From: Chitinophagaceae bacterium PMP191F
Lineage (GTDB): Bacteria; Bacteroidota; Bacteroidia; Chitinophagales; Chitinophagaceae
Length of the DNA stretch: 64,000 nucleotides
Direction of reading: 5' to 3'
NCBI GenBank assembly: GCA_001302245.1
Contig: LGYU01000025.1
Span: forward strand, 1-64,000
Both the position numbers and the translations under genes were made by a program. Below the pieces are notes generated by a model, which worked only from the letters and a program-made list of their open reading frames with translations, made no database searches and was not told where the DNA came from. Of the stretch, positions 1 through 64,000 are shown piece after piece (position 1 is the first letter of the stretch; every line of letters begins with the position of its first letter).

Positions 1-198
1 AACCCACGCCCGGAATAAGCAGCATTAAATGTAACCAGGCTGTCACTCGCACCCCGTATTTCTGCCTTCGCCATATTTCACTGTTAGCAGTCCGCTACAG
101 GCCCGGTTGCAATGACGGGATGGTTGATGATTATTGTTTATATTTATTACCGGTTACCTGTATGCGTCTTTCCCTTCATAACAGCTAAAACCAAGGTT

Positions 199-1035
199 AT
201 GGACCCCTTATCCAGAAAATTTCAGACAAATCTGAAATCATTAAACAAAACAATTCTCAAACAAAGCAACTACCAGTTCGACCTGGGTAATTTCCTCGAT
301 ACCAACTTCCGCATTTCCACCAGCAATATTTACGGACTCACCAATAAAAAAACGCTTCCGCATGCCAGGACATTTATTGACGATGAGATCAGGGATAAGA
401 TCAAACAGGTGATCAGCCAGGACAAGCCATCGAATCCTGATATCGCCCGCAACCTGCTGATAGAACTGTTGCGACGAAAAGTGCTGTATGTTGGTAGCGA
501 ATGCGAAAGGGAAGCTTTTATTGGAGTAGAGGCAGAGTTTGACGATCTGAGAGCAGTGATGAAAAGCGAATACCTGGAGTTGCATAAGGTCACACCACCC
601 ACGTTAAAGAACCTGATGAAGGAATGGGATACCCACAAACCCACCATTGTTTTTATTTCCTGTCATGGATTGCCCGAACACCTGTACCTGCAGAATGAGC
701 AGGGAGGCTGTAAGGAATACAGCAATGTATCATTGTTCAAATTTTTCCAGGCAAGATCATCTTACACGCAATGCGTTATCCTCAGCGCCTGTGAGTCACT
801 GCAACTGGGTGAACTGATCAAAGATGAATGCAGGAACGTGATCTGTATCAACCGGAAGGTAGATATCAATACTGCCCGCATATTTTGCAATGTACTGTTT
901 GAATACCTGAACGATCATTCACTTGACAATAGCCCCGTGTATGAAAAAGCATTCGGGCACGCCACTGAATACGTAGGACATGAGGAACTGCGGGATTCCT
1001 TTGCATTTAAATTCCTGAAGGGAAATAAAATATAA
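199..1035 (+). CDS. CHAT-domain (caspase-like) cysteine protease, stand-alone
   Basis: Predicted cysteine peptidase of the CHAT clan (caspase/separase fold), 278 residues from the ATG at 199. An upstream ATG at 112 in the same frame would add 29 hydrophobic residues that do not look like part of the fold, so I prefer 199. Residues 95-120 read VLYVGS then an acidic helix, matching the opening strand and helix of CHAT domains. The catalytic His-Gly lies in FISCHG (H156-G157) and the catalytic Cys in ILSACES (C198), followed by the usual later strand (VICINRK) and the ARIFCNVLFEYL helix. Residues 1-93 are helical and may be a small adaptor-like domain. It ends 9 bases before the amidohydrolase gene, implying one transcript. 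CHAT proteases are often effectors in bacterial conflict systems; that role here is inference. The substrate is unknown. Confidence 0.75.
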   Translation: MDPLSRKFQTNLKSLNKTILKQSNYQFDLGNFLDTNFRISTSNIYGLTNKKTLPHARTFIDDEIRDKIKQVISQDKPSNPDIARNLLIELLRRKVLYVGSECEREAFIGVEAEFDDLRAVMKSEYLELHKVTPPTLKNLMKEWDTHKPTIVFISCHGLPEHLYLQNEQGGCKEYSNVSLFKFFQARSSYTQCVILSACESLQLGELIKDECRNVICINRKVDINTARIFCNVLFEYLNDHSLDNSPVYEKAFGHATEYVGHEELRDSFAFKFLKGNKI

Positions 1036-1044
1036 CCCATACAA

Positions 1045-2352
1045 ATGGCAGATTATCAATACGCGGCAGAAGGCATTGACTATGCCGGTTTGCCCAAAAC
1101 AATTGCGGAACGTACACCCCGGCTGGTCAGTGAACTGGTGGCAAAGGAAAACTTTGTAGTAGATGTGCACACACATTATTTTGATATGTTGTGCATCAAC
1201 AAGAAGTATTTCCTGATCAGGATGATCAAAGATTTCCTGGGGTTAAAATCTGTGGCAAACGGCGAAACCATGCAACTGAGCATTGATGAAGTATATGATA
1301 TGCCGGAGCAGTCAGCAGACAACTGGAACCAGGAACTGCTGGAGCAGATAGATAAAAAGGAAGTACAGTTTATCAACTTGCAGGAAGACAAAAAAGGTTT
1401 TGTTGATCTTATTGCTGCACGCAAGCTGCTGGGTATAAAAACAATGGCGGATATGTACTGGTATTACCTGGATAAATGCTCGCTGGCAAAGTCGTTTGAC
1501 AATATACCCAATGACAATGTACTGACCTCTGTGCTGATGATGGACCTGGAAATGGGATGGGAAACCAGTTTGCCCAAAACGTTTTACGAACAGGTGGAAG
1601 AGGTAAAAGAGATGACGAAGCAATTTCCGGTATTACCGTTTCTGGCCTGCGATCCGCGCCGCGCAAAAACGCTTGATCCCAAAAATGATCTGTACCGGCT
1701 GTTCAGCAAAGCCTTTTGTGAAGGCACACCATTTTTCGGGATTAAGATATACCCGGCTATGGGTTATCATCCGTCTGACTATCGCTTATGGCCCATTTAT
1801 GAGATCTGCGAACGGTATGAGATCCCTATTATTTCGCACAATGGTGGGGGAGCTGTATCAACCGGCAGACGCGATTTTAAAATATACGCCGGCGGGGAAG
1901 AGATACGTATTCAGGGTAGCAGCCGTGAAGATGTGGCTTACCAGTTAAATGATCCGTTGAAATGGGAGATAGCCCTGAAAAAGTTCCCGAAACTGAAACT
2001 GGACCTGGCGCATTTTGGTTCGGCCGGTGCATGGCGCCCCAAACCGGATGCACAAAACCGGAAAGCCACCATTATTCGCCTGATGAATGAGTATCCGAAT
2101 GTGTATGCAGATTTTTCATTCAGCCTGGCCGATCTGAAAGCTTCCCGGAATTTAAAAAATACATTAGTAAATGATGAACTGGTAAGGTCGCGCACCTTAT
2201 TTGGCTCCGATTTCTGGGTAGTAAGCCCGGAAGGGAATCTGCACCTGTTGCAGAATGATTTTATCAACCTGCTGGATGAGAACTTTCTGCAACTGGGTCT
2301 TAAAACAATGCTCTGCAAAACCAACCCGATGAAGTTCTTATTTGGAAAATAA
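1045..2352 (+). CDS. Amidohydrolase-family metal-dependent hydrolase, partner of CHAT protease
   Basis: TIM-barrel metal-dependent hydrolase of the amidohydrolase-2 group, 435 residues. The metal-site pattern is visible: HxH in VDVHTHYF (H42, H44), a strand-end lysine in GIKIYPAMG (K234), histidines in IISHNGGG (H265) and LAHFG (H323), and the terminal aspartate in LFGSDFW (D389). Residues 45-200 carry an insertion rich in charged helices, longer than in simple family members, which could be a recognition or interaction region. No signal peptide, so it should be cytoplasmic. It follows the CHAT gene after 9 bases and probably shares its transcript. Reaction and substrate cannot be named from sequence. 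The context suggests that the protease and hydrolase act in one pathway, perhaps with the protease activating the enzyme, but this is inference. Confidence 0.8.
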   Translation: MADYQYAAEGIDYAGLPKTIAERTPRLVSELVAKENFVVDVHTHYFDMLCINKKYFLIRMIKDFLGLKSVANGETMQLSIDEVYDMPEQSADNWNQELLEQIDKKEVQFINLQEDKKGFVDLIAARKLLGIKTMADMYWYYLDKCSLAKSFDNIPNDNVLTSVLMMDLEMGWETSLPKTFYEQVEEVKEMTKQFPVLPFLACDPRRAKTLDPKNDLYRLFSKAFCEGTPFFGIKIYPAMGYHPSDYRLWPIYEICERYEIPIISHNGGGAVSTGRRDFKIYAGGEEIRIQGSSREDVAYQLNDPLKWEIALKKFPKLKLDLAHFGSAGAWRPKPDAQNRKATIIRLMNEYPNVYADFSFSLADLKASRNLKNTLVNDELVRSRTLFGSDFWVVSPEGNLHLLQNDFINLLDENFLQLGLKTMLCKTNPMKFLFGK

Positions 2353-2384
2353 TTCCATTACCGACATGCTGCAGATCATAGAAG

Positions 2385-2834
2385 CTAACTCTCCTTAGGA
2401 TTGGGTTTTCCCTTGCCGGTGGTGATCAGTTGCAGTAAACTGTTCTGCAGGTAACCGGTCCATGCATTAAAGCAGATCTCATAACACTCATACGCCGGAA
2501 CCAATCCCTGGTGGGTAAAACGGATCCGGGTCTGGTTTCCCTCAGGGGAAATATCAAAATGAATGGTATTGCCTTTCCACTCGCTTTGATCTTTGATGAA
2601 ATTAAAATAGTTATCCAGCACCAGCCACACTACTTTTTTATCAGGCACCAGCTCTGTTATACGCATGCGGCAGGAATGCACATCCTTATAATGATAGTCA
2701 AATTCATCATGAAGTTTGTCAGTTCCGCCTTTCACTTCCTCAGACCACCAGCCGCGGACATTGTTGATAGCATTAAAAGCTTCATGGGCGGTATGATCGG
2801 TAAGCAGGGTAACGGTAAAATCCTGTTGTTGCAT
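2385..2834 (-). CDS. SRPBCC (AHSA1-like) protein, copy 1
   Basis: Small helix-grip protein of the SRPBCC/START-like superfamily, 149 residues, closest in look to AHSA1-type activator-like proteins. Seen: an N-terminal strand (DFTVTLLTDH) leading into a helix with AFNAINNVRGWW, then alternating strands with ITELVPDKKVVW, and a long C-terminal helix (CFNAWTGYLQNSLLQL). That is the usual order for a ligand-binding cavity. It is a tandem paralogue of the next gene upstream on the same strand (27-base gap), sharing the WW motif, the [18 protein letters not shown] strand and the RFTH.GLVP segment. Ligand unknown. The pair is divergent from an AraC-type regulator. Confidence 0.8.
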   Translation of the reverse strand: MQQQDFTVTLLTDHTAHEAFNAINNVRGWWSEEVKGGTDKLHDEFDYHYKDVHSCRMRITELVPDKKVVWLVLDNYFNFIKDQSEWKGNTIHFDISPEGNQTRIRFTHQGLVPAYECYEICFNAWTGYLQNSLLQLITTGKGKPNPKES

Positions 2835-2860
2835 AAATCTTTGTTTATGATGAATGATAA

Positions 2861-3298
2861 CTATTGCGGAAATCCCGGTTGTCCTTTGCCGGTATTGATA
2901 AAAGGAAGCAGGCTGCGTTGCAGATAATAGTTCCAGCCATTGGTACAGGCACTATAGCATTCAATATCCGGAACAAGCCCGTGGTGTGTGAAGCGCAGCA
3001 ATGTCTGGTCATCTTGTTGAGAGATATCAAAACTGATCTCAGTGCCGGTCCATTCGCCGGTGTCGGTCAGGAAGTTCAGGCAACTGTCGGTGACCAGCCA
3101 TACAACCTTTTTACCGGGAACTACTTCGGTAAGCTGTTGCCTGGAATAATGTACATCGCGAAAACGTACAGCAAATTCATCATCCACCTGCTGCGAACTG
3201 CCTTCAAATGCATCAGACCACCAGGCAGGAACATTCATAATGGCATTAAAAACAGCATCCGGCGATTGGTTAATGAGTAAATCGGTAGTAAAATTCAT
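2861..3298 (-). CDS. SRPBCC (AHSA1-like) protein, copy 2
   Basis: Second SRPBCC-fold protein, 145 residues when started at the ATG whose complement is at 3296-3298 ([13 protein letters not shown]). A longer reading frame to 3406 would overlap the regulator's promoter region and adds a cysteine- and proline-rich leader unlike the family. Landmarks shared with its neighbour are [12 protein letters not shown] near the N-terminus, [11 protein letters not shown] mid-protein and [16 protein letters not shown] before the C-terminal helix. It most likely heads a two-gene operon with copy 1 and is transcribed away from the GlxA-like regulator. The tandem arrangement indicates a local duplication followed by divergence. 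Ligand and role unknown. Confidence 0.8.
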
Positions 3299-3388
3299 AT
3301 GACGGTGATTTTGATAGTGAGGAAATGCAATACAAAGGTATTGGCCGGATTTTTCTCTGGCAGGGGGTGAAAAAGACATTCTGATGGG

Positions 3389-3419
3389 TTGATCCGGACA
3401 AGGCAACTTGCTAACTTTG
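3389..3419 (+). promoter_or_regulatory. Bacteroidota-type promoter of the GlxA-like regulator
   Basis: TTG at 3389-3391, a 20-base spacer and TAACTTTG at 3412-3419 match the known Bacteroidota sigma-factor consensus (-33 TTTG/TTG, -7 TAnnTTTG, 19-21 base spacing). The ATG of the regulator at 3433 is only 13 bases downstream, so the predicted leader is very short. The promoter sits in the gap shared with the divergent SRPBCC operon. Confidence 0.6.
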
Positions 3420-3432
3420 CAGAAAAGAGCAC

Positions 3433-4413
3433 ATGAAGCGGCTTACTATTTTGGTTCCTGAAGGAGAAAATAACCTCAGCAGCATTGTAGGAGCCTATAA
3501 GATCTTTTCCCGTGCCAATCGTTACCAGGAAGAACGTGGAAGGAGTGCCGTGTTTATGATTGAACTGGCGGGCGTTTCTCCGGAAATTACCTTTCACAAC
3601 GGTCTGTTTTCAGTAAAGCCGCATATCCATATTTCAGCCATCAGTTATACAGACCTGGTGATCATTCCTTCACTGAACCATAATTATGAACAGACGGTAG
3701 CAGGGAATCAGCCAATGATCGATTGGATTGTGCAGCAATACAAGAGCGGTGCAGCTGTTGCCAGTATCTGCACAGGTGCTTTTCTGCTGGCAGCATCCGG
3801 GTTGCTGGATGGTAAAAGCTGTTCTACCCATTGGTCGGCTGCTGATCATTTCAGAACAAGGTTTCCACAGGTAAATGTACAGCCGGACAGATTAATTACG
3901 GATGAGCATGGCATTTATACCAACGGCGGTGCGTATTCTTTCCTGAACCTGGTGATCTACCTGGTAGAAAAGTATTACGACCGGGAAACCGCTGTGTTCT
4001 GCGCCAAGGTATTCCAGATAGAGATAGACCGTCAACGTCAATCGGCCTTTATCATCTTCAAGGGACAAAAACAACATGGAGATGATATGGTACAACAGGC
4101 GCAGGTGTACATAGAGGAGCACCTGGATGAAAAAATATCGGTAGACCAGTTGTCGGCCCGGTTTGCTGCCGGCAGACGCAATTTTGACCGGCGTTTTATC
4201 AAAGCTACCGGCAACACACCATTAGAATATGCACAAAGAGTAAAAATAGAAGCAGCCAAAAAAGCACTGGAAGCCAGCCGTAAAACCATTCATGAAGTGA
4301 TGTACGAGGTGGGTTATGCAGACCTGAAAGCTTTTCGTGAAGTGTTCCGGAAGATCACCGGTATGTCACCACTGGAATACAGGAATAAGTACAACAGGGA
4401 GGTAAATGCCTGA
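3433..4413 (+). CDS. GlxA-family transcriptional regulator (DJ-1/PfpI + AraC HTH)
   Basis: Two-domain regulator of 326 residues. Residues 1-190 form a DJ-1/PfpI-like class I glutamine amidotransferase fold; the nucleophile-elbow position is in [10 protein letters not shown] (C113), and the typical STHW and TNGGAYSF segments follow. Residues about 215-320 are an AraC/XylS double helix-turn-helix ([19 protein letters not shown], then [25 protein letters not shown]). Such proteins (GlxA, FtrA, CdhR type) usually sense a small metabolite with the DJ-1 domain and control adjacent genes, although the ligand is seldom predictable. The obvious candidate targets are the divergent SRPBCC pair; that is inference from position. 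It is preceded by a close match to the Bacteroidota promoter consensus. Confidence 0.88.
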
Positions 4414-4471
4414 ATATAAAGGGGTATTGCAGCTACGCCTGCCATTGCGCCCGATTGCGTATCTTTACAGT

Positions 4472-4807
4472 ATGAACAATTGGATATCCGTAACTGCTAC
4501 GGAAGACGTGTATAAGATACTGGAAGAATCTGTAAAAAAGCCCCAGATCATTTTTAAAGACAGTATTACCTGCGGCATCAGTGCGCATGCCAAAGAAAAG
4601 CTACAAAACGGGTATATACAGCTTGAAGGAAAGGCAGATTTTCATTACCTGGATTTACTGGGTTTTCGTCCTGTATCCAACCTCATTGCACAGGAACTGA
4701 AAGTAACCCATCAATCTCCCCAGATCATAGTATTGAAAGACAAAAAGGTGGTGTATACTACTTCGCATCACGCCATTGACCCGGCGGTAATAGCCAAACA
4801 TTTATAG
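4472..4807 (+). CDS. ytxJ: Bacillithiol-system YtxJ-like monothiol redox protein
   Basis: 111-residue thioredoxin-fold protein resembling YtxJ of the bacillithiol system. The start at 4472 (MNNWISVT) is chosen because it matches the family opening; an upstream in-frame ATG at 4406 would overlap the preceding gene. The signature is in the first third: PQIIFKDSITCGIS, corresponding to the family's FKHSTRCSIS with a single redox cysteine. The rest follows the family: a strand-helix with YLDLLGFRPVSNLIA, then HQSPQIIVLKDKKVVYTTSHHAI. Known family role: presumed de-bacillithiolation or low-molecular-weight thiol redox work in the cytoplasm. A -7-like TATCTTTA lies at 4460-4467, very close to the start. 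Confidence 0.82.
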   Translation: MNNWISVTATEDVYKILEESVKKPQIIFKDSITCGISAHAKEKLQNGYIQLEGKADFHYLDLLGFRPVSNLIAQELKVTHQSPQIIVLKDKKVVYTTSHHAIDPAVIAKHL

Positions 4808-5068
4808 ACAACACTGAACACTGCAGTCATTGTCATACCATCGGTGCCGTTTATGCCGGTCTGGTTATTTTTTGCCGGAAATGCCGCCTTGTACCCTGAT
4901 CCTGGTGTCTTCTGTCTTGCATCTTTCTTCCTACTTTCCTGCGTCCTTCCTGCGGTTTAAAGCGTACAAACTAAGGGTTTCCTGTCCGGGGTTGTAAAAG
5001 AAGGATAATAGAAGACTGCTGTTTGACCGGAGCAAAGGGCGGGCAGAGCGGTGTGTAGCAGCAGGAAT

Positions 5069-5425
5069 TTAGACAGCTTGTCCGAACGTGACCAGGTTAT
5101 TATCCGGGTCCAGCAAGGAAAATTCTTTCTGCATCCAGGGTTTTACCTGCAGGGGACCTGCCGGGTGTATGGGCCATCCATTGGTCTGTGCTTCCTGGTA
5201 CAGGGAATCAATGGCATTGGTGCGGATATATACCTGGCCGTAATTGGTAGCGGGATCCAGGTCTTTAAACTCAAAAAAATGGATCTCGATATGATCCTTT
5301 TGCACCATCAGGTAGCCGTCATAATCAGCACGTCCCAATTCTTTGAATCCCAGTTTATTCAGGTAAAAGTCACGGGTAACAGCTTTGTTGCGCATGGGCA
5401 GTTTGGGATGGATGGCGGTAAGCAT
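5069..5425 (-). CDS. VOC-superfamily (glyoxalase/bleomycin-resistance-like) protein
   Basis: 118-residue member of the vicinal oxygen chelate superfamily. It begins with the beta strand MLTAIHPKLPMRN, then RDFYLNKLGFKELG and HIEIHFFEFKDL; the second half repeats the fold with VYIRTNAIDSLYQEA and ends in KEFSLLDPDNNLVTFG, the D/E-type end motif typical of bleomycin-binding-like VOC proteins. The single module suggests it works as a dimer. VOC proteins of this size include dioxygenase-like, antibiotic-binding and non-catalytic members, so a specific reaction cannot be assigned. It stands alone on the minus strand between YtxJ and the S41 peptidase, with about 260 bases of plain sequence at 4808-5068 on its downstream side. 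Confidence 0.85.
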   Translation of the reverse strand: MLTAIHPKLPMRNKAVTRDFYLNKLGFKELGRADYDGYLMVQKDHIEIHFFEFKDLDPATNYGQVYIRTNAIDSLYQEAQTNGWPIHPAGPLQVKPWMQKEFSLLDPDNNLVTFGQAV

Positions 5426-5538
5426 AATGGTATTTGTAATAAATGTAAATCAATTTTGCGCTACCATCCGCTATATTTTCATTGTGAAATTGTTGCAGGG
5501 CATAGGTAGTTACCAGCCGTATATCAAAGTATACATAA

Positions 5539-5655
5539 TTCCGGGGAAGAAAGCTTTTTGCAGCACCAGAATACCGGTTTGCAGAAGATAACAACCTGTT
5601 TGCGGAAAAGATCAATAGGGACGACCGGATAAAAATAGTTTTGGTAAAATTTTAA
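5539..5655 (+). pseudogene. Possible 3' remnant of a lost gene
   Basis: Between the VOC gene and the S41 peptidase a 38-codon open stretch with no start codon follows a stop at 5536-5538. It reads FRGRKLFAAPEYRFAEDN and ends IKIVLVKF before TAA at 5653-5655. The charged, protein-like composition looks like the tail of a real protein rather than random sequence. It stops 6 bases before the S41 gene start. No family is recognised, so this is a tentative call. Confidence 0.25.
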
Positions 5656-5661
5656 AACCTA

Positions 5662-6996
5662 ATGAAAAGCATAGCCCTGTGCATCCTATTCAACCTGTTA
5701 AGTGTATGCGTACTGTCTCAGAAAAAAGAAGGAGAGATACTGAACGAAACGACCAGGGCAAAAATAATCGATTCATTATGTGCTATTTTGAAATCAAAGT
5801 ATGTATATCCCGGTAAAGCCAACCTGTATATCAGTAGTATGAAAGCCAATCAGCAAAAGGGCGCTTATAAAGGTATTACTGATGCCCGTATGCTGGCAAA
5901 TACGCTTGAAAAAGAACTAAGAACCATTAATAATGACAAGCATCTGCGTATTGTATTTGATCCAATGCTGGAAAAAGACATAACGGAGTTCACTGTTTCC
6001 AAAGCCGGTGCTGATGATATCCGGAAAAGAGATTCAGTGAATGATGCCAGGCAAAATTTTCATCTCCGGAAGATTGAAATACTGCCTGCTAATATTGCAT
6101 ACATTGACATAACAGGATTTGCAAGGTTTAACAGCATGGCGGCATTTCAGTTAAGATCAATGCTGCAGTTTATTGCTAATACAGATGCCGTGATCATTGA
6201 TCTGCGAAACAACTTTGGTGGTGATGGCACAATGATGAAAGAACTGGCAGATTACTTTTTCAGCCGTAAAACCTATACCGGGAAAACGTACAATAGAATT
6301 GAGGATAGATGGAGTAAAGAATTTTGGGGCAGTGATAAGAAACAGGAAACCGGTTTAGCCAACATACCGGTATGCATTTTAACCAGCAGAAGAACTTTTT
6401 CGGCAGCCGAAGGATTTGCTTATGGAATGCAAAGTTTGGGCAGGGCATCGATCATCGGGGATACAACCCGTGGTGCAGCGCATCTCACCAGGAGTTTTGG
6501 CCTGGGCAATGGCCTGGTAGCTTTTATCCCGTTTCAGCGGTATGAAAATAATATCACCGGAACGGATTGGGAGGGCACCGGTGTAATCCCGAACCTAAGT
6601 TGTAAAGAGGAAAATTCGGTGATAATGGCCCAACAGCAGATCCTGCAACAGCAATTGACTAAAACAACCGATGATCAGGAAATTTTAAAGCTCAAATGGC
6701 TGATCAATTACTATGCATCACAGACCAACACTTTATTTCCGGATCCGGCAAAGTTTGCTGCTGCAACCGGCAGGTATGCAGAGTTTGAGATTGCTGTAAA
6801 GAATGGCCGGTTATATTTCAGGGATACCAATCAAAGAGGCAGCACTCCTGAGCCTATGCAGTGGATAGCAGGTAACCTTTTCCAGGCAGGCAAAGATTAC
6901 CAGGTTGAGTTAATACCGGATCTGCATGCAGATATCGCAGCCATCAGCATTTTCTGGAGTGATGGGTATCATGAGCGGATAGATAGGACAAAGTAA
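5662..6996 (+). CDS. Secreted S41-family (tail-specific/IRBP-like) peptidase
   Basis: 444-residue exported serine peptidase of family S41. A signal peptide is visible at residues 1-20 (MKSIALCILFNLLSVCVLSQ). A helical N-terminal region (25-100) precedes the catalytic core: AYIDITGFARF (147-156), VIIDLRNNFGGDG (177-189), and the nucleophile in RRTFSAAEGFAYGM (S247), followed by GDTTRGAAH. No PDZ domain is apparent, as in the short IRBP/tricorn-like members. Residues about 340-444 form an extra beta-rich C-terminal domain (YAEFEIAVKNGRLYFRD), seen in several Bacteroidota S41 proteins. It probably acts in the periplasm or at the cell surface on unfolded proteins or peptides. It is a single gene with no obvious operon partners. 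Confidence 0.85.
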   Translation: MKSIALCILFNLLSVCVLSQKKEGEILNETTRAKIIDSLCAILKSKYVYPGKANLYISSMKANQQKGAYKGITDARMLANTLEKELRTINNDKHLRIVFDPMLEKDITEFTVSKAGADDIRKRDSVNDARQNFHLRKIEILPANIAYIDITGFARFNSMAAFQLRSMLQFIANTDAVIIDLRNNFGGDGTMMKELADYFFSRKTYTGKTYNRIEDRWSKEFWGSDKKQETGLANIPVCILTSRRTFSAAEGFAYGMQSLGRASIIGDTTRGAAHLTRSFGLGNGLVAFIPFQRYENNITGTDWEGTGVIPNLSCKEENSVIMAQQQILQQQLTKTTDDQEILKLKWLINYYASQTNTLFPDPAKFAAATGRYAEFEIAVKNGRLYFRDTNQRGSTPEPMQWIAGNLFQAGKDYQVELIPDLHADIAAISIFWSDGYHERIDRTK

Positions 6997-7032
6997 ATAC
7001 GTATCAATTATACTGATTGGTGTTTCTCTTTG

Positions 7033-7497
7033 TTAGTTTCCTATTTCCAGATCCTCTATCCATTGTCTTGCTTGTGTGGGGTCAGAGAAAAAATGTTCTT
7101 TGTCGCTGCCGAACCTTGTTTCATACAGGTCCATTTTGGTTTCGTCCTGGTGTGAGTGTGCTGCTCCAACACATTTAACCCCTCTTATATTCTTATACGT
7201 CATTGTTTTGGCTTCTTCTTCAAACAGGTCTACATAACCTACTTTCCAACCATAGTCAGCAAGTGTCAATGGAACAATACCTCTGAATCTTTTATGTGCG
7301 TCAATGTTCACTGCTTTAAATCCGTACATATTGACAAAGATCTTGAATGTTGTATTGTCCTCAATCTGGTTGAATGTGTCCTTAAAAGATTTTTCCCATT
7401 GTTCAATATCAATTTTTTCAATATCTCCGCTTATATGTGTTACAATCAACCTTTTTTCAGGATACCAATTTGTTTCTGTAATTTTTGCAGGTACCAT
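7033..7497 (-). CDS. Small unknown protein, possible STAS/SpoIIAA-like fold
   Basis: 154 residues, no signal peptide. It opens with strand-like ITETNWYPEKRLIVTHISGDI, then an amphipathic helix, FKIFVNMYGFKAVNIDAHKRF, and later YGWKVGYVDLFEEEAKTM; this alternation of strands and helices resembles SpoIIAA-like (STAS-type) domains, but I cannot confirm the family. The C-terminal third carries a helix ending in QARQWIEDLEI, again typical of such domains. It is transcribed alone, convergent with the S41 peptidase (36-base gap). Confidence 0.6.
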   Translation of the reverse strand: MVPAKITETNWYPEKRLIVTHISGDIEKIDIEQWEKSFKDTFNQIEDNTTFKIFVNMYGFKAVNIDAHKRFRGIVPLTLADYGWKVGYVDLFEEEAKTMTYKNIRGVKCVGAAHSHQDETKMDLYETRFGSDKEHFFSDPTQARQWIEDLEIGN

Positions 7498-7661
7498 TTG
7501 TTACTGATTTTTATTACAAAAATATTAGGTGTAATGACAATCGTTTCATGCAGGTTGCCAAACAACCATATTGCCAGTCCAAACAATCAAAATAGCAATA
7601 TGGAATTTACAATGAGCGTTGGGGGTTGGCTGTATTTTATTCTATAATATTCTGCATTATG

Positions 7662-7870
7662 TTATTCGTCGCCCCTTAAAAGTTGTTTTTTATTGACCAT
7701 GATATCAGCGTCTTCATGGGTTAAGGGGAAGAAAACTTCCTCCTTGTACTGCAAACCGGAGGTATGATTAGTAAATGCCGGACGGTCAGGTTATGATAGG
7801 GCAGGTAAGGAAAAAAAGTGCAGCGAATCTGGAACGCAGAACTGATCATGTGTTTTTTCCTGGTATCCAT
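7662..7870 (-). pseudogene. Frameshifted small gene, about 69 codons if repaired
   Basis: On the minus strand a frame starts at ATG (complement 7868-7870) with MDTRKKHMISSAFQIRC and stays open for 26 codons; the next frame, closed immediately upstream by TAA, then runs 42 codons from PDRPAFTNHTSGLQYKEE to LLRGDE and a TAA at 7662-7664. The two pieces join exactly if one base is added near 7790, giving a single 69-residue protein. The second piece has convincing protein composition (EEVFFPLTHEDADIMV). The simplest reading is a one-base deletion, real or from sequencing. No family is recognised. It fills most of the otherwise geneless stretch 7498-7875. Confidence 0.45.
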
Positions 7871-7875
7871 TTAAA

Positions 7876-8865
7876 TTAGCGGCAGCTTCTAATTTTACCG
7901 TTCAATCTTTTTGTTATTTCATTCTTTTCGTGCTCCGATAAATCTTTATCTTGTGGTATACTCTTTAATGCTTCCTGAAAAATGGTCTTCGCTTCTGGAA
8001 TACGCTTTAAATGGTATAATGCATCTGCTTTGATTTCAAGATGACCCCAGAATGCGGGGAAGGATTTCAGCCTTATTTCTTGCTCATCCAAAATATTCCC
8101 CCATTCCCATTCATCGTATATAAAGTTAAACCCTAATCCGAACCCTACACCTGGCGTAGCATTATGACTAAACCCCTTTAAGTCGGTAAACATCAGTCGC
8201 GTGCCTTTCGATTTACTTAATAAATTTTTCGCCTTAAATACATAATCCCGTAAAGAGATCTCATCCCACCTTTTGTCGCCGACTGCTAAATAAAAATTCC
8301 CTGAAACAGTATTTATCTTTTCATTCATCAATACAAGAACATCCTCTTTGTTAGGCCAGTAAGCAGGACTGACGGCAATACAGGAATTAAAGACGGCATT
8401 ATATTTAAGAAAGGCATAAGTAGCAAAGTAAGCTCCAAACGAGTGGCCTGCAATGGTCAATCGTTTAGAGATATTATAATTTTTTTCAAGTAAAGGAATA
8501 ACTTCCTCGGTGATAAATCTAAGTAGTTTATCTTTTTCAACAAGTTCTTTATTTCTGTCCTCCTGGATGATCCCTACTAAATAACTATTAGGTATTTCCT
8601 TATAGGCCATTAAATTATTGGCGGACTGTAATATTATCCCGTTGATGTTTCTGTCATCTGCATCAAGATACAAGATGCTGTTGTTTTCCTCACTGCCGCT
8701 TTGGGTCTTAAGCGGTTTCGTGACAATTATTTTCCGTTCAGATTGATAGATTTTTGAGGTAATAGCTATTGTGTCAGATTTAATGAACTGAGAATAAGTT
8801 TGGGCTAAACAAAAATTGGAAAACATAACCACAGCAGAACAAATTATTAAAAGCTGCTTTTTCAT
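7876..8865 (-). CDS. Secreted alpha/beta hydrolase, Fes/esterase-like
   Basis: 329-residue exported hydrolase of the alpha/beta fold, similar in layout to the putative esterase group (PF00756 type). The start at 8865 (MKKQLLIICSAVVMF) gives a clean signal peptide ending at FCLAQ; the longer frame to 8901 would mask it. The nucleophile elbow is AGHSFGAY with S142, preceded by LLRFITEEVIPLLEKNY, the usual helix before the elbow. The C-terminal 80 residues look like a short TPR-type tail (LYHLKRIPEAKTIFQEAL). Related proteins hydrolyse esters such as siderophore or xylan acyl groups; the substrate here is unknown. The gene is visibly richer in A/T codons than its neighbours, which may mean it was acquired. 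Confidence 0.82.
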   Translation of the reverse strand: MKKQLLIICSAVVMFSNFCLAQTYSQFIKSDTIAITSKIYQSERKIIVTKPLKTQSGSEENNSILYLDADDRNINGIILQSANNLMAYKEIPNSYLVGIIQEDRNKELVEKDKLLRFITEEVIPLLEKNYNISKRLTIAGHSFGAYFATYAFLKYNAVFNSCIAVSPAYWPNKEDVLVLMNEKINTVSGNFYLAVGDKRWDEISLRDYVFKAKNLLSKSKGTRLMFTDLKGFSHNATPGVGFGLGFNFIYDEWEWGNILDEQEIRLKSFPAFWGHLEIKADALYHLKRIPEAKTIFQEALKSIPQDKDLSEHEKNEITKRLNGKIRSCR

Positions 8866-9164
8866 GGACGATCTCTTTTTTACAAATGAAGAGCAATTCA
8901 ACTATAAAAGATTGTATAATCCGGACAATTGCTCAGGCAGTCATCTTGAAGATCAATCGGTTCTCGACAAGTTGGCCGACCTCGTCAAAAAGAATCATTC
9001 GATAAGTATTCGGCGGATCCACATACGAAAGCGATTTAGCGGATTATCATTTTGTCCTATAATTAATATTATGTTAAGTAAAAGAAGCGAAAATCTCCCC
9101 TTTTCAACACAACGCTGTAAATTGGTATTATCCTTGCTAATACATTGTAAAAGAATGCAATTCT

Positions 9165-9311
9165 ATGACAAGTGAATTTCCGATATGGTTAGTTGTACTG
9201 TTCGGGGTGTTATTTGCAGGCGGTTTTGCAGCTATTTTTTTCGCCATTGTATTAGGCAGCAAGGATAAACGTTCGCGGATGCTCAATCAACACGATAACT
9301 CATCGTTGTAA
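9165..9311 (+). CDS. Small single-span membrane protein (48 residues)
   Basis: A short open frame: ATG at 9165, TAA at 9309-9311. The protein begins MTSEFPIW, has one hydrophobic span at about residues 7-30 rich in small residues (LFGVLFAGGFAAIFF), then a basic cytoplasmic-type tail (GSKDKRSRML). The glycine-rich span and charged tail make it look like a genuine small membrane protein. It is followed at 9381-9417 by a strong terminator hairpin. No family known to me. A longer frame just upstream on the same strand (8865-9175) overlaps its start but has no recognisable features. Confidence 0.45.
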   Translation: MTSEFPIWLVVLFGVLFAGGFAAIFFAIVLGSKDKRSRMLNQHDNSSL

Positions 9312-9380
9312 AAACGGATTTTTATACACCAATGTCCTGATATAACCACTCTTAAGTGCACTTTCCTATAAAACCAGGCA

Positions 9381-9417
9381 AAAAAAAGCCCCACTGTTCA
9401 GGCGGGGCTTTTTTTTT
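9381..9417. terminator. Bidirectional intrinsic terminator
   Basis: A-tract, GCCCC at 9388-9392, an 11-base loop and GGGGC at 9404-9408 followed by T9. The symmetric A/T tails let it work on both strands: after the small membrane-protein gene on plus and after the TPR gene on minus. Confidence 0.8.
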
Positions 9418-9434
9418 ATTTTCCGGGGCCAGGA

Positions 9435-10814
9435 TTAGTGCTTCCTGTCCACATCATTGAATTTCACCGTATAAGCCTGTGACTTTTCCTGGATCTTTTT
9501 CAACTCAGCATCCAGTGTTTTGGCTTCCGCTACATTTTTTTTAGCTTCTGCCTGGTTTTTCTTTTGTTCTACCTGGCTGGTCTTTTCTTCATAAATGGTG
9601 ATCAGCAGATCCAGTGCATTTTTCAGGATCTCTTTGTCTTCCATTTTCAGTTTACCCTGTGCACTCAGCAACTGGTCTACTTTATCAAAATTGGGTATCG
9701 CCGCATCGAAATTGGTCATTACTTCCTTACGCAGATCTTCTTTTTTCTGTGCCTGTTCTGCGGTCAGTTTTGCACCTGCAGCCGGACGGATCGCTTTGAT
9801 CTGGTTGTTCAGGTCTACACCTTTATTATAATAGATCTGTCCCAGTACCATATAGCTGTTGGCATAGTCTGGTTTCATTTCTATACAACGTTTCAGCTTT
9901 TCCGTAGCTCTCTGGATCAGTTCTTCTGAATTGGCGGGTCTTTTGGCCAGGCTGGTATCGTAAGCTGCCTGGTATAGTTCCACACCATAGTTGAAATAAT
10001 ACAGGTGGTTATCAGGACTTTCTTTGATAGCCTGCTCATATTTTGCAAACAATTCTTCTTTGGTACCTTTTTCACGGGCAGTTTCAATATCAAAACCAGT
10101 CCAGAATGTATCCTGGGGGTACAGCTCTCTTCCCAGTCCTGTGTACTTCTGTGAAGTGGCCACATCACCTTTCTGACGATAATAATCGGCCAGCCATTTG
10201 TAGATCTCTACAAATCCTTCGCCTTTTGCTTTAGCGTCTGCTATTTTACCATAGTAAATGGCTGCGTCATCGCGTTTTTTTGCTTTTTCTGCAGCAATAC
10301 CGGCATATAAAGTGGTGGTGGTGTCAAACTTGTTGGGGATGATATTTTTTTCAGCCATGTAATCATATACTACCAGGCAGTGTTTGAAGCCTTCCAGGGC
10401 ATCGTTGAAGTTGCCGGCATTATAATAGGAAGCTGCTTCTTTTGAGTAATTGGTATAGATATCGATCAATGGCTGGTTACCTTCCAGGGTCATCAGCAGG
10501 TTTCTTTTGGCTGCATCTTTTTCTTTGCTTTCCAGTTCCATGTACTTTTTGAATGATTCAAATGCAGTGTTGCGTGCATCCGGTACAGTGGTTTTCAGGT
10601 TGGCATCGTTGGATATAGCCAGGTAAATTTTGCCTTTGTAAAACCATGGCTCACCTGCAGCCTGGTTTTTGTCAATATTCAGGTAGTTGTCGATCTCTGT
10701 TTTTGCGTCGGCCAGTTTATTATTTTTCAACAGGTCCTTTGCTTTGTCCAGCTTCTGGGCAAACAAACCAAAGCCTGTTGCTGCAAGCAAAAAAGTGAGC
10801 AATAGTTGTTTCAT
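9435..10814 (-). CDS. Secreted TPR-repeat protein
   Basis: 459 residues from the ATG at 10814 (MKQLLLTFLLAATGFGLFAQ), which gives a standard signal peptide; a methionine three codons earlier is possible. The rest is mostly helical with recognisable tetratricopeptide units, for example SYYNAGNFNDALEGFKHCL, and later EKLKRCIEMKPDYANSYMVL followed by GQIYYNKGVDL. The C-terminus is a long charged coiled-coil-like segment rich in K, E, Q and A. It probably acts as a periplasmic scaffold. It lies 35 bases downstream of gyrA on the same strand, so read-through is possible, though the functions look unrelated. Confidence 0.82.
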   Translation of the reverse strand: MKQLLLTFLLAATGFGLFAQKLDKAKDLLKNNKLADAKTEIDNYLNIDKNQAAGEPWFYKGKIYLAISNDANLKTTVPDARNTAFESFKKYMELESKEKDAAKRNLLMTLEGNQPLIDIYTNYSKEAASYYNAGNFNDALEGFKHCLVVYDYMAEKNIIPNKFDTTTTLYAGIAAEKAKKRDDAAIYYGKIADAKAKGEGFVEIYKWLADYYRQKGDVATSQKYTGLGRELYPQDTFWTGFDIETAREKGTKEELFAKYEQAIKESPDNHLYYFNYGVELYQAAYDTSLAKRPANSEELIQRATEKLKRCIEMKPDYANSYMVLGQIYYNKGVDLNNQIKAIRPAAGAKLTAEQAQKKEDLRKEVMTNFDAAIPNFDKVDQLLSAQGKLKMEDKEILKNALDLLITIYEEKTSQVEQKKNQAEAKKNVAEAKTLDAELKKIQEKSQAYTVKFNDVDRKH

Positions 10815-10849
10815 TTGTAGCATATTTATTTTAAATGAAAAGGTTGGGT

Positions 10850-13474
10850 TTACTGATTCTCTGTGTTTTCTTCAGACGGGTTTTCATCTGTACCGGTTGC
10901 CTCACCATTTTCGTTTGCTGAATTTTCATCGGCGGCAGTGGCTGTTTCAGCAATGGTTTCTGCACCTTCTGCTGCTACCACTTCTTCAGTTTCCTCTACG
11001 CTTTCGTCCAGTTGGGTAATGGCGGCAATTTCATCTCCTTCATCCAGGCGGATCAGTTTTACACCCTGTGTGGCGCGTCCCTGCTCGCTTACGCTCTGCA
11101 CCGGCATACGGATGGTGATGCCACTTTTACAGGTGATCATCAGGTCTTCCTGCTCTGTTACAGACAGAATACCTACCAGTGAGCCTGTTTTATCGGTTAC
11201 GCTGATGGTTTTTACACCTTTACCACCACGGTTGGTGATGCGGTATTCTTCCACCAAAGTACGTTTTCCGTATCCTTTTTCACTTACCACCAGTACCGTT
11301 TTCGATTTGTCATCCTTATTGACACATATCATGCCAATGACTTCATCCTGGGCATCATCTACTTCAATACCTGCTACACCAATGGCTCCCCGGCCGGTTG
11401 CACGTACCTTTTCTTCGGGGAAGCGGATGGCGCGGCCGCTTTTCACTGCCAGCATAATTTCGCTGTTACCGTCTGTCAGTCTTGCTTCCAGCAGTTCATC
11501 ACCTTCTACAATGGTAATGGCGTTTACACCGGTCTGACGCGGACGGCTGAAATCTTCCAGCGCGGTCTTTTTGATAATACCTTTCTTGGTACAGAGTACA
11601 ATATTATGTTTGTCAATAAACTCTTTGTCTTCCAGGTCCTGTACATCTATAATAGCACGTACCTTATCATCGGGCGGTAACTGGATCACGTTCTGGATAG
11701 CACGTCCCTTACCGGTTTTGTCTCCTTCAGGTATCTGGTATACGTTCAGCCAGTAGCAACGGCCTTTTTCTGTAAAGAACAACATGGTGTGGTGTGTGGA
11801 AGCCACAAACAGGTGTTCTATATAATCTTCATCGCGTGTACGGCCGCCTATGGCGCCACGTCCGCCGCGGCGTTGTGCGCGGTATTCGCTGGCCGAAGTA
11901 CGTTTGATATAACCCAGGTGTGATATGGTGATCACCACATCTTCTTCCTTGATCAGGTCTTTGATACGTACTTCATCATCCAGGTAAGTGATCTCTGTTC
12001 TGCGGCCGTCACCAAATTTATCTTTTATTTCCAGTAACTCCTTTTTGATCACATCGTAGCGCATGCCTTCGTTGGCCAGCAACTCTTTCAGGTGACCGAT
12101 CAATTTCATCAACTCGTCGTATTCGTGTTTGATCTTGTCGCGCTCCATGCCTGTCAAACGCTGTAAACGCAGTTCCAGGATGGCCTTGGCCTGTATTTCA
12201 TCCAGTCCCCAACCGGCATTCACCAGGTTGTCTTTGGCTATTTCAGGTGTTGTAGAGGCACGGATCAATGCAATTACCTCGTCCAGGTGATCCAGGGCGA
12301 TCATGTAACCACGCAGGATATGCGCTTTTTTCTCTGCTTCATTCAGTTCAAACCTGGTACGGCGTACCACCACTTCATGGCGGAACTCTACAAACTCGCT
12401 GATCAGTTCACGCAGGCTCAGCGTTCTGGGACGTCCTTTTACCAGCGCCACGTTGTTGATACCGTATGAGGTTTGCAGCTCGGTGTATTTGTACAACTGG
12501 TTTACGATCACATTGGCAATGGCATCTCTTTTCAGATCTACCACAATGCGCGTACCTTCTTTGTTGGATTCGTTGTTAACGTGGGCAATGCCTTCGATCA
12601 CCTTTTCATTTACCAGCTCACCAATACGGTTGGTCAGCGCATCGCGGTTTACCTGGTAAGGAACTTCAGTAATGATGATCTGTTCGCGGCCACTGGGTTT
12701 GGTATCGATCTGCACTTTACCACGTACCACCACTCTGCCACGACCGGTCAGGAAACCGGCTTTTACACCTTCCATACCATAGATAATACCGCCTGTGGGG
12801 AAGTCTGGTGCTTTTACATGGTGCATCAATTCTTCTATCGTAATGTCGCGGTTCTCCACATACGCTATACAACCGTCAATCACTTCGCTGAGGTTGTGCG
12901 GCATCATGTTGGTAGCCATACCTACAGCAATACCGCTGGCACCGTTCAGCAACAGTTGTGGTAACCGTGTTGGCAATATGGTCGGTTCTTTTTCAGAATC
13001 GTCAAAGTTCAACTGGAAGTCTACGGTGTCTTTGTCAATATCATCCAGCATGTGTTCTGCCAGTCTTTCCAGGCGGCACTCTGTATAACGCATGGCCGCC
13101 GGGCCGTCACCATCCTGGTTACCAAAGTTACCCTGGCCATCTACCATGGTGTAACGCATGCTCCACTCCTGTGCCATACGCACCATCGCGTCGTACACCG
13201 ATGAGTCACCATGCGGGTGATATTTACCCAATACTTCACCTACCAGACGCGCAGACTTTTTATAGGGCTTGTTGTAATTCATCCCCAGTTCATTCAGCGC
13301 ATACAAAATGCGGCGATGAACCGGTTTTAAACCATCACGTACGTCGGGCAGGGCGCGGCCTACAATTACAGACATTGAATAGTCTATGTAAGCCGTCTTC
13401 ATCTGTTCCTCAATGTTCACCGGAACGATGCGACTGTCATCATTCGTTTCCTGTGGTGTGAAATTTTCTTCCAT
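10850..13474 (-). CDS. gyrA: DNA gyrase subunit A
   Basis: 874-residue GyrA, the breakage-reunion subunit that with GyrB introduces negative supercoils. The catalytic tyrosine is Y130 in AAMRYTE. The quinolone-determining region reads [13 protein letters not shown]91 and D95 correspond to E. coli S83 and D87, so the two main resistance positions carry susceptible-type residues. The GyrA-box is QRRGGRG, in the C-terminal beta-pinwheel, whose blades follow to about residue 815. An acidic, low-complexity tail of some 50 residues ends the protein, typical of Bacteroidota GyrA. A TAGATTTG -7-type element lies upstream on the coding strand. Confidence 0.97.
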
Positions 13475-13539
13475 ACTTGTGTTATAGTAATGATTTACAT
13501 CCGGTTGGTATACTGCAAAACGGCAGTACCGGAGGGTTG

Positions 13540-13547
13540 CAAATCTA
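13540..13547 (-). promoter_or_regulatory. Probable -7 element of gyrA
   Basis: On the minus strand the sequence reads TAGATTTG, a full match to the Bacteroidota -7 consensus TAnnTTTG, 66 bases upstream of the gyrA start. No clear TTG lies at the expected spacing, so only the -7 box is called. Confidence 0.4.
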
Positions 13548-13725
13548 CCCTATTAACACGTAAAACCAGCTAAAAACGGGGCTTTTTTGGGGTGTATTTT
13601 TCCACGATTGTGAATTGAATGCCTATCTGTTACAGGCTTTATTGACATATATGCCTCATTGGCCTGTACCGTGCTGCCGTAATAGTGTGAAAGATGGTGG
13701 TAAACAGGGGCAAAAGTCTGTTACA

Positions 13726-14904
13726 TCAGCATTCCAGCGTTACGCTGATGGTAGTGCCCTTGCCTTCTGCACTTTCTACACGGATGGCGCCGTTGAGAGC
13801 TTCTGTGAATTCCTGCACCAGCGATAATCCCAACCCGCTGCCGGCCTCATTGCGGGTGCCTTTGCGGGTTTGTCTGGCAGCATCGGTAAACAGGGTTTCA
13901 CTGATCTGGTGTGGCATGCCAATACCGGTATCCTGAACTGATACCTGCAATACATTATCCTGGCGTTCAGCACGCACAGTAATGGTACCCTTGTCTGTGA
14001 ATTTTAATGCATTGCTGATAAGGTTGCGCAGTATAAAGCGGATAATATGCGGATTGATGGTAAGGCGTATGTCACCGGTTTCGTTCACCAGTTGATTTTC
14101 TTTAACTGCTGCCAGCGCAGCCAGTTCTCCAAACACTATCTGCACCTGGTCGGTCAGTGAGATCTGTTCTACGTTAAAAACCAGTTCCTGTAAATGGATC
14201 TTGCCCCATTCTACCAGGTTTTCCAGCAGGTTCAGTGTACTGTTTAGCTGGCCGTTGGCCATGGTGATAAAACCGGTAAACTGTTCGCGGTTGATCGTGT
14301 TGTTCTGGTACAGATGGAAAAGACTGCTTAAAGATGCCAGCGGGCTGCGCACATCATGCGCCATTACAGAAATGATGCGTTTCTGTGCCTGTGAAATGCG
14401 TTCCAGCTCATGGTTCTTTAACCGTAGTTCAAACTGGCGCATTACCTGTTTTCCCAATATACGCAGGGCATCCTGCTGATCGGGTGCCAGATTGCGCGGA
14501 ATGCGGTCTATTACACACAGCGAACCCAGTTTGTAACCTGCCTGCGATACCAGGGGAACGCCTGCATAAAAACGGATCTCCGGGTTGCCCAGCACATAGG
14601 GATTGTCAAAAAAACGTTCATCGCGTGTGGCATCCGGTATAATGAACACATCGTTTTCGAGAATGGTATGACTGCAGAAAGATGCATCACGATCGGTTTC
14701 AATAGCATCAATACCGTTCCTGGCTTTGAGCCATTGTCTGTTGGAATCTATCAGCGAGATCAGTGAAATGGGTGCAGAACAGATACGAGAAGCCAGTAAT
14801 ATGAGATCATTGAATTCATCTTCTTCCGGCGTATCCAGGATCTGGTGCCGGCGAAGATCTGCAAGACGTTCGGCTTCATCAACAGGAATGGGAGCGATTA
14901 TCAT
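13726..14904 (-). CDS. Soluble GAF-domain sensor histidine kinase
   Basis: 392-residue kinase from the ATG at 14904 (MIIAPIPVDEAERL); the frame extends to 14994, but the extra residues look non-coding. A GAF domain occupies about 25-160 (LASRICSAPISLISLID, SFCSHTIL, FYAGVPLVSQAGYKLGSLCVID). A HisKA region follows with the phospho-acceptor H183 in MAHDVRSPLAS, then a HATPase_c domain with N-box NLISNALKFT, G1 DTGIGM and G2 GSGLGLSL. There are no membrane spans and no receiver domain, so it senses something in the cytoplasm; the partner regulator is not in the window. The arrangement matches the common Bacteroidota GAF-HK proteins that open with the ERL.LRR.ILDTPEE motif. Confidence 0.9.
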   Translation of the reverse strand: MIIAPIPVDEAERLADLRRHQILDTPEEDEFNDLILLASRICSAPISLISLIDSNRQWLKARNGIDAIETDRDASFCSHTILENDVFIIPDATRDERFFDNPYVLGNPEIRFYAGVPLVSQAGYKLGSLCVIDRIPRNLAPDQQDALRILGKQVMRQFELRLKNHELERISQAQKRIISVMAHDVRSPLASLSSLFHLYQNNTINREQFTGFITMANGQLNSTLNLLENLVEWGKIHLQELVFNVEQISLTDQVQIVFGELAALAAVKENQLVNETGDIRLTINPHIIRFILRNLISNALKFTDKGTITVRAERQDNVLQVSVQDTGIGMPHQISETLFTDAARQTRKGTRNEAGSGLGLSLVQEFTEALNGAIRVESAEGKGTTISVTLEC

Positions 14905-15432
14905 AACAACATGGATTAGTACAATACAACACCGTTTGATTGGTACAGGCTCTGTGCCGTTCAGAAAGATTGGGACACCAGCCGCCGGGGACAAATGAAA
15001 GAATGTACAGTTTTGCAGGGGCCGGATATTTCCATTGGGCTGAACGAAAACCGATACTGTGATACAATGAAACAGTTCAGGATGTTCAGCCGCTAAATTA
15101 TTGTTTTCTTACATGCAATGGCAGCTATTTATACAATCGCTACATGAAAATTATTATTATACCGTTACTACACAATAACAGCAGCACACTACGTGTTTAT
15201 AAGGACAGTTGCTGAAACCTGCATTTTAACGGCATTTTTATAAGTTTTTGGGGCCTGTTTTTGGTATAGTTATGTGCAAAAGTTAACTTGCAGTAAAGCA
15301 TACAGGCTGATTTGCCCTAACCTGTATTTGTAGTCTTTACCCCTGATTACTGCCGGTATGTACCCTGCAAAAAGCGTTAATGCTTTGCACTACTATCCTG
15401 CTTATGATGGTTTCCTTGTTTGAAATTTTTTT
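14905..15432. other. Divergent intergenic region, 528 bases
   Basis: Non-coding gap between the histidine kinase (minus) and the GYF-domain gene (plus). No credible small gene was seen on either strand. The only structured signal is the promoter candidate at 15260-15291; the region near 15130-15190 is AT-rich without a clear repeat. Confidence 0.6.
15260..15291 (+). promoter_or_regulatory. Promoter candidate for the GYF-domain gene
   Basis: TTTG at 15260-15263, exactly 20 bases, then TAACTTGC at 15284-15291. This matches the Bacteroidota spacing and, apart from the last two -7 positions, the consensus. It predicts a leader of about 135 bases for the gene starting at 15433. Confidence 0.5.
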
Positions 15433-16749
15433 ATGAGTACCTATCTTTTACTGCGCGATAATAAACAATCAGGGCCCTACTCTACAGAAGAGTTACTGGC
15501 GAAAGGCCTGAAAGCATACGACCTGGTGTGGCTGGAAGGAAAAAGTGCAGCCTGGAGATATCCCAGTGAACTGCCCGAACTGAAACCTTTTGCACCAACA
15601 GTGGAGGAACAGCCTTATGATCGTTTTTATAAAAAGCCTGTTGCAGAACAAGATGCTGCTGAGCCTGCTGCTGCACCTGTAAAAGAAAAAGAAACTGCAC
15701 GTACGGCTGCTGCTACCGGCAACGCTGCATCATCAGGTAAGGTATATGTAACCATGCCGGTAGCTGCCGGTAATGTGGCTGCCATGCGCAGACAATCTGT
15801 GGCTGTAGCCATGCCTGCCGGTGCTCAGAAAACATCTGCAGAACCCGTTGTTCCAAAAGATACTCCACGCAAAACAATTGCTGAACAACCTGTGCCAATG
15901 GCGGCTGCCATTACTGTTCAACCTGCCATACAGGATACGCCTGTTGCATCAATGTATGAGTATGCTGCAAGACCGGTCAATGCTATTGCAAGACCTGCTG
16001 CCGGTAAAAACAGGATGTTGCTGAATATTATAGCCGCTGTATGCCTGTTACTGGGTGGTGTGGTAATTGGCCTGGCCATCAGCAACAACCAGCACAAGGA
16101 ATATAAAAGCAACCTGGAGAAAATGGCGCAGGTCATTGCAGGACATGATAGCCGCAACAAACAGGTGTCAACCGCTCCCGTTCAACCAGCGGAAGCGCCG
16201 GAAGAAAGCCATACTGCAATTCCAGCAGAAAATAAGATAACCCCGACAACTGATTTAAAAACAGAACGTACGGTAAAAAATAAAACTGGCAAGACGCCTG
16301 TGTACACAGAAGCATTGCCGGTTACCGAAACCGCCACTACGTCTACACAAACCACTCCGAAAGAGGACGCTGCCCCTACTGCCACTACTGAAACAGAAAA
16401 AAATGTTTCACCATTGGATGAAAGCGCTGCGGCGGTTGTACGCCATCAGTTGCACAAGCAGGTATCTGTAGCTGCGGGTACTTATAAAACCGGTATACTG
16501 GGGGGTATTTCCAATCTGCACCTCACCGTTACGAACGGCAGCCACTATCCGCTGGATGAAGTAGCTGTAGAGGTCAAATACCTGGGACCTGAAAAAAGAG
16601 TAGTGAAAACCCAAACAGTGCTGTTTAATGATATTGCTGCCGGCGAACAGAAAACACAGGAAGCTCCCCGCTCCAACCGCGGCGTATCGATCGATTATGC
16701 TATCATCACTATTTACTCACGTGCATTGGGTTTAGCCAAAGGATTCTGA
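15433..16749 (+). CDS. GYF_2-domain membrane protein with Ala/Pro/Thr-rich linkers
   Basis: 438 residues. Residues 1-50 form a GYF_2-type domain (YLLLRDNKQSGPYSTEEL, VWLEGKSAAWRYPSEL), which in Bacteroidota often sits at the cytoplasmic end of membrane proteins. A long low-complexity linker rich in A, P, V and T (55-190) leads to one membrane span at about 195-217 (LLNIIAAVCLLLGGVVIGLAI). After a second T/E/P-rich linker (220-330) comes a C-terminal beta-rich domain (330-438) with LGGISNLHLTVTNGSHYPLDEVAVEVKYL kept in pieces, resembling a small immunoglobulin-like fold. The topology suggests a cytoplasmic sensor coupled to a periplasmic beta domain. Function unknown. Confidence 0.75.
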   Translation: MSTYLLLRDNKQSGPYSTEELLAKGLKAYDLVWLEGKSAAWRYPSELPELKPFAPTVEEQPYDRFYKKPVAEQDAAEPAAAPVKEKETARTAAATGNAASSGKVYVTMPVAAGNVAAMRRQSVAVAMPAGAQKTSAEPVVPKDTPRKTIAEQPVPMAAAITVQPAIQDTPVASMYEYAARPVNAIARPAAGKNRMLLNIIAAVCLLLGGVVIGLAISNNQHKEYKSNLEKMAQVIAGHDSRNKQVSTAPVQPAEAPEESHTAIPAENKITPTTDLKTERTVKNKTGKTPVYTEALPVTETATTSTQTTPKEDAAPTATTETEKNVSPLDESAAAVVRHQLHKQVSVAAGTYKTGILGGISNLHLTVTNGSHYPLDEVAVEVKYLGPEKRVVKTQTVLFNDIAAGEQKTQEAPRSNRGVSIDYAIITIYSRALGLAKGF

Positions 16750-17110
16750 GTTTTGTGTAATGTGTCTTTTTTACATTTGGTATAACTGAGGAAGTTTTAC
16801 CTCGTTTCGCATGCTTGCCAGTTTTATAATGGTTTAATTTATTCTTTCCCTGTAACAAAAGCGCAAAAAAATCCAATTTATTTTCATTAAGTTTTTTTAT
16901 TATCCGTAGTATTGGCATAATACTTGGAAACCTGTATTGTGCATTGCAGTTCAATGCATACTATCCAATCTGATTGCTGCCGAAAATTCATATCCTCCCC
17001 ATTCGCAATCCTTGTAAGAACCGTGTTATGTTTTTTGTCATTATCCGGCTGTTATAACAGCGGGTAGTGGTATATGAATTGTGTCGTTTACCATATCAAT
17101 AACCAGCATT
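16750..17110. other. Intergenic region with an operator-like palindrome
   Basis: 361 bases without a credible gene. It contains a 14-base perfect palindrome at 17048-17061 (GCTGTTA/TAACAGC), flanked by CC and GG in symmetric position, 50 bases upstream of the next start codon at 17111. The placement suits a repressor or activator site. Confidence 0.4.
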
Positions 17111-17443
17111 ATGAAAAAAAGCATGGCCACCTTTATTGCTGTAATAGCAATGGTAGCAACTTTACATGCCTTCCGCATATTCAACCAGTCTTCTATTTCC
17201 GGTCGCATTCTTCCTTTTAACGGCGCCAGCACCGTTTGGGCTATCAATGGTCATGATTCGGTTAAAACCGTTCCTTCTGCGGGCGAAGGCGTTTTTACAT
17301 TTACAGTAAAACCAGGCACCTGGAATATTGTGATAGTGGCATTGCCTCCTTACGAGAATACCACGTTGCAGACTACGGTAGAAGATGGAAAAAGTGCTTC
17401 ACTGGGCGATATTCGTTTAAAACCGCGCATGAACGGACGTTAA
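17111..17443 (+). CDS. Small secreted protein, carboxypeptidase-regulatory-like, copy 1
   Basis: 110 residues starting at MKKSMATFIAVIAM, which gives a signal peptide ending near LHAFR. The mature part has the beta-sandwich rhythm of carboxypeptidase regulatory-like or CnaB-like domains: SGRILPFNGASTVWAING, FTFTVKPGTWNIVIVALPPYEN, then VEDGKSASLGDIRLKP. It is a paralogue of the next gene: both carry H-A-R/F-R-K after the signal, a G-x-I-x-P strand, a PG-W/QY-turn strand, PPYEN versus APYKQ, and an ending LGDIRLKP versus IGAIQLQP. Probably a periplasmic or cell-surface protein of unknown role. Confidence 0.65.
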   Translation: MKKSMATFIAVIAMVATLHAFRIFNQSSISGRILPFNGASTVWAINGHDSVKTVPSAGEGVFTFTVKPGTWNIVIVALPPYENTTLQTTVEDGKSASLGDIRLKPRMNGR

Positions 17444-17500
17444 CCGTAATATAACATTCAAAAATATTTGTTGTGGAGGCCAACTATACAAATTAACCCT

Positions 17501-17508
17501 TATCTTTG
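17501..17508 (+). promoter_or_regulatory. Probable -7 element before the second small secreted gene
   Basis: TATCTTTG matches TAnnTTTG exactly, 192 bases before the start at 17701. A TTTG at 17467 is too far upstream (about 30 bases) to form the usual pair, so this is a partial match. Confidence 0.3.
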
Positions 17509-17700
17509 TGTTGCTTTTCAAACTCTTACTAAAAATCGACGGTCACCGCCTTATCCAAATCCTCCAGACCTCATACTCAATCTAATTAACGAATTGCTTG
17601 TTTCACTGAAATGGCATCTTTCTGATTGCTGCAAAACTATCCCCTATCTAAACTAAAATCCCTGCGTACATGCAGAATCGTTAAATTTAAAAATGAGGAT

Positions 17701-18042
17701 ATGACCAAACCTGTGTGGGTATTTGCGTTTGTTGTTGTTGCCATTACCTGTTTACATGCCCGCAAGATCATGCAATCAAGTACACTTACCGGTAGTATAA
17801 ATCCGGCGGCAGCAGTACACTCTATCCTGGTAGTTAATCAACAGGATTCTTTAAAAACATCTTTGCAGAACAATGATGTTTTTACATTACAGCTTCCTCC
17901 CGGTCAATATAAACTGATCATTGACGCACGGGCACCTTATAAACAGGTTGTAAAAGAGCATGTATATACTGAACAAGGTAAGTCTACCAATATTGGCGCT
18001 ATTCAACTGCAACCTGAAGACGCCATCAGCGTACGTCAGTAG
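17701..18042 (+). CDS. Small secreted protein, carboxypeptidase-regulatory-like, copy 2
   Basis: 113 residues from ATG 17701 (MTKPVWVFAFVVVAITC), with a signal peptide or N-terminal anchor up to about residue 22. The frame extends upstream to 17626, but that leader is not protein-like. The beta pattern mirrors copy 1: STLTGSINPAAAVHSILV, VFTLQLPPGQYKLIIDA, then EQGKSTNIGAIQLQP. Both proteins carry the short DSLKTS/HDSVKTV motif after the second strand. The 257-base gap between the copies makes independent expression likely. Function unknown; a tandem duplication is the clear origin. Confidence 0.65.
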   Translation: MTKPVWVFAFVVVAITCLHARKIMQSSTLTGSINPAAAVHSILVVNQQDSLKTSLQNNDVFTLQLPPGQYKLIIDARAPYKQVVKEHVYTEQGKSTNIGAIQLQPEDAISVRQ

Positions 18043-18102
18043 TTATTCCCTGCTAATGGTGAACACATAAAACAGTAACTTGTGGTACATAGCTGTTGTA
18101 CC

Positions 18103-19608
18103 ATGAGTAAAACAATCCTTCTTTTTGGAGCCGGAAAATCCGCCACCTGTTTAATTGATTATTTATTACAAACCTGTGCTACCCATAACTGGCTGTTACT
18201 GGTAGCTGATGCCAATCAGCAACAGGTACAGGCTAAAACAGGCAACGTTGCGCATGCAAAGGCTATAGCTCTGAATGTAGAAGATGTGGCAGCCAGGCAA
18301 TCGCTTATCGCCGCTGCCGATGTTGTAATATCATTGCTTCCTCCTGCCCTGCATATTTTAGTAGCCCGCGATTGTGCGGAGATCGGAAAACACCTGCTTA
18401 CCGCATCGTATGTAGACGCACAGATGCAGGGACTGGCCGCCACTGTAAAAGAAAAACAACTGTTGTTTCTCTGCGAAATGGGACTTGATCCTGGTATTGA
18501 TCACATGAGCGCCATGCAACTGGTGCATCGCATCAAGGCAGAAGGCGGTACGATTACTGCTTTTAAATCGCATTGCGGCGGATTGGTGGCCCCTGAAAGT
18601 GATGATAACCCGTGGCATTATAAAATAAGCTGGAACCCCCGTAATGTAGTGCTGGCCGGTAAAAGCGGCGCCACATTCCGCGAAAACGGCAGTACCCGGC
18701 AGATTCCCTATGAGGAACTGTTTGAACCTGCCAGGGTGATTGATGTGCCGGGACTGGGCTACCTGGCCTGTTACCCCAACCGCGACTCCCTCTCCTACAT
18801 CCCGGTGTATCACCTGGAAGAAACACAAACATTTATCCGCACTACTTTAAGATATCCTGAGTTTTGTTTTGGCTGGAAAAATATCATTGAACTGAAGCTG
18901 ACCGATGAATCCAAACAATATGATACCGATGGCATGACGCTGCAACAGTTCTTTCAGCAACATTTTGAGAAATATAATTTTTCTGACTGGCTGAATAAGC
19001 AACTGACCGCACGTTTTTCCCAGACCAAAGAATTGCTGGAAAAACTGCAGCAGCTATTGCAGGCAGAGGAAGAAGTAAGCGAAGAAGACCGTGCCGAACT
19101 ACAGGAATTTATGATGATTGATGATAAAGGTGAACTGACCGATATTCACCTGAATGAAGTGAAAACACAGGCTGCTGCTACCGTTGCCGGACAAATGCAT
19201 GAAGCCAATCTTTCTATCAAGCAACTGGTATACCTGGGACTGGATGATAATACCACGTTGATCAATAAAGGTCATTGCAGTGCTGCGGATGTATTGCAAC
19301 TGGCACTGGAAACCAAACTGGCATTACAGCCACATGATAAAGACATGGTGGTAATGATGCACGAAATTGAATATGTATTGAACGGGGAAGATAAAAAAGT
19401 AACCAGCTACCTGGTGGTGACCGGCGAAGATGCTGTGCGTACTGCCATGGCAAAAACAGTAGGTTTGCCGCTGGGCATTGCCGCTAAGTTATTATTGCAG
19501 GGAAAACTACAGGAAACGGGTTTACACATTCCCGTTATATCATCCATATACATACCGGTTTTACAGGAATTGCAGCAACACGGTATTGTATTTCACGAAA
19601 TAGATTGA
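18103..19608 (+). CDS. Saccharopine dehydrogenase-like oxidoreductase
   Basis: 501 residues from the ATG at 18103 (MSKTILLFGAGKSATCLIDYL region). The Rossmann fingerprint FGAGKSA is at residues 7-13, followed by VISLLPPALH and the family marker GLDPGIDHMSAM near residue 130, and by the C-terminal saccharopine-reductase-type domain with CGGLVAPESDDNPW and YKISWNPRNVVLAG. These enzymes use NAD(P)H and interconvert saccharopine with lysine or aminoadipate derivatives, or act in related steps such as carboxyspermidine synthesis. The C-terminal 150 residues, with a charged helical segment (LLQAEEEVSEEDRAELQEF), are longer than in minimal homologues. The exact substrate is not decided by sequence. 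Convergent with DUF1501, only 4 bases apart. Confidence 0.85.
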   Translation: MSKTILLFGAGKSATCLIDYLLQTCATHNWLLLVADANQQQVQAKTGNVAHAKAIALNVEDVAARQSLIAAADVVISLLPPALHILVARDCAEIGKHLLTASYVDAQMQGLAATVKEKQLLFLCEMGLDPGIDHMSAMQLVHRIKAEGGTITAFKSHCGGLVAPESDDNPWHYKISWNPRNVVLAGKSGATFRENGSTRQIPYEELFEPARVIDVPGLGYLACYPNRDSLSYIPVYHLEETQTFIRTTLRYPEFCFGWKNIIELKLTDESKQYDTDGMTLQQFFQQHFEKYNFSDWLNKQLTARFSQTKELLEKLQQLLQAEEEVSEEDRAELQEFMMIDDKGELTDIHLNEVKTQAAATVAGQMHEANLSIKQLVYLGLDDNTTLINKGHCSAADVLQLALETKLALQPHDKDMVVMMHEIEYVLNGEDKKVTSYLVVTGEDAVRTAMAKTVGLPLGIAAKLLLQGKLQETGLHIPVISSIYIPVLQELQQHGIVFHEID

Positions 19609-19612
19609 TCCT

Positions 19613-20896
19613 TTACGCAAACATGGGTAATGTTGAGAAGCTGCCTGACAGAATGGTCTGTACATCCTGTGCCGACAGGCTGAACCAGTTCTGCAATACA
19701 GAGGCATAGACCGAGCGGAAATCGCTTTGCATAGGTACATTATCGTTTACATTGACATTTTCCGGTATTACAGGATTGGTACCAATGACCCCACCTTTTA
19801 CAGCATGACCAAAATAGAATACCGGTGCAGCTGCTCCGTGATCTGTTCCTCCGCTGGCATTGCTTTTAATTCTGCGGCCGAATTCAGAAAATGTCATTCC
19901 CATTACCTTGTTGTCTATCTGCAGGTATTGCAGGTCATCCATAAAGGCATTGATGGCTTCTGATACACGCTGTAACAGCTTTGTATGCGTACCGGTGCTG
20001 GTGTCAGCTTCTGTTTGTTTGGCATGTGTATCAAAACCGCCTATACTTACCATGTAGATCTTCGTTTTCAGTCCACCGGCTACCAGTCTTGCTACGATCT
20101 TTAACTGGTCGGCCAGCGGGTTTTTGCCCTGAGCGGGATACTTATCAGATTGCTGTTTGATCTTGAGTGCTGCGTTTTTGATCACCCCCGCATATTGGTC
20201 TGTTTTCATGCTCATCAGTTCAATATAATCCAGTTGTTCACCCCAGCGCGAATTGCTGTCTACATTCACTTTGCCCTCAATAAGATTGTAAAAACTGGAA
20301 GGATTGCTGATGGCCAGTCCCATGGTAATGGCTGGCCCCTGGAATGTAGTGGATACAACAGAACCTACCTGTATTGCCAGCGGATCGGGCATGGTACTAT
20401 TGGGATAATTAGCGGGAAAATTGGGAAAGGAATCATTTAAAAAACGACCTGCCCAGCCCGTATTAAGTATCTTATCACTGTCAGAGCCGGTCATCCAGAT
20501 ATCAGTAGCCCTGAAGTGGGAGAAATTGGGTTTTGGATAACCTACAGCCTGGATAATGCCCAACTTACCATTGTTGAACAATTGTTGCATTTCGGTCATA
20601 CCCGGGTTCAGTGCTGTAGCATCAAAACCATTTAAACGAAGTGCTTTGTCTTCTGTAATGAATATGTTGGGCCTGGCTGCAGAATATGCACTGAACTGAT
20701 CAAAAGGAATCACCGTATTGATACCGTCATTACCACCCGCCAGTTGCACCAGTACCAATACACGATCTTCTGCCATAAAGCGGCCCAGTGAATGCAGCAG
20801 CGGAGTGCCGGCCAGTGCTTTCAATGAAATGCCATTCAGAAACGAAGGGAGTACAAGCCCGGTAATAGTGTTTTTTAAAAAATCTCTGCGTTTCAT
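19613..20896 (-). CDS. DUF1501 family exported protein
   Basis: 427 residues. The N-terminus MKRRDFLKNTITGLVLPSF carries a twin-arginine-like export signal. The body matches DUF1501 (alkaline phosphatase/sulfatase-like fold): VLVQLAGGNDGINTVIP, the YPKPNFSHFRATDIWMTG segment, VSIGGFDTHAKQ and MTFSEFGRRIKSNASGGTDHG. In many Bacteroidota, Planctomycetes and Proteobacteria DUF1501 is encoded next to a DUF1800 protein, as here on the same strand with a 223-base gap. The role of the pair is unknown; proposed links are to cell-surface or periplasmic biochemistry. A possible metal site is suggested by the conserved D/H residues. Confidence 0.9.
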   Translation of the reverse strand: MKRRDFLKNTITGLVLPSFLNGISLKALAGTPLLHSLGRFMAEDRVLVLVQLAGGNDGINTVIPFDQFSAYSAARPNIFITEDKALRLNGFDATALNPGMTEMQQLFNNGKLGIIQAVGYPKPNFSHFRATDIWMTGSDSDKILNTGWAGRFLNDSFPNFPANYPNSTMPDPLAIQVGSVVSTTFQGPAITMGLAISNPSSFYNLIEGKVNVDSNSRWGEQLDYIELMSMKTDQYAGVIKNAALKIKQQSDKYPAQGKNPLADQLKIVARLVAGGLKTKIYMVSIGGFDTHAKQTEADTSTGTHTKLLQRVSEAINAFMDDLQYLQIDNKVMGMTFSEFGRRIKSNASGGTDHGAAAPVFYFGHAVKGGVIGTNPVIPENVNVNDNVPMQSDFRSVYASVLQNWFSLSAQDVQTILSGSFSTLPMFA

Positions 20897-21119
20897 AAGA
20901 GACAGTTTAATGAATACTGTTCGTGTTTTAGGTTTCGGGGTCTGATATTTCTACATACCTGATGAAAAGCTGGTTGCTCTTGTTCGTGAATCGTGAATAG
21001 TCTCTGATCTCCTTATCAACTTTTTCAACATGTAAATCTTGCTGTATTTTTATTCTCTTTTGACTTTCCCTGAACCTTGTCGCTTGTACCTTTTCAGACC
21101 TCAGGCTTCCGGACTTTCT

Positions 21120-22745
21120 TCAGCACAACTGATATTGCGGCAAATTCATCAGGTATTTGTACAGGTTGCGCAATTTGTTGATAACATCCTTTTTATTGGC
21201 GGCATCGTCTGGCTGATTGATCAGTTTATTCCAGGCATCTGTCCAGTAGTGATCACTTTTCATGCCCTGCAACCCGGATAACAGAATGCCCTCTTTCATG
21301 TACATTTTTTCCTTATCAGGAAGATCAATAACATACAGATACCTGATAGAATCATTGATCAGTGACTCCGGATTTCCGGGATCAGGCAATGCTTTGGCAA
21401 ATGCTACCAGGTCAACCAATACCTTTTTATCACCACGCGCAAATCCGTTGTTTACCATGCGGTCGGTAAACTGGTTGCGTTTGGGCAGGGTATCGGAATT
21501 GATCCACATTTTGTCATACTGAGGTTCCTGGTACCAGGCCTGCCAGCCGGCTACATTGGGCGGATCGCCAATATTGAGCTGCATCTGCGCCGCCGTACCC
21601 TGTATGTTGCTCCAGAAACCATATTGATTGATAAAATCTTCGTTGGGTGGAAATTGTATATTGAATTCGCGGCACAGCCCTACTGTAAAATCAACCGGGT
21701 TTTTGATAATGCTGCCGCGATTGCCGGGATCAAAAAAATGGCGACTGCTCAGTAACTGGTGCAGTACCGGTTTGATCTCGTAATCCTTTTTACGGAAAGT
21801 GGCGGCCAGCGGCGTGATGATGTTCTTTTCGGTTTCATCATCAATATCGTGGTATACAAAAAAGCGGTATAGTTTACGACAAATAAATTTTGATACTTCT
21901 TCCTGCGCAAAGATCATGTTCAGCATATCGTCCAGTTCCTGCTCCCCTTCCTTGCCCTTTCGGCCTTTAATAACGGTATTGCCATAAAATGCTGAAAACT
22001 GTTTATCCGCTTCATCGTGTCTGCCTGCGTCAAAAATGCCATGTACTTCGGGCAACACTTTGTTTTCAATGCGGAAACCTGTCAGAACCCTGGCGGCAGC
22101 TTTTACATCGTTTTCAGTGTAATGAGAGCCAGGTCCCTTGCCCACTGTAAACAACTCCTGCAACTCACGACCATAGTTTTCATCCGGTGCTTTTTTGGTG
22201 CTGGCATTGCCGTTAAGGTATTTCAGCATGGCCGGATCAATGGTAATGTTGCGTACCAGTTGTTTGAAATTACCCAATGCATACTGTCGCAACATAACAT
22301 TGTGTTTGTATAGCATGAAAGGGTTATCAACCGAATTGGTTTCTGTGGCAAAATGATTGTGCCAGAACAATACCATTTTTTCGCGCAGGGTACACTGCTG
22401 GTTCAGCATCTGGCTGATCCACCATGCCTTCAGCGAATTTCTGCGACGTCCTGAGTTCATTCCATTGAGTTTGGTGGCAGTGATCCAGGTTTGTCCCGGC
22501 TGAATTTCTTCATCCGTGTATTTGTCGTCGTTATAATTGTTTATTGGAGGAGGTGGTGCCGGTTCTTCTGTTTCTAACAGTTTGCGCATAGCAGTACGCA
22601 ATGATCCGGAGGCGAAATTGTCAATATCTTCCTTGCGCGCACCAAACATAGTGCGTTTCAGCAGGTGTTGCGCCTCTGCTGAGGTCCATTTGCCCTTGAA
22701 TTTCTTTAAAGATGTATTGATGGCCGGTAATGCTGTCATATACAA
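21120..22745 (-). CDS. DUF1800 family protein
   Basis: 541 residues with the DUF1800 layout: N-terminal AEAQHLLKRTMFGARKEDI, the central MVLFWHNHFATETNSV, NYGRELQELFTVGKG with ENDVKAAARVLTGF, and later KFICRKLYRFFVYHDIDD and NIGDPPNVAGWQAW. These motifs are highly conserved in the family. It lies directly upstream of the DUF1501 gene on the same strand, the standard pairing. No convincing signal peptide is visible in this version of the N-terminus. Biochemical function unknown; the two proteins are likely to act together. Confidence 0.9.
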   Translation of the reverse strand: MYMTALPAINTSLKKFKGKWTSAEAQHLLKRTMFGARKEDIDNFASGSLRTAMRKLLETEEPAPPPPINNYNDDKYTDEEIQPGQTWITATKLNGMNSGRRRNSLKAWWISQMLNQQCTLREKMVLFWHNHFATETNSVDNPFMLYKHNVMLRQYALGNFKQLVRNITIDPAMLKYLNGNASTKKAPDENYGRELQELFTVGKGPGSHYTENDVKAAARVLTGFRIENKVLPEVHGIFDAGRHDEADKQFSAFYGNTVIKGRKGKEGEQELDDMLNMIFAQEEVSKFICRKLYRFFVYHDIDDETEKNIITPLAATFRKKDYEIKPVLHQLLSSRHFFDPGNRGSIIKNPVDFTVGLCREFNIQFPPNEDFINQYGFWSNIQGTAAQMQLNIGDPPNVAGWQAWYQEPQYDKMWINSDTLPKRNQFTDRMVNNGFARGDKKVLVDLVAFAKALPDPGNPESLINDSIRYLYVIDLPDKEKMYMKEGILLSGLQGMKSDHYWTDAWNKLINQPDDAANKKDVINKLRNLYKYLMNLPQYQLC

Positions 22746-22888
22746 ACAAAATAAATGTTATGATGATGAACTACGCAGTACTATTGATATATGCATACAA
22801 GGTATTGCAAAACCCTTACCATGGAATAGTAAAAGATGCAAAGCAAATGTTAAGCCAGCTTATTGTAATACGGTAATAAAAAAGCGTT

Positions 22889-23575
22889 TCAGGAAACCCG
22901 GAGCAGTTGCTGCAGTACCGCAATGCCTTCCGTGGCTGTTTTTTCGATGGTGGTAAGGTTGTAAATGGCAGCGGATGGCACACGTTTATCAATAATGTAT
23001 TTAGGTATTTCATAAGGCGCATAATTGACCAGTCCCGCAGCCGGGTATACTACCAGTGAAGTGCCTATCACTACAAAAATATCTGCCTGCTGTACCAATG
23101 GAATAGCCTGTTCAATCATGGGTACAGGTTCTTCAAACCATACAATGGCCGGGCGTAATTGTGCTCCGTCGGAAGCCTTATCACCCAGTTTCATGTCTTC
23201 ATGGATATCGTATATTAATGTTTCGTCGTGCTCACTACGCATTTTAAATATTTCTCCATGCAGGTGTAGTACATGATGCGAGCCGGCACGTTCATGCAGG
23301 TCGTCAATATTCTGTGTAATGATCTGCACATCGTACCGGTCCTGCAAAGCGGCCAGCCCCAGGTGGGCAGCATTGGGCTGTGCATCCTGTACATTTTTAC
23401 GTCGCATATTGTAAAAATCCAGTACCAGTTGCGGATTTTTTCTCCAGGCACGGGGTGTGGCCACTTCTGTAACATCATAGCCTTCCCACAATCCGTCGTT
23501 GTCACGAAAGGTCTTCAATCCGCTCTCAGCGCTGATGCCTGCGCCGGTTAATACTACCAGTTTCTGTTTGCCCAT
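22889..23575 (-). CDS. cobB: Sir2-family NAD-dependent protein deacylase (zinc-site cysteines absent)
   Basis: 228-residue sirtuin that removes acyl groups from lysine using NAD. Motifs: GAGIS (11-15), FRDNDGLW, QNIDDLHERAG (88-98) and catalytic H106 in HLHGE. The DFYNMRR segment supplies Y55 and R58, the Tyr-x-x-Arg pair known from CobB/SIRT5 to favour negatively charged acyl groups such as succinyl. Between HGEIFKMRS and RPAIVWFEE the four cysteines that bind structural zinc in E. coli CobB are missing; the short stretch is instead rich in D, E and H. This is a known variant in some lineages. Active-site residues are intact, so activity is expected. Confidence 0.88.
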   Translation of the reverse strand: MGKQKLVVLTGAGISAESGLKTFRDNDGLWEGYDVTEVATPRAWRKNPQLVLDFYNMRRKNVQDAQPNAAHLGLAALQDRYDVQIITQNIDDLHERAGSHHVLHLHGEIFKMRSEHDETLIYDIHEDMKLGDKASDGAQLRPAIVWFEEPVPMIEQAIPLVQQADIFVVIGTSLVVYPAAGLVNYAPYEIPKYIIDKRVPSAAIYNLTTIEKTATEGIAVLQQLLRVS

Positions 23576-23587
23576 TTTGCTTTTGTA

Positions 23588-24340
23588 TTATTTGCCTGTG
23601 CTTTTAAAATAATCAGCAGCCATAGATACTATAAGTTGTCTTTTTTCTTTTGTAGTAGCTATCGATGTGCGGTAGGGTTTGCCTTCACCATACAACTCGC
23701 TGTATAAACTGCTTTGCATAAAATTAGCAAATTTGCCTTTTATCATCAGTTCCATCAGTAATGAATACAGGTAAGTATCCTTTGCAGGATGTGCTTTTTC
23801 TGTAGTAAGCATCAATGGTAGCAATTCGAACGCATTGAGATCAAGAATAGTTCTTTTATATGCCAGCGGAACATCGCCGGTACTGGTAATACAGCGGGTT
23901 AAATAAGTGAGCGTTGAATCACGGTGTTTTTCCAGGGATACTGCCTGGCGGTGACTCATACAGGCGCCATTTATCCTTAGCGGAATATGAGCAAACAGCT
24001 TTTGTTTTTCATCTTTATCATAGCCTGAAAAGGAACAAATCTGCATATAGCTTTCCGGATAGCTGTGTGCATATACAAAGTATTCAACCGGTGTCATTTT
24101 GCTAAAAACAGAATCCGGTAACGGTGGAGTAGCGATATAAAACAGCTCCTTTTTATTTTTTGCTTTTTTTTGTAAAATATCCAGGTGTTTATCCACCATC
24201 TTTTCTACTGAAGGAGCTTTTATACAGGTGGTCACCGTAAAGCCATGCATCCTGTAATATTCTTCGTTAAAAACTATATCGTATTGTGCGGTAGCAGGAA
24301 GAAAAGCGCATAAGAGTAATGTATGTATAAAATATCTCAT
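23588..24340 (-). CDS. Secreted protein of unknown function
   Basis: 250 residues with a signal peptide (MRYFIHTLLLCAFLPATAQ). The mature protein is mainly helical, with FYIATPPLPDSVFSKMTP, YAHSYPESYMQICSF and a C-terminal MELMIKGKFANFMQSSLY region. I recognise no family. It lies 12 bases upstream of the sirtuin gene on the same strand, so the two probably share a transcript, although a functional link is not evident. Confidence 0.6.
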   Translation of the reverse strand: MRYFIHTLLLCAFLPATAQYDIVFNEEYYRMHGFTVTTCIKAPSVEKMVDKHLDILQKKAKNKKELFYIATPPLPDSVFSKMTPVEYFVYAHSYPESYMQICSFSGYDKDEKQKLFAHIPLRINGACMSHRQAVSLEKHRDSTLTYLTRCITSTGDVPLAYKRTILDLNAFELLPLMLTTEKAHPAKDTYLYSLLMELMIKGKFANFMQSSLYSELYGEGKPYRTSIATTKEKRQLIVSMAADYFKSTGK

Positions 24341-24410
24341 ACAGTATAGTTTTATAAAAGGTACAAAGTCTGCAGGTTACCTGCAACGCCACAGGTATTA
24401 ATTTATTCCT

Positions 24411-24446
24411 AAAAAACAACCCTGCCGCTCCATAGCGGTCAGGGCT
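24411..24446 (-). terminator. Intrinsic terminator after DUF4349
   Basis: On the minus strand GCCCTGACCGCT, a four-base loop and AGCGGCAGGG (one bulged base) are followed by a T-rich tail. It lies directly downstream of the DUF4349 gene. Confidence 0.6.
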
Positions 24447-24469
24447 TCTTTCTGTATAAACCAAGGTAA

Positions 24470-25336
24470 CTATTGCCTGTTTTTCACCACTGGCATTTTC
24501 CATTTCCTGTATATCCACCAGCCGGCAATAACTATACACCAGGCGGGCCAGGCTGCAATCAGGAACAGGAACAGATCGCTCAGCCAACTACTGCCATTGC
24601 GAAAGGCAGTAACGGTTTTTTGCCAGAAAGATGGTGCTTCTGAATCGCCAGGTGTTGTATTAAGCACCTGGAAAAAAGCGAGATGGATGGTGCTGTATGC
24701 GGCTGCATGGTTCAGGTATTTCATACGTCCTGCAGCCGTTTCGGTTTCTTCCTGTATCTGGTTCAGTTCCTGCTGCACCTGTAAAACTTCTTCCATGCTC
24801 TTAGCCTGTTTCAGCAGGTCGAGATATTTCAGGCGCGCCTGCTTTTTGGCTTCAATGCGTGCCTGTACATCCACTACTTCGCTGGTTACATCTTCAGCGC
24901 TGATATTTCTGTCAATGATCTTTTCGCCTGAAGGACTTAATGCAGTCATGGCATCTTCAAATTTTTCTACCGGTATTTTCAGTACTACCCTGTTTTCAAT
25001 CCTGTTGCCGGACTGTGTTTGTTCTTCTCGGGCAACATACCCTCCGAATTGTTTTGCTATGCTGTGAATAGTGGCATTGAAGGTCTGATAATTTCTGACC
25101 TCAATGTTCAGGTTACCATTCTTAATGATGTTTTTGTCCCATGTCCGGGGAGCTGGAGGCACGGCTGATTGTGCCGGTTGTTTTTGATCTTCCTGTTTCT
25201 CTTCTTTTGCAATAACAGCAGGCTGTTGTTGATAGGCCGTGTCAGCAAGCGCTTTTTCGTTTGAGCTGTGTTTGCAGGCAGCCGCCTGCACTACCAGCAG
25301 CAATAGTGCTGCAGCAATACGTAACAATGTAATCAT
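24470..25336 (-). CDS. DUF4349-family lipoprotein/membrane protein
   Basis: 288 residues. The N-terminus MITLLRIAAALLLLVVQAAAC has the shape of a lipoprotein signal, with the cysteine at about residue 21. The DUF4349 domain covers about 80-255: IIKNGNLNIEVRNYQTF, QFGGYVAREEQTQSG, RVVLKIPVEKFEDAM and DVQARIEAKKQARLKYLDLL, then a coiled-coil stretch (VQQELNQIQEETETAAGRM). A C-terminal membrane span (LFLFLIAAWPAWCIVIAGWW) closes the protein, as usual for the family. It probably resides in the envelope; the function of DUF4349 is unknown. It stands alone, with a hairpin terminator downstream. Confidence 0.85.
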   Translation of the reverse strand: MITLLRIAAALLLLVVQAAACKHSSNEKALADTAYQQQPAVIAKEEKQEDQKQPAQSAVPPAPRTWDKNIIKNGNLNIEVRNYQTFNATIHSIAKQFGGYVAREEQTQSGNRIENRVVLKIPVEKFEDAMTALSPSGEKIIDRNISAEDVTSEVVDVQARIEAKKQARLKYLDLLKQAKSMEEVLQVQQELNQIQEETETAAGRMKYLNHAAAYSTIHLAFFQVLNTTPGDSEAPSFWQKTVTAFRNGSSWLSDLFLFLIAAWPAWCIVIAGWWIYRKWKMPVVKNRQ

Positions 25337-25395
25337 GGCTATACTTTTTATCCTTAAAAAATAAGATGCGGTAAAGGTCTTTTTACATAATAATC

Positions 25396-25429
25396 TTAAA
25401 AAAAACAGCTTCCGGGAAAGGAAGCTGTT
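25396..25429 (-). terminator. Intrinsic terminator after the lipocalin-like gene
   Basis: Perfect 10-base stem (AACAGCTTCC with GGAAGCTGTT, six-base loop), followed on the minus strand by a run of eight T. It is placed 6 bases beyond the stop of the preceding minus-strand gene. Confidence 0.8.
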
Positions 25430-25435
25430 ACTGGT

Positions 25436-25867
25436 TTAGGGCTTTTTTAAAAGAAGTATGAAGGTACTGTCGGTTGAAATAAGTTGCAGATGCTGTGCAT
25501 CGGACCAGTGTAATCGCAGTTTTTCACCAGTGGTATCTGTTGAATGATCATAAAATATCATCAGGCTATCGGTTTGCATATGATAGCGTGAAGTGTCAAC
25601 AGTGGTGGTACCCGGCACCGTTTTAATAACCATACCGTTTTCTCTGAATTGATATTGTGTTTTGTTGAAATTACTGTCAACAATTGCTGCCAGGATGATT
25701 GCAGCCAGAGAGTTGCTGTCTTTAGACAGTGTGCCAATGGAATCTATTTTCCATTGCCCGATTAGTTTTTCGGTTGCAGGTGAAGGAGATTTTGATTTGT
25801 GTGTTAGCAGAAAATAAATACCTGCTACTGCTGCCAGCAGAATGACAGCCAGTAATAATTTTTTCAT
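25436..25867 (-). CDS. Small membrane-anchored lipocalin-like protein
   Basis: 143 residues. An N-terminal hydrophobic segment (LLAVILLAAVAGIYFLL) acts as anchor or signal. The remainder resembles the lipocalin-like domains common in Bacteroidota: LIGQWKIDSIGTL after the anchor, then TQYQFRENGMVIKT, DTSRYHMQTDSLMIF and ending STDSTFILLLKKP. That run of short strands around a GxW motif (GQW) fits a small beta-barrel. Ligand unknown. Terminated by the adjacent strong hairpin. Confidence 0.65.
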   Translation of the reverse strand: MKKLLLAVILLAAVAGIYFLLTHKSKSPSPATEKLIGQWKIDSIGTLSKDSNSLAAIILAAIVDSNFNKTQYQFRENGMVIKTVPGTTTVDTSRYHMQTDSLMIFYDHSTDTTGEKLRLHWSDAQHLQLISTDSTFILLLKKP

Positions 25868-26208
25868 GGCTTTATTTTTTTATGATGAAGGAATCATAGC
25901 TTGATTCCCGCTACCATTAAAAAGTAACCCTGAAAGAAAAGTTAAAGAGAGGCCTGAGTGAATTTGAAAATTTGAGAATGTGATAATTTGAAAATGGAAG
26001 AATTGTTGGATGGTTGAATGGTTTGATTCTTATTAGCAGGCATGAAGTCGGATGTCCGAGGTTTGACAACGGGCAAGGTTCAAGGGAAGGCTGTGAGTGA
26101 ATACAAATATGAAGAGGTTGACAGATTAATCAGGAATCCGGGAATTGCATAACCTGCAACCAGAAACACGTAAACCGAAACTATATTCGCATTTGATTTT
26201 TGCCAAGG
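25868..26208. other. Intergenic region with ATTTGAAAAT-type simple repeat
   Basis: 341 bases without a gene. At about 25957-26002 the sequence alternates variants of GAATTTGAAAATTTGAGAATG and TGATAATTTGAAAATGG, a degenerate tandem of the kind scattered through many Bacteroidota genomes. A copy of the dispersed CAAGGTTCAAGG motif follows at 26074-26085. Confidence 0.5.
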
Positions 26209-26622
26209 CTATTTCTTCTCCCCTGCCAGTTCCATAATAACCTTCCATTCTTTATCCGTTACCGGTTGAACAGAAAGCCGACCCAGGCGAACCAGCGCCA
26301 TATCGGCAAGTCTTTTATCCTGTTTAATGGTGGCCAGCGATACGGGGTTAGCCAGCTTTTTATAAGGTTGCAGGTCTACTACCACCCAGGCATCCTCATC
26401 GGTAGTAGGGTCCTGGTAAAACTCACCGGAAACTTTGGCAATTCCCACAATTTCAAGCCCTTCGTTGCTGTGGTAGAATAAAACCTGGTCGCCCTTTTTC
26501 ATTGCTTTGAGGTGATTCCGGGCGGCATAGTTACGTACCCCATCCCAGTAAGTTTGTTTGTCTTTCTCAAACTGTTCCCACGAATACTTAAAGGGCTCAG
26601 ATTTTACCAGCCAGTATGCCAT
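26209..26622 (-). CDS. EVE-domain protein
   Basis: 137-residue EVE (PUA-like) domain protein, similar in length and motif order to thymocyte nuclear protein 1. Seen: YWLVKSEPFKYSWEQF at the start, WDGVRNYAARNHLKAMKKGD, the strand VLFYHSNEGLEIVGIAKV, DEDAWVVVDLQPYKKL and KRLADMALVRLGRLSVQPV. EVE domains bind modified bases in DNA or RNA in the systems where they have been tested. Here it is a single-domain, single-gene protein with no nuclease or restriction partner nearby, so a housekeeping RNA-related role is as likely as defence. Confidence 0.92.
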   Translation of the reverse strand: MAYWLVKSEPFKYSWEQFEKDKQTYWDGVRNYAARNHLKAMKKGDQVLFYHSNEGLEIVGIAKVSGEFYQDPTTDEDAWVVVDLQPYKKLANPVSLATIKQDKRLADMALVRLGRLSVQPVTDKEWKVIMELAGEKK

Positions 26623-27508
26623 ATCAGCTACGCGATTTAAGGGTGAAAATTAGGAATAAATCTGCACAGCCCCATAAACGGATTTTTTTATTGAAAAAAA
26701 TTTAAAAAATGTAAATCCAGACTTTAGTATGAATCGTAGATTTTATTGTTATATATGAAATAATAATAAACGCGCAGATAAGCGCTTCACGATATTGATG
26801 TGGTGTTACCCAGGAGCTAAAGGCTCACACGAAGGCTGGCTTTTGCCGGCTTTCTCGTTTTTATATAGTGCATCTTATAGATATTGTTGAATGGTGGTTT
26901 GATTCCCCCTTCATGTTGCTGTATTGCATTGTTACTTTTTTTTATTATATTTTCTGCCAATGATAAAAACATCCTTCTTCAAACTTCACAAAACAGATAG
27001 AACAAGCCCGGTGCAGATCAAAAGCTGGTAAGGACACCGTCCATCTTTTGCAGAACATCCCCTATCGATTGTTTCCCTTCAATATATTGTTATTGATATA
27101 TTCAGTACTAGCGCGACGTGTTATGAATACTACTATTACCAGTACTACATGCCCATAAAAAGGGTGAACTGGCCTTATTGGTAAATGCAGATAGTAATAT
27201 CAGCGTCAATTAATGCCTGGTATAAATCTATTTGTAACAGTCTGTCGTAGATATTCTATATCACTCATACACATTCTGGGGCTACATCTCTTTTTAAGGT
27301 TATACAACTTTTATACTTACGGATAGATTTGTCTAATCTGTTTTGATGGTATTATTTCTCCCACACAATTGATCAGATCTTACCAGTAGTGGTATGCATA
27401 TGCATTCCGGCATTATAATTATTGATGCATGGACACGATCATGTTGTTTGCTGACTACTATCATCTTCTTGTACCGGTTCTCTATTTAATAATGGTTAAA
27501 AACAATGT
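26623..27508. other. Long non-coding leader region, 886 bases
   Basis: The largest geneless stretch. It holds the small-RNA candidate at 26771-26862 and, at 27394-27405, a perfect 12-base palindrome (ATGCATATGCAT) with TACCA-gtag-TGGTA just before it, about 100 bases upstream of the ferritin-like gene. No open frame with coding character was seen on either strand. Confidence 0.5.
26771..26862 (+). ncRNA. Candidate structured small RNA with intrinsic terminator
   Basis: Three predicted helices in 90 bases: GCGC (26772-26775) with GCGC (26782-26785); GTGT (26803-26806) with ACAC (26827-26830) stacked on GAGC (26814-26817) with GCTC (26823-26826), leaving a 7-base bulge; and a 10-base terminator stem, GAAGGCTGGC and GCCGGCTTTC with a TTTT loop (two G-U pairs), ending TCGTTTTT at 26855-26862. 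No open frame crosses it, and the next plus-strand gene starts 646 bases away, so a free small RNA is more likely than a riboswitch. It does not match any RNA family that I recognise. Confidence 0.4.
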
Positions 27509-28207
27509 ATGAAACAACAACTATTACCTGTTCCTGAAACAGCTGCTGAACAGCAGTTGACAACGCGAGGCTTGGACAGAAGAAGATTTTTGTTGCAGGC
27601 TGCAGGCGTTGCTTCTGTGGCTGCCATTGCTGGTGCCTGTCATAAAAGCAATGATGACAGTGGTATTAACCTGGGCAGTGGTGATGTGGGTATTCTTAAT
27701 TATGCTTATGCACTGGAACAACTGGAAGCCGCTTTTTATACCGCGGCAGTATCTGCGCCTTATAATGGTATTACACCTTCTGAACAGGCGTTGCTGACGG
27801 ATATCAGAGATCATGAAATTGCACACCGGGAATTTTTTAAAACGGCGCTTGGCGCCAACGCTATAGTTTCTCTGGAAGTCAATTTCAGCAGTATCAATTT
27901 TACCAGTCGCGATAGCGTGTTGTCTGCTGCCAAAGCATTTGAAGACCTGGGAGTGTCTGCTTACAATGGTGCAGGCAGACTAATTACAAGTACGGATTAC
28001 CTGTTGCTGGCAGGAAAAATTGTTTCAGTAGAAGCACGTCATGCAGGATATATCCGCGATCTGATATCAAACGGAAGCTTTGCCGATAATACTATTGTTG
28101 CTGCATCTACAGGGCTCGATCAGGCCAGGATGCCAAATGATGTGCTGGCGATTGCAAGTACCTATCTGAAGTCAAAGCTTAATGCCAGTAATTTACCCAC
28201 TTCTTAA
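27509..28207 (+). CDS. Exported ferritin-like protein, copy 1 (Tat-type signal)
   Basis: 232 residues. The N-terminal DRRRFLLQAAGVASVAAIAGAC combines a twin-arginine-like motif with a possible lipobox cysteine, so the protein is probably exported folded and may be lipidated. The rest is a ferritin-like four-helix bundle (Ferritin_2 type): LNYAYALEQLEAAFYTAAV, ITDIRDHEIAHREFF in the form LTDIRDHEIAHREF, AAKAFEDLGVSAYNGAG and IVSVEARHAGYI. The E and H residues in those helices (LEAAF, HEIAH, FEDLG, VEARH) are the carboxylate and histidine ligands expected for a di-iron site. Whether it stores iron or acts as an oxidase is unknown. Directly followed by its paralogue. Confidence 0.82.
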   Translation: MKQQLLPVPETAAEQQLTTRGLDRRRFLLQAAGVASVAAIAGACHKSNDDSGINLGSGDVGILNYAYALEQLEAAFYTAAVSAPYNGITPSEQALLTDIRDHEIAHREFFKTALGANAIVSLEVNFSSINFTSRDSVLSAAKAFEDLGVSAYNGAGRLITSTDYLLLAGKIVSVEARHAGYIRDLISNGSFADNTIVAASTGLDQARMPNDVLAIASTYLKSKLNASNLPTS

Positions 28208-28217
28208 ATTGATTGTT

Positions 28218-29060
28218 ATGAACATAGAACATATCATTACAGAATTAGAGAAAGCAGATCCCGAAGTATACGAGAGAATGAGTCCGCGTCGTAAAGTAAT
28301 GCAGCAGTTTGCCAGGACCGGCAGAACTATTGCTTTAAGTGCGTTACCACTGGCATTGAGCAGCTTGTTTACTAAAGCCTACGGTAGAGGTGTTACTGCA
28401 GTATCTGATGTATTGCAATATGCGCTTACACTGGAGTACCTGGAGGCTGATTTTTATACGCAGGCGGTGGCATCGGGTATTATACCGGCAGGTGCAGCCA
28501 CTACAGCTCTTACATTGATCCGCGATCATGAAAATGCACATGTGGCGTTGCTGAAAACCGCTATTACTGGTTTGGGCGTTACGCCGGTTAGCAAGCCCAC
28601 ATTTGATTTTTCTGCGGGCAGTGGTTCGGGCAACGGGCCTTTTAAAACTGTATTTACCGATTACAGTGTGTTGCTGGCAGTAGCGCAAACGTTTGAAGAT
28701 ACAGGTGTGCGTGCTTATAAAGGACGTGCTGCCGAACTGGTTAGCAGTAAAGATGTGCTGACAGTGGCATTGCAGATCCATTCAGTAGAGGCGCGCCATG
28801 CATCGCATCTCAGAAGTATGCGCAGGGCTTTAACCGGTAGTACTACTATCAAACCCTGGATCACAGGCAATGACACGGCTGGTATTGGTGCTGCTGTACA
28901 AGCCAGCTACAATGGTGAAGATCTTACTATGCAGGCAGGCATCAATATTGTTGGTATCAACGGAACCAGTATATCTGCCAATGCAGCTTCGGAAGCGTTT
29001 GATGAGCCTCTTACATCTACTGCTGTACTGGCCATTGTAAATCCATTTATTAAATCTTAG
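28218..29060 (+). CDS. Exported ferritin-like protein, copy 2
   Basis: 280 residues from ATG 28218 (MNIEHIITELEKADPEVYERM), 10 bases after copy 1, so the two are an operon. An N-terminal helix precedes a region with RRKVMQQFARTGRTIALSA, a possible export signal placed unusually far (about residue 24) from the start. Ferritin-like helices repeat the ligand pattern of copy 1: LEYLEADFYTQAV, LIRDHENAHVALL, QTFEDTGVRAYKG and HSVEARHASHL. A 60-residue extension follows the last helix. The pair probably forms a hetero-oligomer, though this is inference. Confidence 0.78.
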   Translation: MNIEHIITELEKADPEVYERMSPRRKVMQQFARTGRTIALSALPLALSSLFTKAYGRGVTAVSDVLQYALTLEYLEADFYTQAVASGIIPAGAATTALTLIRDHENAHVALLKTAITGLGVTPVSKPTFDFSAGSGSGNGPFKTVFTDYSVLLAVAQTFEDTGVRAYKGRAAELVSSKDVLTVALQIHSVEARHASHLRSMRRALTGSTTIKPWITGNDTAGIGAAVQASYNGEDLTMQAGINIVGINGTSISANAASEAFDEPLTSTAVLAIVNPFIKS

Positions 29061-29404
29061 TTTTTATATTGGTCTGATCAATTAGTGTATGAGTGAGAAC
29101 CTGTATGTCCTTTGTGACATGCAGGTTTGTTTTTTTAAATGATCTGATGGAAAATATGAGCCCATTTCTATTGAATATGTTAATGCCGGATAATCTATAA
29201 ACATCAATCGGCCTGTGTAAGCAGTGATAAACCCCAAAAACAGTGTGTAATATCGTGTGCAGAAAGTAAGGCCGGTAGAGGCTCGGCCGTTGGCCGTTGT
29301 AAAAAAACAGTGATAGGTTTGCAGCGTATACATTGCTGAAAGATGGTTAAATGTGCCTGCTCTCAAAACCATTTCTTCACCACAGCTTACAAAAAAAGAT
29401 GCTA
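29061..29404. other. Intergenic region, 344 bases
   Basis: Apart from the terminator at 29098-29136 and a GGCCG/CGGCC inverted pair near 29270-29300, nothing recognisable is seen. Open frames here run antisense to, or overlap, the LutA gene. Confidence 0.5.
29098..29136 (+). terminator. Intrinsic terminator after ferritin-like operon
   Basis: AACCTGTATGTC and GACATGCAGGTT form a 12-base stem with one G-U pair and a six-base loop, followed by a T-rich tail, 37 bases after the ferritin-like operon. Confidence 0.85.
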
Positions 29405-30121
29405 TTAAAACATTGCCAGCACATCGGCAATATGCATGGTTTGCATGGGCAGGCCTTTGTGACGGATGTAGCCATCCAGGTGCATCAGGCACGACAAATC
29501 AGTGGAAATGATACAAGATGCTCCCGTATTGCGGGCATTGGTGACTTTCTGATCGGCCATGCCGGTAGAAATAGCTTCAAACTTTACAGCAAACGTACCG
29601 CCAAAACCACAGCAGGTTTCCACGTCGTTCATTTCTACTAATTCAAGCCCCTGCACATTGGATAACAGCTTGCGTGGTTCTTCCTTGATCCTGCATTCAC
29701 GTAATCCTGCACAGGAATCGTGATAAGTAGCACGGGCATGAAAACTGGCGCCCACATTATCGATCTGCAATACATTGACCAGGAATTCAGAAAACTCGAA
29801 TGTTCTTTTACCCAGTTCTTTAACAGTATTGTGCAGGGAAGAGTTATCGAACAGGGTCTGATAGAAATTGCGTACAAAGCCCACGCAGGATGCGCTGGGT
29901 GCTACAATATAATCACTTCCCTTAAAATCTTTAATGAACTTGGTACACACATCACGCGCCTCATCTCTGAAACCGGCGTTGAATGCCGGTTGTCCGCAAC
30001 AGGTTTGATTGGCGTTGTATTGTACAGTACACCCTGCTTTTTCCAGCACCTTTACCATATTGAAGGCTGTTTGCGGGTAAAGCTGATCAATAAAACAGGG
30101 TATAAAAAGTTGTACTGTCAT
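29405..30121 (-). CDS. lutA: LutA/YkgE-type Fe-S oxidoreductase subunit (CCG domains)
   Basis: 238 residues with two cysteine-rich CCG domains: TCCGQPAFNAGF near residue 40 with a preceding FIPCFIDQL, and TYHDSCAGLRECRI plus ETCCGFGGTFAVKF in the second half. This is the LutA (YkgE) subunit of the LutABC L-lactate oxidation complex; in many bacteria lutB and lutC are adjacent, but here neither appears within the window. It may therefore act with distant partners, or be a GlpC-like relative. Cytoplasmic, Fe-S cluster-containing. It sits upstream of nothing obvious and downstream of ribH on the same strand (23-base gap). Confidence 0.85.
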   Translation of the reverse strand: MTVQLFIPCFIDQLYPQTAFNMVKVLEKAGCTVQYNANQTCCGQPAFNAGFRDEARDVCTKFIKDFKGSDYIVAPSASCVGFVRNFYQTLFDNSSLHNTVKELGKRTFEFSEFLVNVLQIDNVGASFHARATYHDSCAGLRECRIKEEPRKLLSNVQGLELVEMNDVETCCGFGGTFAVKFEAISTGMADQKVTNARNTGASCIISTDLSCLMHLDGYIRHKGLPMQTMHIADVLAMF

Positions 30122-30144
30122 GGTATTGCTGGCACCTTCCGGAA

Positions 30145-30654
30145 CTATTTTTTGAACAACTGAAATGAATGTACCAGTCCGATCATTTTTAAAGCGGTGA
30201 TGGCTGCTTCTTCGCCTTTATGGCCATGTTTGCCGCCGATGCGTTCATCGGCCTGTTGCTGGTTGTCTACCGTTAAAATGCCAAAGACAGTGGGTACTGG
30301 CATGGTCAGGTTGAGGTTTACGATGCCATCAGTAACACCTTTGCACACATAATCGAAGTGCGGGGTATCGCCACGCAGTACACAGCCAAGGGCTATAAAT
30401 GCCAGCGGACGATCGTCTTTGTATTTATGTGCATCCCAGTAGCTTTTGATAATAAAGGGGATCTCAAATGCACCGGGTACTGTCAGCATATGTACCTGAC
30501 TGATATTTTGCTGTTCCAGTACTTTGCGACAGCCTTTTTCCAGCTTATCAACAATGTGGGCGTTCCACTCGGTACGTGCAATAACAACACAGGCATCCTT
30601 TGGAAGAATGCCCGTATTGAACTGTAATAAGGTGCTGTTGCCAGTTGCAGCCAT
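30145..30654 (-). CDS. ribH: 6,7-dimethyl-8-ribityllumazine synthase
   Basis: 169-residue lumazine synthase that condenses 3,4-dihydroxybutanone 4-phosphate with the ribitylaminopyrimidine in riboflavin synthesis. The start at 30654 (MAATGNSTLL) avoids a nine-residue leader in the same frame. Motifs: VIARTEWNAHI, VPGAFEIPFIIKS, LGCVLRGDTPHFDYVC with the catalytic histidine, and KGVTDGIVNLNLTMPVPTVFGILTV in the expected order. Family length is 150-170, a good fit. In Bacteroidota ribH commonly neighbours a TPR protein and recF, as here. Confidence 0.95.
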   Translation of the reverse strand: MAATGNSTLLQFNTGILPKDACVVIARTEWNAHIVDKLEKGCRKVLEQQNISQVHMLTVPGAFEIPFIIKSYWDAHKYKDDRPLAFIALGCVLRGDTPHFDYVCKGVTDGIVNLNLTMPVPTVFGILTVDNQQQADERIGGKHGHKGEEAAITALKMIGLVHSFQLFKK

Positions 30655-30747
30655 AGATAATTTATAAGGTGCAAGGTTCAAGGTATAAGCTCCAGCGTTT
30701 AACTGGTTAGCAACCCTTGTGTCTTGCTGCTTTTAATCCTGAATTCT

Positions 30748-31446
30748 TTACTTCGTGTCTCCCATTTTAGCCAGGTACTTGTCGGCCTCAAAAGCACGCT
30801 GTGTGGAAGGATATTTGTCTTTGATAGACTTCAGCAGTTCAATAGCTTCTTTATCCTTGCCCAACTCCTGGTTTAACAGGGCTGCTCTGAACAGGTACTC
30901 CGGAGAGTTCACATCATCATCTTCAAATAAAGTACCAGCTTTGGTATAAGCGTCTACAGCTTCTTTCTTTTTACCCAGTTCTGCATACGCATCACCCAGT
31001 AAACCTGTAGCACGAAGTTTTGCTTCTTTCTGGTCGGTAGAAAAGCCTTCAAGATATTTTACAGCATTGCTGTAATCGCCTAACTGCAGGTAGCAGGAAC
31101 CAGCGTAGAATTTGGCAAGGTTGCCGGAATTGGTACCGCTGAATTTGTCGATCACTTTCAGGAAACCCATGTTCACACCGTCTCCGTTCAGAGCCAATTT
31201 CAGTGAATCCTGGTTATAGTAATTTTCTGCTTTCCAGATAGCTTCAGCAGCCTGTTGCTCTTTGGGTTCGCGGAAATAGCTGTTGTATACATAAGTGCCG
31301 CCTACCAGCAGTATAATAGCCACGATTGCATACAGCACGTATTTGCTGTTCTTGCTCCAGAATTGCCGGGCAGATGCCACAACTTTATCTTCTGTAGATA
31401 GTTCCGGGCTACCCTGCCCTGCTGCCTGCTTCACGTCAGTTGCCAT
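30748..31446 (-). CDS. Membrane-anchored TPR protein (YfgM/TPR_21-like)
   Basis: 232 residues: a short cytoplasmic N-terminus, a single span at about 35-57 (YVLYAIVAIILLVGGTYVY), then periplasmic TPR-type helices (LAKFYAGSCYLQLGDYSNAV, KLRATGLLGDAYAELGKKKEA). The N-in anchor with a following TPR region is the layout of YfgM/TPR_21 proteins, which in E. coli assist secretion and envelope chaperoning. It lies between ribH and pdhA on the same strand, part of the conserved ribH-TPR-recF neighbourhood. Confidence 0.85.
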   Translation of the reverse strand: MATDVKQAAGQGSPELSTEDKVVASARQFWSKNSKYVLYAIVAIILLVGGTYVYNSYFREPKEQQAAEAIWKAENYYNQDSLKLALNGDGVNMGFLKVIDKFSGTNSGNLAKFYAGSCYLQLGDYSNAVKYLEGFSTDQKEAKLRATGLLGDAYAELGKKKEAVDAYTKAGTLFEDDDVNSPEYLFRAALLNQELGKDKEAIELLKSIKDKYPSTQRAFEADKYLAKMGDTK

Positions 31447-31492
31447 GAATGTTGATTATTTGGGGTTTGATAAAATGAATTCGCAAAAAATG

Positions 31493-32491
31493 TTAGTCTA
31501 CGATAAACGGATAATCCGGTTGCGTTACGATATCTTTCAGCACTTCATCATCAGAAGGCCATGGAGACTCTTCCGCAAACTGAACAGAAGCCAATACTTT
31601 ATCATTCACCCTTTTGTCAATAGCAGCAATTTCGTCTTTAGTAGCATATTTGTTCTTCAGAATCGTATTCAGTACCAGTTGGATCGGATCGCGTTGTTTA
31701 TATTCTTCTACCTCTTCTTTGGTACGGTATTTCTGGGGATCAGAAATAGAGTGACCTTTATAGCGGTAGGTTTTAATTTCCAGTAAAGTAGGGCCGCCGC
31801 CTTCGCGTGCTCTTTTTACAGCACGGCTTACTGCATCGTGTACGGCTTCAGCGCTCATACCGTCTACAGAATCACCAGGCATGTCGTATGCATCGGCCAG
31901 TTTATAAATATCCACCACGTTGCTGGTACGTTCTACAGAAGTTCCCATAGCGTAGTGATTGTTTTCGCAAATGAAGATTACGGGCAATTTCCAGGTCATG
32001 GCAATATTGAACGTTTCGTGCAGCATACCCTGACGGGCAGCACCATCACCAAAGAAAGTGAGGGAAACATTGTCTGTACCTTTATATTTTTCAGCAAATG
32101 CCAGTCCGGCACCGGTACCGATCTGTGCACCTACAATACCGTGACCACCGAAAAAGAAAACATCTTTACCAAAAAAGTGCATGCTGCCACCCTTACCTTT
32201 GGCACAACCGGTAGCTTTGCCATATAATTCAGCCATACAGCTTTCGGGGCTCATACCTTTAGCGAGTGCCAGGCCGTGATCACGGTAAGCAGTTACAAAC
32301 GGATCTTCCAGGCGGGTAGCGGTCATACAACCGGCGGCAATAGCTTCCTGGCCTACATAGGCGTGGAAAAAGCCGCGGATCTTACCATCCATTTTATACT
32401 TCTCTTCTGCCGTCAACTCAAACTGGCGTATCAATTGCATTAATTCGTACCAGTACAAATAGGTCTCTTTGGAAAATTTAGTAGTGGCCAC
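31493..32491 (-). CDS. pdhA: Pyruvate dehydrogenase E1 component, alpha subunit
   Basis: 332 residues of the thiamine-diphosphate-dependent E1 alpha subunit, which decarboxylates pyruvate within the pyruvate dehydrogenase complex. The TPP/Mg motif is FFGDGAARQG then FICENNHYAMG. Other family segments are FHAYVGQEAIAAG, TAYRDHGLALAKG, GKGGSMHFF and the regulatory-loop region YRYKGHSISDPQKYRTKEEV in parts. The beta subunit is not in the window; in many Bacteroidota the subunits are encoded at separate loci. A TATCTTTG box lies upstream. Confidence 0.95.
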   Translation of the reverse strand: MATTKFSKETYLYWYELMQLIRQFELTAEEKYKMDGKIRGFFHAYVGQEAIAAGCMTATRLEDPFVTAYRDHGLALAKGMSPESCMAELYGKATGCAKGKGGSMHFFGKDVFFFGGHGIVGAQIGTGAGLAFAEKYKGTDNVSLTFFGDGAARQGMLHETFNIAMTWKLPVIFICENNHYAMGTSVERTSNVVDIYKLADAYDMPGDSVDGMSAEAVHDAVSRAVKRAREGGGPTLLEIKTYRYKGHSISDPQKYRTKEEVEEYKQRDPIQLVLNTILKNKYATKDEIAAIDKRVNDKVLASVQFAEESPWPSDDEVLKDIVTQPDYPFIVD

Positions 32492-32547
32492 AGTTCAATA
32501 ATTTGATGTGTTAACCTGTTTACGCATCGGGCGCAACAAAGCGGGGG

Positions 32548-32555
32548 CAAAGATA
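32548..32555 (-). promoter_or_regulatory. Probable -7 element of pdhA
   Basis: Minus-strand TATCTTTG, a full match to TAnnTTTG, 57 bases upstream of the pdhA start. No clear -33 partner. Confidence 0.4.
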
Positions 32556-32630
32556 AGGGGTAAATACCAATTTTGAAATGTTTCTGGTGTATTGTTTCTG
32601 GTTTGTAAGTAACTGCCGGTGTGGAGATTA

Positions 32631-32755
32631 GCTTATAAGTTGTAGGTAATAGGTTATAAGTTTGTTGCTGTATATATAGGCCTGGGCGCCCTGTTTTCAG
32701 TGAAATATTGGTTACAGCGATCAACTTATTACTAACAACCTATTACTTAAAACCT
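32631..32755. repeat. Imperfect inverted-repeat element
   Basis: Two arms of about 43 bases (32631-32672 and 32713-32755) are imperfect reverse complements: both, read toward the centre, share AACCTATTAC, CAACTTAT and TACAGC blocks, around a 40-base loop that includes GGCGCC. It lies in the 330-base gap between pdhA and recF, which has no gene. A partial copy of the arm sequence (ACAACCTATAATTTATAAC) occurs at 59882-59902. Small palindromic mobile-like repeat or relic; no transposase. Confidence 0.45.
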
Positions 32756-32821
32756 GTTCAGTAGCTTTACCGTATCTTGCAGCCGCGTTCCGGCGCTTTT
32801 CACTCTTAACATGCATTTGGT

Positions 32822-33904
32822 TTGCTTTTTCTCCGTTCCATATCGGTTATCCAGTTTAAAAATTACCGCCAGCAGCAGTTTGATTTTTCAGAACGTATTG
32901 TAGGTGTATGCGGACCTAATGGCATTGGCAAAACCAACCTGCTGGACGCCATTTATTACTGCTGTTTCACCAAAAGCTATTTTACCCGCTCTGACAGCCA
33001 GAATGTACTGAAAGGTACCAGCGGTTTCCGGGTAGAAGGACAGTTTACCAGCAACAACCTGCCGGTGAAAGTAGTGAGCATCCTGCGTGAAACAGGTCGG
33101 AAGGAGTTCCTGGTAAATGAGGAGCCTTACGAAAAACTGGCGCAGCATATTGGCAAATTACCTTGTGTGATCATTGCTCCCGATGATGTACAGATCATTA
33201 CCGGTGGCAGTGAAGAAAGACGCCGTTTCCTGGATGCCCTGTTGTGCCAGTTGAATCCGGACTACCTGCAGCAGTTAATGGATTATAATAAAGTAATGCA
33301 ACAGCGCAACAGCCTGCTGAAGTCGGCCGCTGACCGGCGTGCAGTAGATACCCGCCTGCTGGATGTGTATGATGAGCAACTGGCCGGATATACAGATTAC
33401 CTGTTCCCGCTGCGACAGCAATTCCTGGATAAATTAATTCCCCGCATACTGGAATTTTATAAGCAGATAGCCGGTGCAGAAGAAGGGTTATCATTGTTCT
33501 ATGAAAGTCAGTTGCTGGATGCTTCCTGTCGCGCGTTGCTGGCCCGTTCACGTGAAAAGGACCTGCTGTTGCAACGGACCAGTGTCGGTATCCATAAAGA
33601 CGATATTGCCATACTACTGAACGAGCAGCCTTTTAAAGCCATTGCTTCTCAGGGACAGCGCAAAAGCCTTTTATTTGCCATGAAACTGGCCGAATTTGAC
33701 ACATTGAAGGAAGCGAACGGCTTTGCCCCTTTGCTGTTACTGGATGATGTATTTGAAAAACTGGATGAAATGCGGATGCACAACCTGTTGCAACGGGTAT
33801 GTGTGAATAATGACGGGCCTGTATTTATTACCGATACGCACGAAGCCAGGTTGCGCAAACACCTGGAACTGCTGCAACTCCCCTGCCAGGTGATTTGTCT
33901 TTAG
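32822..33904 (+). CDS. recF: DNA replication and repair protein RecF
   Basis: 360-residue SMC-like ATPase that loads RecA at gaps. The Walker A motif is GPNGIGKTN (about 32-40), the signature region is SQGQRKSLLFAMKLAE and Walker B is LLLLDDVFEKLD. The N-terminal ISVIQFKNYRQQ is the family opening. The start is TTG at 32822: a stop at 32807-32809 closes the frame and there is no ATG between, so the non-ATG start is forced. An ATG at 32811 is out of frame. Followed by a small unknown gene and DUF721, the usual recF neighbour. Confidence 0.95.
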   Translation: MLFLRSISVIQFKNYRQQQFDFSERIVGVCGPNGIGKTNLLDAIYYCCFTKSYFTRSDSQNVLKGTSGFRVEGQFTSNNLPVKVVSILRETGRKEFLVNEEPYEKLAQHIGKLPCVIIAPDDVQIITGGSEERRRFLDALLCQLNPDYLQQLMDYNKVMQQRNSLLKSAADRRAVDTRLLDVYDEQLAGYTDYLFPLRQQFLDKLIPRILEFYKQIAGAEEGLSLFYESQLLDASCRALLARSREKDLLLQRTSVGIHKDDIAILLNEQPFKAIASQGQRKSLLFAMKLAEFDTLKEANGFAPLLLLDDVFEKLDEMRMHNLLQRVCVNNDGPVFITDTHEARLRKHLELLQLPCQVICL

Positions 33905-34079
33905 TCAACCGCACGCTGACCACTCATCAAAAATTGATTTCCGGATTATGATTTTACAATAGTTACCTGTAATTTAATTAGTGAAACCGACCGGTTCACA
34001 AAATTAACTGCTGAGCAAAAGTTACGTCTCCCTTGCGTGCTGTTGCCGGTGTTTTTTACAACGCTATGCACATTGCCGT

Positions 34080-34424
34080 ATGAATATGAATGTACACACC
34101 TGTATTGCATTCCTGGAGCAGACCAATGACCCGGCTATTGCCTTTTTTTCGTTCGATACCGATGCCGACGGAGAACGTGGTATTATCAGGGCCAATAAGG
34201 AAGGATTGCGTCTGTATGCCCTGGAATTGCTAAAAAAGTCTCTTGAGATTGAGCACAACACTCCTGCCCGGTCACTTTCCTTTGACAATTATCCCTGGTT
34301 GGTAAGCGATACTGGCTATGACCTGATTGCCGCCGTGCAGCCCGAATGCGGCAGCCGGCAGGAAATTATGGACGACATGAATATGGCGGACGATACATTA
34401 TCGGCCATGCAGACCGGTATCTGA
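34080..34424 (+). CDS. Small unknown acidic protein between recF and DUF721
   Basis: 114 residues (two methionines near the start, 34080 and 34086). No signal peptide or membrane span. Fairly acidic, with FFSFDTDADGERG, LYALELLKKSLEIE and a C-terminal EIMDDMNMADDTLSAMQTGI. I recognise no family. It is on the same strand as recF and DUF721, 85 bases from DUF721, which suggests a role tied to replication or repair, but only by context. Confidence 0.55.
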   Translation: MNMNVHTCIAFLEQTNDPAIAFFSFDTDADGERGIIRANKEGLRLYALELLKKSLEIEHNTPARSLSFDNYPWLVSDTGYDLIAAVQPECGSRQEIMDDMNMADDTLSAMQTGI

Positions 34425-34508
34425 TAAACAGCCTTTACAAGTACTGTGCGGAGCAAGGAAGTTGTTCACCTTGCAACGGCAATTGAATGCTTTTGCTAAC
34501 TTGCACCC

Positions 34509-34790
34509 ATGGGACAATACTCATTAGGTGATGCGTTGAAACACTTTTTAAGGAACAGTCGTCTGAAAGGCTATATACAGGCCATGCAGATTGAAGACGT
34601 ATGGGAAAAACTCATGGGTAAAACCATTGCACGTTACACCGATAAAATACAGATACACGGTCATACCTTATATATCAATACCAGCGTTGCTCCCCTGCGC
34701 CAGGAACTTTTGTTCCAGAAAGAATCCATCATGAAACGGGTGAATGAGGAGTTGGGTGAAAATATTATTAAGGAAGTAGTGATTAAGTAA
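34509..34790 (+). CDS. DUF721 domain protein
   Basis: 93-residue protein of the DUF721/DciA-like group. Seen: YSLGDALKHFLRNSRLKGYI at the start, VWEKLMGKTIARYTDKIQIHG, LYINTSVAPLRQELLFQKESI, and a final NIIKEVVIK strand. In many bacteria this domain (DciA) loads or assists the replicative helicase, and DUF721 genes sit beside recF and gyrB, as here. A TAACTTGC -7-like box lies at 34497-34504, close to the start codon. Confidence 0.9.
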   Translation: MGQYSLGDALKHFLRNSRLKGYIQAMQIEDVWEKLMGKTIARYTDKIQIHGHTLYINTSVAPLRQELLFQKESIMKRVNEELGENIIKEVVIK

Positions 34791-35020
34791 GAGTGACGTT
34801 AAATACAGGTTTTGGGGCTACTACAAGGTGTTAGCTGTTAGGTTTTAGCCATTAGCTTGCGTCTTGGGACCTTGCGAGCATAATTGCTTTCGGACTTTCC
34901 GACTGGACTTCTTCTCTACAATCAAACAATCCAGCCACATCCCCTTTTAATTTAAAAAAGCAATATTCAATAACAGCCCTGCCGTGGCAGCCGGTAACTT
35001 TATTCAAATATTTATATTGT

Positions 35021-35464
35021 ATGATCACAAAACTTTCACACACAACATTGTTTGTACTTGACCAGGAAAAAGCGTACGACTTTTATGTAAATAAACTGGG
35101 TTTTAAAGTGCATACTGATGCCAGGATGGACAATGGTTTCCGCTGGCTTACGGTAACTACTCCGGCTCAACCCGACCAGGAAATTGTGCTGATGGACGTA
35201 CTCAGTGAAAGCATGAAAAAAACAGCAGAAAGCCCCGGGGGCTATGACGAAGAAACAATCAATGCGCTTACAGTATTACTGGAAAAAGGTGTTATGGGTG
35301 CCGGTGTATTTCAGACTGCCGATTGTCGTGCCACTTATGAAGAACTGAAAGCAAAAGGTGTGCAGTTCAAATCTGAACCGCGTGAACAGTTTTATGGCAT
35401 AGAAGCGATCATTACAGATGGATGCGGAAACTGGTTCAGTATGACACAGCCAAAGGAACAATAA
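35021..35464 (+). CDS. VOC-superfamily protein (glyoxalase-like)
   Basis: 147 residues of the vicinal oxygen chelate fold. It starts KLSHTTLFVLDQEKAYDFYVNKLGF, the classical first strand and helix, followed by VHTDARMDNGFRWLTVTTP. The second module begins GVFQTADCRATYEELKAKG and ends EAIITDGCGNWFSMTQP. Candidate metal ligands are H8 in SHTTLFV, E67-type residue in the QEIVLMD strand and the terminal D/N-rich motif. Substrate unknown. Single gene between DUF721 and the GtrA gene. Confidence 0.88.
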   Translation: MITKLSHTTLFVLDQEKAYDFYVNKLGFKVHTDARMDNGFRWLTVTTPAQPDQEIVLMDVLSESMKKTAESPGGYDEETINALTVLLEKGVMGAGVFQTADCRATYEELKAKGVQFKSEPREQFYGIEAIITDGCGNWFSMTQPKEQ

Positions 35465-35551
35465 GATATAGAATATAAAGGTTCAAGGTACAACAAGGTG
35501 TAAGGCAGTTGCTGCTAATGTGGTATGCGCTTACCCCTTGTACTTCATGTC

Positions 35552-36049
35552 TTATACTTGTCCGGCTTTTCCGCTGTCTTCGATCTTGAATGTAAAATGT
35601 TTTTGTGTAAGATAACTGAAAGATACCACTACTATTGTGGTAAGTATTTTAGCCACTGTAGGATAAATGTGGAATTGCTCCACAAATAATTTGATGAAAA
35701 TATAATTCAGCGTTATACAGATCACTACCAATACAAAGTACCTGAACAACTGGATCCTTCCACGTAAAGTAGATCCCGGGAATACTATATACCTGTTCAG
35801 GAAAAAGCCTGTAGGAAAGCTTACTGCAAATGCAATCGGAAATGCTGCTATGTGCGGACTGACCGCTCCCAGCGGGGTATGTACCACCTGTTCTGCCAGG
35901 ATATAATGGTAGCTGATGTAGTAGATCAGGATGTCCAGCACGGTATTACCGCCGCCACAGGCTGCATAACGGAATGTTTGCAGAGGCATCCATTTACGGA
36001 AGGGCGGATAGAAGAAATCAATAAAGGCAGTGATCCAGTCTTTAATCAT
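35552..36049 (-). CDS. GtrA-family membrane protein
   Basis: 165 residues from ATG at 36049 (MIKDWITAFIDFFYPPF), with four predicted membrane helices: FRYAACGGGNTVLDILIYY, IAAFPIAFAVSFPTGFFLN, FRYFVLVVICITLNYIFI and VAKILTTIVVVSFSYLTQ. GtrA-like proteins are thought to move lipid-linked sugars across the membrane, often with a glycosyltransferase; here no glycosyltransferase is adjacent. The N-terminal frame to 36190 was not used because it adds a poorly conserved leader with no family match. Confidence 0.85.
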   Translation of the reverse strand: MIKDWITAFIDFFYPPFRKWMPLQTFRYAACGGGNTVLDILIYYISYHYILAEQVVHTPLGAVSPHIAAFPIAFAVSFPTGFFLNRYIVFPGSTLRGRIQLFRYFVLVVICITLNYIFIKLFVEQFHIYPTVAKILTTIVVVSFSYLTQKHFTFKIEDSGKAGQV

Positions 36050-36358
36050 GAAATTTTTTTGGCGCTGCAAAGTAATAGAAATTCCTGGGGCATTCAATCG
36101 GTGTGGTACTTTTCGTAGATATTGGAAAGCTGCGCGGTCTATTTTTCCGGGGACTATTTGTAACACCTGTCCGTTCTTTTGATTTGACAATCATCAAAAA
36201 AGAACAACTGTGGTGTTTCGTGTGCTAAAATAATACATATTTGGTATATCCTTTTTAACCCCTGTACCAATACGAAGGCTACTCCAAAAAGAGTGCCTTT
36301 TTTCATTTAGCGCCAACTCGTTGCATTGTGTTATTTTTGCAGCCTCAAAAATCAATTC
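36050..36358. other. Intergenic region with two hairpins
   Basis: 309 bases. GTTCTTTTGAT and ATCAAAAAAGAAC (36173-36205) make a bulged inverted repeat, and GGCTACTC with GAGTGCC (36272-36306) makes a terminator-like hairpin ending in T6. An argS -7 candidate follows. No gene. Confidence 0.45.
36332..36339 (+). promoter_or_regulatory. Probable -7 element of argS
   Basis: TATTTTTG is a full match to TAnnTTTG, 19 bases before the argS start codon. No clear TTG at the expected distance upstream. Confidence 0.4.
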
Positions 36359-38131
36359 ATGGGCGTTGTTGCTTTAGTTCAGTCAGTAGTCAGCAAACAG
36401 ATTAAGCAATTATATCAGTTGGATATGGAGCCGGATGCCGTGCCGGTCAATGAAACAAAACCTGAATTTGAAGGCGATTATACCGTTGTGTTGTTTGGAT
36501 TGGTGAAAAGCCTGAAAAAAGCACCAGAAGCCCTTGGAAATGAACTGGGCGAGCAACTGGTGAAAGAACACGGTGACCTGTTCTCTGGTTTTAATGTGAT
36601 CAAAGGTTTTCTGAATCTTTCTATATCAGACACTTACTGGCTGCAGTTCCTGCAGCAGCATGCCGGTGATGCCGGTTACGGTCATAGACCCTCTACGGGT
36701 AAGCGTATTATGGTGGAATATTCTTCGCCCAATACCAATAAACCCCTGCACCTGGGACACCTGCGTAACAACTTCCTGGGATGGAGCGTGGCGGAGATCT
36801 ATAAAGCCAATGGGTATGATGTGGTGAAAACCTGTATTGCCAACGACCGCGGTATCCATATTTGTAAAAGTATGATCGCCTGGCAGCTATTTGCCAATGG
36901 CGCTACCCCACAAAGCACTGGTATTAAAGGCGACCATTTTGTAGGCGATTACTATGTAATGTTTGGCGAAGAGTTGAAAAAGCAGGTAGCCGGACTGGTG
37001 GAGAAAGGTGTTGCTAAAGAAGAGGCGGAAAAAGAAGCCCCGATCATGAAAGCTGCCCAGCAGATGCTGGTGGATTGGGAAGCCGGTAAACCCGACGTAA
37101 TTGCGTTGTGGAAGATGATGAACAGTTGGGTATACGAAGGCTTTGAAGCTACTTATAAAAGAATTGGCAGCGATTTCGATAAAACCTATTATGAAAGCAA
37201 TACCTACCTGCTGGGTAAAGACCTGGTAGAGCAGGGTTTGCGTAAAAATGTTTTTTACCAGGAAGAGGATGGCAGTGTATGGATCGATCTTACTGCCGAC
37301 GGACTGGATAAAAAAATTGTAAGAAGACGTGATGGTACTGCTGTTTACATTACACAGGATATTGGCCTGGCCGAGCTGAAGCAAGAAGAATTTCATTCGG
37401 ATGGCAGCATTTACGTGGTGGGCGATGAGCAGAACTACCACTTTAAAGTATTAAAGCTTATTTGCCAGAAACTGGGTTTGCCTTCTGCTGATGGAATCTA
37501 TCACCTCAGCTACGGTATGGTGGAGTTGCCTACAGGTCGTATGAAGACCCGCGAAGGCACTGTAGTGGATGCTGATGATATTGTGGATGAAATGGTGAGT
37601 GTGGCACAGCAGAAAACAGAGGAACTGGGTAAAGTGGGTGACTTTGCAAAAGATGAACTTACACAGCTGTACGATACATTAGGACTGGGTGCACTGAAAT
37701 TTTTCCTGCTGCGCGTGGATCCTAAAAAACGGATGATCTTTAACCCGGAAGAATCTATTGACTTTCATGGTTTCACTGGTTCTTTTGTACAGTTCAGTCA
37801 TGCACGTGCAAAATCTATTTTGCGTAAAGCGCAACCTGCTATGTCTGCGCTTTCCGGCAATTTATTACCTGCTGAAAAAAGTGTACTGGTAGAACTGGAA
37901 AAATATCCTGCTATTCTGAAACAGGCCTGTGATGAAATGAACCCTTCTGTGGTAGCGGCCTATGTATTCAAACTGGCACAAACATTCAACTCATTTGTTA
38001 CGGAACTACGCGTGTTAACCGCAGAAACTCCTGAAAAGAAAGAGCTGCGTTTACAACTGGCACAGTTAACTGTTCATGTTATTAAATCAGGAATGGCATT
38101 GATGGGAATAAAAGTGCCGGACAGAATGTAA
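36359..38131 (+). CDS. argS: Arginyl-tRNA synthetase
   Basis: 590 residues from ATG 36359 (MGVVALVQSVVSKQIKQLY). Class I synthetase that charges tRNA-Arg. The N-terminal Add-1 domain covers the first 115 residues. The HIGH-type signature is NKPLHLGHLRNN, and the KMSKS region has the reduced form GRMKTREGT, common in this family. The DALR anticodon-binding domain is at the end (RAKSILRKA, LAQTFNSFVTELRVL). Length fits Bacteroidota ArgRS (about 590-600). Confidence 0.97.
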   Translation: MGVVALVQSVVSKQIKQLYQLDMEPDAVPVNETKPEFEGDYTVVLFGLVKSLKKAPEALGNELGEQLVKEHGDLFSGFNVIKGFLNLSISDTYWLQFLQQHAGDAGYGHRPSTGKRIMVEYSSPNTNKPLHLGHLRNNFLGWSVAEIYKANGYDVVKTCIANDRGIHICKSMIAWQLFANGATPQSTGIKGDHFVGDYYVMFGEELKKQVAGLVEKGVAKEEAEKEAPIMKAAQQMLVDWEAGKPDVIALWKMMNSWVYEGFEATYKRIGSDFDKTYYESNTYLLGKDLVEQGLRKNVFYQEEDGSVWIDLTADGLDKKIVRRRDGTAVYITQDIGLAELKQEEFHSDGSIYVVGDEQNYHFKVLKLICQKLGLPSADGIYHLSYGMVELPTGRMKTREGTVVDADDIVDEMVSVAQQKTEELGKVGDFAKDELTQLYDTLGLGALKFFLLRVDPKKRMIFNPEESIDFHGFTGSFVQFSHARAKSILRKAQPAMSALSGNLLPAEKSVLVELEKYPAILKQACDEMNPSVVAAYVFKLAQTFNSFVTELRVLTAETPEKKELRLQLAQLTVHVIKSGMALMGIKVPDRM

Positions 38132-38189
38132 GGTTATTTGATAATGAATTGAATTGTCTAATCTGTTTTTTTTACCCCTTTTTTGATAA

Positions 38190-38484
38190 ATGAAGTTATT
38201 AACGCTGATTTTTTTACCGGTTTTTTGTTTTGGGCAATCTCAGTTCGACACCGTTTCAATCCGATAGGAACGTATTAAATGAAGGGTTAAAGATAATAAG
38301 CGGAAAAAAAGCTGGTTACTTTAAATTTGAGTCACAGGCCATTGATCAAAAAATATTTAATTATTATTTCTTTACTGTTATCGATGGGAAAGTATTAATC
38401 TTTACATTCAATTGTACTCAACGCCTCAGGAATAAATGGGAAAGCATTACTGATGAAATTGTTGCTTCATTACAGGTTCAATAA
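38190..38484 (+). pseudogene. Decayed secreted protein gene (DUF1795/PsbP-like remnant)
   Basis: ATG at 38190 opens MKLLTLIFLPVFCFGQSQ, a perfect signal peptide, but the frame stops at TAG 38265. In the +1 frame a 68-codon piece continues with NEGLKIISGKKAGYFKFES, FFTVIDGKVLIFTFNC and WESITDEIVASLQVQ, which resembles the last half of DUF1795 (PsbP-like) proteins. Those are about 160-170 residues; here roughly half is missing, so there was an internal deletion plus a frameshift. The upper frame starting with TTG at 38230 would begin inside the signal peptide in the wrong frame and is unlikely to be used. Confidence 0.55.
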
Positions 38485-38554
38485 TTTTCTGATGAAAATC
38501 AAAAAGCGAGATGATTATATCACCTCGCTTTTTGATTTTCATCTTTTGAATTAT
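38481..38554. terminator. Very strong bidirectional hairpin
   Basis: Perfect 20-base arms at 38491-38510 and 38524-38543 (GATGAAAATC...GCGAG and CTCGC...TTTTCATC), extended by outer ATAATT/AATTAT and an inner TGAT/ATCA. It separates the plus-strand argS region from the minus-strand TPR gene and can terminate both. Confidence 0.75.
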
Positions 38555-38577
38555 ATCGATGATGTACTACGAAATCT

Positions 38578-39612
38578 TTAAAATCCGCCGGGCATTTTCT
38601 TTTCCTGTTTCTTTTCTTTCAGTGAAGGATCCATTTCAATAGCTTTTTCGCACAACTGGATGCCTTTTTCTTTTTCTCCTTTTTTCTGGTAAGCCAGGCC
38701 GATCATATATAATGCGTCTGCATTCTTTTTGTCAACTGCTATTACTTTGTCCCAGGTGTCAATGGCATTCTGGTATTTACCGTTGCGGTAGTATGCATCA
38801 GCAACATTGTACAGCAATTCAATATCGGCAGGTTTGCGTTTCAGTACTTCTTCCAGTAATGACAATGCTTTGTCGTATTCTTTGATGTTCAGGTAAGCGT
38901 TGCCCAGGTTTTCCAGGTATTCATTGTTGCGCGGATAGCCTTTTGCTCCTGCCCTTTCAAACCACTCAATAGCTTTTTTATCGTCGGGAATGGAGTAAAA
39001 TACCATACCAGCTTCAAACATCCAGTTGGTTTTGGTAGAGTCGCGTTCAATGGCCTGTTCATAACAACCAGCTGCGCGTTTATAATTGCTCATTTCTAAA
39101 AAACAACGTCCGGCAATGTAGGGAATTTCAGCGCGACGTGGTTCTTCTTTGAAAGCAAGCTCACAGTACTTCAGGCTTTCGCCATAATTTTCCTGCTCAT
39201 AATAGCTTTTGGCAATAATGAACTGCAGTTGACGGGTGCTTTTTAGCTGCTGTGCTTTCTGTGCGTATTTAACGGCATCGGCCCATTTGCGTGTGTTGTA
39301 CGATAAAGTGGCGAGATTGTCAATTACAACAAGGTTATTGGGATCAAGCGGTTCGGCTTTCAGAAACTGTTCCCGGGCTTCCAGGTAACGATTCTGTTCT
39401 ACCAGCGAATTGCCCAGTTCTACCAGGCTTTCGCTTTTTTTGGGGGAGAATTGTACCGCTTTTGCAAAATTCTTTTCTGCTTCGCGGAAACGGTGTGCCT
39501 GTTTTTCTTCCAGGCCTTTTTGATGGTAAAAATCAGCACTATCAGCTTGTGCGCGTGCAATATTGCACAGCAGTGTGCTGCCAATCAGCAACTTAACCAG
39601 GTTTTTCAACAT
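38578..39612 (-). CDS. Secreted TPR-repeat protein
   Basis: 344 residues. Signal peptide MLKNLVKLLIGSTLLCNIARAQA. About eight tetratricopeptide units follow without interruption, for example KNFAKAVQFSPKKSESLVEL, AREQFLKAEPLDPNNLVV, ALSLLEEVLKRKPADIELLY and AIDTWDKVIAVDKKNADALY, ending with a lysine/glutamate-rich tail. Periplasmic scaffold or chaperone; the partner is unknown. It shares no sequence similarity strong enough to call it a paralogue of the TPR gene at 9.4 kb. Confidence 0.85.
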   Translation of the reverse strand: MLKNLVKLLIGSTLLCNIARAQADSADFYHQKGLEEKQAHRFREAEKNFAKAVQFSPKKSESLVELGNSLVEQNRYLEAREQFLKAEPLDPNNLVVIDNLATLSYNTRKWADAVKYAQKAQQLKSTRQLQFIIAKSYYEQENYGESLKYCELAFKEEPRRAEIPYIAGRCFLEMSNYKRAAGCYEQAIERDSTKTNWMFEAGMVFYSIPDDKKAIEWFERAGAKGYPRNNEYLENLGNAYLNIKEYDKALSLLEEVLKRKPADIELLYNVADAYYRNGKYQNAIDTWDKVIAVDKKNADALYMIGLAYQKKGEKEKGIQLCEKAIEMDPSLKEKKQEKKMPGGF

Positions 39613-39686
39613 GCTCTAGGGCTTTAACAGGTAAAATAGGCGCCAGATGGAATCCCTTCTATCCAGCCCCGGAAATTGCTCCGGGT

Positions 39687-41636
39687 TTATTTCAGAACCA
39701 GAGCACTCAACGGTGGAAGATGAATATTTATTTCGTAGAGTTCATCGTTTTTATCTACAATACGTGTATTTATTTCAGGATTGAATACATCACCTGTTCC
39801 CCAGTATTTTTTATCATCACTGTTAAAGATCTCTTTCCACGAGGATTTACCCCTCACCTGTATTGTCCAATGATTGCGTACCACGGGCGTCATATTGAGT
39901 ATGATCAGCAGATCATCTGCAGGGTTTTTCCCCTTTCGCCGATATACCATTACACACTCATTGCGGTGATTCAGGTCTACCCATTCAAATCCATAAGTAT
40001 TGAACTGGTTCTCGTACAGGGCAGGTTCACCGCGTAACAAGAAGTTCAGATCACGCACACAATCTTTCAGCAGGCGGTGTGCATCAAACTGCAGCAGGTT
40101 CCATTGCAATTCACTTTTATAATTCCATTCGCTGGTAGCGCCAAATTCATTGCCCATGAACAACAGTTTACCACCCGGGTGTGTAAACATGTAGGTATAC
40201 AATGTACGCAGGTTGGCAAATTTTTGCCATTCATCACCAGGCATTTTATAGATCATCGGACTTTTGCCATGTACTACTTCATCATGGCTTAGTGGCAGCA
40301 TAAAGTTTTCGTCGTAGTAATACATCATACTAAAACCAAACTTATCCTGAAGGCCGCTGCGCATCAAAGGATCGGCTTTGAAATAGTTCAGGGTATCATG
40401 CATCCATCCCATCATCCATTTCATGCCAAAACCGAGTCCGCCGCCGGTGGTGGGACGCGAAATACCGGGCCAGTCTGTTGCTTCTTCCGCTATTGTTTGT
40501 ACATCGTTAAAATCGCGGTAAATGGTTTCGTTAAGGTCTTTGATAAAGGCAATCGCTTCCAGGTTGCCATCACCACCAAATTCGTTGGGTTCCCACTCTC
40601 CTTCCTCACGCGAGTAATTCAGTTTCAACATAGAGCTTACTGCATCTACACGTATACCATCAATATGAAACTTTTCAAGCCAGAAGCGCGCGCTGCTGAT
40701 GAGGAATGATTTAACCTCTCCCCTTTTATAATTGAAAATATAACTGTTCCAGTCGGGATGATATCCTTTGCGCATGTCGGCATATTCGTACGTATGATTA
40801 CCGTCGAACATGAACAACCCATGTGCGTCGTAGGGAAAATGTGAGGGCACCCAATCCAGTATTACACCAATTCCTGCCTGGTGTAATGCATCTATCAGTG
40901 CCATGAATTGCTGTGGATCGCCATAGCGTGAGGTGGGGGCAAAATAGCCCGTGCCCTGGTAGCCCCAACTGCCATCAAACGGATGTTCCATTACCGGCAT
41001 GAACTCTACATGCGTAAAACCCATTTTCTGCAGGTAAGGAACCAGTAGTTCGCGGATAGTGTCGTATGAATTGTATAATTCTTCATTGTTCTTATCCGGA
41101 CGCATCCAGCTACCCAGGTGTACTTCATAAATACTCCAGGGAGCATCCAGTGCATTGTGTTTTTTTCTGTCCTGCATCCAGCTTCCATCCTGCCAGTAAT
41201 AATCCAGTTGCCAGGTAATGGATGCCGTAAGCGGACGTTTTTCCCAGAAGTTGGCGAAGGGATCTCCTTTGTCAATTACACGATCCTTATATCCCCGGAT
41301 GTGGTATTTGTATACTTCTCCTTTGGCAAACCCCGGAATAAATCCTTCCCAGATACCGGAATTATCATGCCGTACAAATAAGGGATGTGAACCGGGATTC
41401 CAGTCATTGAAATTCCCTGTTACAGAAAGATAGGTGGCATTTGGTGCCCAAACGGCAAAATAATATCCCTGCTGCCCCAGTACAGTTATCTGGTGACTAC
41501 CAAACAGGTTGTACAACCGGTAATGTGTGCCCTGCTGAAAATTCCGGATGTCTTCGTCTGTAAACAACGAATAGTTCCAGACTGCTTTGGTACTGTCTAT
41601 AAAATGAATCTCTTCGTATTTTTTGTCCTGTTCCAC
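39687..41636 (-). CDS. glgB: 1,4-alpha-glucan branching enzyme
   Basis: 649-residue GH13 branching enzyme that makes alpha-1,6 branches in glycogen. The CBM48 N-terminal domain holds YYFAVWAPNATYLSVTGNFNDW. The (beta/alpha)8 barrel has VILDWVPSHF, the nucleophile aspartate in GIRVDAVSSML, the acid/base glutamate in TIAEEATDWPG, and LSHDEVVHGK. The C-terminal beta domain follows. Glycogen synthase and other glg genes are not in the window. Cytoplasmic. Family length 620-730, a good fit. It is alone on its strand, with gaps on both sides. Confidence 0.96.
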   Translation of the reverse strand: MEQDKKYEEIHFIDSTKAVWNYSLFTDEDIRNFQQGTHYRLYNLFGSHQITVLGQQGYYFAVWAPNATYLSVTGNFNDWNPGSHPLFVRHDNSGIWEGFIPGFAKGEVYKYHIRGYKDRVIDKGDPFANFWEKRPLTASITWQLDYYWQDGSWMQDRKKHNALDAPWSIYEVHLGSWMRPDKNNEELYNSYDTIRELLVPYLQKMGFTHVEFMPVMEHPFDGSWGYQGTGYFAPTSRYGDPQQFMALIDALHQAGIGVILDWVPSHFPYDAHGLFMFDGNHTYEYADMRKGYHPDWNSYIFNYKRGEVKSFLISSARFWLEKFHIDGIRVDAVSSMLKLNYSREEGEWEPNEFGGDGNLEAIAFIKDLNETIYRDFNDVQTIAEEATDWPGISRPTTGGGLGFGMKWMMGWMHDTLNYFKADPLMRSGLQDKFGFSMMYYYDENFMLPLSHDEVVHGKSPMIYKMPGDEWQKFANLRTLYTYMFTHPGGKLLFMGNEFGATSEWNYKSELQWNLLQFDAHRLLKDCVRDLNFLLRGEPALYENQFNTYGFEWVDLNHRNECVMVYRRKGKNPADDLLIILNMTPVVRNHWTIQVRGKSSWKEIFNSDDKKYWGTGDVFNPEINTRIVDKNDELYEINIHLPPLSALVLK

Positions 41637-41897
41637 CAGAATGTTATTATGATTTTTTTAATACATGTTGTTTTGACACGTATTGCAGAAAAAAATGTCT
41701 ATTATTTTATGGAATTTTTCACACAGGTAATCATACTCCCCATTGGATAACGCCGTTTTTTACCATTTGTAACAGCTAACTGTTAAAATGATGCGAAACT
41801 GTTATTTCTTGTTCGGGTATCACAGATATTTGGACCGGAAAGAAAGTGATTCAATAGTAACACACATTTTAAACCCTACATTTCTTTCTGTCTAGCC

Positions 41898-44672
41898 ATG
41901 AAGAAACTAACTGTCTCCCTGCTACTGCTGGTAGTTGCATACTGTAGTTATGCCCAGCACGCTCTTATTAAAGGTACAGTAATTGACACAAGCGAAAAGA
42001 AAAATCTCACCAACAGTGTTGTAGCCCTACTTCGTAAATCAGACTCGGTTCTGGTGCAGTTTGTGCGTACTGATAAAGCGGGACATTTTAACCTGCCGCA
42101 CCTTTCTTCCGGAAAATTTATTATTCTGGTAACACACCCTACTTATGCTGATTATTTTTACGATGTGGAGTTACAGGATTCCACAGTAAAAGATCTTGCC
42201 ACTGTACCTATGATCACCCGGTCGCAGTTGTTGCAGGAATTTGTGGTAACACAAAAACTGGGTGCTATACGGCAGAAAAAGGATACCACCGAATTTATTG
42301 CAGACAGTTTTAAAGTAGCACCCAATGCCAATGTGGAAGCATTGCTGAAAAGATTACCCGGTTTCCAGATAGATAAAGATGGGAAGATCACTGCGCAGGG
42401 TGAACAGGTACAAACAGTACTGGTAGACGGAGAAGAGTTTTTTGGCAATGATCCTACCCTTGCCACGCAGAACATCCGTGCCGACAATGTGGAAAAGGTG
42501 CAACTGTTTGATAAGAAAAGTGACCAGGCTACATTTACCGGTATTGATGATGGTCAGAAAACCAAGGCTATTAACCTGAAACTGAAAGAGGATAAAAAGA
42601 ATGGCTATTTTGGCAAGTTATCGCTGGGTGGCGGGTTGAAAGACAAGTTCAGCAACCAGGCCATGTTCAACTCATTTAAAAAGAAACGGAAACTGGCTGC
42701 TTATGGCGTTATGTCCAGTACCGGTGAAACAGGTCTTTCCTGGGATGACCAGTCAAAATACGGCGGTGCATCTGAAAACATGGAGGTTGACGAAAGCACA
42801 GGCAGCATCATGTTCTTTTCGGATGGTGATGGCGGTACCTATTACGGTGAGGGTTTGCCTACCAGCTGGAGTGCCGGGCTGCATTATTCCAATAAATACA
42901 ATGATAACAGGCACAGTCTTAACGGCAGCTATCGTTTTAATAAGCTGAATACCGTTGGCGGTGGTTATAATACATCTCAGTACATTCTGCCCGATACGCT
43001 GTTTTACCGTAATGAGCGTGGCAACAATTACCAACAGCGTTTCCGCAATAACCTGAATGGTACTTATGAAACGCAACTGGATTCATTTACTTCGGTAAAG
43101 GTTACTTTCAAAGGAACGCTTACCAAAAGTACCCAGCAATCGCTTAATTATACCGAATCGCTGAACGAGGAAAAGAACTTTGTCAATACCAGTAACCGTA
43201 ATACTACCAATAACACCAATTCACAGCAATTCAACACCACGGCATTGTGGCGTCACCGCTTTGCCAAACCGGGCCGTACCATTTCATTCAACTTTGCGCA
43301 GGCGTATACTGACAATACGTCCAATGGTTTCCTGATGGCTGATAATGCTTATTACAATCCAAATGGCATTGTGTGGTACAGAGACACTGTTGACCAGAAA
43401 AAGATCAACAATGGTAAGGCCAGCTCCTACAGTGGCAAACTGGCCTATACAGAACAACTGGCAAAAGGCCTGTTTATGGAGGTGAATTACAGTCTGGCAC
43501 TCAGCAACAGTGAGTCAGAAAGAAAAACATTTAATGATGCCGGTGGTAAATATGATCAGTATGTAGATTCTCTATCTACCTTCTATGCTTTCCGTGTAAT
43601 TACCAATCGTGGTGGTTTGAGTTTCCGTTACAATAAGAAGAAGATCAATTTTTCAATGGGTAGCGATGTGGCACAGTCTGATTTCAGACAAACAGATAAA
43701 CTGCACGATACAGCGTACAGATATTCTTACCTGAACCTGTTTCCCCGCGCTAACCTGACGTATAATCTCAAACCGCAAACACGTATCTCGATCAACTATA
43801 ATGGTAATACCAAACAGCCTACCATTGACCAGTTGCAGCCTTTGCGCAACAACAATGATCCGCTGAACGTGTATGTGGGTAACCCCGATCTGAAACAGGA
43901 ATTCAGACACAACATTACCCTGAACTTTAATGATTACAAAGTACTGAACAGCCGTGGCATTTATGCTTACGTAAACTTCAATACCGTGCAGAACGCCATT
44001 GGTAACAGTGAATCGCTGGATGTGAATACCGGTAAAAGAACTTATCAGTCTGTAAACGTGAATGGTAATTACTCATGGAATGGTAACGTTGGTTACAGTT
44101 TTAAAATACCAAAAACAGATTTCAACGTAGGCTTCAGGTTACAGGGCGGAAGTTCACGCAACAATTCTATTGTGAATGGTGCCAAGAACGTAACTGATAA
44201 TATTAATTATGGTGGTGGTTTGAACTTGAATTACTATAAAGAGAAGAAAGTAAGCTTCTACCTGTGGGGAAGTGCGCGCAAAAACATCTCTAAATCTTCA
44301 GTGAATAAAATGCTGGAAACAGAATACTGGTCAGCCAATATTTACCCCAGCTTTACTATTTACCTGCCGGCGAAGTTTGAGTTCAGTTCAGATGCCGATA
44401 TTGACCTGCGTGAAAAAACGGCCTTGTTTGCCAATAACCGCAACGTGGTAAAATGGAATGCTTCTGTAGGCAAAAAATTCCTGAAAGATGAGTCGTTGCT
44501 GCTGCAATTCAGTGTAAACGATATCCTGAACCAGAACATTGGTTTTAACAGGAATGCTTCCAGCAACAACATCACGGAAAGGACCTATGATACTATCCGC
44601 AGGTTCTGGCTGATGAAGCTGACCTGGAATTTCACCAAAAAAGGTACCGCTGCTCCTGCCAGTGATTTCTAA
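41898..44672 (+). CDS. Outer-membrane beta-barrel protein with CarboxypepD_reg-like domain
   Basis: 924 residues. Signal peptide 1-19 (MKKLTVSLLLLVVAYCSYAQ). A carboxypeptidase-regulatory-like domain covers about 22-100 (ALIKGTVIDTSEKKNLTNSV). A TonB-plug-like region follows (VLVDGEEFFGNDPTLATQNI), then an OMP_b-brl_3 barrel to the end, with strand pairs rich in Y, N and aromatic residues. It lacks an obvious TonB box. Such TonB-dependent-receptor-like proteins are paired with GLPGLI proteins, and the next gene, 19 bases downstream, is one. The substrate is not predictable. Confidence 0.88.
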   Translation: MKKLTVSLLLLVVAYCSYAQHALIKGTVIDTSEKKNLTNSVVALLRKSDSVLVQFVRTDKAGHFNLPHLSSGKFIILVTHPTYADYFYDVELQDSTVKDLATVPMITRSQLLQEFVVTQKLGAIRQKKDTTEFIADSFKVAPNANVEALLKRLPGFQIDKDGKITAQGEQVQTVLVDGEEFFGNDPTLATQNIRADNVEKVQLFDKKSDQATFTGIDDGQKTKAINLKLKEDKKNGYFGKLSLGGGLKDKFSNQAMFNSFKKKRKLAAYGVMSSTGETGLSWDDQSKYGGASENMEVDESTGSIMFFSDGDGGTYYGEGLPTSWSAGLHYSNKYNDNRHSLNGSYRFNKLNTVGGGYNTSQYILPDTLFYRNERGNNYQQRFRNNLNGTYETQLDSFTSVKVTFKGTLTKSTQQSLNYTESLNEEKNFVNTSNRNTTNNTNSQQFNTTALWRHRFAKPGRTISFNFAQAYTDNTSNGFLMADNAYYNPNGIVWYRDTVDQKKINNGKASSYSGKLAYTEQLAKGLFMEVNYSLALSNSESERKTFNDAGGKYDQYVDSLSTFYAFRVITNRGGLSFRYNKKKINFSMGSDVAQSDFRQTDKLHDTAYRYSYLNLFPRANLTYNLKPQTRISINYNGNTKQPTIDQLQPLRNNNDPLNVYVGNPDLKQEFRHNITLNFNDYKVLNSRGIYAYVNFNTVQNAIGNSESLDVNTGKRTYQSVNVNGNYSWNGNVGYSFKIPKTDFNVGFRLQGGSSRNNSIVNGAKNVTDNINYGGGLNLNYYKEKKVSFYLWGSARKNISKSSVNKMLETEYWSANIYPSFTIYLPAKFEFSSDADIDLREKTALFANNRNVVKWNASVGKKFLKDESLLLQFSVNDILNQNIGFNRNASSNNITERTYDTIRRFWLMKLTWNFTKKGTAAPASDF

Positions 44673-44691
44673 ACCCATATACTATTCTGTT

Positions 44692-45435
44692 ATGAAATAT
44701 ATCATTGTTTTTTGTACTGTTTGCCTGTTGAGCGTTTCGCTGATGGCACAACCCCCACAGTTTGTTACCAAAGGAAAAATTGAGTTTGAACGCAAATACA
44801 ACATGCACAAACAATTTGAGGATGATGGTGACTGGAGTGAACAGCTAAAAAAGATGATTCCCCAATTCAACATCACGTATTTTGATCTGAGTTTTGAAGG
44901 TAATCGTGCAGTGTACAAACCTGGTCGTGATAATTCTGATAATAATAAGACCAGTATGTTTGGCAGTATGCCGGCTACAGAAAATATAGTGCAGTCTGAT
45001 TTTGCCACCCAGCAATTCTCTGCTTACAAGCAAGTGTTTGAGCAGAACTTCCTGGTACAGGACAGCCTGGTAAAGTTTAGCTGGAAGATCACTTCTGAAA
45101 CACGGAAAATTGCAGGTTTTAACTGTCGCCGTGCGGAAACCGTTATTATGGATTCAGTGTATGTGGTAGCTTTTTATACAGACGAAATTCCGGTAAGTGG
45201 TGGTCCGGAATCTTTCAATGGTTTACCCGGAATGATATTGGGTGTGGCTATGCCGCGCGTGCACCTGACCATTTTTGCAACGAAACTGGAAATGGTTGAT
45301 CCGAAGGAAAACGATTTTAAGCCATTGACCAAAGGAAAAAAGGTAAATGTTGTTACGTTAAAAACAACCATGGCCGAAAGCCTCAAACGCTGGGGAAAAT
45401 ATGCGCAGCGTTATCTGTGGCTTACTTCGATATAA
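44692..45435 (+). CDS. GLPGLI family protein
   Basis: 247 residues from ATG 44692 (MKYIIVFCTVCLLSVSLMAQ), a signal peptide. The family signature occurs as FNGLPGMILGVAMP, with the preceding GFNCRRAETVIMDSVYVVAFYTDEIP segment split across strands. GLPGLI proteins are small secreted proteins, found almost only in Bacteroidota, whose genes follow outer-membrane barrels as here. Function unknown. Terminated by the hairpin at 45475-45517. Confidence 0.92.
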   Translation: MKYIIVFCTVCLLSVSLMAQPPQFVTKGKIEFERKYNMHKQFEDDGDWSEQLKKMIPQFNITYFDLSFEGNRAVYKPGRDNSDNNKTSMFGSMPATENIVQSDFATQQFSAYKQVFEQNFLVQDSLVKFSWKITSETRKIAGFNCRRAETVIMDSVYVVAFYTDEIPVSGGPESFNGLPGMILGVAMPRVHLTIFATKLEMVDPKENDFKPLTKGKKVNVVTLKTTMAESLKRWGKYAQRYLWLTSI

Positions 45436-45474
45436 TACACTGACCGATCATAAACCGGGACAATTAATATTTAT

Positions 45475-45517
45475 AAAGGCTTAGCATGCAGGTCTTCCTA
45501 TGTGCTGAGCCTTTTGT
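45475..45517 (+). terminator. Intrinsic terminator after GLPGLI gene
   Basis: AAAGGCTTAGCA and TGCTGAGCCTTT pair over 12 bases with one G-U pair, then a T-rich tail. Confidence 0.8.
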
Positions 45518-45618
45518 ATTTCCATCCTTTTTCAAAATTTAACAGGATAAGTACATGCTTTAATGACCGGTAACGGAAAAGAAACCATATCTTACATGCT
45601 ACCCTTTACGTTACCAGT

Positions 45619-46692
45619 ATGGCTAAAGTTACATTTAATAACAAGAACAATACTTTTTACCAGGCTCTGAAATCTTCTGTTGATGATTATTTTTCCCAGC
45701 AACAATTAAGAAAAACCGGCAACTGGAAGCTGTATATTAAAACAGCTATTCTGGTACCGGGTGTACTCGTCATTTACCTGTTATTGTTGCTGTTACCTGT
45801 TCCTTTGATCCCGGGCATTTTGCTAAGTCTGCTACTCGGCTTTTTGCTGGCCTGTATCGGTTTTAATGTAATGCATGATGCCTGTCACGGTAGTTATTCG
45901 CGTCGTGAGGGAGTTAACAATCTGATGGGATTAACTCTAAATGCGTTGGGAGGCAATGCGTTTATCTGGAAATTCAAACACAATATTATTCATCATACTT
46001 ATACTAATGTAGACGGCATTGATGATGATATTGCAAAAAGCCCGCTGTTGCGCCATTGCACCACCCAGAAATGGGTGCCCATGCATCGTTGGCAGCACAT
46101 TTACATTGTACTGGTATATGCCATTTCTTCTTTTGCGTGGGTGTTCTTTCTTGATTTCATCAAGTATTTCCAGCAGAAAGTACAACATACACCGCTGCAG
46201 AAAATGAGCAAACGGGAACATCTTATCTTCTGGTTAAGCAAGCTGCTGTATGTGGCTTTTTATATAATAATACCGGTGTTGATGACAGGCTGGCTACCCT
46301 GGCTGATAGGTTTTTCTGCTATGCATATTGCATTGGGTTTTACCCTGGCAATAGTGTTTCAACTGGCGCATGCTGTTGAAGAAACAGATTTTGTGTATGT
46401 GGGAGAGCATGATACGCACAGAATAGAGAACGAATGGGCTATTCACCAGGTGAATACCACCTCCAATTTTGCACCACGTAATAAGATCATTTCCTGGTTT
46501 GTGGGAGGATTGAATTACCAGGTAGAACATCATTTATTTCCCCGTATCAGTCATATACATTATCCTGCTATTAACCGTATTGTAAAACAGAATTGCGCAG
46601 AGTTTGGTATCGTTTACCACGAGTTTCCTACCATGCGTCATGCAGTAGCATCACATTTCCGGCTGATGCGGCAATTGGGCAGAAAAAGCTAA
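45619..46692 (+). CDS. Membrane fatty-acid (acyl-CoA/acyl-lipid) desaturase
   Basis: 357 residues. The three histidine boxes of the membrane desaturases are present: HDACH (H86, H90), HNIIHH (H121, H125, H126) and QVEHH (H304, H305). Hydrophobic spans at about 40-80, 145-160 and 205-245 fit a four-helix di-iron desaturase. The Q in QVEHH resembles the front-end delta-5/delta-6 class, but the cytochrome b5 domain of that class is absent, so the regiospecificity cannot be assigned. Probably adjusts membrane lipid fluidity. It is plus-strand, convergent with the KAS III-like gene, 17 bases apart. Confidence 0.9.
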   Translation: MAKVTFNNKNNTFYQALKSSVDDYFSQQQLRKTGNWKLYIKTAILVPGVLVIYLLLLLLPVPLIPGILLSLLLGFLLACIGFNVMHDACHGSYSRREGVNNLMGLTLNALGGNAFIWKFKHNIIHHTYTNVDGIDDDIAKSPLLRHCTTQKWVPMHRWQHIYIVLVYAISSFAWVFFLDFIKYFQQKVQHTPLQKMSKREHLIFWLSKLLYVAFYIIIPVLMTGWLPWLIGFSAMHIALGFTLAIVFQLAHAVEETDFVYVGEHDTHRIENEWAIHQVNTTSNFAPRNKIISWFVGGLNYQVEHHLFPRISHIHYPAINRIVKQNCAEFGIVYHEFPTMRHAVASHFRLMRQLGRKS

Positions 46693-46709
46693 AAAGATTT
46701 GTGAAGTTA

Positions 46710-47783
46710 TTAATATCTGTAACAAACGGCATTGATGTTCATACCAGCGCCTACGGAAGCAAAAAGTATTACATCGCCCGGTGAAAGCTGATGTTGTGGT
46801 AAAAGTCCTCTTTGTACCATGTCGTACAATGTTGGTATGGTAGCCACAGAACTGTTTCCAAGCCAGTGAATGCTCATAGGCATAATGTCTGCAGGCGGTG
46901 TAGAAATATTATATAACGCGTAGAAGGCTTTTATAATGGCATCATCCATTTTTTCGTTGGCCTGGTGAATAAAGATCTTTTTCAATTCGCTGACGGGCAC
47001 TCCGCTTTTGTCAAGACACTCTTTCATTGCTACCGGTACTTTGCTGAGTGCATACTCGTATACCTTGCGTCCTTTCATTTTAATATACCTTGTGCCAGGT
47101 GTGGCATCGGGTGCATACGAAGCATCAAAATGAATATAGCCAACCTCTGTGCTGCAATCTGAACGAACGGCTGATGATAGGATGCCCCTGTTGCTGTCGC
47201 CGGTTTCAAGATATTCAACAATGCAGGCACCTGCGCCATCCGAAAAGATCATGCTATCCCTGTCAAAGCGGTCGATTATCCTGGAAAGCATTTCTGTTCC
47301 AATTACCAGGCATTTGCTGGCTGCTCCTGCTCTGAAGCTGATATCGGCCTGTATAACAGCCTGCAGCCATCCGGGGCATCCGAACAATATATCGTAAGCA
47401 ATACAGGATGGGTTTTTAATACCCAATGCATGTTTTACCCTGGAAGCCAGTGAGGGTACGGTATCCGGCTGAAAAGTGCCAGGCAGCATATCCCCGTAGT
47501 TGTGTGCTACAATGATCTGGTCAATCTGTTCTATATCAACATTACTATCTGCAATGGCGTGGGTAGCAGCAGCTACTGCCATGCCTGAGGTGGTAATGTT
47601 TGCTGGGGCGTAGCGTCGTTCTTCTATGCCGGTAATTTGTCTGAATTTTTCTATGATTTCTTCAGGCAATTGATCTATCACCCTGCCTTTTTCCGTATAA
47701 AAAGTACCGGATTCAAAATCACTGTTCTTTTTTATATCGGCAGGAATATAGCTGCCCGTACCTGTTATTACTGTTCGTAGCAT
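46710..47783 (-). CDS. 3-oxoacyl-ACP synthase III-like ketosynthase
   Basis: 357-residue thiolase-fold ketosynthase of the KAS III (FabH-like) type. The catalytic triad is complete: cysteine C136 in FGCPGWL, histidine in FIHQANEK, and asparagine in WLGNSSVATIPTL. Additional family segments are GIEERRYAP and SDGAGACIVEYLETG. It is longer than housekeeping FabH (about 320 residues) and not accompanied by other fab genes, so it probably takes part in an accessory lipid or polyketide pathway rather than being the main fatty-acid initiation enzyme. Adjacent desaturase may hint at lipid modification. Confidence 0.88.
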   Translation of the reverse strand: MLRTVITGTGSYIPADIKKNSDFESGTFYTEKGRVIDQLPEEIIEKFRQITGIEERRYAPANITTSGMAVAAATHAIADSNVDIEQIDQIIVAHNYGDMLPGTFQPDTVPSLASRVKHALGIKNPSCIAYDILFGCPGWLQAVIQADISFRAGAASKCLVIGTEMLSRIIDRFDRDSMIFSDGAGACIVEYLETGDSNRGILSSAVRSDCSTEVGYIHFDASYAPDATPGTRYIKMKGRKVYEYALSKVPVAMKECLDKSGVPVSELKKIFIHQANEKMDDAIIKAFYALYNISTPPADIMPMSIHWLGNSSVATIPTLYDMVQRGLLPQHQLSPGDVILFASVGAGMNINAVCYRY

Positions 47784-47850
47784 AATTGTTATACATAATA
47801 GCCAGGCAGGTGGCTTGTTATAAACGTAGATCCCGGTTTTTGAACTGATA

Positions 47851-47879
47851 ACTTTTTACCGGGCAACCCGGTAAAAAGT
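47851..47879 (-). terminator. Perfect hairpin upstream of the KAS III-like gene
   Basis: ACTTTTTACCGGG (47851-47863) and CCCGGTAAAAAGT (47867-47879) pair perfectly around CAA. It lies just beyond the end of the minus-strand 83-residue gene, acting as its terminator. Confidence 0.7.
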
Positions 47880-47910
47880 CAAAAAAGGAGTATAATACTA
47901 CCTTAAAAAA

Positions 47911-48162
47911 TCAGTAACCGGCAAGTTTAGTAAACTCTGAACCACTGTAAATTTTGGCGAGGTTCACATCTTTCGATTTTTTATAATTCTCAATATTCGC
48001 TTCGCCAACAATACGCCAGAAATTTTTTGTCTTTAATTCTGTGTAGTCTGCAGTTTTAATAAACATGCCTACAAGAGGTTTCCTTGTTTTAAAACTAATG
48101 CGTACAGGCGATTGCTCCAATTGCTTTTGTTGTAGAAACTTTTCAATTTGCTCATTCGTCAT
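47911..48162 (-). CDS. Small conserved-looking protein of unknown function
   Basis: 83 residues, MTNEQIEKFLQQKQLE then VRISFKTRKPLVGMFIK, FWRIVGEANIENYKKS and ending FTKLAGY. A helix and a strand-rich middle suggest a short nucleic-acid- or protein-binding fold, but no family is recognised. It lies downstream of the DEAD-box helicase gene on the same strand, 155 bases away, and ends before a clear terminator hairpin. Confidence 0.6.
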   Translation of the reverse strand: MTNEQIEKFLQQKQLEQSPVRISFKTRKPLVGMFIKTADYTELKTKNFWRIVGEANIENYKKSKDVNLAKIYSGSEFTKLAGY

Positions 48163-48317
48163 AGTTGCATATTTTTATTAACCACAATATTGTTTTGTTC
48201 TGTTGCTAAAACCGTGGTATATCCTGTGAAACTATCACCCATCTATTACTCTTTATAACACCTAAACGTTGCATTGGTTGGTGTTATCACTGCCGGAATA
48301 TACGGTTTTATACCAAT

Positions 48318-49586
48318 TTAGCTTTTTTTCACGGGTTGACGCCAGTTTCTGCGGGGTTTGAATGAACCCCTGCGGTTGCCGTCAGCATGTGCTGGTTTGG
48401 CCAGTACCTGTACTGTATGTACAGTGTTGTGTTGTAATTGCTGTACATACGGATGCTCATCAACCACCGGTATTTTTTGCGTGGTCAGTTTCTGGATATC
48501 ACGCAGGTAAGCTCTTTCTTCAGCATCGCAAAAAGAAAGTGCAATACCACTAATTCCTGCACGTCCTGTACGGCCAATACGGTGTACATATGTTTCCGCT
48601 ACATTGGGCAGATCGTAGTTGATAACAAAGGGCAAACCTTCAATGTCAATTCCTCTTGCTGCAATATCTGTTGCCACCAGCACCCTGGTATGTTTTGAAC
48701 GGAAGTTCTGCAGCGCTTTCTGCCGGGCTGTTTGCGATTTATTACCGTGAATAGCCTCTGCATTAATACCTGCATGGTTAAGTCCATACACAATTTTATC
48801 TGCACCATGCTTGGTACGTGCAAATACCAGTACGTTATCGGTTACTGTATGTTGCAGCAGGTGGATCAACAGCGGATGCTTGCTCTTTTTGTCTACAAAA
48901 TAAATTGACTGCTGTATTGTTTCGGCAGTGGATGATACTGGTGTAATAGCCACTTTAACCGGGTTGCGCAGCATGGTATCGGCCAGCTTCATAATTTCAG
49001 GAGCCATAGTGGCCGAAAAGAAAAGCGTTTGTCTTTGAGCAGGCAATTTGGTGATGATACGTTTTACATCATGTACAAAACCCATATCAAGCATACGGTC
49101 TGCTTCATCAAGCACCAGCATTTTAATATTGCGCAAATTTACCAGTTGCTGATTCATCAGGTCCATTAAGCGACCGGGTGTTGCTACCAGTATGTCTATT
49201 CCTTTGCGCAGTGCCATTACCTGTGTATGTTGCGATACACCGCCGAATATTACCAGATGACGAAGCCCTGTATATCTACCATAGGCCTCAAAATTTTCCT
49301 GTATCTGAATGGCTAATTCTCTGGTTGGTGTTAATATAAGCGCTTTAATACCGGGTTGCGGTGTTTCAGACGCATTTTTTTGCCTGTGTAATAACTCAAG
49401 AATAGGAATCGCAAAAGCAGCTGTTTTGCCGGTTCCGGTCTGAGCACATCCTGATATATCTTTATGTTGTAGTATATGGGGGATGGATTGGGCCTGTATG
49501 GGCGTTGGAGCCGTATAGCCCTGTTGTTTCAGCGCCTTTAAAATGGGAGCTGAGAGATCTAAATTTTCAAATAACACTTCTTGCAT
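48318..49586 (-). CDS. DEAD-box ATP-dependent RNA helicase
   Basis: 422 residues, a RhlE-like DEAD-box helicase. The motifs are in order: Q-motif in TAPTPIQAQSIP, motif I AQTGTGKTA, Ia PTRELAIQI, II LVLDEADRMLD, III FFSATM, then IV-VI with LVATDIAARGIDIEGLPFVI and HRIGRTGRAG. The C-terminal tail is short and basic (RRGSFKPRRNWRQPVKKS). Likely role: RNA remodelling, ribosome assembly or cold adaptation. A small RRM protein lies on the other side of its upstream gap. No helicase-specific partner. Confidence 0.94.
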   Translation of the reverse strand: MQEVLFENLDLSAPILKALKQQGYTAPTPIQAQSIPHILQHKDISGCAQTGTGKTAAFAIPILELLHRQKNASETPQPGIKALILTPTRELAIQIQENFEAYGRYTGLRHLVIFGGVSQHTQVMALRKGIDILVATPGRLMDLMNQQLVNLRNIKMLVLDEADRMLDMGFVHDVKRIITKLPAQRQTLFFSATMAPEIMKLADTMLRNPVKVAITPVSSTAETIQQSIYFVDKKSKHPLLIHLLQHTVTDNVLVFARTKHGADKIVYGLNHAGINAEAIHGNKSQTARQKALQNFRSKHTRVLVATDIAARGIDIEGLPFVINYDLPNVAETYVHRIGRTGRAGISGIALSFCDAEERAYLRDIQKLTTQKIPVVDEHPYVQQLQHNTVHTVQVLAKPAHADGNRRGSFKPRRNWRQPVKKS

Positions 49587-50194
49587 TTTTATTAAATAAT
49601 GATTGTGGTAAGGCTGTCGTTGGAGAAGGAGACACTTTACCTGCCTTACATCTGACCTTCACGAACCTTGCAATGCATGCGGGAGTAAAATAAGTGGAGG
49701 GAGCAATTATAAGTGGTGCAAATGTACGCATTTATATGTTAAAACATTTGTGAAACTGATTGAAGGAGTCTTTGTGAAGGAGTTAAACGCTCATAAACGC
49801 CTCATATTGTGAATATTAGTAAATTTTTCTGAAGTGGTTCGTTATGCCATTTACACGGCTGGTATCTCACCAGCCGGATAAAGAATTACTTGATTTAAAG
49901 ACATTGAATGATGACTCTGGAAGATCCAAGGGTTGCTGAAGGAGAATATCTGCCAGGAAATTGCTGCCGCCAACTGCTTAATAGATCATTTTAAAAGAAA
50001 TCTGACCGGCTGCTGGTGATTTATTGACCCTATAACGTTTTTGCTGTTTTGGCAATGTTGTAACAGTGAAAATAAATTAGGTAATCGCACAGGATAATCG
50101 TAGCTTTCTATCTCTAACCTGTTATCCTCTACCCCTCTGTATCGTAGCTTTCCTGCCCATCAACATGTAGTCCTTAATTTCTAAAAATTGTTGT
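49587..50194. other. Intergenic region upstream of helicase and RRM gene
   Basis: 608 bases between divergent genes. A 7-base hairpin (GGCTGGT, ACCAGCC) is at 49857-49875. A 28-codon stretch around 49929-50018 (GLLKENICQEIAAANCLIDHF) resembles protein but has no start and a stop on each side; it could be a gene relic. A direct repeat, ATCGTAGCTTTC, occurs at 50097-50108 and 50141-50152 and contains two TAGCTTTC -7-like boxes, suggesting tandem promoters for the RRM gene. Confidence 0.4.
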
Positions 50195-50425
50195 ATGACG
50201 ATTTTTGCCAGTAATCTCAATTGTATGACCACCGTTGGTCATCTTAATTTACTGTTTGCCCGTTTTGGTAAAGTGAATTCTGTAAAGATCATACGCGACA
50301 TGCACTCAGGTTTATCTACAGGTTTAGCCATGATTGAAATGGATAATACCCCCGCCATGATAGCCATGGAAGAGTTGAATAATCTCAATTTTATGAACCA
50401 TTACCTAAAGCTGGAACAGGCGTAG
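50195..50425 (+). CDS. Small RRM-domain RNA-binding protein
   Basis: 76 residues, one degenerate RNA-recognition motif. The first strand IFASNLNCM is the RNP2 position; the second half has GLSTGLAMIEMDNTPAMIAME at the RNP1 strand, with fewer aromatic residues than usual; helices between are complete (VGHLNLLFARFGKVNSVKII in two parts). Bacteroidota encode several such short cold-inducible RRM proteins; chaperoning of RNA is likely, though weakened RNP1 residues leave binding strength uncertain. Preceded by the tandem -7-like boxes described for the upstream region. Confidence 0.8.
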   Translation: MTIFASNLNCMTTVGHLNLLFARFGKVNSVKIIRDMHSGLSTGLAMIEMDNTPAMIAMEELNNLNFMNHYLKLEQA

Positions 50426-50645
50426 GAAAGATATCGGTATCAGCGGTTAGCTTTCTGCTACTAGCTGTAAACAATGCCGATTGCCGGCAAAATGCAGGAA
50501 GTCAACGAGCTGTATGCACGTTCATATTTCACGATCCACGTCTCCAAAGGAATAAGGGATGGCGCCAGGTGAATGGATAAAGAAACGTAATAACTCCTTA
50601 CGGTTGTCGTCCCTTTTTGTAACTATATGCAGTCAGTTATCAATA

Positions 50646-50678
50646 AAAAAGCTGCCCTCTTTACAAGGGCAGCTTTTT
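50646..50678. terminator. Bidirectional intrinsic terminator
   Basis: A-tract, GCTGCCCT and AGGGCAGC with a seven-base loop, then T5. It serves the minus-strand S9 peptidase gene, whose stop is at 50701, and any plus-strand transcript from the RRM gene. Confidence 0.85.
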
Positions 50679-50700
50679 AGTGTTTTATTGTCTGAAATAT

Positions 50701-53691
50701 TTATGGCTGTTCTTCAAAAGCCCTGGTATTTAAATGCTCATCCAGTTGCAGACGGTCTACACCATTCTTTAACCATTCCGGAGCAGGCGCACCTTTCAGG
50801 TAGTAATCAAAGAATTCCATCATGCGCACTGAATAATCCTTACGATTTTCCAGTTTTGCCAGACCATGATTTTCGCCTTTGTATTGTACCAGTACTACAG
50901 GTTTTTTCAACCTGCGCAGGGCGTTGTAAAACTCTATACCCTGTGTAAAGTCAACCGCTCCGTCTTTGTCGTTGTGCAGGATCAGCAACGGTGTGGTTAC
51001 TTTCTTTACATTGTAAATGGGCGAATTGCGCAGGTATGATTCCCAGTTTTCCCAGGGGCCGCCGGTAAATCTTCCCTGCGATGCTTCAAAGATGGCCATG
51101 TTGCCACCACCACTGTTCCAGTAAATCAGGTCGTACATGCTGACCATATTGGTAAGCGGTGCACCCGCTGCCGCTGCTTTGAACATGCTGGTTTGTGTAG
51201 ATAAGAATGCAGTTTGGTAACCACCCCATGAGTGACCGTGAATGCCGATCTTATCAGCATCGATCACACCGGTTTGAATAGCTGCCTTTACAGCCGGTAT
51301 TACACACCATACGGCAGACATACCTGGATCATCCATTTTGTAAACAATATCCGGAATGAATACCGCATAGCCGTTGCTGGTATACAAGGTGGGGTTCCAG
51401 CCAGTGCCGCTGAAGCCTGGATTGTTCCAGTTGTGCAGCGTTTGTGACAGTTTTTCGTAATAATAAACTACTGTGGGATATTTTTTACCTTTTTCATATC
51501 CTGCAGGCAGGAACAATGCGCCCTGCAGCGAATCGCCTTTGTCTGATACATAATTTACCAGTTGTACACCGGCACTCCACATATATTTATCTTTATCCGG
51601 AGCATTTTTGGTGACCTGTGTTTCGTTTTTCAACTGGGCGTCTGTGGCAAAAAATTCGGTAGGCTGGTTGAATTTTTCGCGGGAGAAAACATATACCTCT
51701 GCTTTATCTGCTTTACGCAAAGTGCCTACATAGCTGTCTTCCCACAGTAAGGTGGTTGCGCCGGGTTTTAAACCAATTTTACCGGGTTCCAGTCGGGCAA
51801 TACCGCTTTTTTTGGTCCATTCGCCATATATGCGGATGTATTGGGGCTTTTTGAGATCAATGCCTTTTTCTTCAGGATCGAGCTGGAAACGTCCCTGGTA
51901 ACGAATGGCGTTTTGTTTACCATTCTGTGTAAGGTTAACAGCTTCGTCTTTACCATTTACCGGTATCTGCCAGATATCCCACAGGTCGCGGATCAGCACA
52001 TATTTGTTGTCTGCGCTCCATCCTACAAGTGATGTCAGCGGCTTTTTCACGTTGTGATCATCCTCTGTATTTACAAAAGAAGCGGGCAGTTTTTCTGTGA
52101 TGTTTACGCTGGTACGCGTAGGCATATCATAAATGTAATACTGTCCGTCTTTACCATACAGGAATTTGGTACCATCCCATGAAGCGCGTGGTGCGGATGT
52201 GAATGAGGGATAGTACATTTTTTCAAACAGCAACGTTTTGGTTCCGGTTTTCAGATCTACCAGGTATAGGTCGGTATAAGTTTGACCGTCCAGGTTTTGA
52301 TCCCATTCGTAAGCACTGTTGTCTTCGCCCAGTGCATACAATTGTTTGGGTAAAACATCCATAGAACGGATGATGCTGTCCTGGATACGTGTGAATTTAT
52401 TGGTTGTAACATCATACTGGCTGATGTAATTGAAATTTTTATCCTGCATTTCCATTACCTGCTGGCGACTTTGCAAACGCTTGTCTTTCCAGTGCCAGAT
52501 GGTCATATCAGGTTTTACAGTATCAATAGGTTCAGCCGGTTTTGGGCCTGCAGGGCTACCTTTTGCCAAAGCCTTTTGCAGATCATCCAGCGTTTTGATG
52601 GTAGTATCTGCTTTGATCTTTGCAAAACGGGCCGCGTCTGCAGCTTTAATAGAATCCTGACGTGCGGCCAGTTTTGCACTGTCTGGTTTGGGAGCTTCTT
52701 TTTTAACGGGCTCCAGTTTCTGGATTCCGAAAAGCAGCCTGCTTAGATCGTCAGTCCAGTAAGGACGGCGATTGCCGGTGATGGTCATACCTGCAGGAAA
52801 GCTGGCGGAGTCTTTAGTTGGATCGTATGTGAAAACCGGGAAGCTTCCATTGGATACTTTAACGCCTACTACAATCCCTTTATCACTTTTGAACTTTTCG
52901 TCCTTTTTCATTTTGAGCAATGCGAAGGCATCGCCTTTTTCTGTCCAGTTAAGCGATTTGTAGCTTGCTTTATCATTATCAAGCAGGGTTACCTGGCGCG
53001 ATTTTACATCATACAGATAAGCACCGTTGCCGTTCTGCCCGGTAGCGTCTACCAGGTAAGCCAGCAGGTTTCCTTCTTTATTAAATGCAAATTCTGATAC
53101 ATTGCCCCAGCCCTGGCTTTTACCGTTGCTGAGTTCTACCAGCAACAGGTCGCCGCCTTTAGCATCATCTGGTTTGGCACCCATGGCTCTTTCCTTTACC
53201 ACCTGTAGGGCAATGTGTGTGGCCTGTTTGCCATTGAAATTGTAGGCACCCGCTTTGTCGTATTCTGTTTTTTTCCAGGTAGACAGTTCTACTACCTGTA
53301 ATTTATCGAACAACTGTTTGCCGGGCATTTTAGCAGCTGCCTTTCTTTCTTTGTCTTTCACTGCTTCTTTAAATGCCAGCCATTTGCCGTCTTCAGAAAA
53401 TTGTACGCCATAAAAAATGCTGCCTACGGGGTACACGCGTTTTACAGTGTCGCGTACTTTCTGTACTACCAGTTCTCCATCACCTTCTACCGGCATTATA
53501 GCATAGGCCATCCATTGTCCGTCGGGCGAAAGCGTAACACTGAAGGGTTGAACAGACCGCCATGAGGACACCTGTTTCCATTGCATAGGTTTAGGTACAG
53601 CCGCCGGTGTTGCAGTCTGAGCGGCAGCCAATAGCGACATGGAACAAAACGTCCACGCCCCTATGGCTTTTCGTAACAGTTGAACATTCAT
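50701..53691 (-). CDS. Secreted S9-family prolyl-oligopeptidase-like serine peptidase
   Basis: 996 residues from MNVQLLRKAIGAWTF; signal peptide ending near SLLAAAQ. A long N-terminal beta-propeller-like region (about 30-680) with repeated WS-type strands (FSEDGKWLAF, GWSADNKYVLIRD) precedes the C-terminal alpha/beta hydrolase. The catalytic triad is Ser in GIHGHSWGGY (about 821), Asp in LHNDKDGAVDF (about 908) and His in GENHGLAK (about 942). It hydrolyses peptides, usually after proline or in short chains, most likely in the periplasm. An inserted low-complexity A/K/D-rich stretch lies near residue 340-370. Longer than average S9 proteins (650-950). Confidence 0.9.
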   Translation of the reverse strand: MNVQLLRKAIGAWTFCSMSLLAAAQTATPAAVPKPMQWKQVSSWRSVQPFSVTLSPDGQWMAYAIMPVEGDGELVVQKVRDTVKRVYPVGSIFYGVQFSEDGKWLAFKEAVKDKERKAAAKMPGKQLFDKLQVVELSTWKKTEYDKAGAYNFNGKQATHIALQVVKERAMGAKPDDAKGGDLLLVELSNGKSQGWGNVSEFAFNKEGNLLAYLVDATGQNGNGAYLYDVKSRQVTLLDNDKASYKSLNWTEKGDAFALLKMKKDEKFKSDKGIVVGVKVSNGSFPVFTYDPTKDSASFPAGMTITGNRRPYWTDDLSRLLFGIQKLEPVKKEAPKPDSAKLAARQDSIKAADAARFAKIKADTTIKTLDDLQKALAKGSPAGPKPAEPIDTVKPDMTIWHWKDKRLQSRQQVMEMQDKNFNYISQYDVTTNKFTRIQDSIIRSMDVLPKQLYALGEDNSAYEWDQNLDGQTYTDLYLVDLKTGTKTLLFEKMYYPSFTSAPRASWDGTKFLYGKDGQYYIYDMPTRTSVNITEKLPASFVNTEDDHNVKKPLTSLVGWSADNKYVLIRDLWDIWQIPVNGKDEAVNLTQNGKQNAIRYQGRFQLDPEEKGIDLKKPQYIRIYGEWTKKSGIARLEPGKIGLKPGATTLLWEDSYVGTLRKADKAEVYVFSREKFNQPTEFFATDAQLKNETQVTKNAPDKDKYMWSAGVQLVNYVSDKGDSLQGALFLPAGYEKGKKYPTVVYYYEKLSQTLHNWNNPGFSGTGWNPTLYTSNGYAVFIPDIVYKMDDPGMSAVWCVIPAVKAAIQTGVIDADKIGIHGHSWGGYQTAFLSTQTSMFKAAAAGAPLTNMVSMYDLIYWNSGGGNMAIFEASQGRFTGGPWENWESYLRNSPIYNVKKVTTPLLILHNDKDGAVDFTQGIEFYNALRRLKKPVVLVQYKGENHGLAKLENRKDYSVRMMEFFDYYLKGAPAPEWLKNGVDRLQLDEHLNTRAFEEQP

Positions 53692-54077
53692 CATGAGTGT
53701 TGATGTATTGTAGGTTTAAGTAATGCAGAGTGATAGCCTGACCCGTCATCAGGGCAGGCCTGATGCGGAACGCCTGTGACGTGCGTGATGCCGAAAGCTA
53801 CAATCTTCTTCCGTTCTTTCAAAACTAACCATTGACAGCCAGTTCTTTTACCGGTAATTGTGTTGGTGGAAAGATGGTGGATAAGGGGAAGGTACAAGGT
53901 TCAAGTGGCAAGGTTTAAGGGTGAAGGTTTAATGTTGAAAAAGTATATTGGGTGCTTGAGGAAGTGCAATGTTATTCATGATAAGATGAGAATCTGTCGC
54001 ATGGAGTAATGTTCCCGGGTGGCATTTAGAGTATGGATGTGATAGATTATTCTGTTTATATTGGCACATTATAAGAA
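53692..54077. other. Intergenic region with dispersed repeat copy
   Basis: 386 bases between the S9 gene and the DUF2199 remnant. CATCAGG/CCTGATG hairpin at 53747-53765; a CAAGGTTCAAG repeat copy at 53895-53905 followed by further AAGGT-rich sequence to 53935. No gene. Confidence 0.5.
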
Positions 54078-54596
54078 ACGACAAGTGAATTTAAATACAC
54101 CTGTAGTTGTTGCGGAAAGGAACATTATAAATGGCCGGCGTTGACATTTAATTCGCCGGATAATTATCACATAATGTCTCAGGCCGTTAAAGATAGCATT
54201 GCTGAGATTGACGGCGATTTCTGCGTCATCAGGCACAGCGAACAAACTGACAGGTTTATCCGGTGTACGTTGTTTCAGAAAGTCATCGACCATTGTCAAA
54301 GTCTTGAATATGATTATTCGGAGAATTATAACAATGATAGCCACGAAACAACGTATTTTGGCTGGCTTTGTAATAGTATACCCGGGTATGAATTTGAAGA
54401 AAGTATTCCCACCACTGTTTTTACGCAGACCGGAAATCGAAGACCTTATATCATGTCACATGAAGATTTTGATCATCCGTTTGTGAGAGACTATTACAAT
54501 GGAATAACGAAAGCAGAAGCCGAACAAAGGATCAGGGCAATGATGGGTAATATTGACCAGGCTAAAGGAACAGGCAGATCAAAGAAACCCTGGTGA
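54078..54596 (+). pseudogene. DUF2199-family gene, damaged
   Basis: The frame encodes the DUF2199 pattern: the zinc-type cluster YTCSCCGKEH, then LTFNSPDNYH, SDFCVIR in the form GDFCVIRHSEQTDRFIRC, YFGWLCNSIPGYEFEE and the final HPFVRDYYNGIT. Two defects are visible. No ATG, GTG or TTG precedes the cysteine cluster; the first codon after the upstream stop region is ACG (54078) and the first TTG (54141) would delete the cysteines. The middle is shortened: after HCQSLEY the sequence goes straight to DYSENYNN, leaving out the segment with the family's W-x-S-L-S-x-K-S motif (about 12 residues). A gene or expression defect is likely. Alternative: an ACG start with a divergent but functional protein. 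Confidence 0.55.
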
Positions 54597-54763
54597 AAGT
54601 TTTGGTAACATTAATATTGTTGAATGAAGTGGCTGGTGGTTCCGGATACTTTGGACTTGTGGAAACAGGCATGCATAATTTTTTTGCAGAAATTATACTT
54701 GTGCCTTGTAAATTAATCCTTTAGCCTTAATCTTTGCTCTGCATACTTTAAACATTTTTTTTG

Positions 54764-54771
54764 TATCTTCG
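54764..54771 (+). promoter_or_regulatory. Probable -7 element of the dihydroorotase-like gene
   Basis: TATCTTCG resembles TAnnTTTG (one mismatch), 17 bases before the ATG at 54788; a TTTG lies at 54733-54736 but is 27 bases away instead of about 20. Confidence 0.3.
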
Positions 54772-54787
54772 CGCAACTTTTTCTGCA

Positions 54788-56050
54788 ATGAAGGTTCTCA
54801 TACAACAGGTTCGGATTACAGATCCATCGTCATCACTGCACGACACAATACAGGATATTTTTATCGAGTCAGGCGTTATTAAAGATATTCAGCCTACGCT
54901 GACCGTTGCTGCCGACCAGGTAGTATCGGGTAATGGATTGCATGTTTCACCCGGCTGGGTGGATATTTTTGCAGCCTTTGGCGATCCGGGTCTTGAATAC
55001 AAAGAAACGCTGCAAACCGGTGCCGCTGCTGCTGCTGCCGGTGGTTATACAGAAGTATTTACTTTACCCAATACCAAACCAGTGGTGGATACCAAATCGC
55101 AGGCTGAATATATTAGCCGGGCATCTGCTACTCTGCCGGTTACCATACGGCCCATTGGTGCCATATCAAAAGGCGCTGAAGGGAAAGACCTGGCCGAAAT
55201 GTACGATATGCGTGCCAGCGGTGCGATAGCGTTCAGCGATGGTACCCATCCGCTGCAATCTTCCGGTGTACTGCTGAAAGCGCTGCAATATGTTAAGGCT
55301 TTTGACGGGGTTATCATCCAGATCCCGGATGATAAAAGTATCGGTGCCGGTGGCCTGATGCATGAAGGCATTGTGTCTACCCGCCTCGGATTGCCCGGTA
55401 AACCAATCATTGCCGAAGAACTGATGGTGGCCAGGGATATAAAACTGGCGCGTTATGCAGATTCAAAACTGCATTTTACAGGAGTTACTTCTCCCAAATC
55501 TCTGGAATATATCCGCCGGGCAAAAGACAGCGGACTGGCAGTGACCTGTTCGGTAACGCCTTATCACCTGTTGTTTACCGACGAAGACCTGCTGCAATAC
55601 GATACCAATCTGAAAGTATACCCGCCTTTGCGTACACCGGCAGATGTTTCGGCACTGAAACAGGCTGTAAAGGATGGTACCATTGATTGTATCGCCTCCC
55701 ATCACCAACCGCATGAATATGACAGTAAGGTGCTGGAATTTGAATATGCCAAAAATGGTATGACGGGATTGGAAACAGCCTATGCTACCCTGAAAACGGC
55801 TATGCCGGATGTAGCAGAAAGCAAGTGGGTTGATTTGCTGAGCATTCAGCCACGCAGGATCTTTGGACTGGCTGTGCCCGTTATTGAAAAAGGCGCACAG
55901 GCAAGTCTTACTCTTTTTGAACCTGGCTCAACCACTTCGGTTACAGAATCATTCTTCCGGTCCAGGTCAAAAAACTCACCTTTTATCGGAAAGACGCTTA
56001 GCGGAAAAGTCAGGGGAATTATTCACAAAGACGGAGTACATTTAGCATAA
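54788..56050 (+). CDS. Dihydroorotase-like protein lacking the metal-binding residues
   Basis: 420 residues, start at ATG 54788 (MKVLIQQVRITDP). The fold and length match dihydroorotase, the third step of pyrimidine synthesis. However, every metal-ligand motif is altered. The strand DxHxHxREPG reads DIFAAFGDPG (59-68), with both histidines (F61, A63) and the arginine lost; the HIxHVST motif reads HFTGVTS (G232); the HxED position reads IPDD; and the DHAPH motif reads SHHQPH (H305 in place of D). A lysine usually carboxylated cannot be assigned. Zinc-less, inactive homologues (PyrC'/PyrX type) are known that stabilise aspartate transcarbamoylase. That is the likely role, or an unknown one. First of a co-directional run of genes. 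Confidence 0.88.
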   Translation: MKVLIQQVRITDPSSSLHDTIQDIFIESGVIKDIQPTLTVAADQVVSGNGLHVSPGWVDIFAAFGDPGLEYKETLQTGAAAAAAGGYTEVFTLPNTKPVVDTKSQAEYISRASATLPVTIRPIGAISKGAEGKDLAEMYDMRASGAIAFSDGTHPLQSSGVLLKALQYVKAFDGVIIQIPDDKSIGAGGLMHEGIVSTRLGLPGKPIIAEELMVARDIKLARYADSKLHFTGVTSPKSLEYIRRAKDSGLAVTCSVTPYHLLFTDEDLLQYDTNLKVYPPLRTPADVSALKQAVKDGTIDCIASHHQPHEYDSKVLEFEYAKNGMTGLETAYATLKTAMPDVAESKWVDLLSIQPRRIFGLAVPVIEKGAQASLTLFEPGSTTSVTESFFRSRSKNSPFIGKTLSGKVRGIIHKDGVHLA

Positions 56051-56068
56051 ATCTTTAAATAATCTGAT

Positions 56069-56623
56069 ATGGAAAATAATATTGCCGCCAAAAAGAACAT
56101 TGGTCCTTTATATGGGTTGATTGCCGGCCTTATACTGGTTGTACTGATGTTTTGCCTGTATATGGGCGGGGTGTCTGCTTTCATGGGGCCACTGGGCTGG
56201 CTGAAATATCCGCTGATCATCCTGATTGCAGTACTGGCTGCACAAAAGCTTAAAAAGCTGAATGGTGGTTATCTGCCTTTTGCTGAAGCATTAAAGATCA
56301 TATTTGTAGTTTTTGCGTTGGGCTTTTTGCTGGAAACCATTTTCAGCTATATACTGCTGAACTTTATTGATACCGATTTTCGCGAAGCAATGACACAGGC
56401 TGCTATGGAAAAAATGGCTGCTTTGTTCAAACGCCTGGGTTCATCGGAAGAGCAGATTGAAAAAATGATGGAAGAGGGCTCAAAGAAAGAGAACTATTCT
56501 CTGGGCAAAGTATTGTTGGGATATGGCCTGGGGTGTATTATATCATTCATTTTTGCATTGATCATTGCTGCTATCGTTAAAAAGAACAAGCCCGTATTTG
56601 ACAACAACTCTTTCAACCAATAA
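56069..56623 (+). CDS. DUF4199 membrane protein
   Basis: 184 residues with four hydrophobic spans: LYGLIAGLILVVLMFCLYM, YPLIILIAVLAAQKLKKL region, IIFVVFALGFLLETIFSYI and LGYGLGCIISFIFALIIAA. A charged helix between spans 3 and 4 (MAALFKRLGSSEEQIEKMM) is typical of DUF4199. In Chitinophagaceae it is often next to a GT2 glycosyltransferase; here that gene starts 4 bases after the stop. Function unknown. Confidence 0.88.
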   Translation: MENNIAAKKNIGPLYGLIAGLILVVLMFCLYMGGVSAFMGPLGWLKYPLIILIAVLAAQKLKKLNGGYLPFAEALKIIFVVFALGFLLETIFSYILLNFIDTDFREAMTQAAMEKMAALFKRLGSSEEQIEKMMEEGSKKENYSLGKVLLGYGLGCIISFIFALIIAAIVKKNKPVFDNNSFNQ

Positions 56624-56627
56624 CCTT

Positions 56628-57578
56628 ATGGATCTTTCGCTGGTAATACCCTTGTTAAACGAAGAGGAATCACTGCCTGAGCTGTGTGCGTGGATTGAGC
56701 GGGTGGTGAATGAGCATGGGTATACCTATGAGATCATCCTGGTAGATGATGGCAGTACGGACGATTCATGGCGTGTGATCGAGTCGCTGCGTGTGCAGAA
56801 CAATCATATTAAAGGTATCAGATTCCAGCGCAATTACGGAAAATCAGCCGCCCTGAATGAAGGCTTTAAAGCTGCCCAGGGCGATGTGGTGATCACTATG
56901 GATGCCGATATGCAGGATAGCCCGGATGAAATTCCGGAGCTGCGTAAAATGATTGCGGAAGATGGCTTTGATATGGTGAGTGGCTGGAAAAAGAAACGTT
57001 ATGACAATACGCTCACCAAAAATATACCTTCCAAATTCTTTAACTGGGCTACACGCCGTGCTTCAAAGATAGAACTGCACGATTTTAACTGCGGTTTGAA
57101 AGCCTATAAGAAGAAGGTGATTAAAAGCATTGAGGTGTATGGTGAAATGCATCGCTATATACCGGTACTGGCCAAATGGTCAGGGTTCAGAAAGATCGGT
57201 GAAAAAGTAGTAGAACACCGTGCCCGCAAATATGGTACTACCAAGTTTGGCTGGGAACGTTTTGTAAATGGTTTTCTTGATCTGGCATCCATCATGTTTG
57301 TAGGTAAGTATGGCAAACGTCCTATGCACCTTTTCGGACTGATCGGCACCTTGTTTTTCCTGATAGGTTTTGCCATGGTAGCATACCTGGTGATTGCCAA
57401 GATTGTAGATCCGGTGAACAGTATTTCCAACCGTCCGCCTTTTTATATATCACTAACTTCTATGGTCATCGGAACACAATTGTTCCTGGCAGGATTTCTG
57501 GGAGAACTGATAGCGCGCAATTCCTCTACCAGGAACTTTTATCTTATTGAGAAAAAGATCGGTATTGAGCAGGCCTGA
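56628..57578 (+). CDS. GT2 glycosyltransferase (DPM1/GtrB-like) with two membrane spans
   Basis: 316 residues from ATG 56628 (MDLSLVIPLLNEEES). The GT2 domain opens with that motif, then EIILVDDGSTDDSW and the metal-binding DADMQDSP (residues about 94-101), ending at the acceptor region RKYGTTKFGWERF. Two C-terminal spans (GLIGTLFFLIGFAMVAYLV and TSMVIGTQLFLAGFLGEL) anchor it. The layout is that of polyprenyl-phosphate glycosyltransferases such as GtrB/DPM1. Start choice: the frame extends 21 codons upstream but overlaps DUF4199. Confidence 0.9.
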   Translation: MDLSLVIPLLNEEESLPELCAWIERVVNEHGYTYEIILVDDGSTDDSWRVIESLRVQNNHIKGIRFQRNYGKSAALNEGFKAAQGDVVITMDADMQDSPDEIPELRKMIAEDGFDMVSGWKKKRYDNTLTKNIPSKFFNWATRRASKIELHDFNCGLKAYKKKVIKSIEVYGEMHRYIPVLAKWSGFRKIGEKVVEHRARKYGTTKFGWERFVNGFLDLASIMFVGKYGKRPMHLFGLIGTLFFLIGFAMVAYLVIAKIVDPVNSISNRPPFYISLTSMVIGTQLFLAGFLGELIARNSSTRNFYLIEKKIGIEQA

Positions 57579-57613
57579 GTGCATGTAATGCCGGTATCAT
57601 TACCCTGTAGTAT

Positions 57614-58750
57614 ATGAAAATTGTTATAATAGGTCCCGGACATCCGTTGCGTGGCGGGCTGGCTACTTTCAACCAGCGTCTGTGCAAACAGTTTATTGAT
57701 GAAGGACATGATTGCTGCATCTACTCTTTTTCGCTGCAATACCCGTCTTTTATGTTTCCGGGTACTACACAATATTCCTCAGAACCTGCTCCTGAAGGAT
57801 TGCCGGTCTATTCGGTGATCAACTCTATACACCCGCTGAACTGGCTGCAGGTGGGCAATGAATTAAAGCGCCTGCGTCCGGATATTATCGTGGTACGTTA
57901 CTGGTTGCCTTTAATGGGGCCTGCACTGGGTACTATTGTACGGTATGCACGTAAAAATAAACATACCCGCATTGTTGCTATTACCGACAATGTGATACCA
58001 CATGAAAAAAGACCTTTTGATGTACCTTTTACCCGCTATTTTCTGAAAGGCTGCGACGCGTTTATTACTATGAGCGAAAAGGTGATGAAAGACCTTCGCA
58101 GTTTTGAAGCCGAAAAACCGGCGCAGCAGGTATTGCATCCTTTGTATGATAATTTTGGTGAACCGGTGTCTGCAGAAGCAGCACGTACACATCTTGGTGT
58201 AAGCCAGACAGACAAGATCATTCTGTTCTTTGGATTTATCCGCAAATACAAAGGACTTGACATATTGCTGGAGGCTATAAAGCTGTTAAAAGACAAACAG
58301 CAGCAGGGCGGCGTCACATACAAGTTGCTTATTGCCGGAGAGTTTTATGAAGATGCAAAAGCGTACCAGGAGCAGATAGAGCGTCTTGACATTAAGGACA
58401 ATCTTATTTTACGAACTGACTTTATTGCCGACAGCGAAGTGAAATACTATCTCTGTGCGGCAGACGTAGTGATACAACCCTATCGCAGTGCTACCCAAAG
58501 CGGCGTTACCCCCCTCGCCTATCACTTTGAAAAGCCTATGATCGTTACCAATGTAGGTAGTTTGCCGGCATTGGTACCACATGAAAAAGTGGGCCTGGTA
58601 TGTGACCCGGAACCAGCTTCTATTGCCGGCGCCATTGACAGGTACTTTGAATTAGGTGAAAATTATTTTATTCCGCACCTTCGCGGGGAAAAGAAGAAAT
58701 ATTCGTGGCACAATATCGTTAAAGCGATTACCGAGGTGGCTGGTCTGTAA
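57614..58750 (+). CDS. GT4-like glycosyltransferase (GT-B fold)
   Basis: 378 residues. N-terminal Rossmann-like domain begins KIVIIGPGHPLRGGLATFNQRL, a glycine-rich donor-site pattern; the C-terminal domain has IILFFGFIRKYKGLDILLEA and the donor-binding YRSATQSGVTPLAYHFEKP with the following GSLPALV. It belongs to the large GT4 retaining family; sugar specificity is not evident. It lies between GT2 and the heptose genes, so transfer of heptose or other sugars to a surface glycan is a reasonable inference. Confidence 0.9.
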   Translation: MKIVIIGPGHPLRGGLATFNQRLCKQFIDEGHDCCIYSFSLQYPSFMFPGTTQYSSEPAPEGLPVYSVINSIHPLNWLQVGNELKRLRPDIIVVRYWLPLMGPALGTIVRYARKNKHTRIVAITDNVIPHEKRPFDVPFTRYFLKGCDAFITMSEKVMKDLRSFEAEKPAQQVLHPLYDNFGEPVSAEAARTHLGVSQTDKIILFFGFIRKYKGLDILLEAIKLLKDKQQQGGVTYKLLIAGEFYEDAKAYQEQIERLDIKDNLILRTDFIADSEVKYYLCAADVVIQPYRSATQSGVTPLAYHFEKPMIVTNVGSLPALVPHEKVGLVCDPEPASIAGAIDRYFELGENYFIPHLRGEKKKYSWHNIVKAITEVAGL

Positions 58751-58810
58751 CCAGTTGTGGTGAAAAATCAATGTGTTGCAATAGCTTTGACGTATCAATT
58801 TTAAATATCC

Positions 58811-59833
58811 ATGATTTACAGGAGTAAAGCGCCCTTGCGTATCGGGCTGGCCGGCGGAGGAACTGATGTAAGCCCTTACAGTGATCTGTATGGTGGTGCG
58901 ATACTGAATGCAACAGTGTCATTGTATGCATATGCCAACCTGGAACCTTTGCAGGAGAATGTGATCATTTTACAGGCACAGGATCGCAATGAAGAAGAAC
59001 GTTTTGAATGGACTGATACATTACCTATTAATGGTAAGCTGGATCTGCTGAAAGGTGTATATAACCGCATCAATAAAGAATATGGTTTACCCAAAACAGG
59101 ATTCAGGTTGTCTACGTTTGTAGATGCGCCTGCGGGTTCTGGTCTGGGTACTTCCTCTACCCTGGTAGCGGCTATTGTAGGCGTATTTGTAGAAATGCTG
59201 CATTTGCCATTGGGCGAATATGATATTGCACACCTTGCCTATGATATTGAACGCAAAGACCTGGGTATGGCCGGTGGTAAGCAGGATCAGTATGCTGCTA
59301 CTTTTGGTGGCGTGAACTATATGGAGTTTTATGCAGAAGATAAGGTGATCGTAAACCCGCTGCGTATAAAACAGAAATACCTGTTTGAGCTGGAGAATAA
59401 CCTGGTGCTTTATTATACGGCTACCAGCAGAGAGTCTGCAAAGATCATTGAAAAACAAAGCCAGAACGTGGTGCAGAAAAAAGAGAAATCCATAGAGGCG
59501 ATGCACCAGTTAAAACACCAGGCTCAGTTGATGAAAGAAGCACTGCTGAAAGGCAATATTCATGAGATCGGCAAGATCCTTGATTTTGGTTTCAGACAAA
59601 AAAAACAAATGGCAGAAGGTATTTCCAACAGCCAGATGGACGAACTGTACGAAGCCGCAATTAAAGCAGGCGCTACCGGCGGAAAGATCTCCGGTGCGGG
59701 TGGTGGTGGCTTTATGACGTTCTATTGTCCGGGGAATGCCAAATATGCGGTGATTGAAACCTTGTCAAAATTTGGTGGATATGTAAAAAACTACCAGTTT
59801 ACCGAACATGGATTAACATCGTGGACAATTTAA
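58811..59833 (+). CDS. hddA: D-glycero-alpha-D-manno-heptose 7-phosphate 1-kinase
   Basis: 340-residue GHMP kinase of the HddA type. It phosphorylates heptose 7-phosphate at C1 in GDP-D-glycero-D-manno-heptose synthesis. Motif 1 is RIGLAGGGTDVSPY, with ILNATVSLYAY downstream; the ATP-loop is DAPAGSGLGTSSTLVAA (motif 2); GGKQDQYAATFGGV and the C-terminal GGKISGAGGGGFMTFYC (motif 3) complete the set. The adjacent genes (gmhA, hddC) supply the same pathway, supporting the substrate assignment over other GHMP kinases. Confidence 0.92.
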   Translation: MIYRSKAPLRIGLAGGGTDVSPYSDLYGGAILNATVSLYAYANLEPLQENVIILQAQDRNEEERFEWTDTLPINGKLDLLKGVYNRINKEYGLPKTGFRLSTFVDAPAGSGLGTSSTLVAAIVGVFVEMLHLPLGEYDIAHLAYDIERKDLGMAGGKQDQYAATFGGVNYMEFYAEDKVIVNPLRIKQKYLFELENNLVLYYTATSRESAKIIEKQSQNVVQKKEKSIEAMHQLKHQAQLMKEALLKGNIHEIGKILDFGFRQKKQMAEGISNSQMDELYEAAIKAGATGGKISGAGGGGFMTFYCPGNAKYAVIETLSKFGGYVKNYQFTEHGLTSWTI

Positions 59834-59915
59834 AACTAAGTACGAAGTGTGAAGTACGGAAGGATATCTTAACTGTATTTACTTACAACCTATAATTTAT
59901 AACATATCACTTTAT

Positions 59916-60494
59916 ATGTCCGAAAAAATCAAACAGATCATCAGCGAGTCTATCGCCGTAAAGAACAAAATATTACAGGATGCTGCGTTGCTGAAAACCG
60001 TGGATGATATTGCTGCTATGATGGTAGCTGCATTAAAGAAAGGTAATCGTGTATACTTTTGTGGTAATGGCGGCAGTGCTGCAGATGCGCAACACCTGGC
60101 TGCAGAGTTTTCAGGACGTTTTTATATTGACCGCGATGCGTTGCCTGCAGAGGCGTTGCATTGCAATACCTCTTATTTAACTGCTGTCGGTAACGATTAC
60201 AGCTATGATGTGATCTATGCCCGTTTGATCAAAGGAATTGGCAATAGCGGCGATGTGCTGGTAGGACTTTCAACCTCCGGTAATTCAGCCAACATTATCA
60301 AAGCGTTTGAAGTAGCCCGTGAAAAAGGAATCGTTACAGTAGGTTTTACTGGTGAAACAGGTGGAAAAATGAAACCGTTGAGTGATTATCTGGTAAATGT
60401 ACCCAGTACCAATACACCGCGTATACAGGAAAGCCATATTACCCTGGGACATATTGTTTGCCAGTTTGTGGAAGAACAATACTTTGGCAAATAG
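59916..60494 (+). CDS. gmhA: Sedoheptulose-7-phosphate isomerase
   Basis: 192-residue SIS-domain isomerase that converts sedoheptulose 7-phosphate to D-glycero-D-manno-heptose 7-phosphate, the first step of heptose precursor synthesis. The key segments are VYFCGNGGSAADAQHLAAEFSGRF in two pieces, VLVGLSTSGNSANI and TPRIQESHITLGHIVCQF, where the E and H residues serve the catalysis. Family length 190-200, a good fit. Same strand as hddA, 82 bases apart. Confidence 0.95.
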   Translation: MSEKIKQIISESIAVKNKILQDAALLKTVDDIAAMMVAALKKGNRVYFCGNGGSAADAQHLAAEFSGRFYIDRDALPAEALHCNTSYLTAVGNDYSYDVIYARLIKGIGNSGDVLVGLSTSGNSANIIKAFEVAREKGIVTVGFTGETGGKMKPLSDYLVNVPSTNTPRIQESHITLGHIVCQFVEEQYFGK

Positions 60495-60527
60495 TGTTGG
60501 CAAATATTCATTGTACAAAAGCAAGTA

Positions 60528-61226
60528 ATGATCAGAGAAGCCATCATCCTGGCGGGCGGTTTGGGAACACGTCTGCGTAGTGCTGTACCAGACCTGCCCA
60601 AATGCATGGCATCTGTAGCCGGCAAACCTTTTATTTCCTTTGTGATTGATTATTACAAGACACAGGGTATTGAAAAATTCATCTTCTCGCTGGGATACAA
60701 ACATGAGGTGATTGAACAATTTCTTGATGAGCAATATGGCGATCTCAGTAAACAATATGTAATAGAGCAAGAGCCGCTGGGAACAGGCGGTGCTATCCTG
60801 CTGGCATGCACCAAAGCAACAGAAAAAGATGTGCTGATCCTGAATGGCGATACTTTATTCAATATAGATCTTTCCGCACTGGCTTCTTTTCACAATTCCC
60901 GTCACGCACATTGTACACTATCGCTGAAACCCATGCAGCAGTTTGACCGGTATGGTGTGGTAGAACTGAATGGCGATCAATCTGTCAAAAACTTTAAAGA
61001 AAAGCAGTATTATGAAACCGGATTGATCAATGGTGGCGTATATGCCTTGCAGGTAAATGCTTTGCTGAGTGAATCCCTTCCTGAAAAATTCTCCTTCGAA
61101 AAAGATTACCTGGAAACCTTCTATGCCCAACGTCCTATGTTTGGCATTATCCAGGATGCTTATTTTATTGATATCGGTATTCCTGCTGATTATGAAAAAG
61201 CGAATGTTGAATTAGGAAAAAAATAG
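60528..61226 (+). CDS. hddC: D-glycero-alpha-D-manno-heptose 1-phosphate guanylyltransferase
   Basis: 232-residue nucleotidyltransferase of the sugar-phosphate class, most like HddC. It begins REAIILAGGLGTRLRSAVPD, the pyrophosphorylase signature with catalytic residues; VLILNGDTLFN supplies the aspartate for metal binding, and LINGGVYAL and FSFEKDYLETF follow. The neighbours hddA and gmhA indicate heptose 1-phosphate as substrate, giving GDP-heptose. The specificity (GDP or other nucleotide) is inferred from context. No gmhB phosphatase is in the window. Confidence 0.9.
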   Translation: MIREAIILAGGLGTRLRSAVPDLPKCMASVAGKPFISFVIDYYKTQGIEKFIFSLGYKHEVIEQFLDEQYGDLSKQYVIEQEPLGTGGAILLACTKATEKDVLILNGDTLFNIDLSALASFHNSRHAHCTLSLKPMQQFDRYGVVELNGDQSVKNFKEKQYYETGLINGGVYALQVNALLSESLPEKFSFEKDYLETFYAQRPMFGIIQDAYFIDIGIPADYEKANVELGKK

Positions 61227-61451
61227 ATTTGTTTTACAGATATTGATATTAAAAAAAATAGCTGTTACCAATAAGTGCTGCAGTATGTTTTTTTTGATTA
61301 TTTTTGAAAACATACTCTTTTTTCTGCCGCCCGGAAAATATTTTTATAATGCTGTTCTTCTCCAATACCCTTTAACCACGGCTATTTTCCGGCAACGTAG
61401 CATTTCTCTCCATTATCCCCTGTTAACCTGTTATTATTTTAACCCCTTTCG

Positions 61452-64000
61452 ATGAAGCAATTATACTCCCCGTTGAAACCGGCAGTGGGCAAGTGTTTGT
61501 TCATGCTGTTTTTTTTATTGTTGACAAGTAGCTTTTGGTCAGCAACAGTTTTTGCTCAACATATTGTATCCTCTGTTAGTCCAATGTCCGGACCAGCCGG
61601 AACAATTGTTACAATTACAGGTACAGGTTTTAGCCCCAATGCATCAGAAAATACAGTGACCATCGGCACACAAGCCAATGTTATTGCCGCCAGTTCAACA
61701 ATATTGAAGGTGGTAGTACCTTCTGGTGCAGGAAGTAAACCAGTTACTGTGCTGACCAATAGTGTAAGCAATACGTATTCCGGTGAATATTTTACCATTA
61801 CAGTTCAGAATGAAATACCTGTATCTGATACAATTTCATTTTTACCCAAAAAGACCCTGGCAACAAGTGGGTTGCCCCAGAACGTTACTGTGATGGATAT
61901 AGATGGTGATGGTAAAACGGACATCGTTGTAGGAAACAATCCATATTCACTTTTTGCTGTTTACAGAAACACTACTGAAGGGAATAATATATCATTTGCC
62001 GATCCGGTGTATAATACCAATACCCAGGCTAACCATACTTATGGTTTAACTGTGGCCGATCTTGATAATGATGGTAAGCCTGATGTAGTGATACCCGGAA
62101 ACGTAACAAATACAATCCTCTTTTTTAAAAACACCAGTACTCCCGGCAATATCAGTTTTAATCTTCCGGTAAGTTTTGCTGCAGGAACCAGACCGGAGCA
62201 TATAGCTGCTGCTGATATTGACCAGGATGGACGGCTGGATATGCTGGTGGCGAACTATGGTGCCAATACGTTGTCTGTATTCAGAAATACAGGCACTGGT
62301 GGGAACCTATCGTTTGCTGACAGAATTGATTATACGGCAGGTATCAATCCCGTATTTGTAGCAGCCGGAGATGCAGATAATGATGGGAAACCTGATATTG
62401 CTCTGGTAAACTATAATGATAAGACCCTTTCTTTTTTTAAGAACAGAAGTACAGTTGGTAATATAGATCTGTCACCTGCTGTTACTTACGAAACAGAAGC
62501 ATGGGCTACTTGTGTAAAGTTTGGGGATCTTAATGCTGACGGAAGATCTGAAATGGTTGTAGGGTATTCTTATCCATCTGCGGTTGTTTCCATTTACCGC
62601 AACAACAGCACGGCTGGAAGCGTTGTATTTGGCGACAAGCAGGATATTGCTACCGATAATTATCCTTATAGTATTGCTATTTCAGATTTTGATGGTGACG
62701 GTCGTGCTGACCTGGCAGTTACAAACTTCTATGCAGGAATTATCTCTGTATTGAAAAATACAGGTACAAATGGTGCAATTGCATTCAGTACAGTAAGACA
62801 ATATGAAGCGGGTGATCGTCCGATGGCAATTGCTGCGGCTGATTTTGACAAAGACGGTAAGCCCGATATGGCAGTGGCTAGTGCACTCAGTAGCAGTGTT
62901 TATATTTTCCGGAACAGAACAACAGAACCATTTCTGACCGGGTTTACACCAGACAGGGCAGCTACCGGTGCTGTTGTAAATATAACCGGTCTTAATATGG
63001 CCGGAGTTACAGCTGTAAGTTTTGGAGGAAAACCAGCAGCATCGTTCAGTGCAGTATCCCCTACTTCTATTAGTGCTATTGTAGGCAATGGCGATTCTGG
63101 CAATGTAAGCGTAACAACGCCGGAAGGAACACATACTTTACCTGGTTTTATTTATATTCCACCTCCGCGTATAATCTCCATATCACCTGATTCGGCGGCA
63201 ACAGGAGGCACTGTTACTATAACAGGAGCAAACTTTACAGGTGCCACGGTAGTACAATTTGGTGGTATGGCAGCCACATCGTTTACAGTAGTATCATCAA
63301 CTGCTATTAAAGCAGTAATTGGCACAGGCGCATCTGGCGATATAACTATAACCACTCCTGGAGGAACAACCACTTTTTCCGGATTTAAGTTTATACCAGT
63401 ACCTGTTATTACTGGAATTACTCCTGCAACAGGAACCGCCGGAACGGAAATTATTATTACGGGTAATAATTTTAACAGTACCTCAGTGGTGAGTTTTGGC
63501 GGAATAGCTGCAGACTCATTCCAGGTTGTTTCGGCCACTACTATCAGGGCCATTGTGGGTTTGGGTGCAACCGGAATCGTCCGCGTATCCACTCCTGGCG
63601 GATCTTCGAACTTTACGGGATTTACTTATACTACTCCCCCTGCCCCGGTTATTAATGGGTTTACTCCAACTGAAGGAGCCTGGAATAATGAAATAACTAT
63701 CACGGGCAGTAATTTCTATCGTGCTACAGCAGTAAGTTTTGGAAGTACTCCTGCTATATCATTTGCAGTGATATCAGCTACTGTTATCAAAGCCAGGGTT
63801 AATGTGGGTGCTTCCGGTGATATTAAAGTAACAACGTCTGGTGGAACAGCTACGGCCTCTGGTTTCGTTTATATTCCCCAGGCTACACCTGTTATTACAT
63901 CATTTACACCAGCCGCCGCCGGAGCTGGAGGTACTGTTACTATAACAGGAATTAATTTAAACAATGTATTAGGGCTTTCGTTTGGGTTAAGATCTGCAAA
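61452..64000 (+). CDS. Large secreted FG-GAP/VCBS plus IPT/TIG surface protein (3' end outside window)
   Basis: At least 849 residues, open to the right end of the window. Start ATG at 61452; a signal peptide is visible (LFMLFFLLLTSSFWSATVFAQ). An IPT/TIG-like domain (about 38-118: GPAGTIVTITGTGF) is followed by seven FG-GAP/VCBS repeats with the calcium loop DxDxDGxxD, at about DIDGDGKTD, DLDNDGKPD, DIDQDGRLD, DADNDGKPD, DLNADGRSE, DFDGDGRAD and DFDKDGKPD; seven loops suit a complete seven-bladed beta-propeller. From about residue 495 IPT/TIG repeats follow (GGTVTITGANFTG, GTEIIITGNNF, NEITITGSNFYRA). Such proteins are adhesins or surface carbohydrate-binding proteins in Bacteroidota; a T9SS sorting domain would be beyond the edge. 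It is likely outside the operon but next to the heptose genes. Confidence 0.9.
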   Translation, partial: MKQLYSPLKPAVGKCLFMLFFLLLTSSFWSATVFAQHIVSSVSPMSGPAGTIVTITGTGFSPNASENTVTIGTQANVIAASSTILKVVVPSGAGSKPVTVLTNSVSNTYSGEYFTITVQNEIPVSDTISFLPKKTLATSGLPQNVTVMDIDGDGKTDIVVGNNPYSLFAVYRNTTEGNNISFADPVYNTNTQANHTYGLTVADLDNDGKPDVVIPGNVTNTILFFKNTSTPGNISFNLPVSFAAGTRPEHIAAADIDQDGRLDMLVANYGANTLSVFRNTGTGGNLSFADRIDYTAGINPVFVAAGDADNDGKPDIALVNYNDKTLSFFKNRSTVGNIDLSPAVTYETEAWATCVKFGDLNADGRSEMVVGYSYPSAVVSIYRNNSTAGSVVFGDKQDIATDNYPYSIAISDFDGDGRADLAVTNFYAGIISVLKNTGTNGAIAFSTVRQYEAGDRPMAIAAADFDKDGKPDMAVASALSSSVYIFRNRTTEPFLTGFTPDRAATGAVVNITGLNMAGVTAVSFGGKPAASFSAVSPTSISAIVGNGDSGNVSVTTPEGTHTLPGFIYIPPPRIISISPDSAATGGTVTITGANFTGATVVQFGGMAATSFTVVSSTAIKAVIGTGASGDITITTPGGTTTFSGFKFIPVPVITGITPATGTAGTEIIITGNNFNSTSVVSFGGIAADSFQVVSATTIRAIVGLGATGIVRVSTPGGSSNFTGFTYTTPPAPVINGFTPTEGAWNNEITITGSNFYRATAVSFGSTPAISFAVISATVIKARVNVGASGDIKVTTSGGTATASGFVYIPQATPVITSFTPAAAGAGGTVTITGINLNNVLGLSFGLRSA
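61890..62920 (+). repeat. Seven FG-GAP/VCBS protein repeats
   Basis: Each of seven units of about 50 residues ends in a DxDxDGxxD-type loop; five units carry strong D at all positions and the fifth is weaker (DLNADGRSE). Identity between units is moderate, so the DNA repeat is old. Confidence 0.8.
62935..64000 (+). repeat. Tandem IPT/TIG repeats, incomplete at window end
   Basis: Five units of about 80 residues begin with F-T-P-D/A or I-S-P, followed by G-x-x-V-T-I-T-G. The DNA of the units is alike in places, for instance ACTGTTACTATAACAGGA at about 63211 and again at about 63932. The last unit is cut by the window edge. Confidence 0.8.

Follow-up and report, generated by a model that had tools for sequence, protein, structure and literature searches.

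In Pseudomonas, whose aspartate transcarbamoylase (ATCase) belongs to class A2, and in S. meliloti, a dihydroorotase (DHO) homologue without metal ligands, known as PyrC' or pDHO in the former and PyrX in the latter, is found together with a separate DHO and a PyrB chain for it to serve. The Pseudomonas PyrC' gene lies beside pyrB. In published reports, the P. aeruginosa pDHO chain is described as inactive yet needed for ATCase activity (PMC7053772), and the S. meliloti homologue is likewise placed beside pyrB, with its disruption leading to pyrimidine auxotrophy (PMC5929573). A dead DHO is also reported to be kept with ATCase as the pseudo-DHO domain of fungal CAD-like proteins (PMC7053772). 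In the DHO-ATCase complex of Aquifex aeolicus (class A1; 3d6n, 4bjh), the DHO is active. Class B ATCases contain a regulatory chain, PyrI, which belongs to another protein family and would fill the same role as these DHO homologues, that of joining two PyrB trimers.

The window, that is, the whole 64,000-nucleotide stretch of Chitinophagaceae DNA that was analyzed, contains an open reading frame that begins with ATG, encodes 420 amino acids, and has no internal stop codons.

54788..56050, + strand: pseudo-dihydroorotase (pDHO), 420 aa, assigned from the open reading frame, the TIGR00857 match, and residue tables

The encoded protein scores 337.9 bits against TIGR00857 (type-I dihydroorotase, NCBIfam; cut-off 279.05), and by sequence it is thus a type-I DHO. 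Since this score exceeds the cut-off for the NCBI DHO subfamily, a comparison that covers the window protein only, automatic annotation would label the protein a DHO. Among its solved relatives, the best in the HMMER alignment are the Aquifex DHO chains 4bjh_A and 3d6n_A.

Using Aquifex DHO as the reference, we counted residue positions along the HMMER alignment. D305 is the catalytic base of DHO. Six Aquifex residues (H61, H63, D153, H180, H232, and D305) correspond to F61, A63, G152, I179, G232, and H305 in the window protein, and none of the six is kept.

54968..54976, + strand: codons 61-63, F61 and A63 in place of the HxH metal pair of Aquifex DHO (alignment, residue tables)
55241..55243, + strand: codon 152, G152 where Aquifex DHO has metal ligand D153 (from counting along the alignment, residue tables)
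55322..55324, + strand: codon 179, I179 where Aquifex DHO has H180 (alignment, residue tables)
55481..55483, + strand: codon 232, G232 in place of H232 (alignment, residue tables)
55700..55702, + strand: codon 305, H305 in place of D305 (alignment, residue tables)

The window protein therefore has neither the metal ligands nor the catalytic Asp of an active DHO. D151 resembles a kept ligand, but it pairs with Aquifex D152 and not with the ligand D153. The original prediction had described this protein as a DHO homologue with all metal ligands replaced, citing F61, A63, G232, and H305. All four of these replacements are correct, and G152 and I179 are two further losses. Its claim that the protein has no normal metal-dependent DHO function agrees with the residues, from which inactivity would be predicted. 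Because zinc in Aquifex DHO is reported to be held by H61, H63, and D153, with D305 as the next closest ligand, and because an H180A/H232A variant is reported to retain activity (PMC3880350), the telling losses are those of H61, H63, D153, and D305.

Across the family set (n = 81; the window and 80 loci), F61 and G152 are present in 81/81 proteins, H305 in 80/81, and G232 in 76/81, while position 179 is I, V, L, or M in 81/81. As 61/81 proteins retain H63, A63 sets the window apart. Former ligand positions in the Chitinophagaceae have thus become fixed to the new residues F61, G152, and H305. Class-wide, the six positions are conserved below average (1.61 versus 2.31 bits; 55 sequences).

The original prediction had also turned on whether a second DHO gene exists in this genome, which is 99.99% complete. 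One was found, P0002, which matches PRK09236 with 648 bits (cut-off 535), and the genome encodes a dihydropyrimidinase as well.

L002:436-1818 (genome contig C7): presumed working DHO of the genome (P0002), with QxH instead of HxH

In P0002, Gln replaces the first His of HxH, as it does in P. gingivalis 2gwn, and H63, H180, H232, and D305 are kept in the alignment. PRK09236-type DHOs may therefore tolerate Gln at the first ligand. This subtype uses a lysine-bridged center. P0002 is a reminder that a single lost ligand is no proof of inactivity. One PyrB above the family cut-off is encoded in the genome, on contig C12 downstream of a pyrR gene, and a search of the genome for PyrI produced no match. 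Thus, the genome has what would be expected of a class A2 partner system: PyrB without PyrI, and a separate DHO together with a homologue that is inactive as judged from its residues. A position beside pyrB, which is usual but not strictly defining, is not seen, as pDHO lies on contig C18, separate from the contig of pyrB and at least about 100 kb away from it. When the window, L161, and the pyrB locus L006 were scanned with Rfam, no family was returned, and hence no PyrR element was seen. The PyrB of this genome resembles PyrB chains that are active as bare trimers, with B. subtilis PyrB outscoring Aquifex PyrB; the B. subtilis-type PyrB is reported as a class C trimer (PMC7053772).

We consider it likely that pDHO is a non-catalytic partner of PyrB of the PyrC'/pDHO/PyrX kind. 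The observed basis for this proposal consists of the six lost residues, purifying selection, the separate DHO, PyrB without PyrI, class-wide presence, linkage to pyrB outside the class, and absence from PyrI genomes. Its inactivity, its physical binding to PyrB, their stoichiometry, and the need for pDHO in PyrB activity are the parts that we infer. A catalytically dead pDHO would be retained as a non-catalytic partner whose dimers, judging from Pseudomonas PyrC'/pDHO and from the active Aquifex complex, could hold two PyrB trimers in a dodecamer. By the same analogy, it may stabilize or enable the PyrB active sites, and DHO chemistry would be carried out by the separate PRK09236-type DHO. The likeness to Pseudomonas PyrC' and to PyrX lies in residues and gene content. 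Unlike the S. meliloti gene, the window gene lies on a different contig from pyrB, in a run of glycan genes. The Aquifex DHO is the closest solved sequence and the top fold match, but it keeps all six residues. Unlike the fungal domain, which is fused within a eukaryotic multienzyme, the window pDHO is a separate protein.

Residues were read at 101 distinct Bacteroidia loci, one duplicate genome having been dropped. None of the six is kept at 18 loci, one at 47, two at 21, three at 14, and six at 1, so that 100/101 keep three or fewer. Outside the class, 10 of the 11 loci read keep 6/6; the exception, G011 (family f12), keeps 1/6, and its relatives G006 and G001 keep 0. The lone intact Bacteroidia copy, that of G071 (L171), lies directly behind pyrB, with no pseudo-DHO among the matches listed for that genome. 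This pyrB-pyrC pair looks like an intact replacement operon, perhaps acquired. We also searched for pyrB in 18 genomes outside the class, hand-chosen from the phylum survey. The DHO gene directly adjoins pyrB in 9/18 and is far from it or on another contig in the other 9. The adjoining copies are intact in G171, G183, G242, G014, G050, and G077, and inactive (0-1 of 6) in the f12 genomes G011, G006, and G001. Among the matches listed for the class sample, G321 is the one genome with a pDHO less than 4 kb from pyrB, and there the two genes are on opposite strands.

In our trees, a single group unites the Bacteroidia pseudo-DHOs and includes the G469 contig, and the branch from it to all other sequences has an SH-aLRT support of 99 (100 in a reduced set). 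The inactive f12 copies are placed elsewhere in the tree. One common origin with the Bacteroidia inactivation is unrejected by the AU test (p = 0.196), and therefore a second, independent inactivation in f12 is only suggested. The simplest history would start from a type-I DHO linked to pyrB. Once a second DHO had taken its place, this enzyme would have given up its chemistry, and its gene would then have left pyrB. Among the open-licence papers listed by our literature searches, we saw no description of a Bacteroidia pseudo-DHO; Labedan's study of ATCase quaternary structures, cited in PMC5929573, may mention it. What appears to be new is how widely pDHO extends across a class, how far its gene lies from pyrB, and that it and PyrI exclude each other; the mechanism is already known from Pseudomonas and is supported by the S. 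meliloti gene disruption.

The class sample comprised 148 Bacteroidia genomes. Residues were read in 90 of them (89 pseudo, one intact) and the others were counted by similarity, with genomes giving a weak match or none re-searched with a 55-sequence profile. PyrI scored over its cut-off in five genomes, of which none (0/5) has pDHO; in these five, the profile search turned up DHOs with an HxH or QxH motif and nothing else. Of the 139 genomes with PyrB and without PyrI, four of which have PyrB in pieces below the cut-off, 136 have pDHO (including G278, counted on a partial match). The remaining three are G012 and G290, without pDHO, and G071, with its intact DHO. This mutual exclusion of PyrI and pDHO gives a Fisher p of 1.2e-7, where genomes are counted and not events. 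Four genomes lack PyrB (G165, G261, G275, and G302), and three of these are without pDHO. The exception is G261, which has a diverged pDHO-like protein and no PyrB match. A PRK09236-type DHO is present at E<=1e-60 in 141/148 genomes; G264, G310, and G368 have pDHO without a clear DHO of this type.

Among 150 Bacteroidales, which include four of the five PyrI genomes, PyrI was matched at E<1e-33 in 144, one of which has pDHO. Matches to the window protein at E<1e-30 occurred in four. Three of these, in G447, G501, and G505, were rejected as pDHO, being intact DHOs with 6/6 residues. The fourth, in G469, was also set aside as a case of pDHO and PyrI occurring together: its pDHO is sister to that of G308, a member of another family, on a short branch, and so probably belongs to a foreign contig. 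Weaker Bacteroidales matches were taken by score as another type of DHO and the profile was run on the five PyrI genomes, so very diverged copies could be missed. The PyrI exclusion pattern comes mostly from one clade, the Bacteroidales, and is largely one phylogenetic contrast.

Absences of pDHO go with an altered or missing PyrB, as seen in G012, G290, G165, G275, and G302. G012 has neither pDHO nor PyrI, and its PyrB, encoded in a pyrB-carA-carB run, sits on a very long branch; its genus mates G094 and G209 have no pDHO by profile. G290 also has neither, and its PyrB groups with PyrI-linked PyrB, while its genus mates G259, G333, and G313 keep a native-type PyrB and pDHO. Because G290 is a fragmented MAG (410 contigs), it is a weak case. 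An apparent loss of pDHO in family f75 was rejected, as the single-sequence search had missed very diverged copies that the profile found in four of the five genomes (L300, L296, L304, and L299); the fifth, G278, gave a partial profile match. These are extremely diverged pseudo-DHOs, in genomes whose PyrB and PyrC are also evolving fast.

A quick tree of 71 PyrBs unites the sequences from pDHO genomes with those from DHO-carrying genomes outside the class, and the PyrI-linked PyrBs lie across a branch with an SH-aLRT of 99. The f75 PyrBs belong to the pDHO group, in which they have a long stem, and those of G012 and G290 are long branches of unsure placement. Mirror-tree analysis of 51 genomes gave correlations of 0.82 for PyrB-pDHO and 0.81 for PyrC-pDHO (partial 0.48 and 0.41). 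Without 12 fast lineages these became 0.43 and 0.52 (partial 0.19 and 0.37). The PyrB-pDHO correlation is therefore no better than that of PyrC-pDHO, and there is no sign of special co-evolution with PyrB. Several PyrB loci are unusual in themselves. PyrBs at L223 (G313, contig C52) and L222 (G290, contig C75) group with PyrI-linked PyrB, with no PyrI match in either genome, and the L222 PyrB is encoded beside a CPSase large subunit and an aspartate aminotransferase. At L260 (G447) and on contig C8 of G501, PyrB lies in a 365-aa frame adjoining a stretch that matches the C-terminal part of PyrI only, over about 42 positions with E near 1e-4. The matching stretch in G447 contains one stop, and an intact DHO lies about 3.5 kb away. 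A PyrB-PyrI fusion at these loci is possible.

The AlphaFold model of pDHO has a mean pLDDT of 83.9 and is predicted to adopt the type-I DHO fold. In a fold search, 3d6n_A, the Aquifex DHO bound to ATCase, ranked first with a TM-score of 0.89 and 34% identity over the structural alignment. The free type-I DHOs 3mpg_A, 4yiw_A, and 3gri_B have the same TM-scores as 3d6n_A, and free Aquifex chains rank lower partly from missing loops; therefore, the fold match does not favor the ATCase-bound form. Segments of the model with pLDDT below 50 are residues 130-132, 188-202, 272-277, and 312-322. They are more conserved than the rest of the protein both class-wide (2.69 versus 2.27 bits, a difference reached by 17/419 pattern shifts) and within the family (3.87 versus 3.16, reached by 7/419). 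Three of them are located as follows, each from the AlphaFold model and conservation.

55349..55393, + strand: residues 188-202, conserved low-confidence segment
55601..55618, + strand: residues 272-277, conserved low-confidence segment
55721..55753, + strand: residues 312-322, conserved low-confidence segment

Free Aquifex DHO is reported to have three disordered loops, loop A among them, that are ordered with ATCase (PMC3880350). Cys181 of Aquifex loop A aligns with P180 of the window protein, just before segment 188-202. Perhaps this segment is the counterpart of loop A, and the low-pLDDT segments are the loops that ATCase would order. Conservation in segments of low model confidence is what a binding surface should show, though it is no proof of one.

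If pDHO is indeed a PyrB partner, then most of a major bacterial class has a protein that resembles a DHO but whose true role is structural, within another enzyme of the pathway. Metabolic models would err in counting genes of this kind as DHO, an essential "second pyrC" would have an explanation, and the exclusion between PyrI and pDHO would offer a natural comparison of two ATCase assembly routes. A bolder reading, which we think unlikely, is that two unrelated ATCase partner chains were exchanged long ago within the class, with a dead DHO used in most lineages and PyrI in the Bacteroidales. In this reading, the dead site may have become a regulatory pocket, which would make pDHO a regulatory subunit that binds effectors and is encoded at a distance from pyrB. 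The idea of an effector-binding subunit comes from the ligand positions that are fixed in Chitinophagaceae though drifting class-wide.

Could the protein instead be a degenerating DHO duplicate without function? Extremely diverged relatives do exist, in f75, in G267/G319, and in G261. However, the 80 relatives examined, which are the best 80 of 235 and therefore a favorable sample for such a count, are all full-length proteins with 54-75% identity, the nearest being those of Niastella, Longitalea, and Paraflavitalea. These relatives point to the Chitinophagaceae as the family of the window organism. Values of dN/dS are 0.02-0.07 in the 12 closest pairs and 0.06-0.10 in the window's four closest pairs, for which dS is 1.8-3.2 and near saturation. 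By these sequence measures, pDHO is a maintained gene under purifying selection and not one in decay. Decay of a useless duplicate is also hard to reconcile with the presence of pDHO in nearly every PyrB-positive, PyrI-negative genome of the class, and this explanation, already disfavored, strikes us as extremely improbable. It also seems very doubtful that the protein is still a DHO or some other amidohydrolase, with another metal site or none. One paper, citing other work, mentions a P. aeruginosa PyrC paralogue without zinc ligands that has DHO activity (PMC2770081), and both the Gln of P0002 and 2gwn and the active Aquifex H180A/H232A variant (PMC3880350) indicate some tolerance of loss. 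Against this, all six residues are gone, D305 included, and across the class the six positions fall below the average conservation.

The role as a PyrB partner must also be weighed against the gene neighborhood, as pDHO begins a same-strand run that continues with DUF4199, GT2, and GT4 genes and then heptose-like genes.

56069..56623, + strand: DUF4199 protein, the next gene, after an 18-bp gap from pDHO; presumably outside the mechanism (open reading frame and domain)
56625..57578, + strand: GT2 glycosyltransferase, neighbor (open reading frame and domain; a longer TTG start at 56565 is listed)
57614..58750, + strand: glycosyltransferase with Glyco_trans_1/4-type domains ("GT4"), neighbor (domain)

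One could imagine from this arrangement that a dead amidohydrolase has been recruited, independently of PyrB, to an envelope glycan pathway of DUF4199, GT2, and GT4. The arrangement is conserved across the Chitinophagaceae, as the comparison of neighborhoods proposed with the original prediction showed: of 80 loci, 79 have a GT2 match and 78 a GT4 match. However, GT2 was matched in only 10/51 loci of other families (single-sequence search of about 5 kb on each side, some cut by contig ends) and in 3/44 further loci with 1.5-kb flanks. The other 41/51 and 41/44 loci are without a GT2 match, yet all but one intact copy carry a pseudo-DHO, and the absence of pDHO follows changes in PyrI and PyrB. 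A purely glycan-related function thus seems improbable to us, and the DUF4199-GT2-GT4 context looks like a trait of the family and not like the cause of pDHO being kept. The original prediction had drawn the right comparison, with Pseudomonas PyrC', and had read the residues as those of an inactive protein; its suggestion that the glycan neighbors may point to a different job is not supported, given that the protein persists class-wide. Farther along the run, between 58811 and 61226 of the window, are three consecutive genes resembling those for HddA (heptose 7-phosphate kinase), GmhA (sedoheptulose 7-phosphate isomerase), and HddC (heptose 1-phosphate guanosyltransferase). All three score below curated cut-offs, and the sequence resemblance suggests GDP-heptose synthesis.
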